Source: Enchytraeus crypticus
Lineage: Eukaryota > Annelida > Clitellata > Enchytraeida > Enchytraeidae
Reading direction: 5' to 3'
NCBI GenBank assembly: GCA_905160935.1
Contig: CAJHZI010000664.1
Coordinates: forward strand, 906,501 to 970,500
Length of the DNA: 64,000 bases
Shown here: positions 1 to 64,000 of the stretch, in pieces
Position numbering within the stretch: position 1 is the stretch's first letter
How the letters are laid out: the number at the start of each line of letters is the position of its first letter
The notes under the pieces: model-generated
Seen by the model: the letters and a program-made list of their open reading frames with translations, nothing else
What the model was told of the DNA's origin: nothing
Databases searched by the model: none
Program-made: the position numbers and the translations under genes

Positions 1-598
1 TTTAATAAAATATCTAATCCTTTATAGAAGTTACTGCTATTATAGAAATGTCAGATGTCTTCTATGTAAATGTTATCAAAGGGGATTCCAATAGCGTATT
101 CACCATACTACACAGTACATATTGAGACATGCATGGTAAAAGAATTCAAAGATATCTTTTTCTTGAATTTATGTAGATTTAAAGTTTAAAAACAGCTTCT
201 ACGAAAACTTCTAATACTATAAAGGATTATTGATTGATTAAAGCAACATGCTTCAAAAGATTAAAACTTTGAAGACTAAAATTCATCTAAAATTCACAGC
301 AGGTCTGGCATTAACAGAATCATTTCTATAACAAGGTAACCTTTTCATGCACTAGTAAAAACATATAGCTATTAACAGCAAATTCATAACGGCATGTTTG
401 AGCAATGAATCATGATTTTACAGTTATTGAAGAATTACAAGCAGTATTTAGTATTTTCCAGTATTCTTCAAAACACAGTGTAAAGACTGGCAATGAACTA
501 TCAGCTAATTAAATAAAACATATCGCATAGTTCTTGTGACCGTTGTTACAAACTAAAATGCATTATATAAGCAATTATTTTATAACTCCAATATTCAA
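1..598. other. AT-rich stretch without a recognised gene
   Basis: No exon, RNA gene or mobile element was recognised here on either strand. It probably lies beyond the 3' end of CDO1. Confidence 0.5.
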
Positions 599-599
599 G

Positions 600-759
600 T
601 GGCTATTTTAGCATTCTCTCTCTCTCCGAACCTCTCTCCTCGAACTATAATATTTGATATTCCTCTATCACTCTCTGTCTCTAGCGTTCTCTCTCTTTTT
701 CTCTATCTCCCCCCCTCTCTCTCTCTCTCTCTCGCTCGCTCCCTCCCTCCCTCTCTCTG

Positions 760-810
<51 letters not shown>

Positions 811-835
811 TAGAGCAGAATTTCTGGTCGTATTG
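600..835. repeat. (CT)n-rich microsatellite
   Basis: A pyrimidine-rich run of CTCTCT broken by CTGTCT and CTCCCT variants. The long open frames rich in Ser and Leu across it come from the repeat, not from a gene. Confidence 0.9.
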
Positions 836-1299
836 TGCACCTATTAAACATTTTCTAAGTCACGATGTAATTCTCTGTAATTCTGTCACAATGTTCATTC
901 TCTTCTCCAAGAAGCCCATCCTGATTGACCACCTCGCTACCCAAGCCCCTCCCCTCTCTATCTCACACCCTCCCCTCCCCTCACTTGCAGTGGCTAATCT
1001 TACGAGGGGCGGCACAACCGTTGACCGCATTCTACAATATGTAGAATAATAAGTTAGAAATAATATTTGAAATATTAGCATAGGTTAGAAATGGCATATG
1101 TAACGGCCTTTTCAGGGCCAGCACATTTTCAAAAAGGAATTTATTCTAACTGACGTTTTACGTTGTGTGTTAAATGAAAAAAATCAATTTTTTCGCAAAA
1201 TTTGGATAACTCCGGTTTCTTAAAAAATATATTTACAAAATTTGGTCAGCGTGTGGAGAAATTCTTCCACAAGAGAACTTTACAATTTCAAGGCGAAAT

Positions 1300-1300
<1 letters not shown>
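836..1300. other. Non-repetitive stretch without a recognised gene
   Basis: A C-rich patch near 940-990 gives short open frames on both strands. None has a recognisable domain or splice context. Confidence 0.4.
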
Positions 1301-1301
<1 letters not shown>

Positions 1302-1361
<60 letters not shown>

Positions 1362-1410
1362 CATGTATATATATACCATATTATATATATATATATATAT
1401 ATAATATATA
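1302..1410. repeat. (TA)n microsatellite
   Basis: Near-pure TA dinucleotides with a few interruptions (ACATGTATA, CCATAT). Confidence 0.95.
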
Positions 1411-1764
1411 GCATATATTAGAAATAAAAACAATAGTTTGCTATAAATAAATGACAGTGAAAGAACAATGCAAAATAGATCAGTCAACTATATGCAGTAG
1501 TATACAGCCTACTATAGTCTCTCGATGAAGTCTCTCGATGAAGCCAAGCATCAATCAAAGATGATTAAATATCGTGAGATACGGAGTAAACTGAGTAAAA
1601 GAATCATTTCAAATGCTGAAATTGAAGTCACCTTTATATTTTGAGACCACTTTAAAACAACAACGCAGCTAAAGACAGCTTTAAATGCAGCAGAAAGTCA
1701 TGTAAGTGCGCATGCGCATAAAGAGAATACAACCAGAGCAGAGGTCCTGGTTAAACTCTTGAGC

Positions 1765-1858
1765 TGAGCGAAAGAAAGAGCGAGAGGAATGGAGACAAAG
1801 AAAGAGAAAGACCGAGAAACACAGAGAGAAAGAGAGAGAGAGAAACAGAGAGGGAGTG
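1765..1858. repeat. (GA)n-rich tract
   Basis: A purine-rich run of GAGAGA and AAAGAGA type, between non-repetitive AT-rich stretches. Confidence 0.8.
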
Positions 1859-1964
1859 ACAAATTCTGCTTCATGGTCCGCTTACTAACTCTATGAACCC
1901 ATATGGTTCAAGAACGAAAACATTCGTGTGAACCCAACATTTGAAGTTGACTGCTCGCACTTCC

Positions 1965-2400
1965 ATTGACTACCACAATCATTGACTACTGAGTGACTGA
2001 CTAATGAATGATAGACTGATTAACCAATTGATTCATCGATTGACTGATTGATAGACTGATAGATTTATTTATTGATCGGTTGACTTTTTGTTTTATTTAA
2101 TGATTTGTTGATGGACTGTCTGATTTCTTCATTAATTGATTGACTGATTGATTGACTAATTCATTGATTGATAGATAGATTAAATTATTAATTGATTGAT
2201 TGCTCGACTAATTAATTGGTGATAACATATTTTTTCTGACTGACTGACAGACCGACTCACTGCTTTACTGATCGATGATGGATTGATTAATGGTTTGATG
2301 ATTAATTGATTGACTGATTGATTGACTGACTGACTGAGTAATTGATTGCTCGATCTCTTAAATGATTGATTGATTAACTGATCGACCTATCGAGCAGTTA
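1965..2400. repeat. Degenerate ATTG/ACTG tetranucleotide repeat
   Basis: A long decayed array of TGATTGATTGAC-type tetranucleotides. It runs into the 3' end of the CDO1 coding sequence: the last residues and the stop codon of CDO1 (2358-2400) lie inside it. Confidence 0.8.
2064..2097 (-). terminator. Candidate CDO1 polyadenylation signals
   Basis: On the minus strand three AATAAA hexamers occur at 2064-2069, 2068-2073 and 2092-2097, some 260-295 bases after the CDO1 stop. They are in the right place, but an AT-rich region yields such hexamers by chance. Confidence 0.35.
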
Positions 2401-2581
2401 ATATTGCCTACCGTGGGGTCCCTCTCCCCGTATTTGGTCCAGAATGTTATCTTAGCGGTGCTCTGATGACCGGTCCTCTCGTCAAACGTGTGGCACTCGT
2501 CAAATGGAGGACTGTACAGGTGAAGACTGACGGCCTTGTCTGAGTGGCTCATGTTCTCAACGCGATGAAGTCCCAGAGAAT
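2358..2581 (-). CDS. CDO1: CDO1 exon 3 with stop
   Basis: Acceptor GCTATCAG|AT; the split codon gives Asp, then SLGLHRVEN, the third iron ligand, and [15 protein letters not shown] with the crosslinked tyrosine. After [10 protein letters not shown] homology fades, and the final residues come from the ATTG repeat. Stop TAA at 2360-2358. Confidence 0.93.
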
Positions 2582-5500
2582 CTGATAGCAAAATATTAGA
2601 TATAAAAATAGCACAGAATAGCATAGGCAATAGAAAATAGCATTAGAATAAGAAACAATCCATTGAATATCAGAGAAATTAGCATCAAAATATGACATAT
2701 CCAAATGTTGAATATCAGAGAAAATAGCTTAAAATATGATATATCCATTGAATGTCAGACAAAATATCATCAAAATATGGGATATCCATTGAATGACAGA
2801 CAAAATAGCATCAAAATATGGGATATCCATTGAATAACAGACAAAATAGCATCAAAATATGGGATATCCATTGAATAACAGACAAAATAGCATAAAAATA
2901 TGGGATATCCATTGAATAACAGACAAAATAGCATCAAAATATGGGATATCCATTGAATAACAGACAAAATAGCATCAAAATATGGGATATCCATTGAATA
3001 ACAGACAAAATAGCATCAAAATATGGGATATCCATTGAATAACAGACAAAATAGCATCAAAATATGAGATATTCATTCAATAACAGCAAATAGCACCAAA
3101 ATAAGAGTAAGCCACTCAATATCAGAGAAAATGGCATCAAAATATGAGATCAATGTTCATTAAATATGATATTTAATATTTTTAGTATCTTGATATGAAA
3201 TTAGTAATATAGAAGGCGACAAATTGTTGCGCTGTCAGAATTCTCCATAAAGTGAAATGCGCATTTGTAAGAGTTTTACATTCAAAAGAGTAGAAAGTGA
3301 CAACCAAGTGACTATATATGGGATATATTAATTAAGCGACACTCAAAACTTCAATCCTCGAAGAGAAAGCACTTTGAAACTGAATTCACTAAACGTTTAT
3401 AAATCATAGACATTTTCTGCTTAAATTCTTGTTAAGTGTATCTGTATATTCTCTCTTAAATCTGAGTTTTAGTAAAATCGATCGATTTCGAAAACAAATT
3501 GAAAACCTGGCGCCTTTTAAAGTAAACGCAATGCAATACGATAACTAGGTCAGGCTCCCTCTGAGCCTTACGGTGTGACATTATAACTAATATTTACTTA
3601 TAAACAATTCACGAGCATGCTAGCGTGCATGATTTAAGTTAACAACTTAAAAACTTAAACACCTCATTGCAGATACTAATAGTGTTAGATGATTTTCTGG
3701 TATGTTCGTTTCCATGAATTCGACGAGCGCTGTATGATCGCACGTGATGTGCTTTGTATGATCGCACGTGACGTGCGCTGTATGATCGCACGTGACGTGC
3801 GCTGTATGATCGCACGTGACGTGCGCTGTATAATCGCACGTGACGTGCGCTGCATGATCGCCTGCTATCTTAGCAAAAAAATTAATTAATTAATTAAATA
3901 AATTCAAATCTATTTAATTTTAATTTTGATTTTAATTTAAATTAAAATAATTTAATTTTTAAAATTATTTTTTTATTTTTTTTTATTCGAATTTATTTTA
4001 ATTATATTTAATTTTAATTAAATAAATAATTAAAATAAATTCGACTTGCTCAGGAGGTAGTTGAGTGTGACAGAAAATATCAAGAATGGAGAGAAAGTAT
4101 TGCAGAGTCCGGGGTAGACAATCGATGTTATATCATACAGGCTATGAAATGATCGAATAGATCGTTCAAGTGTTTTAACTACACAGCTTTTGCTGCTACT
4201 TGTTCAAACTGATTTTTTATTTATTTCAGCATAAATTTACCAAATAAAGCCGGTAAAGCTCAGGTTAACGTCAGTTTCCTCACTAGAAAGCGATGTCACT
4301 GACGGGCGAGCCCAGAATTTGAACCCCGCACCTACTTATCCGCGGTCGAGTATCTTGCCGACTTCGCCACTGGCTCCAGCCAATATTAATAATTTTATTT
4401 ACTGTCTAATATAGGATCACCTCACAAGTCGCTACATTCTGAATGAGATAAGCGACAGTTACACAGCTCGAATTCAAAGCAACTAACTATAACGTTATTT
4501 ACCATATATATCTAAATGGGATGAGCCGGTGGCATTTTGGCAAGTTATTCGACAGCGGATTTGCAGATGTAGGTTTCAAATTCAGTGCTCTCCTCGTCTC
4601 TGATATGTAACTTCTAGTAGGAAACTGACGTTAAAATTGGCTTTAGCCTTTTAGCTTTTTAAATCATTAAAAATGATTTTAAAAGCCACTCTAAATTTAT
4701 ATGATCGAATATATTACTCGCACGATTCAGTTCCTATAGTTTCTAACCATTGATATAAGTGACCATATCTTTGTCGTACACGTGAGAGCCTATCTGCATC
4801 ATCGGTCGACCTTCAACATCCACCGAGCTCCCATCACTCTGGACTGAGCTGCCTTCACCTGACTGCGCGGAGGTTTCGTCACCCGTCTGACTGGAGTTAG
4901 GCCAGGCAAAGTTCGTCTCGACGAGTTGACCGTCCAGTATCTTCATGAAGCAGTGGGAGTTCATGTGGTCGTGAATGCTACTGCCGTGACCTTCACCCCA
5001 GCACAGAGCTATCAGGTTGAACTTCCCGTTACCAGTGTCCACAAGGTTGCGAGTGTATCTGAAAACACGTAAATATTGCAAATAGGAGTGTATCTGAAAA
5101 CACATAAATATTACACATACGAGTGCATCTAAAACACATAAATATTACAAATACGAGTGCATCTAAAACACATAAATATTACAAATACGAGTGTATCTAA
5201 AACACATAAATATTACACATACGAGTGTATCTAAAACACATAAATATTGCACATACGAGTGTATCTAAAACACATAAATATTACAAATACGAGTGTATCT
5301 ACAACACATAAATATTACAAATACGAGTGTATCTAAAACACATAAATATTACAAATAAACCAGCGATGTTATGATGCATGGAAAGAATATGACGTTAAAA
5401 TATGAAATACGCATATGATATTAACATAAGAGAGGTATAATTAAAAATTCAGTAAATAAAACCGTTCGACAGCAGGTCTAAGATCGGATTCAACTGTGGT

Positions 5501-7188
5501 AAATGAAATTAAATACAATTATAGATGGTACAGTACTGTGCTATTGCTACAGATATAGTTTAGAGATGCTACAATAAGACTAAGCAGATCAACTTGGATG
5601 GATTTTAATCAGACAGTATAATGTGAGTGCACTAGCACTCGCAGAATAAAACACTAGTTTATTGACCATAAAAAATATCAACAATACCTTTCAGCATTTT
5701 AGGTTAAAACATCGACAGTAAAAGCCTCTTTAATGCAAATAGTACAGAGAGCGCTTCTATTCTATGCTCAAAATACTTCTTAAGGAGACACTGACTTAAA
5801 TTTTAAGTCGAACTAAAAAATATGATGTATGACCTCTCCTACAAGGTGTTGCAATAACTGACCTATAGACTTCTACAGGGCGTTGCAAAACTTAGAAACT
5901 GATCCGTGGACTCCTACAGGGCGTTACAAAACAAATAGCTTCTCACCAACTTAACATGACATTGAAAGAATATATTGGCATAAATGCCATAAACCGTGTA
6001 ACCCTTATGATGAAAGTAAAGCTAGAATAAAAACAATTTCTATTGTGACTTTCTGACAAGAGGACAGCTTTCGGACTGATCGATTGATTGAATTGATTCT
6101 AAGTAATCCATTGTATTACAGTATTGTATATACAAGCGAATCCATTAAATATTGACTAGCAGGGATTGTGGATCGAAAATTATAAATTTGAGGAAACAAT
6201 TTACTTAATCCATACTAAATGATAAAATGAGATATTATAATAGTAACCAATGCCAAAGCAAAGTTTTATGTCAGTTTCCTACTCGATACCATGACAGTGA
6301 CGGAGAAAGTACTGGATTTGAACTCTGCATCTACAGATTAGCGATCGAACAAATTGTCAACTAGCCACCGTCTCAGAACTACTAATAGGCTACACCTTCG
6401 TTAGCATGTAGGTCTTATCATTCAGGTCCTGAGTGAGACTATTTTAGTCTCTCTCTCTCTCCCTCTCTTAGTGCACTGCCTACTGGCAGGTCCATGGTAT
6501 TTTAGTCTATCGCTGTCGAATGTCCTCAACGCAAAGCTCGAGAGTACATGAATTTGCTTCAGACGTTTATTCTACGGTTGCCTCCTGAAACTTTCTTTTA
6601 CTTTTTAATACTACATTTAGATACAGTGTATATAGCAGACATTGTGGCTACGGTAACAGTAGGATTACAAGGTAACATGATATATGAAAGATGTCGGAAG
6701 GAGCCCCTACGTCAGTCACCACCTCACTCTATTTGACCTTATTCTAGTGCGAATTGACAATTAGAACAATTGAAAGTACTCTAGTACAACCAATTGTTCA
6801 ACGGTTTTATAGCGCTCATTCAAATGATTGCATAGTTCATCCCATCGCCGATATCCCTTAGAAAGAGGAGAAATTGAATTAACTTAACCCAGCGGTGTCG
6901 TTTTAGCCTTCAACTGCAGCCTGTAGGCCTTAAATAACAAATGATAGCGTGATGCGCTCGGTGCCTGAAGTAGACCAAAGTCCTTCCAGATGTTAAATGT
7001 TACGATAAGATATTAACTCAATCACTTTGCAAAAGGCTCGATGGTACAAAGTGCATGATGCAAGTTAAAGAGATGATGTACCTTACACAAACAAACAAAC
7101 AACTTTTCTAACTAAACTTAATGAAACATCCAGGCTGCTCTACTGAACAATTTATTCCAACTATTGTGAAATTGACACGCATTTGTTG

Positions 7189-7243
<55 letters not shown>

Positions 7244-8758
7244 AGGGTTTCGACAATTCTTCATGTCCATGATGTTCTGTTTACATCAGATAGCCAGCAG
7301 GCAATAAGTTGATTAAAATGCGTATATGATTGGTTCGGAGCTTATAAATAACCTGCAGCTGAGTTTGATATTTTGCAATAGCTCTCTTCGGACTTTGTCG
7401 CCTCTTACGACACGCGCAGCCCATAATCTTATTCTTTCATCGACTTAGACAGAACACGGTAAAGCATGGCCTGGCATCAATATTACCAATAATAATACAA
7501 TCCTGGTATCAATACTACTAATAATAATACAATCCAATACATGCACCGTAGTGTGACGGCAAGTCGTGCATGTAATTCAACGTTAATCCCACACAGCAAC
7601 CACACAAAACGAATATTTAAATTGAAAGAATCCCAATAAACCACTCGAATGAGAATCTAATTAGCAACCGATTGATTAGTAGACATTTTACTAACAAAAA
7701 AGTGAATTCAGTTCCATTAAATACAATTTTACACCTAAATGCGATTCAAAACTGTACCATAAAATACAACGGGAAACAGTTAAACAGTTTATACAGTACA
7801 CTTCAATTGCTGGAGTGCAAATGAAGAGAATAATGTTGTAAAGCAAAAGTTAGAGAAACAGTTCACTCTAATGCAATGCAAAAGTTTCACACGACATAAA
7901 GTAATGTATCGCAATGAATTTAATTCATACCATTGTGTTTAGTACACTCATCATATAATAGGCCCTTCAACCTAAGAACTGCAAGACAAAGCAATACGAT
8001 TTTGGAAAATAAACTACGTTAAAATCATATCGAAGACAAAAATTTCTGGCGTGCAAGTTAATCACAAAATTACTGTAAAATGACAAGTAGGTATATTTAG
8101 GGGAAGCCGTATCACATCACGTGTTGAAGTAAACAGCCCAGTAGAATTCATAAGTGCAGAAGAATAAAAAGTTACGATTTTTATTTATTAAGCAATATTT
8201 CTTTAAATTTTAATAAATCAATACAATTGTCAAAATTTTAAGAATTAAATCAAACATTGAAAACTGTGCGTCAAAATTATCCATACGCGTACATCTAGAA
8301 GAATTTTAGCTTGAAACTTAAAACTCAATTTTGCATTGACTGAAGAAGTCAAGTATGCCAGGTTGCGTTTAGTTGTTGGTATATTTCCACTTACAAAAGG
8401 TTTCTTCCGATAAATCCATTCTTTTCCATATCCAACAAAAGTTTCTTCAGTTTTAATTAAAGAGTACTATTCAAATGTAATAATCATATCTAACAACGTA
8501 CAATTTCAGTGAACATGAATAGTATACAGTGCATATAGGCTAATTTGTATACTGCACTTCAAAAAGTGCAAAACAAAGCAAAGCTAGCAATGGAGATAAT
8601 GTAAAAAGTGCTCTACATCTCACACCCACCTCCACCCTGTGTTTCTGGGAATTTCTATTTTATTTTATTTCTCTTGGATGTTTATTTCTATTTGTATTTG
8701 TCATTGATTTGGTGTTGATGTAGGAATTCTCCAAATGTGGGCGTGGAATTCTCCAAGG

Positions 8759-8816
<58 letters not shown>

Positions 8817-8845
8817 TATAGATATATATCTAGATATATATATAC

Positions 8846-8890
<45 letters not shown>

Positions 8891-9873
8891 TAGATATAGA
8901 TATATATCTAGATATATATATACAGATATATATATATATGTATATATATCTCCCTTGGAGAATTCCACGCCCACATTTGGAGAATTCCTACACTACAGTA
9001 GGCTCTCGTATAGTGTTCGGGACTCTGAAGAATAGACTAACCGTTAACTGCGCGTGTCGTAAGAGGTGACTGAGTAAGAACTGTGAAAGGCAACGGGAAA
9101 CCACCTCAGAAGTAATATTTTCCCCAGCTGTAGGCTACATAAGGTATAAGTAAGGCATTGCCTTGTAAATCTATTAACTTATTTGTCTATGGAGTGCTCT
9201 TTATGGAGCGTTAAAGCAGACTCTGGGTATGAATATGTACCTTGCACCTGTCATTGGACAGAGCACTAAAGAGAGAGACAGTAGGCTCAGCAGCGCACAC
9301 TGCTTCAACTCAATCAAAAATGAAACACAATAGTTGACAACAGTAACAATGATGTCGTCGTCTTTGTAAAGTTTGAAGCAAATATTCAAAAGCCGCCATC
9401 AGCTGTATTACAACGCAACTACAAGATTACTAAATTTCTACAATATTACCACAATATAAAATATTAATATTAGTATATAAAATATTAATATTAGATTACT
9501 GCCAAGATTACCTATTTATGGATGCGCTAGTTAATGTGCTGTATTTCTTAATGAATAGTGAGAACCTGGAATACGCACCTTGATCCTGCCATTTAATGGC
9601 AAATTAAATGGAAATCTATTATAGCATAGAATTTTGTTAAATTACGCAAATGTTTGTTTCATATCTATTTTTTATTAAAATCAAAGCGGACCTGAAATCA
9701 TCGAATTTGGCGTATTTCTTCCAATCCTGCGGGTTGCTCTTGTACGCAGCCATCAAGGCCTTCACGTACTCCACGTTCACACGATCGGAGTCGAAGACTT
9801 TGTGGAGTTCAGCGATTAGTTCTTCCAGATTGTGAACCGCTGGCACAAGCTTTTCATCACTGTATGCCTCCAT
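2358..9873 (-). CDS. CDO1: Cysteine dioxygenase type 1 (3-exon gene)
   Basis: Cytosolic non-haem iron enzyme that oxidises cysteine to cysteine sulfinate, the entry to taurine and sulfate synthesis. The joined exons (9692-9873, 4748-5058, 2358-2581) give 717 bp and 238 aa; the human protein has 200. Visible landmarks in this protein's numbering: Arg64 in YTRNLVD (substrate carboxylate; human Arg60), iron ligands His90 and His92 in SSIHDH and His170 in LGLHRVEN (human 86, 88, 140), Cys97 in SHCF and Tyr187 in LHLYSPPFD (the human Cys93-Tyr157 crosslink pair). The constant offset of 4, then 30, shows a net 26-residue insertion between residues 115 and 160, a Ser/Gly/Asp-rich segment. Kozak context of the ATG at 9873 was not decisive; homology with the vertebrate N-terminus supports it. 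The introns (4.6 and 2.2 kb) hold minisatellites and SINEs. It looks intact and functional. Confidence 0.97.
2664..3150. repeat. 41-bp minisatellite in CDO1 intron 2
   Basis: About ten units of roughly 41 bp around the core GGATATCCATTGAATAAC followed by AGACAAAATAGCATC. Central units are nearly identical and both ends decay. It gives an open frame on the minus strand ([15 protein letters not shown] repeats) that is only a by-product. There are no unique spacers, so it is not a CRISPR array. Confidence 0.9.
3732..3862. repeat. 24-bp minisatellite with E-box-like units in CDO1 intron 2
   Basis: Five full units of TGTATGATCGCACGTGACGT plus GCGC and a partial sixth. Each carries CACGTG, overlapping TGACGTG. 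It is GC-rich inside a very AT-rich intron, and a homopolymer-like A/T stretch follows at 3870-4040. Confidence 0.9.
4247..4382 (-). mobile_element. tRNA-derived SINE (SINE-t) copy
   Basis: On the minus strand it reads CTGGAGCCAGTGGCGAAGTC, a pol III A box (TGGCGAAGTCGG), then a B box GGTTCAAATTC, then the family body with CCCGTCAGTGACATCGCTTT and a tail ending in AGCTTTACCGGC. Same structure as copies at 17268, 19786, 22065 and 32191. Lies in CDO1 intron 2. Confidence 0.85.
4517..4662 (+). mobile_element. Diverged SINE-t copy
   Basis: GATGAGCCGGTGGCATTTTGGCAAG, then a degenerate GGTTTCAAATTC B box, then GAAACTGACGTTAA and the GCTTTAGC tail match the SINE-t plan with many substitutions. An old copy, in CDO1 intron 2. 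Confidence 0.6.
4748..5058 (-). CDS. CDO1: CDO1 exon 2
   Basis: 311 bp. The acceptor is TTTTCAG|ATACACTCG, so codon 61 (AG|A) gives Arg and reads on as YTRNLVD. Carries the HDH iron-binding motif and the cysteine of the crosslink. The serine-rich insertion lies in its 3' half. Ends ATCAATG|GTTAGA in phase 1. The acceptor itself is the first unit of a tandem repeat (5051-5358). Confidence 0.95.
5051..5358. repeat. 34-35-bp tandem repeat seeded on the CDO1 exon 2 splice acceptor
   Basis: Nine units start at 5051, 5086, 5121, 5155, 5189, 5223, 5257, 5291 and 5325. The first unit contains the real exon 2 acceptor and first coding bases. On the minus strand every unit reads TGTGTTTT(C)AG or TGTGTTTTAG followed by ATACACTC (one unit has TGTAG), so each keeps an AG acceptor-like site. 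Confidence 0.9.
5360..7190. other. CDO1 intron 1, mostly non-repetitive
   Basis: No exon seen. Holds a decayed SINE-t (6255-6385) and, near 6450-6500, a LINE-D 3'-end remnant on the minus strand, recognised by GTGCACTGCCTACTGGCAGG next to a short CT run. Confidence 0.5.
6255..6385 (-). mobile_element. Diverged SINE-t copy
   Basis: GTCAGTTTCCTACTCGATAC, GTGACGGAG and GGATTTGAACTC (inverse of the B box) lie in the family order, then the degenerate A-box side. Heavily mutated. Confidence 0.55.
7192..7241. repeat. (TC)n microsatellite
   Basis: Pure TC dinucleotides for about 50 bp, in CDO1 intron 1. Confidence 0.95.
7385..7470 (-). mobile_element. Head fragment of a Rep-GAT/Rep-GAGA SINE
   Basis: GTCGCCTCTTACGACACGCG is the inverse of the head shared by both repeat families (CGTGTCGTAAGAGGCGACT). 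Only the head is seen, so the family cannot be assigned. Confidence 0.5.
8719..8992. repeat. Perfect inverted repeat around a (TA)n core
   Basis: Arms of about 48 bp (8719-8766 and 8945-8992) are exact reverse complements. Each arm contains GGAATTCTCCAA twice and GTGGGCG once, and they flank about 180 bp of TA/GATA repeat. It would fold into a long hairpin. Lies in CDO1 intron 1. It may be a small inverted-repeat element or a TA-driven palindrome; no flanking duplication was clear. Confidence 0.85.
9010..9275 (+). mobile_element. Rep-GAGA SINE copy
   Basis: Head GAAGAATAGACTAACCGTTAAC and CGTGTCGTAAGAGGTGACTG, body GGGAAACCACCTCAGAAGT and CCCCAGCTGTAGGCTACAT, 3' end GAATATGTACCTTGCACCTG, then GACAGAGCACTAAAGAGAGA. 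Same order as copies at 43190 and 56345. Lies in CDO1 intron 1, about 400 bp from exon 1. Confidence 0.8.
9692..9873 (-). CDS. CDO1: CDO1 exon 1 (coding part)
   Basis: Encodes residues 1-60 plus two bases of codon 61, ending in KYAKFDDF. Homologous to the human start region with its [17 protein letters not shown] motif. The donor is AG|GTCCGC, which is non-consensus after GT; the phase matches exon 2. Confidence 0.95.
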
Positions 9874-10758
9874 GCTTGTTGAAGCTCTTTCTTAAGAGTT
9901 TTTAACGTTATAGAAGAGTTGCAAAAATTGAATATCTACTCCAATTTACCAAAGACACAAACAAAAACAGTGTCCTCTACATATACAAGCGAATTTATGT
10001 AGTTTATGCAAAACTCAGTTAAAATTGTGTTATTTTGTATCGTTGAAAGAATCTAAAAATGCAATAAATAAATTACAAATTTTCGCTGCCATTACTAAGA
10101 GAAAAGGGCATACATGTAAGTTTTAGTTTTGAAGAGGAAATGTGAATGCATTAGACTAAGACTAGATTGTTTGTGTATATACAGTAAAAGCCACAGCAAA
10201 ATCCTGTCATTAATGAAATCGTCTTCTTTCTTTGCCGTTTCTTTATTCAGTATAGTATCGGCCAGCAGGTACAAATCACATATTCTTTAGCTAACAGTGA
10301 GCACCGCTTCGATCAATCAGTTGATCTTGTCGCAATTAAACCTGTACAACTTTTTGTGTACATATCACGTGATACGCTCTACTAAAATACGTCATTTTAC
10401 TTTAGAAATATAGCTTCTGATGTAACTTGAGTAACATGAAACCCCTATTACTTTTCTCTGTACCTCCAATAGTCGCCTCTTACGAAAAACACAGTTTACG
10501 TGGAGTTGACTCTATGGATAAACAACTAGACCGACCAGTGTTAATTATCTGCCCGCAATAAATAGTCATATCGTTACATATAGATAACAACAGATTAAAA
10601 TCAAACCAGAAAACAAGATCTTTAGCCCATAGATAAATGCAGTACATATAGCCTACATGTACTTATACTCTTAACTTCGCGCACAAAACATAAATAATAT
10701 TTATCAGGCTAGACTTTGTTAGGGTCTGTACATAGGAAGGCCTGGGGTGGTAGAAAAA

Positions 10759-10850
10759 AAGCTGGTAAAGCTAATCGTCAGTTTCCTCACTCGAAAGCGA
10801 CGTCAGTGACGGGCGAGCCCAGGATTTGAACCCCTCACTTATTCATCCGC
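10759..10850 (-). mobile_element. Truncated SINE-t copy
   Basis: Inverse family 3' half: GTCAGTTTCCTCACTCGAAA, GTGACGGGCGAGCCCAGGAT, then the B-box region. It stops at ATCCGCG, so the A-box half is missing. Confidence 0.75.
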
Positions 10851-11603
10851 GCCGCAATAAATAACTGCCATAATTGATGGATTGGGTAACCCAGTGACCA
10901 CAATTTTGTTGTAGTTGCAACCAAGCGGCGTTTCTCTGAAAATATTGATTTTATTGCAGTTAAGTGTAATGTTAAAAAATGTTAAATACGGAACCACTGC
11001 AGTTGTCTTTAGACCCCCTCAGCCTTACCAACTCATTTTACAACGATCAAAATTCGTCCATTAGATTTGTATACTTACTTAGATTCTAAAAAATGACTGA
11101 AACTGTCGATAAGCTTGTTTCGTGTAAAGTCTGAATGAAGCCTAAAAGGTAATAGATCTAAAAAGCCTGGCACGGTTTCGCCCGGTAGATTGCATGAAAG
11201 GCTATCGACTATAGGTTATAGTTAGCCTATGTTTAAATGCACGAGCTGATGTATGGCTGACGCATTGTGCCACTGAAATCACTCGAAAACGACAGAAGTT
11301 TCTAACAGTATGTTGCACATCTAACAGTGCAGTACTTCTAATCGTTCCAATAATTTGCATCATTTTAATGTTCCTATTCTAGTACATCCAATAGATAGTT
11401 CTAACAATGCACAATTGTATTATTCCAAAGACTCTAATTTTTTACTTTCCAGTAATCGCACTGACAGCAGGCTCAACAGTAAAATATTCATATCTAAAGT
11501 ATCTACTAAAGCTTTTGAATCTATCGATCACTATGTTCATTGAAAAAGTACTAACAGCACACACACACACTCTCTCTCGCTCTCTCTCTCTCTATCTCTA
11601 TGG

Positions 11604-11745
11604 TTCTGTCAAATGGCAGGTCCAAGGTACATAATATTCATGTTTATGCTTAGATTCTGCTTTCAAGCTCCACATGGAGCACTCTATAGATAAAAAAGTC
11701 AATGCCTTCATTAAAGGCTATGCCTTATCATTCATGCATTATCAA
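11604..11745 (-). mobile_element. Rep-GAGA 3'-half copy
   Basis: Reads inversely GCACTCTATAGATAAAAAAG and TCAAATGGCAGGTCCAAGGT next to a CT run at 11570-11600. This matches the family 3' end, where the GA tail would lie on the minus strand. Confidence 0.6.
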
Positions 11746-12214
11746 TCATTGCTTACCATACAGCACAGAACATAAGATAATGAAAGTTACGATTAGCCCT
11801 AATAGCATCTTGGATTGCAACAATTACAAATAGCAAAGAATTGATCTACGCCACGAAAGCAAAAATAATGAGCTACAAATAGTACTAAAAGTCGCACTTA
11901 AAACATCAAAATTTCGCACGGTGTTAATAATCATATAATCATATACATGATTATCAACAATTGAAGGCAATACCTCATGACAATATGAGAATAATTTCAT
12001 CATGTAACCACGGAAGGTTTCTCATTCTGTAGAGATAAAAAGAGCGTAATTCGATTACCAATACTTCGCTCAATATACTGCACGTGTCTGAGCTTAACTG
12101 CATGTACATCAGGCTCTATCACTGATCTCTGCACTCTAGGCTCTTACATGTAAACTTATTATTGGATACGTCGAGAGTGACACCAGTCCAGGGCTGCTAG
12201 AATGTACGAGAAAA

Positions 12215-12252
12215 AGTGAGTGAGAGTGAGAGGGAGAGATAGAGATAGAGAT

Positions 12253-12285
<33 letters not shown>

Positions 12286-12310
12286 GAGAGAGGCAGAGAG
12301 GCAGAGAAGC

Positions 12311-12345
<35 letters not shown>

Positions 12346-12500
12346 GTGAGGAGATACAGAAAAAGACAGAGAGAGGCAGAGAGGCAGAGACAGAGAAAGA
12401 GAGAGAAAGAGAGGGAGGGAGAAGGAGAGGGAGAGGAGATAGAGAGAATTAGAAGCAGGAAAGAGTAAGAGAGGGAAGGTCAGAGAGACAGAGAGAATAA
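12215..12500. repeat. (GA)n-rich microsatellite
   Basis: About 285 bp of GAGAGA with CAGAGA and GGGAGA variants. The open frame of alternating Arg and Glu is an artefact of the repeat. Confidence 0.95.
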
Positions 12501-12639
12501 GAGAATATTTGCTTGTGTATTCTGTGCTTTGTAAATTTTTTTGTGTAGGCTGACTTTGTTGTTTTGTGTGAGCTTCTCTGTGTGCATGTTTTTTGTGTGT
12601 CTATTAGCATTTATAGTATTAGTAGTACTTTTCCATCTT

Positions 12640-13150
12640 CTATCTAGTGTCCTAAAACTAAATCTTAAAGTTAGAATAAAAATCTTTAACACTTATATTA
12701 AATCAGTATTTGTTTATAATAGTGAGTTATGGGTAGTAACAAAAAGCATAGAAAATGACATAGACGTTTTTCATAGAAAATTACTAAGAAATCTCCTAAA
12801 AATTCACTATCCATACACAATTAGTAACATAGATATATACGAAAGAACAAAAGAGACTCCTTGGAGTCAAATCATAAGGAAAAAAAGATACAGTTGGATA
12901 GGCCATATGCTAAGACTACATGAAAATACTCCAATTAGAAAAGCTTTAAAATATAGACTACTAAACAATAAAATGAGGGTAGGAATGGGAAATAAATACA
13001 CATTAATTAAGCAATATAATAATGATATAAGTCAATTAGATACCAAATTCAGTCTTATGCAGGGTGATATTTATGACTTTGCACAGGATCGTGATAAGTG
13101 GAGGCAGGGGGTTGAGGAGGCTGCTCTGGTGTCCACCGAGTGACGTCGCG
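12640..13150 (+). mobile_element. LINE fragment, reverse transcriptase C-terminal part (LINE-H)
   Basis: Open frame with NTYIKSVFVYNSELWVVTK, FHRKLLRNLL, RKKRYSWIGHMLRLHENTP and DRDKWRQGVEEA. This is the usual order downstream of a non-LTR reverse transcriptase core (Y..SELW.., R..WIGH..R, ..R..W). The catalytic core is absent, so it is 5'-truncated. Clade not resolved. It ends at 13143 and is followed directly by a LINE-A 3' tail. Confidence 0.8.
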
Positions 13151-13156
13151 CAGAGT

Positions 13157-13345
13157 TTAATATATCTAGTGTCCATGAGTTGCGACCAGCGCGTAAACCT
13201 CCTTTTCTTTAATTCCCTTTATCATTGGACTGATTTTCTGGATTTTGAAATTAAGCACTGTTTTTGGACCTTCCTTTTGCTCGCCGGCTTAATTTTGTCA
13301 CAACAGTGCTCGATGCTATCATTGATGACTCTAATTGTTGTTCTG
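13157..13345 (+). mobile_element. LINE-A 3' tail fragment
   Basis: GTGTCCATGAGTTGCGACCA, GGACTGATTTTCTGGATTTT, TTGCTCGCCGGCTTAATTTT, GTGCTCGATG and a terminal (ATTGTTGTT) match the 3' end of the LINE-A copy at 39758-39935. About 190 bp of 3' end only. Confidence 0.85.
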
Positions 13346-15460
13346 TTGTTGCTATATATCAGAATGCGAACTGTATGAGATCATTACGTTAAGAGGACTA
13401 GGCTTATTTCTTTAATATGCTTTACAATTTGTAACTAATGTTTTAAATTTTGTTTCACAAAAAATCTAAGCCATTATATGAAACTTATGATAGCTTTTAG
13501 CTAAAGCATGGCTTCAAAGTTGGTTCCTCTCTCCAAAAAGCAACATATGCAGTATTTATTTTGTATATTCTTTTATATATATCCTTGGTAGATTTTTATG
13601 CTATCTTATAATTCTTTCATCTTAATAATATATTTTTGACTTTATGTTGCTTTTCTGCCTATATCTGTTACATTTGCTATGTTATCTGTCATATTGTTAC
13701 AGTCTGCGGTTTATCAGATTAATAATGGAAATAAGGAAACACATTATTATAATTACATACGTGATATATTTTCTGACAAATATGCGATTCTATTTGCCAT
13801 TGTAGCCTGTAACTTAAAGTTATAGTTTGTATTAGACGTATTATAAATTATAGCGTCGTAAAAACACCCATTCAATGCTGCTGTGATGCCTATCTAAAAA
13901 TATACCAACCTCTTGGGCACAACACGAACAGGCAAAATAATATAAAGTAACATCAAGCAATAGGGCCCTATCTATTTAGACTTAAAAAGAAATCAACGCC
14001 TTTCAAGATGCGCAGAATAAATACACTGGGTGAATTAAGTCTGACATCTCTCTGTGTAATGTTGTACAAGGACAAGGCAGAAAACTCTTTAAGTTAAAGC
14101 TTTCAAGCTTTTGAATCCAAATTTGCTAATGCATATAGTAGTATCCATTATCAGCTAGCCAAAGGCCTGACAATCGACGGGCAGCTGGAGTCACTTATCG
14201 ATTGGCAGTGATGCAGACGTAAGACAAGACGTTCGCTGACTGTATTCACAATGTTTTTTCTAGTAAGTTTCATGTATGAGTTAAAATTTATTTATTTTTA
14301 TATTTTGGAGCAGTATTGTTCTTCTAGAATAGCCTATACGAGTAATACTGCAGCCTCTTCTTAGATGCATTTTCAACGGCCGCCTTCTTTGAACACATTT
14401 TATGCTGATGGCCAAAATAATTATCTTCATATAGAAAAGGATAGAACTAACTAATGGTGTAAAATAGTGACATATTAAAAGGGTAATATATTAAAAGTAT
14501 AATATTAATAGGTAACATATTTAAGAATGTATCATGATAAAGGTAAAATAGTCAAAGGTAATTAAAAGTTAACATATAAATATCGAGGTCTAATAGTACA
14601 AAGAAAATTTAATCTCTTACTGATTGCTTTGTGTATAGTAAAATACAATCAGACACCATTTGTATAATCGTATCAGTCACTGTAAAGACAATCTTGCTGA
14701 TCATGCGGGTATAAATTCGTTCATTTCTCACTATTATCGGCATTATCACGAGATGATCTTTACAAGAATTAGCTTGCAGTAGACTGACGTTTATAAGTCA
14801 CTAATCAGAAAGTATCATATATAGAAGACTCACGTGAGCCGATTAACCTGGTATGATAACAATACGGTTTATACATGACATTAGGACAAATTTTTTAATA
14901 TAAAAATTGGAATGATGTTCTTTATGCAGTCTGTCAAATAGTAGGGTTAATAAATAGATGCCAAGCCGCATAGTACACGTAGGCCCTATATAGGCTACTT
15001 CGTAATAAATCAATTTTAAATAAATAAACAACTTTAAAATAAATAAATATTTAAAATAAAGAAAATAAGGAATAAATAAATTTTAGGAATAGATCAAGCG
15101 CACACTGTCCCTGTCGTAAGAGGCTATGAACTAGGAAGAGTAAAAGACAACATTGAAAAGCAATTCTGAAATCATATGCTGTCTATCAAAAAGCTAAATT
15201 GGCTTCCAGTATCTGAACTAATTAATTATTAAATAATTAATTAAACTAATCCAGTATCTGAACTAAATAATTCACGATAGCTTCCTTTGCTTTTAAAAGA
15301 TTAAATTATATAATTATGATAAATCATATAAATTATATAATAATATATTACACATAACATAACGTAACCGCACACTGGGTCAGTAAGCACAGATGCATCT
15401 CTAAGACCCGTTTCCTCCTTCCTCTCCTTGGTCATTAGTAATCTTTGCTTTTGATTACGT
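13346..15460. other. Gene-poor stretch
   Basis: AT-rich. A decayed Rep-GAGA head and body is suspected at 15098-15175 (GTCGTAAGAGGCTATGAACT and GACAACATTGAAAAGC). Nothing else seen. Confidence 0.4.
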
Positions 15461-15466
15461 ATCAAT

Positions 15467-15637
15467 TGCAGCCGGCGCGGATTTAAGAATAACCTTCCAA
15501 CACCCTGGGATTTTTTCCTTCAAAGCTGTAAACACTCAGTCTTCCAAGGTGGTAACCGACCAAAATAGTACTAACCGAGGCCGATGTAGCTTAAATTCGG
15601 TTACTGCAACTAAACCATGTGAGCTAGATCCCGCCTG
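15467..15637 (-). mobile_element. 5S rRNA-derived SINE (SINE-5S) copy
   Basis: On the minus strand the order GGTTAGTACTATTTTGGTCG, GTTACCACCTTGGAAGACTG and AGTGTTTACAGCTTTG follows the internal promoter and 3' part of 5S rRNA (GGTTAGTACTTGGATGG.GACC, CCTGGGAATACC, GGTGCTGTA.GCTTT). A family-specific tail with GGTTATTCTTAAATCC and GCCGGCTGC follows. Diverged. Confidence 0.7.
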
Positions 15638-16518
15638 ATAAAACATTTGATAAAACATTCTATCTATCTAATCTTTTATCAATCTATTAACCCACTCGTA
15701 GTCTTCGTTCCTGCAGTCTCAACCTCCTTACTGTACTTTAATATAATAGATCACTGGCGGTCGCTCCTTATGTTTTCTGCTTTGACAATTTGCAATGTTT
15801 GACAATTTGCAAATTGGTGCACAATATACAGTACAAAGTACACAATAAGAAGATGCTCAATATACAGTACACACTACACAATAAACGACATCAAAATCGC
15901 ACCGACTGGTGGCCGAATTGTTAACACCTCAGTAACATGACCGTTTATGTCCGGGTAAGGCCGGACGTGACCGGTCTAGGTCAAGAAATCAGTAAGTATA
16001 GGATGAAAGCCTCGCTTCTCAGACAACGAGTTTCTGTCGGGACAAAAAACTGACGCTAAACTGGAATTTATAACCTAATTGCCTATTAATGTTGTTGCCA
16101 GGCCTGAAAGGTCTGATATTTGGACAAGGTCATGATGGGTACAAAGTGCGAGCAGTTGTACATGTATATCTCTCCTCACGACAAAACACATTATATTTAC
16201 CAACAGCCGCGAGGCTACTGGATGCTAACTACGTTGATGAATCTTTCTGATGGTAAGTAGAAGCAGGTTGGTACCAACCCTCTGGAAAAATTTTGACAGC
16301 ATCTTTTTACGCCATAACCAATAAACTATCCATATAAATATGTTGGAAACTAAATGAAAAACTGAACATTTTATATGCTAAAGTATCGACTAAGAGTCTG
16401 AATAACTAAAACAGTTTAAGTTCTCTTCTCTGCAGTAACTATTTTTCAGAATTCATTTATGATCTACGTGAATATTAATTCAACACATTCTGTGTTTGAT
16501 TCAACTTTTAGTCCAAGT

Positions 16519-16631
16519 AGCTGACTGAAACTGCAGCTGACTGAAACTGTAGCTGGCTGAAAATGTAGCTGGCTGAAACTGCAGCTGACTGAAACTGTAG
16601 ATGACTGAAACTGTAGCTGACTTAAACGGTA
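16519..16631. repeat. 16-bp minisatellite
   Basis: Seven units of AGCTGACTGAAACTGT with small changes, tandem and without spacers. Confidence 0.85.
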
Positions 16632-16974
16632 GAATGCACTATTTTTAGAAATAACTGCAAGCATATATTGCATGTGGATATTTGAGACAAACATATCAAT
16701 TTTTACATTCTTTTACTAACCTGATTTCAAAATATATTCTATGACACCCTAAACTAAAATAGTATATATCCAATGCAATAGGCCAACTACAACCGGTGAC
16801 AGGTCTATCTAATTTGTCCTCGATTTGGCTTTAATTCTCTTGTTTTTGCAATTTATTACTTGTTTTGCGTCACATACTGTTGCTATTAATACAAATAGCG
16901 CAGAATTGGCAGCAGTTAGTTGCAGCAGAATCTACCTGACCTTGTGGTTAACAGTGTTAATACTTAATAGGGCA

Positions 16975-17045
16975 TTTCGCGTTGGACGTGCTAGGTTATA
17001 TTTGTTGGGAAGGGGGGGGGGGTCGGGCGTTCGACCCCCACTTGA
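16975..17045 (+). mobile_element. Possible tRNA-like SINE head
   Basis: GGCGTTCGACCCCCAC fits a B-box arm (GTTCGAnnC) and a TGGACGTGCTAGG stretch upstream fits an A box loosely. The body is G/C-homopolymer-rich and no second copy was found in the window. Confidence 0.3.
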
Positions 17046-17198
17046 CAGATGTGTGACCACCCTGACCAAAGTTCTAACCTCCAGTTTTAAATCCCCCTGA
17101 CAAAGCTAGGATAACCCCCTGGCAAGACTTCTATCCCCCTAACGACCCCCATGGAAACATTTAACAAATGCATCCCTGGCTAGGGGTCACTCAGCCCC

Positions 17199-17262
17199 TA
17201 CCAATGTTTCTATTGTCAATGCTACCAATGCTTCTATTGTCAATGCTACCAATGCTTCGACT
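17199..17262. repeat. Short 24-bp tandem repeat
   Basis: About two and a half units of TCTATTGTCAATGCTACCAA plus TGCT, immediately upstream of a SINE-t copy. Confidence 0.75.
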
Positions 17263-17267
17263 TCACC

Positions 17268-17406
17268 ACTGGCTGGAGCCAGTGGCGAAGTCGGCAAGAC
17301 ACTCGACCGCGGATCAGTATGTGCGGGGTTCAAATCCTGGGCTCGCCCGTCACTGACATCGATTTCGAGTTAGGAAAGTGACGTTAACCTTACGTTTTCC
17401 AGCTTT
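17268..17406 (+). mobile_element. tRNA-derived SINE (SINE-t) copy
   Basis: CTGGAGCCAGTGGCGAAGTC (A box), GGGGTTCAAATCCTGGGCTC (B box), CACTGACATCGATTTCGAGT, GACGTTAACCTTACG and AGCTTTATTG. One of the best-preserved copies. Confidence 0.9.
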
Positions 17407-19605
17407 ATTGTCTACTTAGACTTTTGACAAGTCTACCTTTCATTCTACTATTACAAATTCGGATGAAAGTGCAAGAGACTAAACTTAATGAGGATAATAT
17501 TATATAAATATCCACATATTGAATTTGGGGATTTTGACTAGACGTTGACTTGTGTACCGGTACGAGCGGAAATTGATTAACTTAAAATGCTTTATGAGAG
17601 AGGCAATAAATAAGGAAGCATTGACTAACTTCATCTTTATTTTTCAAGATAAATGATGCTATAAAGCTTAGTATTGAAAACTATGCATTAGAATTTTAGA
17701 TGAAATTTAAAATGACATGCAAAGAGTGAATATATTTGCAGGAAGTGTAAGTTTGACATTGTGCAGAACAAGAAGGAAAGGGGGGGATAGATAGACAGAA
17801 AGATACAGCGAGAGATTGAGAGAGAGAGACAGCGAGAGAAAGAGAGAGATAGAGAGAGAAAGAGAGAGAGAGAGATAGAGAGAGAGAAACAGCGAGAAAG
17901 AGAGATACACATCCAAATAGACAACCAGACGATTTTATTTTTAAGTCCAGAGATCTAAGGTCATAGGTTAATATTGATGAAACATTAGTTTAAACTTCAA
18001 CAGATAATTTTCAATCTTTTAAAGATTCAGAATAAAATTAAAGTACTGCCACATAGGTCTCCTGAATTTCATCAGCCACCCATGGTCTATAGCATGGCCG
18101 CCAAATGTAATAAATGTGCCTATTACATCAGCAGCTCAAGTCAGGTTATAATACTCAGTCAATTGGCCAAATAAGCAGTATTCAATAAATTATTTATCAC
18201 GTCAATTAAACAAGTATAAGTCAATCAATCCATTAATCAGAAAGGTCTATCCAATAGAAAGGAAAGAAAGAAAGATTGACCTTTCCAAACAAAAGACAAT
18301 CTTTCTTTCCTTTTGAACGGATTAATATGGCAAGCAATGATGTTGCCGTGTTAATTAATATATATAAAATCTCTGGTCTCGGTTTTCCTCTTATTCTTTT
18401 CCATTCTTCTTTCTATTATAATTGTCTCCACTTACACATTTGCCAAAAGTTGTAATATCTATGAGACATTTTCTTTGTCATTTGTGGCCCTATTCTCACT
18501 CGCGCACACCTCTATCCAATTAATCAAATGATTTTTCAGATGTACACCGAGAATTGAAATAAATAAATGAAATAAACAAATCGACCTTTGCTCCAGTTTA
18601 CATTTCCGTTTCCGGTAACTGACTTGTTTAAACAAAAGAAACATATTTTAACATATTTTAACTGATAATAACAAACAAAGTGGGTATAGGAATACTTTTC
18701 AGTTTACAGTTCAGCGATAAAGTTAGTACTAAACTGCAAAGATATTGCATAAACTTACAAATTGTAACACAGTTGAAAATGACTGAGTATAATTATAAAA
18801 GAGGATAATACTGCAGTGTTAAAGAGCGACACTTTACATTAAATAAAGGCAGCTTAGTTACTTAATACACGTCATTCTAAAGTAATAAATACCTGCATAG
18901 CAGAAGAAATTAACTGAATGCGAAACGTATTCTAAAACTATGTTTCAAGTTGTTCAAGGCACCATTTACGAAGCAGCTAAACTCTAATGTGAAAGTATCA
19001 TCAATTCATATATTGATACATAACAGCTCATATATGTACAAGAATTTGAGCCTAGGGTTTACCATAGAATAAAGTAATAGATTTATAGGCACTAATTGAA
19101 TGTTAAGGCTGTATAGACAAAGATGAACGACACTAAGGCCATTCATTTGAACAATGGATCGGGCGACCAATGAGTAGATATTTTGGATCTCATCAGCGCG
19201 TATTGTCAATGCTTCAATCGTATCATAAGAATCGATTAAATGATTGAACTAAATTGCCTAGCGAATCAGTAGACTAGTGTTCTTTAACCATATCTATTTT
19301 TAATATACAAATTCAAAATGACGACGACGTTATCAGGCACAGAAATGAAGGCTTTCAGTCAACAAACATATTAACAAACATATTGGCAACAAACATATAG
19401 GCTACTTCTTAATGAAATTAATTTTTTATCAAGTCTTCATTATAATTTTTTATCAATGGGAAGTTCTGCTGTTGATGTTACATCTGATGTTCTTATTGGT
19501 AGGCCATATGGAGGCACTGGTATTCTGTATAATAAGAGGCTTAGTCCTTTCATCACTCGTATTCCTACTAATTAACCAAACAAACAAACTACAGCAATAT
19601 AGATG
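17407..19605. other. Gene-poor stretch downstream of CCDC113
   Basis: Contains a GA-rich microsatellite (17775-17910) and an AAAG/CTTT inverted pair near 18255-18315 (GGAAAGAAAGAAAGATTG against its inverse CAATCTTTCTTTCC). No exon recognised. Confidence 0.4.
17775..17910. repeat. (GA)n-rich microsatellite
   Basis: GAGAGA with AGATAGA and CAGCGAG interruptions. The Leu/Ser-rich open frames on the minus strand are shadows of it. Confidence 0.9.
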
Positions 19606-19701
19606 TCACATTTTGATTGGAGGAAGGATCGTGAGTCGCTTGGGCTCCAGAGATAAGCTGTTCAATCTCTTCAGCTTCACTGACTGGTTGCTCAGCTCCA
19701 T
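19606..19701 (-). CDS. CCDC113: CCDC113 terminal exon 8
   Basis: 96 bp, phase 0: [20 protein letters not shown] then [11 protein letters not shown] and TGA. Acceptor TTTCAACAG|ATG. Joining gives IAEMELSN, as in human IAEMSLK, but the remainder does not match human, so the C-terminus is the least certain part. RNA evidence could move it. Confidence 0.7.
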   Translation of the reverse strand: MELSNQSVKLKRLNSLSLEPKRLTILPPIKM

Positions 19702-22700
19702 CTGTTGAAATCAATCAAAGGAAAAATTGAGACAAAAAGACTTTAAAAAAGTAGAAGGCCTGAAGCGGTGTGATTGACTATTCAATAAAGCTAAAAAAAA
19801 GCCAATGAAAACGTCAGTTTCCTCACTCCAAAGCGATGTCAGTAACGGGCGAGCCCAGAATTTGAACCCCATACATACTGATCCGCGGTCGAATGTCTTA
19901 CCGACATCGCCACTGGCTCCAGCAAATATATGAAATATGACGGACGATTTCATATATGATATAAGACTAACTATATAATATGCGATATTTGATGGATTTT
20001 TTAGTATACGACAAATGATGAACTATTTAATATATGACATATTATTGACCACTTAATACGCGACATGATTGACTATTTGGAAGGAATCACTAGCATCACG
20101 TAATCCTTACCTAACCATCTTCACTGACCTTCTGCTATACATTGCATTAAACATACAGAAGCTTCTTCTAGAATTTAAAGCACGCCGCTTTGGCAAATGT
20201 CTCCATTCGTCAAAGACTCGATTTCCATATCATTGCTATCTTAAGCTTCTTTCCTCTGAGCCAATTAAAACCAATGCCATATTTTAAGACAAGCCAAGAG
20301 TTTAATCTTAGAATTGAGAGCAGAAAATTAAGACATTAGAAAACAAGTTGAAAAGGATAGAATGAACGAAACAATCACTTAGCGCATAATGAAGAAAAGT
20401 GTTCATAAAACAGCTTAATAAACTTCAGTGCCCGAGGCAGAAAATCTTCCTTTCGTATAGGCTGAATTGGACAGTATTTCTTCTAAAAGAATGTGGATAT
20501 AGAATCTGGACGAGATTGAATCCAAGGAAAATGCATGACTAAAAGTTCCCCAAAATCCTGTATTGTTATACCAATGAGATTTGACATTAATCAACTTCCT
20601 CTCACAAGCCAGCTAGCAATAAAATCCAGTCACGTGGTAAACACGCAGAATTAAATAACTGATTTCCCTGGACCCTATCAGAGTAAAATAGCAAGAACGT
20701 TAATCTAGGATGTTGCCGCTACAGACAGAAATTGCTTCAAAACTTTTCACGAATGGAAAAGTCTCAAATAGGGGATTGACTGATGACATGATGTACGACA
20801 GAGAGGATTTGAGACAGTCTATTTGTTCTCGACTCTAGTTAAATTGGGATTCAAGGGAAGAAGATGATGATGACGATGTTGATGATGATGATGATGATGA
20901 TGATGACGATGATGTTGATGTAGCCATTAAGGGCAGCATCCTGGGTCGATAGCAACAACAAGAAGAAAGTCGTACCTCTGCAATGTTGACCTTTCTCTGC
21001 CAGATCTTGATCTTCTTGGTCAGCAGATCAAACTTTTCCTTCTCTTTCACGTAATCCAGCACCTCAGGGACTTTGTAGTCCAGCAGCTGCGCCTGAAGCT
21101 TCTCGTTCACCTCCACAGCCGCCTTCTTCTCCTGCACGTCAACGCAGCATTGTGCTTCTAGTACGTTCATTTCTATATTTTTTGAAGTGTGCTGTGGGGA
21201 CGTCCCTAACATCATCCCTAGATGAGGAAAGGGGCGTTAAACCTTTATTATTATTATTACTATTAGTATTAAATCAGTCGTATTATATTTATATAATTAT
21301 AATATATCAACGCAGCATTGTGCTTCTTGTAGGTTCATTTCTATATCAGTCGTATATCATATAATTTTAACATATCAAGTTGATATGTTAAAATTATATA
21401 ATATACGACTAATATACTGATATTGAAATGAACCTACTAGAAGCGCAATGCTGCGTTGATATTATCATCGATGCATTGTGCTACGTAGGTTCATAGTAGC
21501 ACAATGAACCACAATGAATGCACAATGGTTCATTTCAATATCAGTGGTATATTATATAATTATAATGCATCAACGTACAACTACACATCTGTGTAGTAGA
21601 AAACATCATATGTCAATGACTGCTATGATTGCTATATTTGTTAAGTGATGTGGTCCTTGTTATACTTGCTTATTGATGTTATTGTGTTTGACGAAAATAA
21701 AAATAAAACAAAACAAAAACAAAACTAGTATGCTTCCAGTAGTTAATCTTAGTTGTCTATTAGCATGCTGAATAGTAGAGCTGTGCTATTATTCATATAC
21801 CATAACTAAATTGAAAGAACAAGCAATTTATAGTATTAAAAAACTGATACTACATTATTTAACAGAAGCAATACCGAGAGCGCTTTGCTAAGTCAATCAA
21901 AGATTATTCGTTTTTACCTCTTTCACTGCTCATGAACTGAGACCATTACACACACACACACACCTCTATTCTTTCAATATCTTTTCTAGGACCGGTTTCC
22001 TGGATTTTAGATTCGTATTTGGAACTCAATTTCTGCTCCTTGGCTAGGTTTTGTTTTCACAATGGTAAAGCTGGTAAAGCTAAGGTTAACGTCAGTAAGT
22101 CGTAAGCGATGTCAGTGACGGGCGAGCCCAGTTTTGGAATCCCACCCATACTGATCAGCGGTCGATTATCTTACCGACTTCGCCACTGGCTCCAGACAAT
22201 GCTCGACGTTGTCGTCTACAACAACATCGAGCACTGTAATTGTGTTGTTGTTGCTTCACGCGTACTCACCGCTTCCACGTGCATAGCGTCCGCTTCCAAT
22301 CGTCTGAGAAGATCAGTCCTGGAGGCAGTGTCCGCCTTGAGCTTCTCCGCCTCCTCCAACAGCTCCTGCAGCTTCTTCTTGTGCGCGTTGAGCACCGTCG
22401 TCGTGTTGCCAGAGAGCAGCTTGAGCTGCAGCAGATCTCTGTTTCGCTCGTCGATCCTCTCGATGTACTGCTGATTCTCTATCTTCAGCTGACTGAAGTC
22501 TATCTCATGCAGAGCTTCTCCCATCTCCTCTTTCTACAGAAAATGTCAAATGTATCAAGTAATAAATGAAAAAATCCACATTGAGAAATTAGTAAGGTAA
22601 TTACTTGGATAATTAATTACTTAGAGAAATTAACTTAGAAATTATCAAAATAATAAGATACTAATTTAATTTGACAATCTAATAATTTAATCATTTTGTA

Positions 22701-25700
22701 ATAATACTCTTAATCTTTATCAGACTCTAAGTAATTCAATGTACTAGGCCTATCTCTGTCATCAGATTCTATAATTCTTAAAAATCAGAGTCTTAATTAA
22801 TTGTTTATAAATAATATATAAATAGATACTCAGTATTACAATTAGTCTGTCTTTGTCTCGTGCAGAACTTCTCAGAACTCGCCTATCTACAGTGAAAGAC
22901 TAAATATATGCATGAAAGGTTTGAGATGGTTATTCAGAAATTTATTCATGAAGAATTTATTCATTAATACTCTAAAGGCTAAGTGCTAAGTGCTAAGTGC
23001 TAAGTGCTAAGTGCTAAGTGCTAAGTGCTAAGTCACAACATTCATGGAAACAAGCAAGGCGGTGATGACGGTAAGTGTCGTGATTATAGAAATGGAAAAA
23101 TAGATTACAGATGTGGCGCAGGTTATATTCAATTTTTAAAGTATTATGCAATTTATGAGTTTCACGTAGTGTTTTATAACACGCTTTAGTAGGCCCTACT
23201 ACACATAGGCTTGGAGGTTGCAATAAGGTGTGACTAAAGTAGAGACTTTTGAGAAGAGGTTAACTCGTTAATCGGTGGAATGATCTTAATTTAATAAGCC
23301 TAAAAGCAACATGTAAGTAGGAATATGTACCTTGGATCTACCACTTGACCACGTACTAGAGAGATAGTACAACACAATTATGAGATCTGTTTTATACCTG
23401 CTTGAGCTGCATGCGTAGCTTCTTCTTCATAATCTTTAGAGCTGTGTTCCTCAGTCTTAGCTTCACTATGAGCGACTCCTAGCCACAAAAGTTTACAATT
23501 ACAAACTTGTCACAACCTAACGTTGATTTTAAACGTTAAATCATCATCATCATCATATTCTTCTTTTAAATTCCAGTAGAACTAGGGTAAGGATTTGAAA
23601 TCTTAGATCATCATCATCATCTTCTTCTCATAAATCCCAGTTCAACTAGGGTCGGGATTTTCAAATTTAGAGTTTAGTGACAATATTTAAGGTAACCAGT
23701 AATTTTAATCAAAGGGTATAAAATTATTGTTAAATGGAGATAGAGGTTTAGTTATACCTAATTAATAAATTTTAAAATAATTAATAAACTATTTTGCAAG
23801 GACCATGAGCCTTCTACTTAAATTAGCAACATTACTTGGATCTATTAAGAAATATACAATTTACTTAGACAAAGTAGAGCTGTTTGGTACAATTACATGA
23901 GTTTACTTAACATGAGAATTCCACTTTAATATCTTATAAGAAATTGTGAGAATACGTCAGTAAAATAATGAAGGCACAGTTAGAATCAATCAATCAACTT
24001 GATGTTGGGAATAAATCAATAAATGACAATGTTTGCCAAAAATAGATTTAACTTTCTAGATGAACTTGTCTTAATAAAACACGTGATTTGCAATTTTTAT
24101 CACCGACACCATACATAATCTTGATGTTGAATAGACAAGGGAAATATAATGCCGCAAGTAAAGATTCGTTTTCTACGACAAAATTTCTATCTTGGCATTT
24201 CTTTAAGAATGTTTTGACTGCGGTTCAGGAAGTGTAATTTAGTATCTGCAAATGATGTTTAATTAGTCACAAAACTACTTCATGATTAATTAGGTTATAT
24301 TAAAATTCATATCCTTTAATATCTTCTATATTTAATATCCTCTGTGTTTCATTAGTAGAGACTCATATGCCAGGAGTTTATCGTTAATTTCGTATCTGCA
24401 AATGACGTTTAATTAGTCACAAAACTACTTCATGATTAATTAGGTTATATTAAAATTCATATCCTATAATATCTTCTATATTTAATATCCTCTACGTTTC
24501 ATTAGTAGAAACTCATATGCCAGGAGTTTATCGTTAATTTCGTTTTTAATTAATTCTATAATAAGAACACGATTGTACAATATATTTAAAAACGCTCATA
24601 TATCAGAGTCATGGCTTAAGTTTAATGAAAAATCAAAATACAAAGAAAATCAAAAACATAACATACAGCGTTCAATGAACGATTCAAAACTAGGCTGCCT
24701 TACTCTTTCTCGTAATCTATCCTCAACGAATCTCACAACTTTCTCAGCACTTGGCATCGACTTCTTCTTTCTGGAGCCCATGTTGCGAAGCTCCTTCTCA
24801 AACTCATACTGATCCTTCCTGATCTCAGCCAAGCGTGCGTCAGCCTCCTCTGCTATAGCCTACAGCCAGGCAATGCATCAATCAATTGATTAATCTAATA
24901 AAGGCTAACATCTGTCTATGTGTCTTTCATAAGATCTATCTATGTGTCTTAATGTATTAGTCAAGACTGGTGTTACAAGTCTTCAAGACTAAATAAAACA
25001 TTCCAATAAAGTTAAGTCTTTTATAACATCTATCAAAATATTCGTATAATGTAGACTTTGTATGTCTTACACATATGGTGTCCTATGTCCAAGTATTATT
25101 CAGGTTTAGCCTCAGTTAAAACACACTAATTATCATCTACATGTACACCACTTCAAAATTTCCAAGACATCATCACAACATTTTAGTCAAAAAATAAGTC
25201 AAACAACTACATGCATCTAAGTAAAGATCAAATTTAGTCGTACAACCAGCAACATATTCCTGTCAAACTCATCATACAAAAATAAGCAATCTAAAGGTTA
25301 CACAAGGCACAGAAATTTAATATTTGAAATTAATTCAAAGTTAGCATGGATTAAAAACCTAAGGAAGGCTATCGCCATACGTAACCTGATACAGCGTGGT
25401 ATCCTAACCTCCTGATGCGGTTTTTCATTGAATTTCTCAATTATTATCATACGTAGGCTCTACTGAAAATATTCACTGCAGCAGTAAATCCATTCTTAAT
25501 TTTAGAATACGATGCCACTGACATATTAATAGCAAATCAACAGAATTAAGACTCGTGCGGTAGATTATCTTACCTGTAGATTATCCAGTATCTGATTGGA
25601 GTTCTCGTTGAGTCTCTTCATCTCCTCGTGGTACTCCTCTATCTCTCTCTGAGCTATATCACACTTCTGTTCCGGGCTCAGCTTCAACAGCTTCTCCACT

Positions 25701-27966
25701 GCACTACCGCGAGACTTGGAGCGAGACCTTCAATCAATCAATCTATCTATCAATCAAATATCAATCAATTAAATAATATATTTATCAGTCAGTTAATTAA
25801 TCGATCAGTCAAATATCAACAAATCAATCGATTATGCAATTAATTATCAATAAAGCAATCAAATATCAATCAATGAATAAAAAAAGTAAAAAATTAAATT
25901 GACTTAAGAGTATATTAGTAAAGTAGAGTGCAGCTCTGCAAGCTCTTCTTCATGTCAGAGTGCTCACACACCCCAGCAATTAATTGCTAAATAACTGTTT
26001 ATAACATCAGTAAAGCGCAGCCCTGCATTGTAAAATATTCCTAAATAGAAGCTTCTTTATCCTATAGGCAACAACAGCTACGACATAATTAGAGTACTCC
26101 TGTTATCTATGATAACACTGAGCACTATGACATAAAATCCAACCTATTAGCAAAGTCTGGAGTCCAAAACTCCTGTTAAGCTGATCACCAGTAATGGCGC
26201 TGGTCCTCCTGCCTATTTTGTTAATAAAGTCTGATGCGACAGAGTTGACGGGGCCCAGGGTCTCAAAGGCAATAGGAATGAAAATATAGTTGCTAGAGAT
26301 TTCGGCACACTTCAGAGTTTTCCTATTAGCAGTGGCATCTGCAGCAGCACCAGCAGCAGTACAAGATAGGCCGAGAATTATTTATATTAATATTATTATA
26401 ATCATTATTATTATTTTATATCTGTAATATTATTAATGGTTTAAAAAAAATTTAAATTGTTATTATTTTCTTATTTTTACTTTGGGTGTAAACAATCTGA
26501 TGTTTGATGAAAACGATTCAAGCAATACCTGCTGAATCGCCGCCCAGCTACTGGAAATCATCTAGCAGCTTAAAAGAATTGTTGAAGCAGACTGCATTAA
26601 ATCTTTGCAAAGTCATGGAAAGCCTTTGCCAAAGAAAAGAGGTCACTCGCTTATCTCCGGTTTGCTTTGCAATTAGTCTGCCTATGCCATTAATGCATTC
26701 AACTCCATCAGGATTCATGGGTCCCATGGTTTCAATGGCCACCAGAACAACTTCATACCCAATGACTGATCGCAGTATGTATCCATTTTCTTAGAGGCAG
26801 CTAGATCAGCAGCTCCACCGGCTGTGACTGAAGTCGTATTCAGGTAGGAGTTTGCCATAGAGTCAATGACCATGACGTCCCATACGGCACATTTACCTTT
26901 GCACCAGGGCACTAAAGTCATGCCGTCTGAGCGCTTACCGTCTGATCTGGACAGCCCACTTGGTTCCATCGAGGAAGGGATGCCCGCTCCTGAAAGGGCT
27001 TGCCATATTATGCCATTTAAATTGTGATGGCGAGACATTCTACCTGAGCTGCATATATAGGAGAGACCTTAGAGATCTAGCACATCGACTTCATGACTGC
27101 AGGGGCAGATGTGCGGTTCACAAGTTTTCACCCTAAATGGTAACGAACAGCCACTTGAATTGCCTCATTGTCTAAGAAATGCCCACAAGAAACAATTACT
27201 ATTTATTATTATTACTATGATTATTATTAATAATAGTACCATTATTATTATTATTATTAATATATGCCCTTTCCAACTTTTCTCTCCATATCTTATTAAA
27301 CATAATAATATTAAACACTAATAGCAGAACAGTAACAAGAGCAAACCTGCGGCTCATCCTCGACGTAGAACTAGTCGCATATACGCTGGTGCCGCCACCC
27401 AAAGCAATGTCACTCTGCGACGAAGAGACGGTTTGAATCGATCCCACAGCGGCCGGCTTGGAGCGTGCTGTCATCGCCTGTGTCGTGTTGTTAGGGTCAA
27501 CACGTTTGAGATACTTCTCAAACATCTCCGTCTCAGACAGCAGCACCTCATTGGCATTTCTGAAATGGCAATTATATCGCTTTTGAGGGTAAATTAAATA
27601 CAAAATTTTAATAAAAGTGCAGAAATTAGATGCTACCATCATTTGATGACATGTTCAAGCATATATAAGAAATATTTTACTCTGTTGATTTGATTATTTT
27701 GAGACAAGCAGATCCACAGAAGCTAGTCTCAAATTTTTAGATTTTGTAGTTAAAATTTTGCTCACATGCATTCAATGATTGCCCACAAACACTAATTATC
27801 TCATTGACAAGCTGAGCATATGACAAACCCAAAACATGTATTCAGATTTCCTTCTTCTTGGTTCGGTTAACTCTTCTTCATCTTATAATTCACTAATTCA
27901 CTGCATAATGGCAGGTCTATGGCATATAACTCTTCCAAGCAATATATATATTTTTATATATCTGCA

Positions 27967-28021
<55 letters not shown>

Positions 28022-28158
28022 TATGTATATTTATATACTGTAATATATATATATATATATATATATTGTATTATATATATATATATGCAATATATATATA
28101 ATATATATATATATGTATATATATGTATATATATGTGTGTATAGATATATATATATAT

Positions 28159-28209
<51 letters not shown>

Positions 28210-29703
28210 TATAGCTAAATAGAGCATCTCAGCATGTTGTTTGATCTTTTTCTTAAATTTGGATATCTACCTACTTCTTTCATGCGGTCGATTATTGTCC
28301 CTTTAAATAAGTCAGGTGATATATCTGATCTTAATAATTGCAGGGCTTTTGCAATTTCTAGTGTGCTTTCTAAGATATTTGAATCCTTTATGGCTGAATC
28401 TTTGCATACTGATTCAAATCAATATACAAAAATTACCAGTTTGGTTTTAAAGAAGGGCATTCTACAGGTCTTTGTACCAGTGCACTGAAAAAACTGTGAA
28501 CTATTATATAAATAATGGTAGTCATGTGCTTACTTGCTTCATAGATTTCAAAAATACAAATGACAGTGTTAATTATAATTATTGGAAATTTTTTAAAAAT
28601 TACTGGATGACAACATAAACTTTAAGGTAATTAGCATATTGGTTTAGTAATCAAAATTGTCATTAAAGGTGGCATAACTCAGTGTTCTCAGCTTTTAGTA
28701 TTAGCAATGGGACAGAGAAGGGAAATGTTCTCTCTCCATATCTATTTTCTAGATATATTTGAGATATGTTAGGTTCAGTTGTTGAATCTGATATTGGTTG
28801 CAGAATTGACAATCAGACTATTAGTAATCTTGCATATTCTGATGATATTGTCCTTATTACTCCTTCATGGAGAGCTATGCAACTATTAATCAACACTTTG
28901 TGTTCTAGTGCTTTGGATAACAATCAATATGTCCTGCACTATTTCTAAAACTGTTGATTTTTTAACCCAGGGAGAGATGGGCCTTAGGCTCCATTTTCCC
29001 TAATTCTAAGCTATAGGTAATAATGACATTAATTTTGCTTCACAATTCAAATATTTAGGTCATTTGATTGACAATCGATAAGTGATGATAATGACATTAA
29101 TCATGAAATACGTAACACCTTTGTTTGCATAAACATGCTCTTAAGGCGATTTTCAATTGCTCCCTTGCAGTTAAAGCTACTACGTTCAAAACGTACTGTG
29201 TATATTTATGATATAGTGTCTTCATTAAGTAAATTTTGTTTATGTAATGATCATGTTCCTGCTCGGTTAACTTTCAAAACAATCTTTTTTAAACCTTCTT
29301 ACCTTCCTGATCTCCTAATCCAATATCAACCCTCTCGTAAGCTTGGTTCTTCCGATGCCAAACTGCTCAAAATTCCTAATATTCTCACTTCCTTAGGTAT
29401 ACATTCATTTTTCTCAGCTCCTACTGAATGAAACTCTCTGCCTCCGGATCGTCACTCCTGTTCTACTACTTCCACTTTCCGTTGTAGGTTGAAAACACAT
29501 CTCTTCCCACCAGGGCCACCTAGACTTTTTAAATCTTGCCTGACTTGACTGGTTTTTTTTATCACCGTACCGGCACCGTTTAGTATCTTTTTCTTTCTCT
29601 CCAGCACATGTTTTTTCAGATCGTTTGAGGTGAATCGATTTTTAATAACATGTGATGGAGACGTCCCTGACATCATCCTTGTTTGAGGAAAGTGACGTTA
29701 AGC

Positions 29704-29736
<33 letters not shown>

Positions 29737-29966
29737 GTTATATGTGACTATAAAATCAATTTTAAGTAATGTAATTTAAAGTGTGTAAGTCTTGTAACAA
29801 TTGAAGTTTCTATATTTACGAGAACTGACAGCGTATCATTGAGAAGCTTTTCAAGATCCTCATCTGTTAGAGTTTGAACGTATTCATCGTGAGCTACGAG
29901 CTGATGCTGAAACTCAGAATCAGCGCTTAGATATTCACTCTCAAAATTTGACTGAATGGCCGCCAT
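19606..29966 (-). CDS. CCDC113: Coiled-coil domain containing 113 / cilia and flagella associated protein 263 (8 exons)
   Basis: Axonemal coiled-coil protein of motile cilia. In ciliates and mammals CCDC113 pairs with CCDC96 and links radial spoke 3, the N-DRC and an inner dynein. Joined exons give 1257 bp and 418 aa (human 377); all seven junctions keep frame. Matches to human: SETEMFEKY (residues 54-62; human [11 protein letters not shown]), SKSR (about 120-123), YEFEKEL and [11 protein letters not shown] (exon 4), [10 protein letters not shown] (exon 5), [20 protein letters not shown] plus [16 protein letters not shown] (exon 6), and [19 protein letters not shown] (exon 7). Nearly all of residues 125-390 is predicted coiled coil, rich in Glu, Lys, Leu and Arg. 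The first 45 and last 31 residues are poorly conserved. The introns hold LINE and SINE pieces, some close to splice sites. A CCDC96 paralogue is excluded by the exon 6 match. It looks intact. Confidence 0.95.
19786..19923 (-). mobile_element. SINE-t copy in CCDC113 intron 7
   Basis: Inverse of the family: AACGTCAGTTTCCTCACTCC, GGGCGAGCCCAGAATTTGAA (B box), CCGACATCGCCACTGGCTCC (A box). Complete at the 5' end; lies about 85 bp upstream of exon 8. Confidence 0.88.
20728..20932 (+). mobile_element. Rep-GAT SINE copy (5'-truncated)
   Basis: ACGAATGGAAAAGTCTCAAA, TAGGGGATTGACTGATGAC, GAGGATTTGAGACAGTCTAT, GTTAAATTGGGATTCAAGGG, then a (GAT)n tail to about 20930. Lies 45 bp from the donor of CCDC113 exon 7, in antisense to the gene. 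Confidence 0.85.
20976..21131 (-). CDS. CCDC113: CCDC113 exon 7
   Basis: 156 bp, 52 codons, phase 0. [43 protein letters not shown]. Acceptor GTGCAG|GAG, donor GAG|GTACGA. Flanked on the acceptor side by duplicated sequence and a large inverted repeat (21140-21462), and on the donor side by a Rep-GAT SINE. Confidence 0.94.
21178..21272 (+). mobile_element. LINE-C 3' tail within duplicated target
   Basis: AAGTGTGCTGTGGGGACGTC, CATCATCCCTAGATGAGGAA, GGGGCGTTAAACCTTTATTA then (TTA)n: the terminal about 75 bp of LINE-C. Flanked by a near-identical 39-bp direct repeat (21140-21178 and 21308-21346), consistent with a long target-site duplication. Confidence 0.8.
21304..21462. repeat. Large inverted repeat next to CCDC113 exon 7
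   Basis: Left arm to 21378, one-base spacer at 21379, right arm to 21462. The outer part of each arm is the exon 7 acceptor-side sequence (CAACGCAGCATTGTGCTTCT); the centre is AACATATCAA against TTGATATGTT. A third decayed piece follows at 21465-21570. Confidence 0.85.
21985..22255 (+). mobile_element. LINE-A 3' tail split by a SINE-t
   Basis: 21985-22064 carries TTTCCTGGATTTTAG and CTCCTTGGCTAGGTTTTGTT. 22196-22255 carries ACAATGCTCGACG, GAGCACTGTAATTG and TTGTTGTTG. Together they are the LINE-A 3' end, interrupted by the SINE at 22065-22195. Ends close to the donor of CCDC113 exon 6. Confidence 0.8.
22065..22195 (-). mobile_element. SINE-t inserted in a LINE-A tail, with target duplication
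   Basis: 131 bp. Inverse B box (CCAGTTTTGGAATCCCAC) and A box (CCGACTTCGCCACTGGCTCC). Flanked by ACAATG on both sides (22059-22064 and 22196-22201), a 6-bp target-site duplication inside LINE-A. Confidence 0.88.
22270..22533 (-). CDS. CCDC113: CCDC113 exon 6
   Basis: 264 bp, 88 codons, phase 0. The most conserved exon: [54 protein letters not shown]. Acceptor CTGTAG|AAA, donor GCG|GTGAGT. A LINE-A tail ends about 15 bp past the donor. Confidence 0.95.
22976..23034. repeat. 7-bp tandem repeat GCTAAGT
   Basis: About eight perfect units of GCTAAGT in CCDC113 intron 5. Confidence 0.95.
23315..23365 (+). mobile_element. Rep-GAGA 3'-end remnant
   Basis: GTAGGAATATGTACCTTGGA, TCTACCACTTGACC, ACTAGAGAGATAG: the terminal 50 bp of the family, 35 bp from CCDC113 exon 5. 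Confidence 0.6.
23398..23478 (-). CDS. CCDC113: CCDC113 exon 5
   Basis: 81 bp, 27 codons, phase 0 on both sides: [20 protein letters not shown] then LRMQLKQ. Acceptor GGCTAG|GAG, donor CAG|GTATAA. Too short to stand out as an open frame; placed by homology with human EKLRLKNVSLKVQRKK. Confidence 0.92.
23537..23660 (-). mobile_element. Rep-GAT 3'-end remnant, duplicated
   Basis: (CATCAT)n, TTCTTCTTTTAAATTCCAGT, AGAACTAGGGTAAGGATT, then the same order once more from 23607. Two copies of the 3' 60 bp in the inverse orientation, in CCDC113 intron 4. Confidence 0.65.
24243..24542. repeat. 150-bp tandem duplication in CCDC113 intron 4
   Basis: Two adjacent 150-bp units beginning TATCTGCAAATGA and including TTTAATTAGTCACAAAACTA and CATATGCCAGGAGTTTATCG. 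They differ at only a few positions, so the event is recent. Confidence 0.9.
24704..24859 (-). CDS. CCDC113: CCDC113 exon 4
   Basis: 156 bp, phase 0 on both sides. [20 protein letters not shown], then the basic [17 protein letters not shown]. Acceptor CTGTAG|GCT, donor AGA|GTAAGG. Confidence 0.94.
25574..25727 (-). CDS. CCDC113: CCDC113 exon 3
   Basis: 154 bp, acceptor TTGAAG|GTCTCG completing Arg117, then [20 protein letters not shown], the start of the coiled coil, ending NQILDNLQ at CAG|GTAAGA in phase 0. A TCAATCAA repeat abuts the acceptor. Confidence 0.92.
26070..26171 (-). mobile_element. Diverged LINE-A 3' tail
   Basis: Inverse of the LINE-A end: ATTAGAGTACTCCTGTTATC, ATAACACTGAGCACTATGAC, AATCCAACCTATTAGCAAAG. 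Same order as 40285-40370, with many changes. Confidence 0.65.
26172..26372 (-). mobile_element. Retroelement C-terminal domain fragment, R2-type endonuclease-like (REL), family 2
   Basis: Minus-strand translation gives [40 protein letters not shown] and [13 protein letters not shown]. This matches the domain at 26480-27150 in layout ([32 protein letters not shown]) but is clearly a different family. It is followed by a LINE-A tail in the same orientation. Confidence 0.6.
26480..27150 (-). mobile_element. LINE C-terminal fragment with R2-type endonuclease-like (REL) domain, family 1
   Basis: Minus-strand open frames give [62 protein letters not shown] and then, in another frame, [40 protein letters not shown]. 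The RHN, EP, GKRPDG and WDxxxxD landmarks resemble the restriction-like endonuclease C-terminal to the reverse transcriptase in R2-type LINEs; assignment is by pattern only. Frame changes once, so it is dead. Copies of the 3' part at 33618-33895 and 59108-59292. Confidence 0.65.
27347..27559 (-). CDS. CCDC113: CCDC113 exon 2
   Basis: 213 bp, acceptor ATTTCAG|AAATGCC. Contains [16 protein letters not shown], then a Ser/Thr/Ala-rich low-complexity stretch ending SRMSR. Donor CGCAG|GTTTGC, phase 2. Confidence 0.93.
27945..28205. repeat. (TA)n microsatellite
   Basis: Long impure TA array in CCDC113 intron 1. A LINE-D 3'-end remnant (CACTGCATAATGGCAGGTCT) abuts it at 27898-27930. Confidence 0.95.
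28220..29218 (+). mobile_element. LINE reverse transcriptase fragment (LINE-E)
   Basis: Pieces in order: [40 protein letters not shown], a fingers-to-palm stretch with TCFIDF and AFSISNGT, then [20 protein letters not shown] (YSDD in the place of YADD, motif C) and [12 protein letters not shown]. Several frame breaks and stops. A dead 5'-truncated copy in CCDC113 intron 1, antisense to the gene. A LINE-C end follows in the same orientation. Confidence 0.8.
29225..29735 (+). mobile_element. LINE-C 3' end
   Basis: [40 protein letters not shown] and [17 protein letters not shown], then the family 3' UTR (CAGATCGTTTGAGGTG, GAGACGTCCCTGACATCATC, GACGTTAAG) and (ATT)n. The C-terminal protein style (FS..AP..WNSLP, ..FK..LKTHLF) is that of CR1/L2-type LINEs. 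Ends about 95 bp from the donor of CCDC113 exon 1. Confidence 0.82.
29830..29966 (-). CDS. CCDC113: CCDC113 exon 1 (coding part)
   Basis: ATG at 29966 in good context (AAGATGGCGG). Encodes [12 protein letters not shown] through LEKLLNDT plus two bases. The donor CT|GTCAGT was chosen because only it gives the phase that exon 2 needs; the joined [18 protein letters not shown] aligns with human. Confidence 0.85.
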
Positions 29967-29987
29967 CTTGTAAATATAAACAAATCT

Positions 29988-30001
29988 ATTGTCATAGTAA
30001 C
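29988..30001 (-). promoter_or_regulatory. Candidate RFX X-box of CCDC113
   Basis: Minus strand GTTACTATGACAAT, against the X-box consensus GTTRCCATGGYAAC: three mismatches, imperfect dyad. It lies 21 bp upstream of the ATG. RFX factors drive motile-cilium genes in animals, so the site fits the gene's role; the match alone is moderate. Confidence 0.4.
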
Positions 30002-30959
30002 CTGTGAATGATAATATTCTTCTTTTCTCTGATTAAAAAGCGAAAAACGCAGTGTATATTTTGTACACGATAAAATGTAAACAAAGAGTGAAAAATGAAC
30101 TTGGTATAAGAAAGTCCTCAACTGCCAGCAGCCAGCAGCGAGCTTATTACGAACAGCTGAGAGAGTAAAGTAAAAAGTAAACACGCATTATAGTGAAATA
30201 ATAAATAGAGATGTTTCATGAACACGTCATTTTTTGTTTACATTACAAAGCCGCCATTTTGATGCAGAAAACTCTATATGATACACGGCTATATAATTAT
30301 GTATCTTTAAGCAGTTTTTCATCTTAATTTGGTATAAAATTGTGTCTGGCATATGGACATGGGCTCTTTCTTACAGGTTAATGAACTGGTAATGGATATG
30401 ATGGTTCTTGAAAGCTTTGTTTACACGTAATTTCAGCATTTCTGCCATTTCTGCCAATTAATGCATGGGACAGGCTAATTGGCAGAAATAGAAATGGCAC
30501 AAATTTGGACTCCATGAGTTGAATAAAGGAAAAGGGAACAAAAATCTGTCCGTACGATGTACGTGTTTCTGTTTTATTTTGTACTTATGTATTTAATTAG
30601 CAATCGAAATATAAGATAGGCCTATTGTTGGCAAGCTTTAATGGTTTGATGAAATTAGTAATTGCAAAACTTCTGCCGTTTCTGCTATTATTATTATCAA
30701 ATTATTGGAATATACATAGATCTGTACACAAAAAATATTGAAAGTTTTGGCCTTTTGCACTAGCCTATAGTTTAAGACTTAGGGTTTGTATTTGAATCCT
30801 TTACAGTCTTTATGTATTGAACCATTAAACTACGACTAGGCTAGTTGTCGCGAACTGCCTTGCTGCCTGCTCGTCCTCGAGCGGTTGTCTACATCTGTAC
30901 TCGCTCTCCGGCCGGCAGCGCTTCGAGACGGCAGCTTTTTAGTCGAATGTTTTACTAAA
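30002..30959. other. Upstream of CCDC113, no gene seen
   Basis: Non-repetitive apart from a short imperfect inverted repeat at 30430-30500 (TTTCTGCCAATTA against TAATTGGCAGAAA). Confidence 0.4.
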
Positions 30960-31330
30960 GGTAATGCTTGTCAGGAGGAACCGAGGTGTTGCGTCTTCAA
31001 ATGATAATTCTTTCCTCGTATCATCCGTCTCGATGGGCCTTTCTTGTTCGTTACCGACTGAGTAGGCCAAGGTCCAACTCCCCTTGCCTACTTCGTTATT
31101 GGGTTCTCGGGAACCCGGCACACAGCGTCCGCGCTGGACCGAGTCGGGAGTAGAAGCGTACTCCACGTCTTCTACGTATTTAAACGATGACGGTTGAGTT
31201 TCTGCCATGCTCCCTCGGTAGATTCTATCCCGTGATATTTGTGGTTCTCGGGGCGAAGTGATATGGCGACCCGAACCGGTAGACTGGTATAATGAAACTG
31301 TAATAAACAGGATAAAGAGATTCAACTTTA
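30960..31330. mobile_element. LTR-retrotransposon fossil fragment
   Basis: GTCAGGAGGAACCGA opens a stretch that ends at GTGATA followed by TGGCGACCCGAACCGG, which looks like a primer-binding site beside an LTR end. The same order recurs inverted at 63010-63180. Only end and leader sequence is visible; family (Gypsy-like?) unresolved. The piece is broken and old. A minus-strand open frame over it is not called a gene. Confidence 0.45.
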
Positions 31331-31632
31331 AAGCAATATTTAACGTAATATTAATATTAAGAATAACAATAAAAATTATGTCGCAAAGACAGATTTATTG
31401 CAAAGCAATCCGGCAAGCGAGAGACCCCTTTTCTTTGGCAAAGGTTTTCCGTGAGTATTCAATGATATAATGCAGTCTGCTTAAACAATTATTTTACTTA
31501 GCTAGATGATATCGAATGGCCGAGTGACGATAATTTTTCATAGGATGGATTTGCGACCGTTTGCCGGGTAACTCTGAAAATGCGCTATCTGCATTCACAT
31601 GTACATGTAGATTTATTTAGCGACAATTTGAG

Positions 31633-31682
31633 CAGAATAAGTGAAGATACTGTAATTTGAGCAGAATAAGTGAAGATACTGT
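31633..31682. repeat. Short tandem duplication
   Basis: AATTTGAGCAGAATAAGTGA plus AGATACTGT, repeated twice head to tail. Confidence 0.85.
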
Positions 31683-32190
31683 CGAAGGCTTTCAGCAAAG
31701 ACAGCGTGAGGTTGGAGAAGAGATATCAAGGCCACCGGGAAAGTGCAATGATGAACGGCAGAACTGTATGTCTGATCAATTGTCAGACGTGATAGTTCTA
31801 GACAAAATTAAGCGTAGATGTCGTTCATTGCAATATTTCCAGATGCCCATTGTATGATTTTACTGCTTCCCGATAAACATGAAATATTGGGCCAACAGTC
31901 GAGAAACTGCCGGCCGTAATTTTTTCAAATTAGAGCAAATCGGCATTGGCCCAGCAGTGACATAACTGATGGCAAACTGCTGGCACTCACTGATGGAAAA
32001 ATGCCGGTTAAGAGCATTGGCTCACAGAGGTGGGAAAATTACAGGCTTCCATGCAGGCTATTTCAATTACAAATAACAAATTACTTGGAAAAATGTAATT
32101 GAATAACAAATTACAATTTTTTCTTCGTCAAATTGTAAATTTCAAATTACATCAAATTACAATTTATACACACTGGTTTTTCCAGTAGGC

Positions 32191-32337
32191 CTACTGGCTG
32201 GAGCCAGTGGCGAAGTCGGTAAGATACTCGACCGTGGATCAGTAGGCTATTTGCGGGGTTCAAATCCTGGGCTCGCCCGTCACTGACATCGGTTTCGCGT
32301 GAGGAAACTGACGTTAACCTTAGCTTTTTTTTAGCTT
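32191..32337 (+). mobile_element. SINE-t copy
   Basis: CTGGCTGGAGCCAGTGGCGA (A box), GGGGTTCAAATCCTGGGCTC (B box), CCGTCACTGACATCGGTTTC, GAGGAAACTGACGTTAACCT, AGCTTTTTTTTAGCTTTT. Full length. Confidence 0.9.
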
Positions 32338-32384
32338 TTAATACTTAAAAATTATGCCAAACGCAGTTGTAAACTGTTAATGCG

Positions 32385-33605
32385 AAGGTACATCTTCAAT
32401 CGCACTTCTGAACAACCCCTCCTATGCGGTGTTTCTCAAGGTTCAGTATTAGGTACATTGCTCTTCTTTTTAATATATAACTCTTCTTAGGTACCTGCTT
32501 GCTCAGTCCTCCATAAATTTTCAGTTCTATGCAGACGACACTCTGAATTACGTTAACATATATTTTTCCTTTTTTAATCATGCCTCCGATCAGAAACTAA
32601 CTCATCTCTTATCCATACTAGACCAGATTTATTCCTGGTTTTGTGCTAATCGTCTTGCTGTTAACCTCTCGAAAACTGAATACCTTTTAATTGGCACTCC
32701 TTTGCAAAGAAGTAAAATTACTAATAACTCTGTTAATTTACAAAATCTTGCGCTTTCACCTTCTCGATTCACCTAAAATCTTGGAGTCATAACTGATGAT
32801 TACCTTGACTTTAAATTCCATATCTCCTCCGTTTGTCGTGCTTCTTTCTTTCAGGTTCGTAAACTTAGGTTAATACGTCCATCCCTTAGGCCTACTAGAA
32901 ATTCAACCACTATCCTTGCTAATTCTAAGAGTTGATTCAAATCTCGACTACTGTAATTATTTATTATATGGGTAGCCATTTTCAATCAATCAATAAGAAT
33001 TTAACTTCCGGTTCCTCGCCATAAGGCAATGTCAGGGACGTCTCTTGCATTCACTACACAAACAGGCGCCAAAGCACCTGCAATTTAAGCAGGATGACGA
33101 CTGAGTACACAGAGACCACAAGAGAAAGCGAGATCAAAACAGTGCTAGTCCAAGATCCAAGGCAAGCGGGTCATAATTTAGACCTATGGCGGAAAGAGAT
33201 GGGTTTATAGCTTGCCAAGGAATGTAGGCCTACGTGCACTTCGTTCAACCGATTGACCATCTTCTCTCTGTTCCAAATATTTTCCCATCACTAGACAGAC
33301 GTTTATTTTCTTACGCAGCATCCACAATCTGGAACTCTTTACCTGCTAATCTTCGCTCTTGTTTTTCTCTTTTAAGTTTCTCTAGCAAGCTAAGACTTAT
33401 ATTTCACACCGTAGACATAATCAATCAACTCTGGCCATTTTTGATCACCGGACTGGCTTTCATTTAGGACACTACTTATCCTCAGCACATTTCTTTTGCA
33501 GATTGGTTTGGGTGGATTTATCTGCAGTGATGTGTGCTGTGGGGAAGTCCCTGACATCATTCTTGGATGAGGAAACGGACGTAAAACCTTTATTATTATT
33601 ACAAT
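32385..33605 (+). mobile_element. LINE-C copy, interrupted
   Basis: Reverse transcriptase pieces GVSQGSVLG, FQFYADDTLNYVNIYF (YADD), WFCANRLAVNLSKTEYLLIG (motif D), then a C-terminal part after 33228: SLDRRLFSYAASTIWNSLPA, LFHTVD, and the 3' UTR GGGGAAGTCCCTGACATCAT with (TTATTA). The copy is split at about 32980-33228 by a LINE-F end. Several stops; dead. Confidence 0.8.
32980..33226 (-). mobile_element. LINE-F 3'-end fragment inserted in LINE-C
   Basis: Inverse: TCAATCAATCAATAAGAATT, GGTTCCTCGCCATAAGGCAA, TGTCAGGGACGTCTC, AGCGAGATCAAAACAG. The forward counterpart lies at 54655-54815 (GATCTCGCTTTCTC, CCCTGACATTGCCTTATGAC, AAGTTCTTATTGATATTGAT). Confidence 0.7.
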
Positions 33606-33617
33606 TTTTTAAATTTA

Positions 33618-33895
33618 ATTTTACCCCGGTGTAAAGAACCTGAGGTTTTATAAAAACGATTCAAGCAATACTTGCTGAAATGCCGACCGACTATTCGAGG
33701 TCATCAATCGGCTTAAAATAACTGTTGAAGCAGACTGCATTAAATCTTTGCAAAGTCATGGAAAGCCTTTGCCAAAGAAAAGAGGTCTCTCGCTTATCGC
33801 TGGTTTGCTCAGCAATAAGTCTGCCTATGCCATTGATGATGGCATATGCAATAATAGTCAACTCCTTCGGGATTCATCGGGCCCATTATTCTATT
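33618..33895 (-). mobile_element. REL-type LINE 3' fragment
   Basis: Minus-strand codons match [20 protein letters not shown] of the copy at 26480. The 3' end is TTACACCGGGGTAAAATTAA. It abuts the LINE-C tail at 33605, the two 3' ends facing each other. Confidence 0.7.
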
Positions 33896-34076
33896 ATTAA
33901 TATTATCTTTATTATATTATTATTATTATTATTATTGTTATTATTATTACTATTATTATTATTGTTACTATATTAGTAAACTAGTATTACTATTATTCAC
34001 AACTACTAGAATAATTATTACTACATATTATTATTATTATTATTATTTCCATTATTGATTCTTCATGATATTATTA
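33896..34076. repeat. (TTA)n microsatellite
   Basis: Impure ATT/TTA repeats. Confidence 0.9.
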
Positions 34077-34079
34077 TTA

Positions 34080-35140
34080 TTTCGAAGAATGGCATCAGAG
34101 ATGAGGTCTATATAGGGGAACAAATCATTATCCTGAAATCTGGATAGCTGTTCCTAGAGAATTCTGGGAGCGAGTATCCGCTTGATTAGAGCTCTGATTT
34201 GTAAAACCCGATGAGCTCTGCCTCTCCGCCTCAGCTTCCCCTGAGGCCAACATCTGGTTCAGCCTTTGACCCTGGTGCTGTGGCCCTGGTGAGAGGGACC
34301 CCTGGGAGGCAGAGGCCAGTACTCTAGCCTCGAGTATCTTCTTTTTCTCGCCGATGGTCAGCGCAGAAAACTCTTGTGGACCTATCTAAGGCTCTATGGA
34401 CGCACTCGAGGAGGAGGAGGAGTAGGGGGGTATTTCTTCTCTTTCAGACGGGCTGTGTTCAACCCGTTGACGATCAGCCTCGTGCTAACGTGCTGCCCCA
34501 GTGCCCGCTTGTCACCAGTCGGCACCTGAGGCTGAGGCTGCGTGGACTGAAACCCAGGTTTGATTTGAGTTTTTGGGGATACAGGTCGGGCACCTGTTTG
34601 GATTTGGTTTTTATTTTGGGTTAGAACAGATGAAGACACAGATGGGATGGGGCTTAGATTCTGCATAGGTGCTGAAATGGCAGGTCTAAGGTTAATTCTG
34701 GGTAGACTAGTGGAGGCAATTTCAATGCTTCTGGTTACGTCAGGACTAACAGCGTCCACATAGTGTTCCTGAACCACATCGCGATCGCTACCTAACACGT
34801 CAGTGTTCTCATAGTCGAGGTTCAACTGTTCACTAGTAATTTGTTCATTGAACTCTTCCAATTCAGAGTCCTGCAACTCAACGGGCTCGCTTGCCGCAAC
34901 GCTATAAATCCTTTCCACGATTCCACTAGCGGATTCTTCATGTTCAGACTTAGGCCCCAGCGCCCTTCTCCCTGCCTCCCCTGTCGTATTCCTTGATAAA
35001 CTCTGCAGGGAATGTCGAGGGGAAGCGTGACTGGGATTGGAAGGGGCATGCCGCTGATTGCAGGGAGATCTGGACAGATGGCTGGGTGACGAGGGGTAGC
35101 CAGCCTGGGTACCCGAGAAGCCACAGCATTCGTCGGGTCT
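34080..35140 (-). mobile_element. Unclassified block coding for a disordered protein, flanked by (TTA)n
   Basis: Unusually GC-rich for the window. The minus strand shows a 174-residue open frame rich in Pro, Ser and Gln, ending PPTPPPPRVRP, with other open pieces on either side. No domain recognised. It may be the N-terminal or gag-like part of a retroelement, or a host exon. Treated as a fossil because both sides are bounded by TTA repeats. Family unresolved. Confidence 0.35.
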
Positions 35141-35336
35141 CTTATTATTATTATTATTACTATTTTATTATTAGTATTATTACATTGAATTCGTTCAAAT
35201 GCCACACAATCTATGTTTTTTCGTCCAATTAATAGACATCAGCAAAGAAGCCTGCGAATGAAAAGAATAAATGATTTGCGAACAGTAAAAATTCTGGGAT
35301 TGAAGAATATCAGCACAATCTGTCAAGGTGAAAAGT

Positions 35337-35715
35337 GAGAAAGTTCAACTGCAAAACCAGAATAGATGCACCATTACTTCTCACAAAGATATGCACTCTT
35401 TTGATAGAGCAACTTGTGCTCTACAAGAATCCGTTAAAAAGTGTGAGTAACACCCCCTTAGGTTTGGCACAATTTGAGCCCATTTGGAGGTACTCGTACA
35501 TTGAGTAAATACACGTTAATCAGCAAAATGATGAAAGTTCAACTGAAAATGTGAAATAGAACGGGCCTTAACTTCTGATAAAGACATGCACCATTTTGAT
35601 AGAGCACCTTGTGCTCTACAAGAATCCGTTAAAAAGTGTGAGTAACAGCCCCTTAGTTTTGGCACAATTTGAGCCCATTTGGAGGCAGACGCCATGCATT
35701 CATTAACAATGGTAG
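35337..35715. repeat. About 205-bp tandem duplication
   Basis: Two diverged units containing TTTGATAGAGCA, CTTGTGCTCTACAAGAATCC, GTTAAAAAGTGTGAGTAACA and GGCACAATTTGAGCCCATTT. No coding content. Confidence 0.85.
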
Positions 35716-35719
35716 ACAT

Positions 35720-36637
35720 TAGATCAATGACAGAAATGGAGTGGTTTTTTATCTATATGTCATGTAATCTTACCATAATTCCATTAATATAACCCTAATT
35801 CAATTCAAATTAAGCCCTGTACCTATCCGCAAACCTGACCAAAAATCTAATCCTTGTCTAAGCTTAATTTAATAATTTCTATACGGAATTAAATATACTG
35901 TATGTTTTTGTCATTGATCTAATGTCTATCGCCACGGATTTCATTTGTTGTTCATTTTCATGTGTAAACACTGACTATATTTTTGAAGGGACTACTTGTG
36001 GCTGAAGAAGTGGCTGCTAACTTTACTTTAGTTAAATAGTTTGGTTAATGAATTTAATAGGTGATTGTTGGTGAATAATATTTCAAATTATCGCATTGAA
36101 AACTGTAAATAAATTTGACTTTACTCAGTTTAAGCTTAACATGATTATAAGGCATATTATCTGTATATTGTCAGGTCAGTGGCACCTGACCCAAGACTAG
36201 AACAAGAACGATGAATAGGCTTAGTTGACAATCACCGTAAATGCCTTAGAATATTGTGTAATTGATTTTAATTCTTGATATTTCTATTGTCATCTTTTGT
36301 TTCATTTAAAATAAAATTGATTGGATTTTCTGCATGACCAATCAACTAAAACTTTTCATTGTTTTCATTGTGTCTTTATATCAGGTAGTTTTATAAGTTT
36401 TATTTATTTAAGTGATGTTATCTAGATTAGTCCCCCAAGCCGGCGGCTTTTAAACCGGCGGCTTAAGGCTGCCTCAGCTAGAAGCTTAGCAAAATTTGTG
36501 GCTTATTTGCTGGCTAGCTTCAATATTATTTGCTGGCTTTGGCTTTTTGTTTTTCCAACTTTTAAAATCCTATTTAAGTATAACTTATTATATGTCTCAA
36601 TAGTGTTCGATGTTGTCATTTTGTTGGCACTCCAATA
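35720..36637. other. Gene-poor stretch
   Basis: AT-rich. A small GC-rich spot at 36430-36475 holds CCGGCGGCTT twice. Nothing else recognised. Confidence 0.4.
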
Positions 36638-36811
36638 GCAGCCGGTACGGATTTAAGAATACCCTTCCAACACCCTCAGGATTTTTTTCTTTTAAAGCTG
36701 TCAACACTCGGTTTTACAAGGTGGTCGCCTACAAAGTGCTTACCGGCGCGATGGAGCTTAACTTCGTTCAACTGACGCACAGCTTAACCAAGTGCGCTAA
36801 ATCCTGCCCCC
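36638..36811 (-). mobile_element. SINE-5S copy, best preserved
   Basis: Minus strand: GAACGAAGTTAAGCTCCATC, GCGCCGGTAAGCACTTTGTA, GGCGACCACCTTGTAAAACC, GAGTGTTGACAGCTTT. This follows 5S rRNA from about base 40 to its end (AAGTTAAGC..CGTCG, GGTTAGTACTTGGATGGG, GACCGCCTGGGAATACC, GGTGCTGTA.GCTTT), with box A, intermediate element and box C in order. The tail is GGTATTCTTAAATCCGTACC. Confidence 0.8.
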
Positions 36812-37554
36812 ATTAAATTAGCTGCAACTAAAGCAGACAAATATATATAATTGCACAAATATGTGTGAAATGGGAAATAAAGGCTAGATAACAATAGATA
36901 TCATATACCACTTGCATATATCCTTGGTGAGGATAATTAACTATATTTGCAGGAGTGGAAGAAACAGCAGAATAAGTGACTTTATCATTGCCATTCATGA
37001 AAACGTATAAAAATTTAAATAACCTAATCCAAGTGGTCTTTGACTAAATACCAGGCATGATGCTATTTGGCAGATAAAAGGCATTAGACTGGTTTGTTCA
37101 TATTATTTTGGAAACCAGATTTCTATTCAATTTTTGTTGTTTTAATGTTCACTTTTAATTGGAAGATTTAAAACTAGCTTTCCTCCATTTTCTGTAATAA
37201 TAAAGTACGCCCATACTATAAACTGTGACAGCTGCTCTAGATGAAAGTGGTAACTCTCCCACTTGTCTAAACACTTAAAGCTTGCCATGTCATTCTAGCT
37301 GTCTGCTGCCTAGGATTCTGTCCTTTTATAGTAAACGAAATGATTAATACGGCATCTAGCAGAGACAGTAGCCATTTGGTCCAGCATCCAGATTTTTGGT
37401 TTGTTGACATCTTTTGGCTTCCCCCTTCTTTTACGATAGAGTCTAATGTCAGAAGACCGCACAATCGAGTGTATTGCATGCGCAGGTTAATTGAAGCAGA
37501 TTCTAATGTGTATTTTACTGCTATTTTTACTTACATTTTTGAATTTTGTTGTAG

Positions 37555-37719
37555 ACTTAAAGTCAGAAATGGCCCGTCAAGAAAAAATGCTACAAATTCT
37601 GGTATTAGGTGTATGTTTTTGCTACACTAATGCTTGCTCAGCTGGACTGGAATTGCATACTGAGAAGAATGGTGGCAACGTAGTAGAACGGTGTTGTAAG
37701 AAAATAACGTGTAAGAAGG
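37555..37719 (+). CDS. TNFR-like exon 1: signal peptide
   Basis: Coding from ATG at 37569 (context CAGAAATGG). A good acceptor (pyrimidine-rich TTTTGTTGTAG) precedes 37555, so a 5' UTR exon may lie upstream. Ends AAGAAGG|GTAAGC, phase 1, after CCKKITCKK. Confidence 0.82.
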
Positions 37720-40700
37720 GTAAGCTCATTGGTTTCGAACTGAAACTGCTATGCTTCATCTTATGTAGAATTTACATGTATATCATATTTTAGCTAACTC
37801 TAGAAACGCACTCCTATGAATATTTATGTATTACAAAAGTATTGGAGACAGTTGGGGTACCGATAGACAGTTGATAAATGTATCGAGAAATAGAAAGAAG
37901 AGTTGGATAGGACACATTCTAAGGGGAAAGGTCTATTAATAGAGGTCATAGAAGGTAGAATGGAAGGAAAAAGAGGCAGGGGCAGGCCGAGATTAGGTAT
38001 GTTAGATGATTTAAAGACCCACTCATATGTAGAAATGAAAAGAAAATCGGAAAACAGAGAAGAGTGGAGGCGTTATATACCATGGACCTGCTAGTAGGCA
38101 GTGAACTAAGAGAGACTAAGAGAGAGACTAAAGTTTTATAACATGTGCCTGATCCAGATGCAATTCTAATGAGTAGGGGTTGAGATAATCAGTTCATATT
38201 CTACTACTTGAATCCACATATAATCACGTTTCTGATTGCCATTTAACACCCATAAACCTTTATTTTAAATTCTAAATTATCGCAATTATGTTCTGTATGT
38301 TATGGCTTTGTAATATTGTGAGTTTTACTATTTCATGTATGGTAGAAGTGGCTCATACTTGTGTCGTAGGGTGTTTGAATATTTAATCTTATAGGGCTCA
38401 TCAAATTATTGCTTTTTAAATGGTTGTAAAATTCTATATATTCCTAGTGAAGTTTGTGCTAATTTTTAATACTACATTCTGATGAGCACTTTAGAAGCAT
38501 CAGATTTGACCTCTTGCCCTCTACTTCAGGTTGAGATGGGACGTGACCCTTTGATTTTAGATATGCTCTAAAAGCTTTTCTTATTATGAAAGCCATTATT
38601 ATCTGGAGCACTGCCTATTGAGATTTAATAAATAAGAAAGTTTAAGGATTTAAACGAAATTAGATTCTGTGTAATTCAAAAAGTGTTTATTCTCTTTTCA
38701 TAACACAATATTAGTATCGTTTAGTGTAGCTTCATATGTATGGTGTGCCTCAAGCTCCATTCTTGGTCCTATCCTCTTCAACCTATATACAACACCCTTA
38801 AGCACTCTAATCTCTTCTCATTCTATTGATCATGAACTATATGCTGATGACACTCAAATGTACACTTGTTTCACCCCTAACTCTTACTCTGATGCTGAAA
38901 CCCTCTTGCAACAAAGTTTTCATTCTATATCCTCTTGGATGTCTGCTAATTTTTTTGCACTTAATTCATCTGAGACTGAATTCTTGTTGGTTGGGACACC
39001 TCAACAGCTTCTGAAGCTGTAGGAAAACTCTTTCGTTATCTTCGGATATTACAAAAACACCTGTTTCATCTATGAGAAATCTCGGTGTTATCCTTGATAA
39101 ACACCTAACCTTCCACGAACACATAACTAAAACTTCACAAGTTTTCATATCCGTTTCTATCATGTTTCATGTATCATCGTTATCATGTTTCTTTCATATC
39201 CGAGATCTTCGTCGAATACGTCCATATATGTCACGTGAGACGGCTGCTACAATTGGTGCTGCCATTGTGCAATCGAAATTGGACTACTGCAATTCCCTGC
39301 TTTTAAATCTTCCTGGCTGTGAGATTGATCGATTGCAGTTGGTTCAGAATTCTCTTGCGTGTGCAATTTTTTGTAGTTCCAAGTACTCGCATGTTATGCC
39401 CAGTTTAAAGTCTTTGCACTGGCTAAAGATTAAAGAGCGAATCATTTACAAAACAGCTTCGTTAACCTGTAAATCAGTCACCATCTCTGGACAAACTTGT
39501 ATGTCTCACTTGATTAGAGTGATGCAGCCTTCTGTTACTTGGTCTTCTAAATTAATTACTTTTGTGAGACCTAGCTTACCTTCGCGCTCTAAGCAATCTA
39601 ATTGTTCTTTCCAGCATGCTGCACCGCAGATCTGGAATTCTCTTCCATCCAATCTCCGGAAATCTTCATTTGAAGCACATCGGCCTCTGCTTTCCTATGA
39701 TCAGTTCCATAGGCAGTTGAAGTCCTATCTTTTCCATCTCTCTTTTCCATCCAGTGTCCATGAGCGGCGACCAGCGCCTAAACCTCCTTCTCTTTAATAC
39801 CCTGTACTTTGGACTGATTATCTGGATTTTGGAATTTGCACCTTTTTGGACCTTCTTTTTGCTCGCCGGCTTGATTTTGTCTCAATAGTGCTCGATGTTT
39901 TCAGTGATGACAGTAGCGCTCTAATTGTTGTTATGTTATATATGTTATGCTTAGGATTTCAACCAGAGTTATGCCTATCAGAAGGTATGGAAGCTCGGTG
40001 TGTTCCGTGCAGGAGTGGGACATATAAAAATTTTGAGTCGGCTTCTACTCTGATGGGGTCTAAGTGTCTTCTTCACTGGATATGCTCAGGTTTGCAACAT
40101 ATTGTTGTTTGAATTGTTTATTAGCTATTGATCCACTGTGAAAACTTTAATATGAAATCTTTTATTGAAATGCATTTATATTTCATTTAGTTATCTTATA
40201 GGCTTCCCTGTGTTGGTCCGGGTTGTTTGAAGAATTGATCTACCGGTGACTGCTCATGTCGTAACAAAAACAACAACAACAATTAGAGTGCTACTGTCAT
40301 CAATGACAACATTGAGCACTATTGAGACAGAATCAAGCCGGCGAGCAAAAGGATGGTCCAAAATTGTGCAAATTCCAAAATCCAGATAATCAGTCCAAAG
40401 TACAGGGTATTAAAGAGAAGAAAGTTTAGGTGCAGGTCGCTGCTCATGGAAAAGATAGGTCTTCAACTGCCTATGGAACTGATCATAGGAAAGCAAAGGC
40501 CGTGCTTCAAATGAAGATTTCCGAAGATTAGATGGAAGAGAATTCCAGATCTGCGGTGCAGCATGCTGGAAAGAAAGATTAGATAGCTTAGAGGGCAAAG
40601 GTAAGCTAGGTCTCACAAGAGTAATTAATTTAGAAGACCGAGTAACAGCAGGCTGCATCACTTTAATCAAGTGAGACATACAAGGTTGTCCAGGGATGGT

Positions 40701-43700
40701 GATGGACTTATAGGTTAACGAATCTGTTTTGTAAATGATTCGCTCTTTAATCTTTAGCCAGTGCAAAGACTTAAAAATGGGCGTAACATGTGAGTACTTG
40801 GAACTAAAAAAAATTGCACACGCAAGAGAATTCTGAACAAACTGCAATCGATCAATCTCACAGCCAGGGAGATTCAAAAACAGAGAATTGCAGTAGTCCA
40901 ATTTGGATTGCACAATGGCAGCACCAATTGTGGCAGCTGTCTCACGTGACAAATATGGACGTATTCGACGAAGATCTCGGATGTGGAAGAAACATGCTTG
41001 TGAAGTTTTAGTTATGTGTTCGTGGCAGGTTAGGTGTTTATCAAGGATAACACCGAGATTTCTCACAGAAGAAACAGGTGTTATTGTAATATCCGAAGAT
41101 AACGAAAGAGTTTTCCCATTCAGCTTCAGAAGCTGTTGAAGTGTCCCAACCAACAAGAATTCAGTCTTAGATGGATTAAGTGCCAAAAAATTAGTAGACA
41201 TCCAAGAGGATATAGAATGAAAACTTTGTTGCAGGAGGGTTTCAGCATCAGAGTAAGAGTTAGGGGTGAAACAAGTGTACATTTGAGTGTCATCAGCATA
41301 TAGTTCATGATCAATAGAATGAGAAGAGATCAGTGAGCTTAAGGGTGCTGTATATAGGTTGAAGAGGATAGGACCAAGAACGGAGCCTTGAAGCACACCA
41401 TACTTTAAATGGGAAGGTGAAGAGACGTACTCCATCACTTTCACACTAAAAGAATGATCCGTCAGATAGGAGGAAAACCAATCGAGAACAGTTCCACGAA
41501 TACCGAACCAGGAAGAAAGACGTTCCAGAAGAATATTGTGATCAATGGTATCAAAAGCGGCCGAAAGATCAAGCATACATAATCCAGTTAAGCGTTTTGT
41601 GCACATGGCATTAACAATAGAATTGCACACAGATAGAAGCACCATTTCAGTTGAACGATGCTTAGTATAAGCAGCTTGATGCTTATTAAATAGATCATTG
41701 CAAGAGAGATAAGTAGGAAGCCTCTGAAGAACAATTCTTTCAGTGAGTTTAGATATGTACGACAGATTATATATAGGCCTGTAATTCGACAATGATTCCT
41801 TAATAAAGTGTGGGCTTTTTAAGCAATGGAGTAATAACTGCAAGCTTAAAAGCGTAGGAAATTTGCCAGTAGGGAGAGAGAGAGAGGTTAACAATCAATG
41901 TTAATACAGGAGCAAATATGTGAATACACTTCTATAAAAGAGAGGTTGGGATAGGGTCCAAGTCGCAATGTTTGGCTGGAGAGTCTAAAACTAATTTAGT
42001 AATCTCTTCAATTGTAACTGGAGTGAAATTAGAAAGCTCATCCTTGTAATGAGTCTGTACTGGAGTATGAGGAGTAGAGTTAGGAGCTGGAGAGATAGAT
42101 GCTCTAAGATTGCTTATCTTATCACTAAAGTAACTGGAAAATTGTTCAGGAAGTGACTCAACAGGAGTAGAAGGAAGAGAAGGAGAAATAGATCTATGTA
42201 AAAGATCATTAATAGTTTTCCATAATCTCTTGACATTCACAGCCTTACTGACCAAAGAGGAGTAGTACTCTTTCTTAGCATTAGCAATAGCAGTACGATA
42301 AATCTTGTGTTGCAAATTAGAAACAGTTTTCCAAAAATCGGAATGGGTATGACGCCACTTTCTTTCAGCTCTACAGCTTGCAGCCTTTAGCTTTCTCAGA
42401 TCAGAGGTGTACCAAGGGTTAGATTTCTTAAGCTTCTTGGTTGTTAGAGGTGCATGCTTATCAAGTAGAGATGAAAGAGTAGTGTTATACTGTTTTACTA
42501 ATTCATCAAGATCATTAGAAGGAGACTTGATCTAAGTCTCAATTAATTGTTAACGTAGAAGGCGACTAAGGCACTAAGATCCATACCAACGTCAGAAAGG
42601 GCATTCGGTGAGCGCCTAGGCTCCAGAAATTGCTACAAAAATTTAAATGAATGGAAAAGTCTCAAATAGGGGATTGGTTGGCGGTGTGGTGTAGGACAGA
42701 GAAGATTTGAGACAGTCTATTTCTATCCCAACCCTGGTTAAACTGGGATTTAAGGGAGGATGATGATGATAATGATAAGTTATTTTATAGGCTGTTTTCG
42801 TGTATTTATTTAGTTTACTCATTTAATTTTGATAGTTTTGGAAATCTTTTCTTTATGCTTATTCTTTTGTCTCTGTTGACCATTAAGAGCCGTAATGCCG
42901 TTATTAACGTCGGTTTTTTTCTCTCAAATGATGCGATATCAGTGATGGACGAGCCCAGTATTAATGTAATGGTATATACATGTATAAATAGTCCATGTAG
43001 TTGAAAACCATCGAATTATATAAGGTTTTACGGTACTTGGTAGATTAATAGTAGTGCCGTAGAAATGTTAATAATTCAGACTTGTAATTAATTCTACTAG
43101 TTGTTTGTAGCATTGCTATCAAATTCTATCTATTGTTTGTAGCATTACCTACCAGAGCTTGAATTCTTTCGTAATGCCATTTTATGTCTGGGTTTCCCGT
43201 GTTGTGCCCATGACATTGAAGATTAGATCAACCCTTATCTTCTTGTGTCTTACTAGGCAACTAAACAAAAATTGAGGAAGGCACTGGGAGTCCACCTCTG
43301 AAGATATTTTCCCCTAGCTTTTGACTATAATAGCATATGGATAAGGTGTAGTATTTTATGAAAGGATGAACCTGTTGATCCATGAAATGCTTCATATGGA
43401 ACTTAAAAGCAAACTCTTGGTATGAAGATGTACCTTAGATCTGTCACTTGACAGAACACTAGGGAGACTATGTTTTTGTAATTGTAAAAATTTGTACTGT
43501 AATGAACAGTGTGAACTCCTATAAAGTAATTTTTAATTTGTTCTCAGTTTAAAGTGTTGTGTGTTTCGGCTTTCTGTTCCTTCAATTTTATGGCATTAAT
43601 TTAATCTAAGTCGCTATGCTTACATCAATATACAAGTGGATTGTGACCTTTTTTATTAGTCAATTCCTTTTTTGCTATTAGCTCAAAAAGGTCTCAAAAT

Positions 43701-46700
43701 ATCTCGAGAAGGGAACGCGACCAGTAACACTGTATGTGAATGCGATGCTGCTCGAGGTTCCGTGAGAGATCCTTCGAACCCTAGCGACAATCCTACAGAA
43801 TGTTTATGGCATCCAGATGATGTATCGATCAAGGGTTTGTTACTACAGTTCTAGTTATTCAGAGTATTAGGAGATTGGAACTTAATTTTTTTCTGTTAAT
43901 TTCTTTAACTCTTTGATTGCTACAATTATTATGTGATAAGTAATCATTGCCTTCTAAATCTAATATAAATTAGAAAGGGCGGAATGATTAAGTTAAATTT
44001 TTAAATTTTATCCGCATTTCTCAAATTATTTGTTTATATAATTGTTTATTTATTGACTTTTAAGCATTTGATTGTGCTCAGTTCGCAACCATGGCTCAGT
44101 GCTAATTTTTTAAGAAATGGAACTAGCTTTGAGCTACATAAACATTGATCTCAATTATTGAGCTCATAATATTTTACATGTTAGTTATTCTATTGTTGTT
44201 AAGCTGATTAGCATCATTGTTCATCATTTATTATTGGTCGCACAAATTGTAGTTGTACGGTTAATTTTCAATAATTATTAATTCGTTCTCATTTTTGTTT
44301 GAAACGCAGGACATAGCATTACAAGTTACCCTACTCGAGCAATTTCATTGGAATCGACCACCGAGATTAAAGACGGGTAGCCTTTTCACTCTAATCTGAC
44401 TGTTAATCCATTTGTTTTGGTGATGCTTTGGCATTGTATCATTTTAAGTTATCCTGTTTCGATTTAAGATTCATCATGTAGTGATGAATGAGTAATATAG
44501 GATACTAGATGATTCTTGACACAAATTTCAAGATTCTCAGCAAAAATACTTCAAATTAGGAGCAGAAAAAGATTTTCTTGCCAAATTCAGAAAGAGAAAT
44601 TGATGGAGTAAGAGTAAAGCTGCAATCACAAGTTCCAGATTAAGTAAAAAAAAAAAAAAAGAGGTTATACGGTATAATTTAAACCTTTAGGAGCATACAG
44701 TAATTGGTATTGGATGTATGGAGGTTATTCAAACTCTTTTAAAGAGATAAAATTTAAAGGAACGTTTAAACTAAATTTTATTATGATTAATGGTGTGACA
44801 TTAAATCCTTTGGTAAGAATAACCTATGCAAGAGAATTTTAAATGTAATGCTAGTTTATGTCTGAAGGAGTTGTAAACCACAATTCCATGAGTTGCAATA
44901 GTCAGACTTTGACGGAACTGCTGATGGCAAGAGTTAGAACTGAATTATTTTAGAGAGTTATTAATCTGAGAGAGAGAGAGGGAGAGATAAACAAGAAATG
45001 GAAAAATATGGATATTAGGATAGATAATTAATTTCTGAAAATGTGAGTTGTAGGTTGCTATCTTATTATGAGTAGAACTTAAATTTTAATAACCCCTGAA
45101 AATCTGAAAGTTTTACAAATCGAATTTAATCTAATTTATCACTTGTATGTTGCCATACAGCCCTAAAGGGAGCCTCCAAAAGAGATGAGATGGATCTCCA
45201 TCTCAGACCCTGTATGAAAGAATATGGCAACATTGAACTCATCTAGTTTCAAACATCATTGATATCTCAAGCAGAAACACTCTGTTTAACTGGTATCGTT
45301 CAGTCAAAGATGATAAAAATGAAGGATCTCCCAACTACTATTGATCCCAAATTCTGACATCTTCTTAGCTTGTTTTCAGAGATGTTTTTTAAGAAACTGC
45401 TGTTGTGTGAACTTTATTAGACCACCAGTGTCTTACATCCTGTTTAGCTTGCTGAACTTTGATATGGATTGACTGACAAAGCCAGTTGACCAGTGTTTGC
45501 TAGGAATCAGATTTTCAAGGTGACATGAGAGTTTCTAAACAATGACGCTGATCCTCTTCTGAGAAACAAATCAAAACTTTTTGGTCATATGGTTACACAT
45601 ATTACAACCCCATGAACTACTTGCTTAGTTTTTTGTTTTTGTAGTTTTTGTTTCCTCTTTCCATTCCATGGTTATTATTTATCTTTGGCCTTCTGTTGGC
45701 GCGTAGATTGCAGCCGGCGTTAATATGAGAATAACCTTCCAACAACCTCGGACTTTTTCATTCAAAGCTGCCAACCATCTGTCTTCCAAGGTGATCACCC
45801 ACAGAGTACTAACAGGATGTGGCGTGGCTTAACTTTGTTCAGTTAACGCGCAGTTAAACCAAATGCGCTAAATCTCGCTCACTACATCTTTACGACCTTC
45901 TTTATGCCTTTGCAAACTCAGTATCTCTAGCCTGCAAAAATGCTCTTAATGTAAAAGTACTTGCTATAAAAGTATTTACTATAGAGGCAAGCAGAGTAGT
46001 GATCTCAGGGAATGACGCTCTTGCCCTGTAAATGTTAGTCGAAGCTAAGGAAGGCATAGAAGGCCCTACTTGTTAGAAGCAGAATCCCCTCAAGAATAAT
46101 GGTATATCAAAAAAGGATTCTTAGGTTATTTAAAGATCCACTCGGATGTGGACATGAAGAGGAAAACGGAAGATAGAAACGAGTCGAGGTGTTATAAGCC
46201 ATGGATCTGCCAGTAGACGGTGCACTTGGAGAGAAACTACTTGTGAAAGTACTTACTTAAGTATTTAAGGAATTACTTATTAGTACTTATTAGTACTTAT
46301 TAGTACTTACTTTACTACAACTTACTGCTGAACTGTATTTGGGCAGGAAACAATATCACTAGACTGCAACTTACTGACTCTCGGCATTTGGCTGATAGTG
46401 TCTTCTGATGATGAAGTACATTCATAGAGAATGTTAAAGTTTTCATATTTTAATTTTTAGGTTTTTAATATTAAATTATACTAAAATGCTTGCTTGTAAA
46501 GTCACAGATTAAATCAGTTATTGATTTGCGGCAAAATACTGGTTGAATTTTACTGGTTGAATTTGTTTTATTGTCTTTTCACACATAGCTTAGGAACACT
46601 TACTACCATCATCATCGTCGTCATCATCGTCATCGGTGTCCTGGTTGGTGTTTGTCTATACATTGTCAGACGTAGAAAATTTTTGAGGAAGAAAGATCTC

Positions 46701-47737
46701 GAATCAACTGGTAGGAATTTGTATTCTCTAAAACATCTGTTCGAATATTGTTATCTAGTTTCATCAAAACAATAAATAATGATATAAATTAAGAAAAATA
46801 TGATGGTCTAATTGGATTTTAATATAGATAAATGCAATTAAATACTCGCTTATTAAGATCACTGTTTTGGCAGCTGTCATTTATGAACTTATTTAGTCTT
46901 TGCTGTTTTAATTTTTAAGCAAGAGTTTTCTTTATAACTAATTGCTTATTGTGTTCTGAAAATCTGAATACTATATACTAATAATATGAAACTTTTAGTA
47001 ATATGATAATGATAAATTGTAGTTCTGTTGAGTCAAAATCTTTACTAATTATAATTAGACTTATAAAAACCTGATAGCTTTAAAAGAGTCTTAAGACACA
47101 TCTTTTTGCTAGATCATTCCATGTAAATTCTGCTCACTGATAAATCTCTCAGATTGTGATATTTAACCTATGTTACATATGATAGTTATTTGGTATTTTA
47201 GTGATTTTGACTGTGTGCATTTTATCGTATATTGCTTGTTTTACTGTAACTGTTGTAAAGTATTGAGATGTCTTAGCGTGATATACTCTTTTAAACATAA
47301 ATATATTTAGTTGTAGTCGAACTCTACTTGTGACTTAGTTGGTCTACCAGTAGACGTATTTCAATTTTAAACTAAGAGTAGCAAATAATAATATAATTCT
47401 AGCTAAACAATTATATTTATTAATAGTTAATGGTTGCTATTTGAAGAGGTCAGAACTGTTACATTTGCTGGAGCCTCAGATTAATCAGATTACTGCTTCA
47501 CTGATGTGGCCTTTATAACTTTTGAAATGTATTAAAGTTATGCAGAGTAGGTGATTCTGTTTTCAAGTTTTGCTATCTTTCATATATTTTATCTTGGTTA
47601 ATGGTTGTGAACAGTTATGACCTATCATCAGTCAGTATCAGTCAGTAATTGTAAATATAAGAGTCCTATACAAAAGGACTACAAAAATTATAGTATCAAA
47701 GCCTTCATATGGATATGGTTTGATAGGAAAAGTCATG

Positions 47738-47817
<80 letters not shown>

Positions 47818-50608
47818 TTTCTGAAAGTTAAGAACTACTCCACTCTATTTTTTACATTTGGCCTCAGGAATCAGTTTCTGCTTATGAAATATTAAGCCTA
47901 CTCTAGTTAAAATTTACAAGGTACTGTAAGTCTTTATATCCAGCTATTGACGACTTAATGTATAGATAACTATTTGCATATTTGTTTAACTTACATATAC
48001 TTTGTATATTTTTAAGGCTCTCCTGAAAGTAGGTCAAGTAAAAGTTCAGTGGGGGAGTCACTGTTGCCAACAGGTAATATCTACAATCTTGTTGTAATTG
48101 GTTGAGATTGCACTACAATGAAGTATATAGGCCGTTCATCTTCACCCAGTTGACCCTGTCAGAAGCTTGCTCAAAATCTACAAAACATATAAAAACCTCA
48201 TTTCCCTGTTCACATATGACTCGCAATACCTCTGTGGCTTCTCTTGTATCACACCCTTCTCTATTGTATTGTATTGTATTTCTTCAAAATTTACTTCAAA
48301 GCTAAGCCATTGTATACAAATAAGCACTTGAGAAGAGTGCGCAGATTGATGCTTCAGTTTAATAATCAACATACTGGGTAATAGAGGCACGAGCTAACCT
48401 AATTTCGCACGCTGTCATTGGTCCAGCAAATCTACTTTATTACATCCAAATTGTGATTTATTTAATGTCATATCTTCCGTGGATTGAATGCATTCATTTA
48501 ATTATTTTTAATATGATTTTTGATGCTTGCGATATTAAGCTTATTGTTATGTAGTCCAAACAATTCACTGAATTTTCTTTTTTGGTTATAGGGATAGTTA
48601 CTGATCTGGTAAAGTCCCTCTGGTCATATACATCTATGCTATATACATTCACAAGTCTTTGCAGTGTTTCTCCTACTAATTCTTTTAGGAATTTTACTAA
48701 CGTATCTTCAGTTTGTGCTGCTTTTCTTATCTTAATCTCTGTAATGGCTTTAGAAATTTCTTCTTTCATTAAATCTGGCCCTTTTTTATCGTCTTCTGTC
48801 ATAATTCTTCTTCTAACTTAAAATCCTCTGCAGTTGGCTTACTAATTGTTGTTGCTGTTGGCTTTTCCCCGTGTTGTGTGTGGGTTGTTTGAAGAATTGA
48901 TCAAACAGTGACTGCACATGTTGTAAAAGGTGACTAAGCACTAACATCCATACCAACGTCAGAAAAGGGATTCGGTTGATAAGCGCCTAGGCTCCAGAAA
49001 TTGCTATACAAATTTTAACGAATGGAAAGTCTCAAATAGGGGATTGAATGATGGATGATATGATGTAGGACATAGAGGATTTGAGACAGTCTGTTCATAT
49101 CCCGATCCTAGTTAAACTGGGATTCAAGGAAAAATGATGATAATGATGATGTTGGTTTACTAATATTGTCATACAAATCCTCTACATTTTCCCTCCATCA
49201 TTCATGTTATCTCGTATATTTCTGTCTTTGTTCCCCATATTTGTTATTTACACTGATGTTTCTCGCACCTACTTTCTTCTTGTTTCCTGCTAACTTCTTG
49301 ATACAAAAAATCTGAAGGCCCTCTATGTGTAGCTGCTTTAGTGATAAAAACTATAACTCGCATGGTACTAAGTGACGCTGCTAAACTATGGCTAAATTAA
49401 TCTGTTTAAACTGCTTTATTTGTAATTGCACTACTATGCCATTATTTTCACGTATGTATTGTAATTATGTTTGTATGTTCTCTTTCGTATACTCCTATCT
49501 ATGGTTTCACATTGTTTCGAAATAGACAAAGATATTATCCATCTATTGAGACAAAAATAAATAACTGATACATGCCGTCTGTTATTTATTCTTGTGTCTA
49601 ATAAGAAAGCTAATAGTCACAACTGTATTTTTTGTAACTGATGAAGTATTATGGCAGGAGGGTGTATATGCCAGCCTTTCGTAGCTTTGTTTTTTTAAGC
49701 TTTTAAGTTAATATTTTTACTTGCTATTTAAACTTCACGTAAACTTGCCTGATAGCGTGTAATTATGGAAAACATTTAATATACTGATACAGAAAAGTTT
49801 TTGTGAATTAATTATCGTTATTATTATGGTTATATAATTACATTACATTGTGTACCTATTATTGGATATTTTAATTTTTAGTGCTTCTCATTTGAAGACA
49901 ATGTTACATGTAGTAAGGTGTTGTCTTTGATTTCAGAACAATTGTTTTAAGCACTGTCTCTTCTTTTTAAGCGTAAAAACAATGGTAGATAGCAAGCTGT
50001 TATTCTATCATTGTATTGTTTTGTTATCAAATTATTTAGCTGTATTGTTTACAGATGATATAATTATTAAGGCGCTAGATTAATTATTAATGGCTAGTAT
50101 TATTTCCTGTGTTAGTCAGCTTGATAGGGCAGTTTGTGCCTTCTATGATGGCTACAGGATAAGATATTTTTAATTTGATTTCGATTTAAATGTTTGATGT
50201 ATTTACATTTATCGATATGATGTGTGTATGATGTGATTTCTTTTTTCTCTTGAGTTTTTTTATTCAGTTATGGCGTGTGGTTTTTAGCTATTTTTAGCTA
50301 TTGTTTTAGCACTACGCTAAAACAATCTTGACCGTGTGTTCACAATTTACATGTATATTACACGATACAAACCTTTTCAGAATAATTAAATGAGTAGACT
50401 AAATTCTGCTGTGGTATATTATGTTGAATTTTTCAAGTCGCAGTCATGTATTATGTGCAGATGATGAAAATATTAAGGGGAATTTACGGAAAAGCGAGTC
50501 GCTCAATGGTTGGTATATTTTATTTCTGTAATTTTCTTAATCTTTTTATTTGCAACTCAGCATTTGTAACTTTTTAAGTCTACTTGTCACTTGTGAGATA
50601 AAATTTGA

Positions 50609-50656
<48 letters not shown>

Positions 50657-51047
50657 GTAGTATAAATAAGTACTTCTTAATGATGGACCTATAGCATACA
50701 ACTCTTCCAATAAATTCTATCGTCAGCTTTCCTTTTCTTCTTCACTATATGCAAATTTCTCTGATTACATATTTATATTATATGCTATGTGTATACATTG
50801 ATTTAGTTGCAATTAATAAACATAATTCTCTCCCTTTCTCTTTTTCTATATCTCTCTCTCTCTCTCTCTCTATTTTTTCAACCATCCCTCTTATGATATG
50901 TTCTATGCAGCATATCCATTAAAAAATTATGAATTTACAAGTAGGGATAAATTATATATCAATAAATCCATGTTCTTAAAACCTAAATAATTACCTAGAA
51001 TTAAAAGAGGGGCTATGTATTTGGGTGTCTCTAATTCTATTTCTTAA

Positions 51048-51087
<40 letters not shown>

Positions 51088-53300
51088 TTAAGAAATAGAA
51101 TTAGAGTGACTTGACTTAATATCATATATATATGATATTAAGTCAAGTAGGATGGTTTTTCCAAAATAAATCTAAACTAATATATTTAAATATAAATTTT
51201 GTCATTTTTGTAGAATTTTTCTAAATTCATACATTAGGAATTGGTAAATATCAATTCATTGTACTAGTCTTGTGTCTGAGCTTTTTTTTTGTTTTGATAT
51301 GCTTGAAAAAACTCTTGCTTTCTTGAATCTTTATATGCTGACTTTTGGTTGTTTTTTATATTTTTAAAATTGTAATTTACTTTTTTAAAATAATTTTTTA
51401 TTGCTAATAAAAATTGCGTTCAGGAATATAGACTAATATAATAGAATATTTATTTGAATCAAAATATAAATAAATTATGTATGTTGGCAATATGATATCA
51501 ATTCAGTAGCCTTTTTCTCAAGCTAAAAGTTACATTTAGTAAAGTTTATACTTTGTGCTTCTCTCAGTTTGTTGATGTAGAAAGTTTGAATACAAATGAT
51601 GCATAATGAATATAAACAAATGAGAAGATATGCCATATGTCTGACTACTTCAAGAGAAAGAGAATTGTATATATATTTATAATTATTTATTGCAAAAGTC
51701 TGATTGGTAATTGCTTGGTAAATATGAGTGAGTAAATTGTTAGTTGTTAATTGAATTTACAAAAAAATGTCTATGGTGGGAAGAGATGTGTTTCAACCTG
51801 CAACGGAAAGTGGAGGTTGTAGAACATGAGCGAAGATCAGGAGACAGACAGTTCCAAACTGTAGAAGCGGAGAAAGAAAGTGAACGTCTACTTAAGGAAG
51901 TCAGAATATTGGGAATTTTGAGCAGTTTGGCATCGGAAGAATGAAGCTTCCGAGAAGGTATTGGATTAAGAGATCAGAAAGGTATAAAGGTTTGCCAAAG
52001 AGAAGTATATTAATGAAAGTTAACAGAGCAATTTTATAATTAATTCTTTGAACCAAAGGAAGGAAACCAATGAAGATTATTAAGCAAGGAACTAGAGGTG
52101 GCCTGAAGCCTTGAGGATTGACAGACAACACGTGCTGGAGAATTCTGAACGCGTTGCAAACGCATGAGAGAAAAGAAGGTGGCTTACCTTCTTTGTAAGC
52201 CACTAGTCCAGTTCTGGAGCAGTGAAACTGGCTCCAGAACTGCCAACATGGCTCCAGAGCTGTCCAGTTCTGGAGCCATGTTTCACTTTAAGTGAAACTG
52301 GCACCAGAACTGGACTCATCTTGAGCAGTGTATGGACGAGGAAAGCGCTTGGCTAGAGGTGATACATTGCTGTGTGATGCTATAATATATAATAGTTATA
52401 ATAATATATGATGCTGTATGTTATTTGCTACGATGTTATACGCCAGCAGGAGGATAGTGGAGTAACGCCGTCTTTGGTTCAGTGGACCAAATGTGATTAT
52501 GCTCTGTAATATAAAATGATTATGTTATGATTATGCTCGAGATATGATTATGTGCAGGTAGTGTGGATATTGGGTTGGCCGTAAAAGGAAGCGAGTTGAA
52601 CAGTGGTAGGTATAATTCTTTTCTATAATTTTCTTAATCTTTCTATTTGCTACTCATCTATATTGTAACCTTTCAAGTTTACGTGTAATTGTGATACATA
52701 CTAGAGGTGATACATAACTAAAGAAGGTGGCTTACCTTCTTTGTAAGCCACTAGTCCAGTTCTGGAGCAGTGAAACTGGCTCCAGAACTGCCAACATGGC
52801 TCCAGAGCTGTCCAGTTCTGGAGCCATGTTTCACTTTAAGTGAAACTGGCACCAGAACTGGACTCATCTTGAGCAGTGTATGGACGAGGAAAGCGCTTGG
52901 CTAGAGGTGATACATTGCTGTGTGATGCTATAATATATAATAGTTATAATAATATATGATGCTGTATGTTATTTGCTACGATGTTATACGCCAGCAGGAG
53001 GATAGTGGAGTAACGCCGTCTTTGGTTCAGTGGACCAAATGTGATTATGCTCTGTAATATAAAATGATTATGTTATGATTATGCTCGAGATATGATTATG
53101 TGCAGGTAGTGTGGATATTGGGTTGGCAGTAAAAGGAAGCGAGTTGAACAGTGGTAGGTATAATTCTTTTCTATAATTTTCTTAATCTTTCTATTTGCTA
53201 CTCAGCTATATTGTAACCTTTCAAGTTTACGTGTAATTTGTGAGATAAAATTTTATGAACATTTTAATGTAGGAAAGAAAAGATTATGTATTATCGTTGG

Positions 53301-53363
<63 letters not shown>

Positions 53364-53997
53364 ACTCAGCATTTGTAACTTTTTAAGTCTGCTTGTCACT
53401 TGTGAGATAAAATTTGATATCTCTCTCTCTCTCTCTCTTGCTCTCTCTCTCTCGTAGTATAAATAAGTATTCCTAATAATATACCACAGCAGAATAATAA
53501 ATTCTGCTGTGGTATATTATGTTGAATTTTTCAAGTCGCAGTCATGTATTATGTGCAGATGATGAAGATATTGAGGGGAAATTACCGAAAAGCGAGTCGC
53601 TCAATGGTTGGTATATTTTATTTCTGTAATTTTCTTAATCTTTTTATTTGCAACTCAGCATTTGTAACTTTTTAAGTCTGCTTGTCACTTGTGAGATAAA
53701 ATTTGATATCTCTCTCTCTCTCTCTCTTGCTCTCTCTCTCTCGTAGTATAAATAAGTATTCCTAATAATATACCACAGCAGAATAATAAATTCTGCTGTG
53801 GTATATTATGTTGAATTTTTCAAGTCGCAGTCATGTATTATGTGCAGATGATGAAGATATTGAGGGGAAATTACCGAAAAGCGAGTCGCTCAATGGTTGG
53901 TATATTTTATTTCTGTAATTTTCTTAATCTTTTTATTTGCAACTCAGCATTTGTAACTTTTTAAGTCTGCTTGTCACTTGTGAGATAAAATTTGATA

Positions 53998-54087
<90 letters not shown>

Positions 54088-56036
54088 AAATTAATTGTGG
54101 ACTATTGGCTAGCGTTAAATAGTTTCTGTTAGCTGCCAACAATTAAGCATCAAATTAAAGTAAAAAGTCTCCTAGAATTTTTATTATTGATCATCATCAT
54201 CATCCTCCCTTGAATCCCGGTTTAACCTGGTCAGGATACAAATAGACTATCGCAAATCCTCTCTGTCCTACACCACACCACCAGCCAATCCCCTATTTGA
54301 GACTTTTCCATTCGTTGAAATTTTTGTAGCAATTTCTGGAGCGTAGGCGCTCGCCAACCGAATGCCCTTTCTGACGTTGGTATGGATCTTAGTGCTTTTG
54401 TCGCCTTGTACGACACGTGCAGTCACCGGTTGGTCAATTCTTCAAACATCCCGGACACAACACGGGGAGAATTTCAATTATTGATGAGTAGATTAATCTG
54501 TTGAAGTATAATTTTTTTATTCAGTGACGATTTTATTATATGCTTCGTTGGAGGTAACAGCTTTTTCAACTTTATTTTATTTGAACTGTAATTGTGTTTT
54601 CTAGGTTTAAGGTCTTAAAATGTAAGATTCTTATTCAACGCAATCTTGGCCTTGAACTGTTTTGATCTCGCTTTCTCTTATAGTCTTTGTACACTTAGTC
54701 GTCAACGTGTGGTGTTTTGGCGTCTTCTACCGAGTCTGCCCGAGATGTCCCTGACATTGCCTTATGACAAGGAACCGGACATTAAGTTCTTATTGATATT
54801 GATTGATTATTGATTAATGTAGGACACGGCACTAGTCAATTCCATTTCTAGTTCTGCCCTTTTCTAGTTCTAGTACCTCTCCAATTCTCTGATTACAAAA
54901 TTCTGGGGAAAATTAAATTGTCACTTCCACAGATTAACAATATATGTATGTTATTTTATGTAGGTATTAATTCTATAAATGTTGCCAGTTTGGATATCTA
55001 AAGTGAATAGAGAATTTTTCTTATTTATTTATATTGCTAGTTATTGTTTTAACCGTTTTCCTGATATGTGCTTTTTTGCATTTATCCCACTTTTCTGCAG
55101 GGTCCGCTTGTCGACATGCTTGTCTCCATTTTGCACACTCGTGAACATCTTCCAGAGTTACGTTTACTATATCTTCAATTATTCAATCCAGCCAATGCTT
55201 CTTGGGTCTCCTTCTCTGACGACGGTTTCTGCATACAGTTTCATCACTATCTGGATCACCGAATGGTTGCCGCTTCTTATTACATGGCCGTGTACCAGCG
55301 CAGCCTTTCCTCTCACATTTTTTCAGTTATTGGCGTTACTCTGACAGACGTCATTAAAGGGAACGTGGTCAAGTCTTGTTCGACCATGACTTCACCACCT
55401 CATCCTCATTTCCCTGGCGTTATGCTGGTTCCTGGACGTTGCTAACCAATGTTCCGATACGCACAACGCGACAGGTCTACTGAAATACTTTTAAACTTTG
55501 TCCTTGAATCGGATAGGCACAGAGGACTCCAGTAATCTGCCACCACAGAATTTGCTAGGGCCCTGGCGTCTGGGAGAGAGTCACCGTCACTACTGATGAC
55601 TGAGCCGCGATACTTAAAGCGCATCACTTTCTGGAGGTCTTCCCCGTCAATGCTTATTATTCCGGTTGTTTCGGGGTCCCACTCCAAGTATTCGATCTTC
55701 CATTATGTTCAACCGTTTTCACTGAACCGATCCTTCCATCTCTGTGTTTGGAGCTGTAGCTCTTGTTGTTACTCTTGCTCGCCAGGAGAACATCTTCAGC
55801 ATAAGGAACTCTCTATTATGTGATATTAATAGCGTATCCTAATTTGTGGAAAATATTTGTGAAGAAATAGCTCTTAGGTGTATGCTAACTATCAACTAAT
55901 TATATAGTCATCATCCTTTTACCTTTGAATTGTTCATGATGTTGCAGAGCCGACAGCTAGTCCAGGGGATATCTGTATAATAGGAGACAAAAATTCGATA
56001 ACATTGATCTTCGAACTCCAGAAAACGTCAGGTTGA
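37569..56036 (+). CDS. TNF-receptor-superfamily-like type I membrane receptor (12 exons)
   Basis: Joined exons give 1014 bp and 337 aa with all eleven junctions in frame. Residues 1-25: signal peptide (MLQILVLGVCFCY). Residues 42-116: Cys-rich ectodomain of about two TNFR repeats: CCKKITCKKG, ARCVPCRSGTYKNFESAS, KCLLHWICS, then REGNATSNTVCEC, the typical end of a TNFR module with an N-glycosylation site (NAT, 107-109). Residues 117-169: Ser/Thr/Pro-rich stalk. Residues about 173-197: one membrane helix (TIIIVVIIVIGVLVGVCLYI), then a basic stop (RRRKFLRKK). The tail of about 130 aa shows no death domain and no clear TRAF-binding motif. It is built from six short exons, five of 48 bp, all phase 1-1. 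Expected at the cell surface; ligand unknown. Exact orthologue not recognised. Introns are full of LINEs. Confidence 0.85.
37880..38135 (+). mobile_element. LINE-D C-terminal fragment
   Basis: RKSWIGHIL, IEVIEGRMEGKRGRGRPRLG, MLDDLKTHSYVEMKRKSENR and EEWRRYIPWTC with stop, then CAGTGAACTAAGAGAG. This is the conserved C-terminus of a widespread LINE group with GKRGRGRPR; the clade name is uncertain. In TNFR-like intron 1. Confidence 0.85.
38728..39935 (+). mobile_element. LINE-A copy, 5'-truncated, in TNFR-like intron 1
   Basis: Starts within reverse transcriptase motif B (GVPQAP..LG), then DHELYADDTQMYTCFTPNSY in another frame (YADD), the 241-residue open frame 39072-39797 (MRNLGVILDKHLTFHEHITK, RRIRPYMSRETAATIGAAIV, LDYCNSLLLNLPGCEI, HAAPQIWNSLPSNLRKSSFE) and the 3' tail with (ATTGTTGTT). 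A CR1/L2-type C-terminus. Its tail ends about 20 bp before the exon 2 acceptor. Confidence 0.9.
39955..40089 (+). CDS. TNFR-like exon 2: Cys-rich repeat
   Basis: 135 bp, phase 1-1: FQPELCLSEGMEARCVPCRS, GTYKNFESASTLMGSKCLLH, WICS. Acceptor TTATGCTTAG|GA, donor TCAG|GTTTGC. The reading frame from the preceding LINE-A tail runs into this exon, but that is chance. Confidence 0.88.
40203..40263 (+). mobile_element. Rep-GAT head, left half of a copy split by LINE-A
   Basis: CTGTGTTGGTCCGGGTTGTT, TGAAGAATTGATCTACCGGT, GACTGCTCATGTCGTAA, the 5' end of the family. The rest resumes at 42555. Confidence 0.8.
40264..42552 (-). mobile_element. LINE-A copy, longest in the window
   Basis: Minus strand, 3' tail (AATTGTTGTTGTTGTT) at 40270. 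A 494-residue open frame, 41894-40410, spans the reverse transcriptase: NYRPIYNLSYISKLTERIVL, LCMLDLSAAFDTIDHNILLE (motif A), YGVLQGSVLGPILFNLYTAP (motif B), DHELYADDTQMYTCF (motif C), LNPSKTEFLLVG (motif D) and the HAAPQIWNSLPSNL C-terminus. A second open frame, 42315-41932, carries the linker upstream (KKEYYSSLVSKAVNVKRLWK). One frame change between them. The endonuclease is missing (5' truncated). Sits in TNFR-like intron 2, antisense to the gene. CR1/L2-like; few breaks, so fairly young. Confidence 0.92.
42555..42775 (+). mobile_element. Rep-GAT right half of a copy split by LINE-A
   Basis: CGTAGAAGGCGACTAAGGCA, CCATACCAACGTCAGAAAGG, AGCGCCTAGGCTCCAGAAAT, TCTCAAATAGGGGATTGGTT, GTTAAACTGGGATTTAAGGG and a (GAT) tail. 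Continues the half at 40203-40263. Confidence 0.85.
42893..42960 (-). mobile_element. SINE-t fragment
   Basis: Inverse 3' part: TTAACGTCGGTTTTTTTCTC, GCGATATCAGTGATGGACGA, GCCCAG. Truncated. Confidence 0.5.
43190..43475 (+). mobile_element. Rep-GAGA copy, diverged
   Basis: CCCGTGTTGTGCCCATGACA, GAAGATTAGATCAACCC, GAAGGCACTGGGAGTCCACC, TCTGAAGATATTTTCCCCTA, GGTATGAAGATGTACCTTAG, GACAGAACACTAGGGAGA. Lies 200 bp before TNFR-like exon 3. Confidence 0.75.
43682..43834 (+). CDS. TNFR-like exon 3: end of Cys-rich repeat and stalk
   Basis: 153 bp, phase 1-1: QKGLKISREGNATSNTVCEC, DAARGSVRDPSNPSDNPTEC, LWHPDDVSIK. Acceptor TTTGCTATTAG|CT, donor AAGG|GTTTGT. Confidence 0.88.
44310..44376 (+). CDS. 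TNFR-like exon 4: stalk
   Basis: 67 bp, phase 1-2: HSITSYPTRAISLESTTEIK, D. Ser/Thr-rich, likely O-glycosylated. Acceptor GAAACGCAG|GA, donor ACGG|GTAGCC. The phase-2 end is matched only by the membrane exon. Confidence 0.8.
45710..45880 (-). mobile_element. SINE-5S copy
   Basis: Minus strand: GAACAAAGTTAAGCCACGCC, ACATCCTGTTAGTACTCTGT, GGGTGATCACCTTGGAAGAC, GGTTGGCAGCTTTG. The TTAGTACT, GGGTGA.CACCTTGGAA and GCAGCTTT elements keep the order of 5S rRNA. In TNFR-like intron 4. Confidence 0.8.
46040..46250 (+). mobile_element. LINE-D 3' remnant
   Basis: GATTCTTAGGTTATTTAAAG, CGGATGTGGACATGAAGAGG, GATAGAAACGAGTCGAGGTG, TTATAAGCCATGGATCTGCC, AGTAGACGGTGCACTTGGAG: the same 3' end as 37990-38110, decayed. 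Confidence 0.7.
46589..46710 (+). CDS. TNFR-like exon 5: transmembrane segment
   Basis: 122 bp, phase 2-1. LGTLTTIIIVVIIVIGVLVG then VCLYIVRRRKFLRKKDLEST: one helix of about 22 hydrophobic residues and a basic cytoplasmic stop. Acceptor ACACATAG|CTT, donor ACTG|GTAGGA. Confidence 0.87.
47742..47815. repeat. (TA)n microsatellite
   Basis: Pure TA for about 72 bp in TNFR-like intron 5. Confidence 0.95.
48017..48073 (+). CDS. TNFR-like exon 6: first tail micro-exon
   Basis: 57 bp, phase 1-1: G, SPESRSSKSSVGESLLPT. Ser-rich. Acceptor TTTTTAAG|GC, donor ACAG|GTAATA. Flanked by AT-rich intron and then LINE-D. Confidence 0.78.
48100..48835 (-). mobile_element. LINE-D reverse transcriptase N-terminal fragment
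   Basis: Minus strand: GPDLMKEEISKAITEIKIRK, VKFLKELVGETLQRLVNVYS, DFTRSVTIPITKKENSVNCL, DYITISLISQASKIILKIIK (start of the fingers), and, at 48100-48250, pieces of the EQGNEVFICFVDFEQA-type motif A region. In TNFR-like intron 6, antisense. Confidence 0.8.
48872..49156 (+). mobile_element. Rep-GAT SINE, full length
   Basis: CCGTGTTGTGTGTGGGTTGT, TTGAAGAATTGATCAAACAG, GACTGCACATGTTGTAAAAG, ACCAACGTCAGAAAAGGGAT, GCGCCTAGGCTCCAGAAATT, TCTCAAATAGGGGATTGAAT, GTTAAACTGGGATTCAAGGA, then (GAT)n. Confidence 0.85.
50461..50508 (+). CDS. TNFR-like exon 7: 48-bp micro-exon B0
   Basis: Phase 1-1: D, DENIKGNLRKSESLN and G start. Acceptor TATTATGTGCAG|ATG, donor CAATG|GTTGGT. Acidic/basic and serine-rich; the same exon recurs at 53559 and 53848 with changes only in four codons. 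Confidence 0.8.
50612..50660. repeat. (CT)n microsatellite
   Basis: Follows the B0 unit; the same CT tract follows each B unit downstream. A second CT run lies at 50825-50872. Confidence 0.9.
51029..51148. repeat. Two adjacent palindromes
   Basis: 51029-51106: arms CTCTAATTCTATTTCTTAAT and its inverse around (TA)n. 51109-51148: a perfect 40-bp palindrome with half ACTTGACTTAATATCATATA. Lies in the intron between micro-exons B0 and A1. Confidence 0.9.
51765..52172 (-). mobile_element. LINE-C C-terminal fragment
   Basis: Minus strand: [52 protein letters not shown] and, past a frame change, FNLQ/CRLKTH pieces, the same protein as 29230-29500. Abuts the start of duplication unit A. Confidence 0.8.
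52558..52605 (+). CDS. TNFR-like exon 8: 48-bp micro-exon A1
   Basis: Phase 1-1: SVDIGLAVKGSELNS. Acceptor GATTATGTGCAG|GTAG, donor CAGTG|GTAGGT. Aligns base for base with the B exons, so A and B descend from one exon. Confidence 0.78.
53106..53153 (+). CDS. TNFR-like exon 9: 48-bp micro-exon A2
   Basis: Same as A1 except one synonymous base (GCC/GCA, Ala). Phase 1-1, identical splice sites. Confidence 0.78.
53307..53361. repeat. (CT)n microsatellite
   Basis: Pure CT, followed by a partial B-unit 3' flank (AACTCAGCATTTGTAACTTT) at 53362. Confidence 0.95.
53559..53606 (+). CDS. TNFR-like exon 10: 48-bp micro-exon B1
   Basis: Phase 1-1: DDEDIEGKLPKSESLN. Acceptor TATTATGTGCAG|ATG, donor CAATG|GTTGGT. 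Confidence 0.78.
53848..53895 (+). CDS. TNFR-like exon 11: 48-bp micro-exon B2
   Basis: Identical to B1 in all 48 bases, with identical splice sites. Confidence 0.78.
54000..54088. repeat. (CT)n microsatellite
   Basis: Impure CT run that ends the B array. Confidence 0.95.
54187..54472 (-). mobile_element. Rep-GAT SINE, full length
   Basis: Inverse family order: (ATC)n, CCTTGAATCCCGGTTTAACC, GCCAATCCCCTATTTGAGAC, GGAGCGTAGGCGCTCGCCAA, CTGACGTTGGTATGGATCTT, GTACGACACGTGCAGTCACC, GGTTGGTCAATTCTTCAAAC. In the last TNFR-like intron. Confidence 0.88.
54635..54815 (+). mobile_element. LINE-F 3'-end fragment
   Basis: GATCTCGCTTTCTCTTATAG, GTGTTTTGGCGTCTTCTACC, GATGTCCCTGACATTGCCTT, ATTAAGTTCTTATTGATATT, then GATTGATT. 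Forward counterpart of 32980-33226. Confidence 0.7.
55060..55800 (-). mobile_element. RTE-like LINE C-terminal fragment
   Basis: Minus strand: EWDPETTGIISIDGEDLQKV, MRFKYRGSVISSDGDSLPDA, then PITEKM, EERLRWY and NVTLEDVHECAKWRQACRQA, DPAEKWDKC. This is the post-palm and C-terminal region of RTE-type LINEs. Several breaks; dead. The plus-strand open frames over 54979-55445 are antisense shadows of it. Confidence 0.85.
55948..56036 (+). CDS. TNFR-like exon 12: terminal exon
   Basis: 89 bp: E, PTASPGDICIIGDKNSITLI, FELQKTSG, TGA at 56034. Acceptor GATGTTGCAG|AG takes the phase-1 end left by every tail exon. No domain recognised. This exon rests on phase and splice context only. Confidence 0.62.
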
Positions 56037-56094
56037 ACATCTGCAAAAATTCTGCTGAGTCATACGAGATTCCGTCCACTGATATAGAGACGAA

Positions 56095-56100
56095 AATAAA
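56095..56100 (+). terminator. Candidate polyadenylation signal of the TNFR-like gene
   Basis: AATAAA 59 bases after the stop codon. Confidence 0.45.
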
Positions 56101-56344
56101 ACGCATTAATGATTGACAGATGACTGTCAATCATACTTTGCTAAAGTCCATTGCTGGCGTTTAGCAGAGTATAGGTTTATATACAAGTAGGTATTCTACA
56201 AGAAAAAAATGGTAGTGCTATGGCAAGATCTTACGGTGCACTTTACATGGCGCCGGGTTTCTTCAGTGTAGCTGTTGATGAAAGTTATACCGTTTTAAAA
56301 TAATTGAGTGTAATAAAAAGTACATGCTGCTGTACATGTATAAC

Positions 56345-56600
56345 TGTATTGCCGGGATCACTGAAGAATAGACCAACCGTAAACTGCTCATGTCATAAGA
56401 GAAGAGGCGACTGAGCAAGAACTTACGAAGGAAATGGGGAACCACCTCAGAAGTCATATTATTTCCAAGCTAAGGGCTACATTAAGATGTGGGTAAGCAT
56501 AGCCTTTTATGAAGGGATCATCTAGATTATCGATGTAGTAGGAATGTGGACCTTGGACTTTGCCACTTGGCTGAACACTAGCGAGAGAGAGTGAGATTCC
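56345..56600 (+). mobile_element. Rep-GAGA SINE copy
   Basis: TGCCGGGATCACTGAAGAAT, AGACCAACCGTAAACTGCTC, GAGGCGACTGAGCAAGAACT, GGGGAACCACCTCAGAAGTC, GTAGGAATGTGGACCTTGGA, GAACACTAGCGAGAGAGAG. Confidence 0.82.
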
Positions 56601-57347
56601 TGAATTAAGATTTATTTATGATTTATGAATTAAGGTTACATAAAGTGTGCGTTCATATCTGCTATTGAGGAGTGCATTATGATGTTGCCGTCTATTTTGG
56701 TATCATCGTATACCATAGTATCTATCATCGTATATTATGAAGATACTCCCTATCATGTGGCCTTAGCTGATATAATGTTTATTTTATAGATCTTGTATTG
56801 CTAATAATATCAATATTTTCACTGCTGTGTTTCGTGTTGATAAATGTATGATCTATATTGAGATAAAATCAGACGTAATGCCGTGTGATAAATGCAAGAG
56901 CAAATAGTTGTGTATTTATAATGCACTATTTTTACTTTTATATATTTACTTTTTTATTTTATTTTATATATTTTTTTTTATATTTTATATATTATTTTAT
57001 ATATTTACTTTTAAAAAGCAAAAAACTGAGTAAAAGCGCTGTCCCTTGTCAGAACTTCAACTGGAACCGTAATTTAAATATCATGTAGGGGTTAAGTGAT
57101 ATCCAAACGGAGGGTCTGCCCCTGCCCAGATGGCTTCATCGGATCATAGGTTTAGTTTTGCCCACCTTGTTGTACCCCCAGTTCCTTGTTCTGTTACCAC
57201 CCTGCCTGATAGGCGCTTAAGTCAGGCTAGACGTCGGACTATTAGTTTTACACGTCTGCAGTATTCTTCTTATATTAAATCATATCTTGCTCGTTGGTTA
57301 AGCACAAGTGTTTAGAGCGTTTCTCTATTTGCCCTTACTGCAACTAG

Positions 57348-57468
57348 AGCGGGTTTAAGAATAATCCTTCATCATACTGGGCTTTCTAATGCTATCTGAA
57401 GTTTTTTAAAGTGATCGCTCATTCGAGTACTAATAGAGGCCAGCGGTGCTTAACCTACCACCTAATCG
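57348..57468 (-). mobile_element. SINE-5S copy, truncated
   Basis: Minus strand: TAGGTTAAGCACCGCTGGCC, TCTATTAGTACTCGAATGAG, CGATCACTTTAAAAAACTTC, then the tail GGATTATTCTTAAACCC. Its 5' end abuts the 3' end of the LINE-D copy at 57470. Confidence 0.65.
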
Positions 57469-57469
57469 T

Positions 57470-58570
57470 GTCTCTCTCATAGTGCACTGCCTGTTGGCAG
57501 GTCTATGGCATATAACTCCACATATTTCTATCCTCTGCCTTTCTCTTCATATTAACATAAGAATTAGATATCAAACATCCCAAGCCTCGGTCTCCCTCTA
57601 ACCTTTTTTCCTTCCATTCTTCCCTCAATTACCTCTTTCAGCAAACCATTGACTCTCAGCATATAACCCATCCGGTTCTTCTTTCTAATCCCTATTATAT
57701 CTATCAATTTTCTATTTATGTCATCCCTATTTTGCACTTGTTCATTCTTAATTTTGTCACTCCATTTGATCTTCTCTACTCAATAGCCACATTTCGAATG
57801 CTTCCAGTTTCCTAAGACCCTCCTTCTTGACGGCCATATTTCACAACCGTAGAGTAGCATGCTCCACACTAAAGTCATAGCAATCTTTATCTTTGTGGCT
57901 TTCTTCATACCTCTTGTTAGTACATTCCTTTGCGTGAGGCCTCCTTTGCGTGAGCATTTCTACATTTTATTCTATTCCATATTTCCCATCTTCTATTAAT
58001 GTGTGTCCTAAATATCTGAAACCCTTTACCTGTTCTAACTTCGTACCGTCTATTTCTATATTGACTCTTCCTCTTTTTCTAGACACTCATGTTTTTTATA
58101 TTTTAATTTTCATTCCATGCTTTAATGCAGTAGGCCTACTGTTCAGGCCATCCACAATATTTTGTAAACTCACTTCACTACTAGCAGTCATACCATACCT
58201 TGATCATCGGCAAATCTGATATCCTTCGTAAGTTTACCTCCAATTTTTATTCCTTCTTCAATGATATCCATTGTTTCCATCATCACTGCCTGTGCTAAAT
58301 GTTAAATAAAAGTGATGACATGCAACTGCTTTGTCTTACTTCTCTTCCTATTCCTTCTTTTGAGAACTCCTATTGAACTTTGATAGCTGCCTTTTGGTTC
58401 ATGTACAGATTCGTGATTAATCTTCTATCTCTGTAGTCCACTCCAATTTCTCTCAAATTTCCTAACCCATTCACCCTGTGAAAAGCTTCCTCAAAATCTA
58501 CATAACATATAAAAACCTCATTTCCCTGTTCTAAGCTGCTTTCACATGTGACTCACATTACCCTTTTTTT
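57470..58570 (-). mobile_element. LINE-D reverse transcriptase C-terminal half
   Basis: Minus-strand pieces in order: EQGNEVFICYVDFEEAFHRV (motif A), GIKIGGKLTKDIRFADDQ (motif C FADD), KLEQVKGFRYLGHTL-type, LWSMLLYGCE, GVKKMNTF-type and the 3' end AGTTATATGCCATAGACCTG, CCAACAGGCAGTGCACTATG. Many stops; dead. Longest LINE-D piece in the window. Confidence 0.78.
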
Positions 58571-58692
58571 TATTATTTTTAATCTGATTATTGATGAATG
58601 CTATAAAATAAGCATATTTTTCTATAATTAGAAATTTCCATTGCATTTCATTTTTGCTCTTGTATATCTAAAATAAATGTAAATAGCTTTAG

Positions 58693-58757
58693 ATCCCCGT
58701 CACTGACATCGCTTTCGAGTGAGGAAACTGACGTTAACCTTAGCTTTACCAGCTTTT
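58693..58757 (+). mobile_element. SINE-t 3' half
   Basis: CCCCGTCACTGACATCGCTT, TCGAGTGAGGAAACTGACGT, TAACCTTAGCTTTACCAGCT. The tRNA-like part is missing. Confidence 0.75.
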
Positions 58758-58924
58758 TAGTTATTTGTCATATATTTACCAGTCATTGTCCCTGTAGACT
58801 GTTGATTAGTTGAAGTATTGTTGACTTGTCAAATCATTTTATCCTGTAACATAATACCTCTCGCTACTATCTCGCTTGTTTATACTGTTGAATATTGAAA
58901 ATTAACTTGTTTTAGTTTGATTTT

Positions 58925-59063
58925 TTTATTATATTCTCTTCAGCACGTGTTTTTTTTCAGATCGTTTGGGGTGGTGAATCGATTTGTAATGACGTGTGAT
59001 GGGGAGACGTCCCTGAAATCATCCTTGTATGAGGAAATGGACGTTAAACCTTTATCATTATTA
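58925..59063 (+). mobile_element. LINE-C 3' end
   Basis: CAGATCGTTTGGGGTGGTGA, GGGGAGACGTCCCTGAAATC, GGAAATGGACGTTAAACCTT, TATCATTATTAT, then a T run (59067-59109). Confidence 0.82.
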
Positions 59064-59064
59064 T

Positions 59065-59107
<43 letters not shown>

Positions 59108-59113
<6 letters not shown>

Positions 59114-59292
59114 CGGTGTAAAGAACCTGGGGTTTGATAAAAACGATTCAAGCAATACGTGCTGAATCGCCGCGCGGCTACTCGAGGTCATCAATCGGCT
59201 TAAAAGAATTGCTGAAGCAGACTGCATTAAATCTTTGCAAAGTCATGGAAAGCCTTTGCCAAAGAAAAGATGTCTCTCGCTTATCGCCGGTG
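59108..59292 (-). mobile_element. REL-type LINE 3' fragment
   Basis: Minus strand encodes [30 protein letters not shown] and a stop, then the 3' UTR ending CCCCAGGTTCTTTACACCGG. It lies tail to tail with LINE-C. Confidence 0.75.
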
Positions 59293-59364
59293 ATTATTAT
59301 TATTATTATTATTATATAAGATTGACTGATTTATAGTATTTATTTTGTTATTATTGTAGATTAA

Positions 59365-59905
59365 TTGGGTTTTAAGAAGGACATGAAAAATAGAGGATTG
59401 ACTGATGATATGGTGTGAGAAAGAGAGGGTTGGAGAAGATCTATTCTTATCCCGACTGTAGTTAAACTAGGATTTAAGGGAAGATTATGATGAAGTTTAA
59501 CTTGGTTTTAGTTAAATTTTTTCATTCCGTTGTTTCTAATTATTCTCTGTGCGCCACTTTTTCTATATCTGCACTCTTCAACTCTATTAACGAATTAATT
59601 AATTTAACTAATTATTCGCAATCATTCTCAACCTGTTATGTTCGGTTGTTTGACGAATAGACCAACCGGTGACTGCACGTGTCGTAGAAGACGACTAAAG
59701 CACTGAGATCCAAACCAACGTCAGAAAGGGCTTTCGATTGGTGAGCGCCTAGGTTTCAAAAATGCTACAAGATTTTACAAAACGAATAGAAGAGAGTATA
59801 GGGGATTGACTGATGATATGGTATGGGATATAGAGGAGTGGAGAAGGCCTATTCGTGTCACGACCCTAGTTAAACTGAGAATAATGGGAAGAAGACGAAG
59901 AAGAA
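59365..59905 (+). mobile_element. Two Rep-GAT copies in tandem
   Basis: A 3' half at 59365-59500 (GAGGATTGACTGATGATATG, CCCGACTGTAGTTAAACTAG) and a longer one at 59637-59905 (GTTCGGTTGTTTGACGAATA, GACTGCACGTGTCGTAGAAG, ACCAACGTCAGAAAGGGCTT, GACCCTAGTTAAACTGAGAA). Confidence 0.75.
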
Positions 59906-60628
59906 TTAATTATTCGCAGTCACAGTCAGGATTTAAGAGTGTTCATTGGTAGAAAACTCAACAATTTCTTTGTATGATCTCCCGAGGAGACGAGCAGTAG
60001 GCCTACTGACTTGCTGCTAGCTTTGTGTGATGAAGACTGTAATAATCTTGAACTAGTCTTTGTAACGGTAGCTTGAGTGTGTCGAGTCGTCTTGAAGAGA
60101 AGCTTTATGACCTTGAAGCTTAAGACACTTCAATCGACCTATTATCATTAGCCACAGTTCAGCGGTGTATTGATTTTTATCAGGAATGTCTAAGTAGCTC
60201 AGTGTGTTGAATGATTAGTGTCATCATTCGAGTGTAAATTGCTTTAATTCGTATTGTTGATGGATGTTAAATCTGATAAAATTGATAATTAACTATATTT
60301 CCTAGCAGTGACTATTAAACCTGTACAGTATATCAGATCTTAAACGTGATGGGTTATCACTTTGTGTTATCATTTCTATATAGTATGTCTAATTGTCTAA
60401 TTTCATTTGAGTCAGATGTATTGTGTGTAATATTTTTCTTCATTGGTTGTTTACATTTTAACTGACCGTTCATTCGCTGTCACCGATGTGCCTTAAGATA
60501 TGAAAATTGCGTTAACTCAACTTGCAGGGTTTTTTGTGAGAGAGTTGTCCAGATGTCGTTGACTGGTCAAAACTTACAGTGTACATACATTCTCGGGCTA
60601 TGAACCAAATCTTTTGATCTGTTTTATA

Positions 60629-60639
<11 letters not shown>

Positions 60640-60663
<24 letters not shown>

Positions 60664-60830
60664 TAGTGCACTGCCTACTGGCAGGTCCATGGTATATAAC
60701 GCCTCCACTCATCTCTTTGTTCCGTTTTCCTCTTCATGTCCACATATGAGAGGGTCTTTAAATCATCTAGCAGGCCTAGTCTCGGCCTGCCTCTGCATCC
60801 TACCTTTTTTTGTATAAGAAACAAATTGTT
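60640..60830 (-). mobile_element. LINE-D 3'-end remnant
   Basis: Inverse: (CT)n, AGTGCACTGCCTACTGGCAG, GTCCATGGTATATAACGCCT, then decayed coding sequence (GCAGGCCTAGTCTCGGCCTG). Confidence 0.7.
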
Positions 60831-60834
60831 ATGG

Positions 60835-61900
60835 CTGGTACACAAGAAACTTTACCAGATGTAGCCTCGCGTCAATGTCTACCACTGCCAATATCTTTTA
60901 TTTGTAAATTAATTTTATGCACAAATATTTTGGCATGTGCTAGCATCAATTTATTGCTAATTCTCAAAAAATAAGTGAAAATTGTAAATTTAAGTGGATG
61001 TTGGAACCTACAACCCGTATGAATTATAATTTTGAGTCTTCACGTCAAAACTTATTTTCTACTGTGTGATATGATATTCAATACTTGTTATTCCACTGTT
61101 TTGTACATATAATATAAAACATATTACTGCTGTGAAAATTGTGCTTGTATACTGACATTTTAAGTATTTGTTTGTGCCATTTAATCAATGCTTTTTAATA
61201 GTAAACTTATAATTACGTGAAGTATTTTAAATACTTCCATGATTCTTGTACTTTAAGAAGTAGCTGGAAAGTTTCTGTGAGAGTAGTCATGATAGGTACT
61301 TTGTTGTCATTAATATTTTTATTTTTGGAACTTAGTAACTTGACATTGAATCTCCAGTACCAGAGCAGGGGTCTACGTCTACTACATATAACAGCCGGCG
61401 GAAATACAATTTCTTAAATACAATACCTCCAAATACAATTTATAAATTCAATACCTCCAAATACAATTTAGACCTATGTAAGTGTGGTTTCGAAATCTCC
61501 CGACTTACAAAATGAATATTTCTTTGCTGTTACATTGAAATTAATTCTTCATTAAAGTACTTATGCATTAATTGAGTTTAGTAGATAACTATAGAGTTAT
61601 TTTAGACTTATCTTAAATTTTTGCATTTGTCGTTTATAAAAGCATTTAGTTTTTGTCGTGGACTAAATCGTTGAACCCAATAGACTGCTCTTTTAGGTCA
61701 TAATTGAGGATAATTGCCTCTGCAACGGAACTTTTGACTCGTGTGGCATAGAGAATGCTTTAAGGTCGATCACGATAATTTATGACGATTTCTGCATATA
61801 TGATTGCTTTAAGCATAGTGTATTTTACTGCTTTAAACTTAGTTTGTTTTGCTTTTAGCGTATTTTATTGCACTGTTTAATATTTATTGTTAATTGATTA
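60835..61900. other. Gene-poor stretch
   Basis: AT-rich; no exon or repeat family recognised. Confidence 0.4.
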
Positions 61901-61904
61901 AAAG

Positions 61905-61992
61905 AAAATTGCTACAAAAACTTAAACGAATGGATAAGAAAGTCTATTCGTATCCCGACCCTGGTTAAACCGGGATTTAAGGGAAGATGATA

Positions 61993-62033
<41 letters not shown>
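61905..62033 (+). mobile_element. Rep-GAT 3' end with (GAT)n
   Basis: GCTACAAAAACTTAAACGAA, GTCTATTCGTATCCCGACCC, GGTTAAACCGGGATTTAAGG, then about 16 GAT units. Confidence 0.82.
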
Positions 62034-62034
<1 letters not shown>

Positions 62035-62696
62035 AAAAGCAGTTGTGTAATCAAATTAACTCCGTCATTTAATAAACTTTTATTACTCGAAATTGTTGTT
62101 TTGTTTTGGACAGCACAATGAAACGTAGGCCCTGTTAGTATTTTTACTTTTGTGTAAGGTTGCCCAAGTGGAAAGTGGCGTAATAGAGATAAATGAAGTC
62201 GATTATGAAAAAAATCTGTATGCACAGAGACTGCATGTGTATCAAAACTGAGATTTTTCAAATCTTCTTCAGCTATAAGTTGCGGCTATTAATTAGAGAG
62301 AGAGAGAAAGAGAGAAATTTGTTTATTAGATCGAAACAAAGCGTATACCATACAAGATACATGCAAGCACACGGAAATAGTCAAATTGAATAGAAAGCAG
62401 AGACAGAAACAATAGGCTATCAAAGAGAACGAGATACGTACTATCTAGTAACCACCTATTTATCAAGAGTTATCAGACGAACAGAATCATAAAAAAATAA
62501 ATAATTAATTTTTCAGCTCGGGGCCGAGAAAGCTTAGGCTTCCCGTCAATGCTGTGGACTCCACATGCTCCCATTCTCCAGTAGAACTCTCATGTTCGAC
62601 CTTCCAGACTTTAATTCTGACTTTATTACAGCGCAGTTTTCTGGTGGATTTATGCTTATGTATATCATAGATTTCACATATCACATAGTTCACGCG

Positions 62697-62765
62697 TTGT
62701 GTCCGGGCCATTTAGAATGGACCAACCTTAAATTGCAAGTGTCGTACAATGCGACGTCTTATGGG
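62697..62765 (+). mobile_element. Rep-GAT/GAGA head fragment
   Basis: GTTGTGTCCGGGCCATTTAG, AATGGACCAACCTTAAATTG, CAAGTGTCGTACAATGCGAC: the shared head without a tail. Confidence 0.6.
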
Positions 62766-63009
62766 GTATCAGATCTAAGTTACTTGATCCACCGGTCTCC
62801 TTATCCAGCTAGGTGAGGTATGGTCACCACCTAGCAATGTATGACCGCCAATCGCAATGATACCAAAAACAAACGAACACATACAGGCTCGGACGTCGCT
62901 CTGCGTCCGATCCAGTGTCTATCCATTCTGCAAACTTGGCAGTAACTCAACCGTAATCGCCTAAAATACAATAGATGTGGAGTAGGCCTACTCTTCTTCT
63001 CCCGGTTCG

Positions 63010-63180
63010 GGTCACCATATCACGTCGTCCCGAGAACCACGTACATTACGCTAAGGAAGAGAATCTACAGAAGAAACAATTAAGGTGGATGGCCCTTGAA
63101 ATACCACAATGAAATCGATTCCATTCGAGATGCAGCACCTCAATCGGTTCCTCCTGACAAGTGGTTCCCGAATAGATCCG
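63010..63180 (-). mobile_element. LTR-retrotransposon fossil fragment, second copy
   Basis: Inverse of the order at 30960-31280: primer-site-like TGGTGACCCGAACCGG, TGGTTCTCGGGACGACGTGA, and TTGTCAGGAGGAACCGA. Diverged from the first copy in the middle. Broken and old. Confidence 0.45.
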
Positions 63181-63475
63181 TTCGATAGATATATAGATCA
63201 TTAAGTGAATAATTAAGCCACTCCACCATATACATGTAGACTTTTCATAATATGTGGTGGCAGGTTTGCACAGATTGTAAACAACGCCAAGTGGGGGAGT
63301 GGTGTGTATTTATATTGACGACAGGCAATGTTTAATACATACGCATATATTTAACAGGTATTTATTCATTTATTAACAGAATGACATTAAATAAATTCGA
63401 AAGGAAATAATATTTCAATTAATTATCAAATTATTATAAAAATGTTGTAATTTGCATTTAATTGGTCTAAATAAA

Positions 63476-63476
<1 letters not shown>

Positions 63477-63517
<41 letters not shown>

Positions 63518-63530
63518 CAACAACAATTGG
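63477..63530. repeat. (AAT)n / (AAC)n microsatellite at a LINE tail
   Basis: Repeat directly outside the LINE-A tail that starts at about 63515. Confidence 0.9.
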
Positions 63531-64000
63531 AGTGCTACAGTCATCAATGACAACATCCAGCACTATTGAGACAAAATTAAGCCGGCGAGCAAAAAGAAGG
63601 TCCAAAAACGGTGCAAATTTCAAAATCCATAAAATCCGTCCAAAGTAAAGGGAATTAAAAAGGAGGTTTTGGCTCAGGTCGCTGCTCATAGACACTGGAT
63701 GGAAAAGAGAAATGGAAAAGATAGGTCTTCACTTGCCTGTTGAACTGCGCTCATAGGAAAGCAAAGACCGATGTGATTCAAATGAAGATTTCTGAAGATT
63801 CTATGGAAGAGAATTCCAGATCTGCGGTGCAGTATGCTGGAAAGAAACGATTAGATAGCTTAGAGCGTGAAGGTAAGCTAGGTCTCACAAGAGTAATTAA
63901 TATAGAAGACCGAGTAACAGCTAGCAGGCTGCATCACGTACTTTAATCAAGCATGTGAGACATACAAGTTTGTCCAGGGATGATGATGGACTTATTGGTT
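63515..64000 (-). mobile_element. LINE-A copy running off the window
   Basis: Inverse 3' end: CAACAACAATTGGAGTGCTA, GCCGGCGAGCAAAAAGAAGG, then C-terminal codons (inverse of HAAPQIWNSLP) and the LIRVM..PSV region up to the window edge. Diverged slightly from 40264-42552. Truncated by the window only on this evidence. Confidence 0.85.

Follow-up and report, generated by a model that had tools for sequence, protein, structure and literature searches.

Tandemly duplicated 48-nucleotide candidate cassette exons in the predicted tail of a TNF-receptor-like gene of Enchytraeus crypticus

A TNFR-like host gene and five 48-nt intervals

The window, a stretch of 64,000 nucleotides of Enchytraeus crypticus DNA, holds a gene whose translation, read by eye, starts with a hydrophobic stretch and further on shows a hydrophobic helix with basic residues after it (Table 1). 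The protein may be a type I single-pass membrane protein with a signal peptide. Past the transmembrane exon the gene may continue as predicted by our gene model.

Table 1. Coordinates, within the window, of the host gene, the 48-nt intervals and the repeats around them
Feature	Position	Strand	Description
Exon 1	37569..37719	+	start codon, signal-peptide-like stretch, first cysteines; read from translation
Exon 2	39955..40089	+	cysteine-rich, TNFR-like region
Exon 3	43682..43834	+	TNFR-like cysteine-rich region carried on
Exon 4	44310..44376	+	stalk; phase 2 end
Exon 5	46589..46710	+	transmembrane helix and basic juxtamembrane stretch; translation hydrophobic, then RRRKFLRKK
Candidate exon 6	48017..48073	+	57 bp, phase 1-1; Ser-rich tail
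Candidate micro-exon B0	50461..50508	+	48 bp
Candidate micro-exon A1	52558..52605	+	48 bp
Candidate micro-exon A2	53106..53153	+	48 bp
Candidate micro-exon B1	53559..53606	+	48 bp
Candidate micro-exon B2	53848..53895	+	48 bp; identical to B1
Exon 12 (candidate last coding exon, uncertain)	55948..56036	+	phase 1 entry; TGA at end
Tandem duplication carrying A1 and A2	52172..53238	.	offset 548; 519 bp aligned, 2 mismatches
Tandem duplication carrying B1 and B2	53363..54031	.	period 289, 2.3 copies
Lone right arm upstream of B0	50403..50429	+	complementary to left arms before B1 and B2
Hairpin upstream of B1 acceptor	53469..53527	+	20 consecutive pairs
Inverted repeat of B1 hairpin, upstream of B2 acceptor	53758..53816	+	same repeat as before B1

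The sequence-only reading of this DNA had proposed a TNFR-like receptor, and a search of the PDB supports that proposal. The best match of the host protein is RANK (whole-chain E 0.0035, best-stretch E 0.038), the nearest solved chains are those of RANK, HVEM and CD40, and 15 of the 16 PDB sequences at E<=1 carry TNFRSF or HVEM names, the exception being named ELR1. PF00020, the Pfam profile of the TNFR cysteine-rich domain, matches the host protein along all 39 of its positions at E 0.003 and 18.4 bits, under the curated cut-off of 29.4. The host gene is absent from the 13 places listed by a six-frame search with this profile; its domain is split over exons 2 and 3. No death domain appears among the nine Pfam families matching at E<=1, and three TRAF-type patterns gave no match in the tail, taken as 143 or as 63 residues. 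Not every member of the TNF receptor superfamily has a death domain or a TRAF-binding motif. We describe the protein as resembling TNF receptors, without counting it as an established member of the superfamily. Searching the genome revealed no convincing close paralogue (8 of 11 matches are the gene's own exons, the other three lying at E 4.2-6.7), and none of 745 candidates from a protein collection matched at E<=1, a weak test in which a spliced query met mostly unspliced predictions.

Between exons 6 and 12 lie five intervals of 48 nt, each of which had been said to follow an AG acceptor, precede a GT donor and be of phase 1-1. All of this holds at the coordinates given: every interval is preceded by GTGCAG, followed by GT and open in phase 1. 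Any subset of them had likewise been said to preserve the frame, and all 32 inclusion patterns do so, yielding 18 distinct proteins. Over the 48 nt, B1 and B2 agree at 48 positions, A1 and A2 at 47, B0 and B1 at 44, and A and B types at 25-28. The SES/GSEL core ascribed to each copy turned out to be only partly common, B copies reading KSESLN and A copies KGSELNS. The B1 and A peptides are only weakly similar (p 0.09 in a shuffle test); the kinship of A and B rests on DNA. We asked whether exon 6 also belongs to the array and rejected this, its peptide similarity being at shuffle level (p 0.36 against B1, 0.53 against B0 and 0.99 against A).

Duplication history and pattern of change

As a DNA query, the 191-nt B1 unit matches both A2 (E 1.5e-25, 77%) and A1 (E 2e-16, 80%), and its six matches across the 524-Mb genome all fall within the host locus. 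These results bear out the earlier proposal that A and B types descend from a single ancestral unit. Seven of eight genome matches of the A unit are also in the locus, and the eighth, on contig 613, covers intron only. At the sensitivity of these searches the micro-exon unit is unique to the host locus. A window search with a profile derived from all five units, which necessarily recovers them, turned up no sixth; the next match has E 0.44. In that search a similar stretch 3' of exon 3 (43883-43923) reached E 0.61, which we attribute to chance.

The alignments show B0 and B1 to be closer copies, and A1/A2 and B1/B2 to be products of very recent local duplications. In the B1/B2 duplication, 380 bp align with 3 mismatches, all three within a CT tract; CT microsatellites are present in its unit, and its first element is a B-type 3' flank lacking a micro-exon ahead of it. 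Because the A1/A2 and B1/B2 duplications are so recent, copy-number change at the array is plausible. Direct repeats are not confined to the array: we counted 13 direct-repeat pairs in the host gene against 10 and 4 in two 20-kb segments taken from the window with some overlap, and 2 to 50 per 20-kb stretch, many of short period, in seven stretches starting at 10 of the 13 PF00020 places. At most 12 pairs are listed for each of these seven stretches, and a counterpart of the array in other TNFR-like genes is possible.

The 48-nt intervals contain no indels, despite A and B types differing at 20-23 of 48 positions, and the gaps lie in the flanks. Between B0 and B1 there are substitutions at 4 of 48 positions in the interval against 1 of 163, hand-counted, in the flanks (Fisher p 0.010), and all four interval changes are nonsynonymous. 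A/B comparisons of the interval with 84 nt of downstream intron likewise display excess change (p 0.0002-0.003). This excess is not robust to other cuts, as setting the B0/B1 interval against the downstream 84 nt alone gives p 0.058, and a pairwise A2/B1 alignment that includes 60 nt upstream gives p 0.088, with 25 of 143 windows as divergent. Nonsynonymous against synonymous change, taken alone, gives p 0.48.

Cassette exons or duplicated intron

How often such intervals arise by chance was estimated from the gene region. Random 248-nt pieces (500, exons and array not excluded) contain a mean of 8.8 phase-1-open AG...GT intervals each, and of 1000 pairs simulated with 27% substitutions and no indels, 613 have at least one such interval in common, a chance rate too high for AG, GT and an open frame to prove exons. 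In the real five-way alignment, phase 1 leaves one candidate common to all five units, which is the reported 48-nt interval; phase 2 leaves one of 18 nt and phase 0 none, and the A units have stops in both other frames. The G+C content of the units (0.375-0.479) exceeds that of the adjoining 100-nt stretches (0.25-0.36) and is close to the 0.404-0.464 of exons 1-5. This step may be due to the open frame itself, as null open intervals are at least as G+C-rich as B1 in 42% of cases and as A1 in 23%. A composition model, which gets the frame wrong for exons 2 and 5, scores phase 1 highest in B0, A1 and B1, with 4% (A1), 14% (B1) and 24% (B0) of 395 null intervals scoring as high. The lack of indels, the top score of phase 1 and the clustering of substitutions in the interval together lend modest support to exons.

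The acceptors of the five units hold 10-11 pyrimidines in 21 positions, compared with 12-16 in exons 2-6 and 12, and the unit donors fit the consensus at 6 of 9 places, other exons at 5-7. All five unit acceptors end in TGTGCAG, and that of exon 12 in TTGCAG. Neural microexons regulated by SRRM4/eMIC are very short and have a UGC element near the acceptor; the usual microexon limit is ~27 nt, which the 48-nt intervals exceed.

We favor, with a probability of about one half, the reading that the array consists of tandemly duplicated, alternatively included, frame-preserving cassette exons, recently re-duplicated, in a TNFR-like cytoplasmic tail. Each unit, once spliced in, would lengthen the tail by 16 residues with a KSES or KGSE motif, and the pyrimidine-poor acceptors would make inclusion optional. 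Splicing, and possibly allelic differences, could then change how long the tail is and how many phosphorylatable sites it has. A bolder version, in which the tail is a rapidly evolving array of variable copy number, with positive selection making the 16-residue modules diverge more quickly than their introns, recent duplications rendering the number of cassettes polymorphic and duplicated hairpins choosing which modules are spliced, seems to us improbable.

A sizeable if lesser chance remains with the view that the intervals are no exons, and that a duplicated stretch of intron carried a fortuitous AG, GT and open frame along. The simulated pairs, the equally G+C-rich null intervals, the direct repeats of the control stretches, the weak acceptors and a gene model that neither the protein collection nor the genome confirmed with a homologue all agree with it, but it predicts neither the absence of indels nor the concentration of change in the interval, the latter itself not robust. 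The near-identity of A2 and B2 to their partners (~99%) would also fit assembly or haplotype artefacts, an explanation compatible with any other reading; we think it very unlikely, as the copies do differ, at few sites, and DNA searches of the genome placed the unit on no second contig.

If the intervals are exons, the manner of their use has two special cases, so our confidences do not sum to one. Constitutive inclusion of all copies, lengthening the tail as a repeat through exon duplication, agrees with the AG, GT and open frame of every copy and with donors as strong as those of other exons, but is unlikely given the pyrimidine-poor acceptors. Somewhat less likely still is mutually exclusive or competitive choice, in which each left arm, before B1 or before B2, would pair locally or with right arms further upstream and so loop out different exons. 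The stretch 53470-53570, holding the B1 hairpin, folds at -38.5 kcal/mol (z -7.8), and all six arm pairs have an equal predicted duplex energy of -32.8 kcal/mol (no shuffle control), in a layout like that of duplication-generated competing structures (PMC6071210). However, local hairpins are expected to form earlier than distant pairings, folding upstream of B0 and of A1 is at shuffle level (z 0.05 and -0.25), and A1 and A2 encode the same peptide, as do B1 and B2, so that little is excluded by choosing one; the frame allows any number of copies per mRNA, beyond exactly one. No Rfam family matches the window at gathering scores.

Relation to known systems

Should the intervals be used, one immune-type receptor gene could tune the length of its tail and the number of its phosphorylatable motifs through splicing and copy number, and such an array could be observed at its birth, thanks to the very recent duplications. 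If they are unused, the locus cautions that duplicated intron DNA easily yields aligned, open AG...GT intervals.

The host protein resembles TNF receptor superfamily members in its cysteine-rich region, where the alignment spans about residues 39-119, in an apparent single hydrophobic helix and in a short predicted tail; unlike them it matches the Pfam profile below cut-off, has no death domain found and no TRAF-type tail pattern, and carries the candidate exon array. Among the papers listed by literature searches, which included TNF receptors together with exon duplication, none describes, by title and abstract opening, a receptor of this family whose tail bears such an array. Exons duplicated in tandem and spliced alternatively or mutually exclusively, as in Dscam and others, are surveyed in PMC9013439. 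The likeness consists in homologous exon-like intervals of the same length and symmetric phase, arranged serially in one gene with homologous flanking introns. In contrast, the present candidate exons are very short and lie in a TNFR-like cytoplasmic tail, and they may diverge faster than their own downstream introns. With the competing RNA structures of mutually exclusive exons (PMC6071210) the locus shares an intronic stem-loop duplicated along with the exon and several inter-pairing arms, whereas at B1 and B2 both arms are duplicated, so that local hairpins compete, and the A units are without the element.

Copies and history of the array

The sequence-only reading described five exons of exactly 48 nt, each in phase 1-1 between an AG acceptor and a GT donor, and we found that coordinates, length, splice dinucleotides and phase hold for all five units. 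Descent of the five from one ancestor was likewise borne out: a 191-nt query consisting of the B1 unit matched B2 (99%), B0 (97%), A2 (77%, E 1.5e-25) and A1 (80%, E 2e-16), as well as a 3'-flank fragment, and all six genome matches lie inside the array locus. Seven of the eight matches of an A unit query fall there too, the remaining one, on contig 613, covering only intron (query positions 133-217); both searches skip very common words, and absences are valid at that sensitivity. The flanks of B0 and B1 show 1 change in 163 positions (hand count, multiple alignment), the A1/A2 duplication 2 mismatches in 519 bp, and the B1/B2 duplication 3 in 380 bp, all in a CT tract. From these degrees of identity we infer that the A/B split is oldest, followed by B0/B1 and then by A1/A2 and B1/B2. 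Between A2 and B1, directly after a CT microsatellite, a B-type 3' flank lacking its own micro-exon marks a duplication junction.

Features of the array and its surroundings (positions in the window unless a contig is named)
Feature	Position	Remark
Units B0, A1, A2, B1, B2	50461, 52558, 53106, 53559, 53848	starts
Inverted repeat ahead of B1	53469-53527	both arms
Inverted repeat ahead of B2	53758-53816	both arms
Arm ahead of B0	50403-50429	right arm alone
Perfect 39-nt inverted repeat, AT core	51029-51106	intron between B0 and A1
B-type 3' flank	53363-53452	between A2 and B1
Candidate exon 6; candidate exon 12	48017-48073; 55948-56036	
Second open frame	56022-56116	31 residues, ENVRLN...RIND, ENVRLNICKNSAESYEIPSTDIETKIKRIND
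Reverse-transcriptase frames	40410-42315 (-); 39072-39797 (+)	introns 2 and 1
TNFR_c6 matches L034-L036	contig 525, 63214-63576 (-)	181-aa open frame

Exon status and rate of change of the units

The exon status of the five candidate units is the weak point of the case. Random 248-nt pieces (500 from the gene region, exons and array left in) contain on average 8.8 AG...GT intervals open in phase 1, the actual units contain 5-11, and in 613 of 1000 pairs simulated with 27% substitutions and without indels, at least one open interval is common to both members. The only phase-1 interval common to the five units is the reported 48-nt one; an 18-nt interval in phase 2 is likewise common to all. The units' G+C is 0.375-0.479 against 0.25-0.36 in adjoining sequence, but among 395 null open intervals 42% are at least as G+C-rich as B1 and 23% as A1. 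Trained on exons 1-5, a position-specific composition model prefers phase 1 for B0, A1 and B1, with scores matched by 24%, 4% and 14% of null intervals, respectively; this model is weak because, in leave-one-out runs, the true frame scores top for exons 1, 3 and 4 and fails for exons 2 and 5. A and B types align with zero indels within the 48 nt; their flanks carry gaps of 10 nt and 1 nt upstream and 2 nt downstream in the multiple alignment, and gaps of 1 nt and 2 nt instead in a pairwise one. The unit acceptors are pyrimidine-poor, which suits optional inclusion of the candidate units, and the donors are no weaker than those of the remaining exons.

Of the 48 unit positions, 4 differ between B0 and B1, each changing an amino acid; this is an excess over the flanks (Fisher p 0.010), whose ends were chosen by hand, as far as the alignment holds; against only the downstream 84 nt p is 0.058, and the upstream 60 nt are identical. 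Between A and B, 20-23 of the 48 unit positions are changed, versus 13-15 of 82 downstream (p 0.0002-0.003). Their nonsynonymous differences per site (0.48-0.52) against synonymous ones (0.26-0.36) are not significant alone (p 0.48), and in a pairwise alignment with 60 nt upstream mismatches spill into the flank and the excess in the unit is gone (p 0.088). As a lead, the substitution pattern fits either real exons under diversifying selection or a downstream intron under constraint.

Host gene and receptor tail

The window was placed in contig 569 of the assembly (524 Mb, 802 contigs). Joined together, twelve plus-strand intervals read as one uninterrupted frame of 337 codons closed by a stop. 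It encodes a signal-like start, a cysteine-rich region, a stalk, a hydrophobic helix and a basic juxtamembrane stretch, followed by Ser-rich exon 6, the five units and the last exon. Similarity of the cysteine-rich region to Pfam TNFR_c6 is weak (E 0.003, under the curated cut-off), and about residues 39-119 align to PDB chains of RANK (E 0.0035-0.0062), HVEM (E 0.0087-0.25) and CD40 (E 0.011-0.014). The gene is absent from the 13 places given by a six-frame TNFR_c6 genome search, four of them above cut-off. The label 'TNF-receptor-like' is fair, and nothing beyond it. Within the model, most confidence attaches to the extracellular part and the helix exon; exons 6 and 12 are candidates. Possible read-through at exon 5 would add 21 residues up to a stop, and the second open frame in the last exon region, accessible in phase 1 via a possible alternative acceptor before 56022, may be the true C-terminus.

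Elsewhere in this genome, three adjacent TNFR_c6 matches above the curated cut-off mark a further TNFR-like gene. The reverse-transcriptase frames in introns 2 and 1 are of non-LTR retrotransposon type; the best three relatives of one (40410-41894) are 73-76% identical across 97-99% of the frame.

The claim that any subset of units keeps the frame proved correct for all 32 inclusion patterns, which yield 18 distinct proteins of 257-337 aa. The proposed SES/GSEL core is shared only in part: the units' peptides bear KSES (B) or KGSE (A). The shorter tail of 63 residues has 2 CK2-type matches and the longer one of 143 residues has 6, four of which lie at unit junctions; such short motifs are frequent by chance. 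Neither tail contains TRAF-type, dileucine or Yxx-phi patterns.

Intron structure and known systems

Identical inverted repeats lie upstream of B1 and B2, the one ahead of B1 being predicted to form a 20-pair hairpin (z -7.8 against shuffles); B0 has the right arm alone, and the sequences ahead of B0 and A1 fold no more strongly than shuffles. For the left arms of B1 and B2, pairing with any of the three right arms (B0, B1, B2) is predicted to be equally strong, at -32.8 kcal/mol each. A perfect inverted repeat also lies in the intron that separates B0 from A1.

In the scheme as outlined by Ivanov and Pervouchine (PMC6071210), duplication of an exon together with a stem-loop arm is proposed to yield competing structures and thus mutually exclusive splicing. 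In contrast to that outline, both arms were copied in the Enchytraeus array, and local hairpins would therefore probably win over distant arm pairing. Tandem exon duplication is a well-established phenomenon (PMC9013439). The array, with its units as candidate exons, is a probable further case of it in an unusual place.
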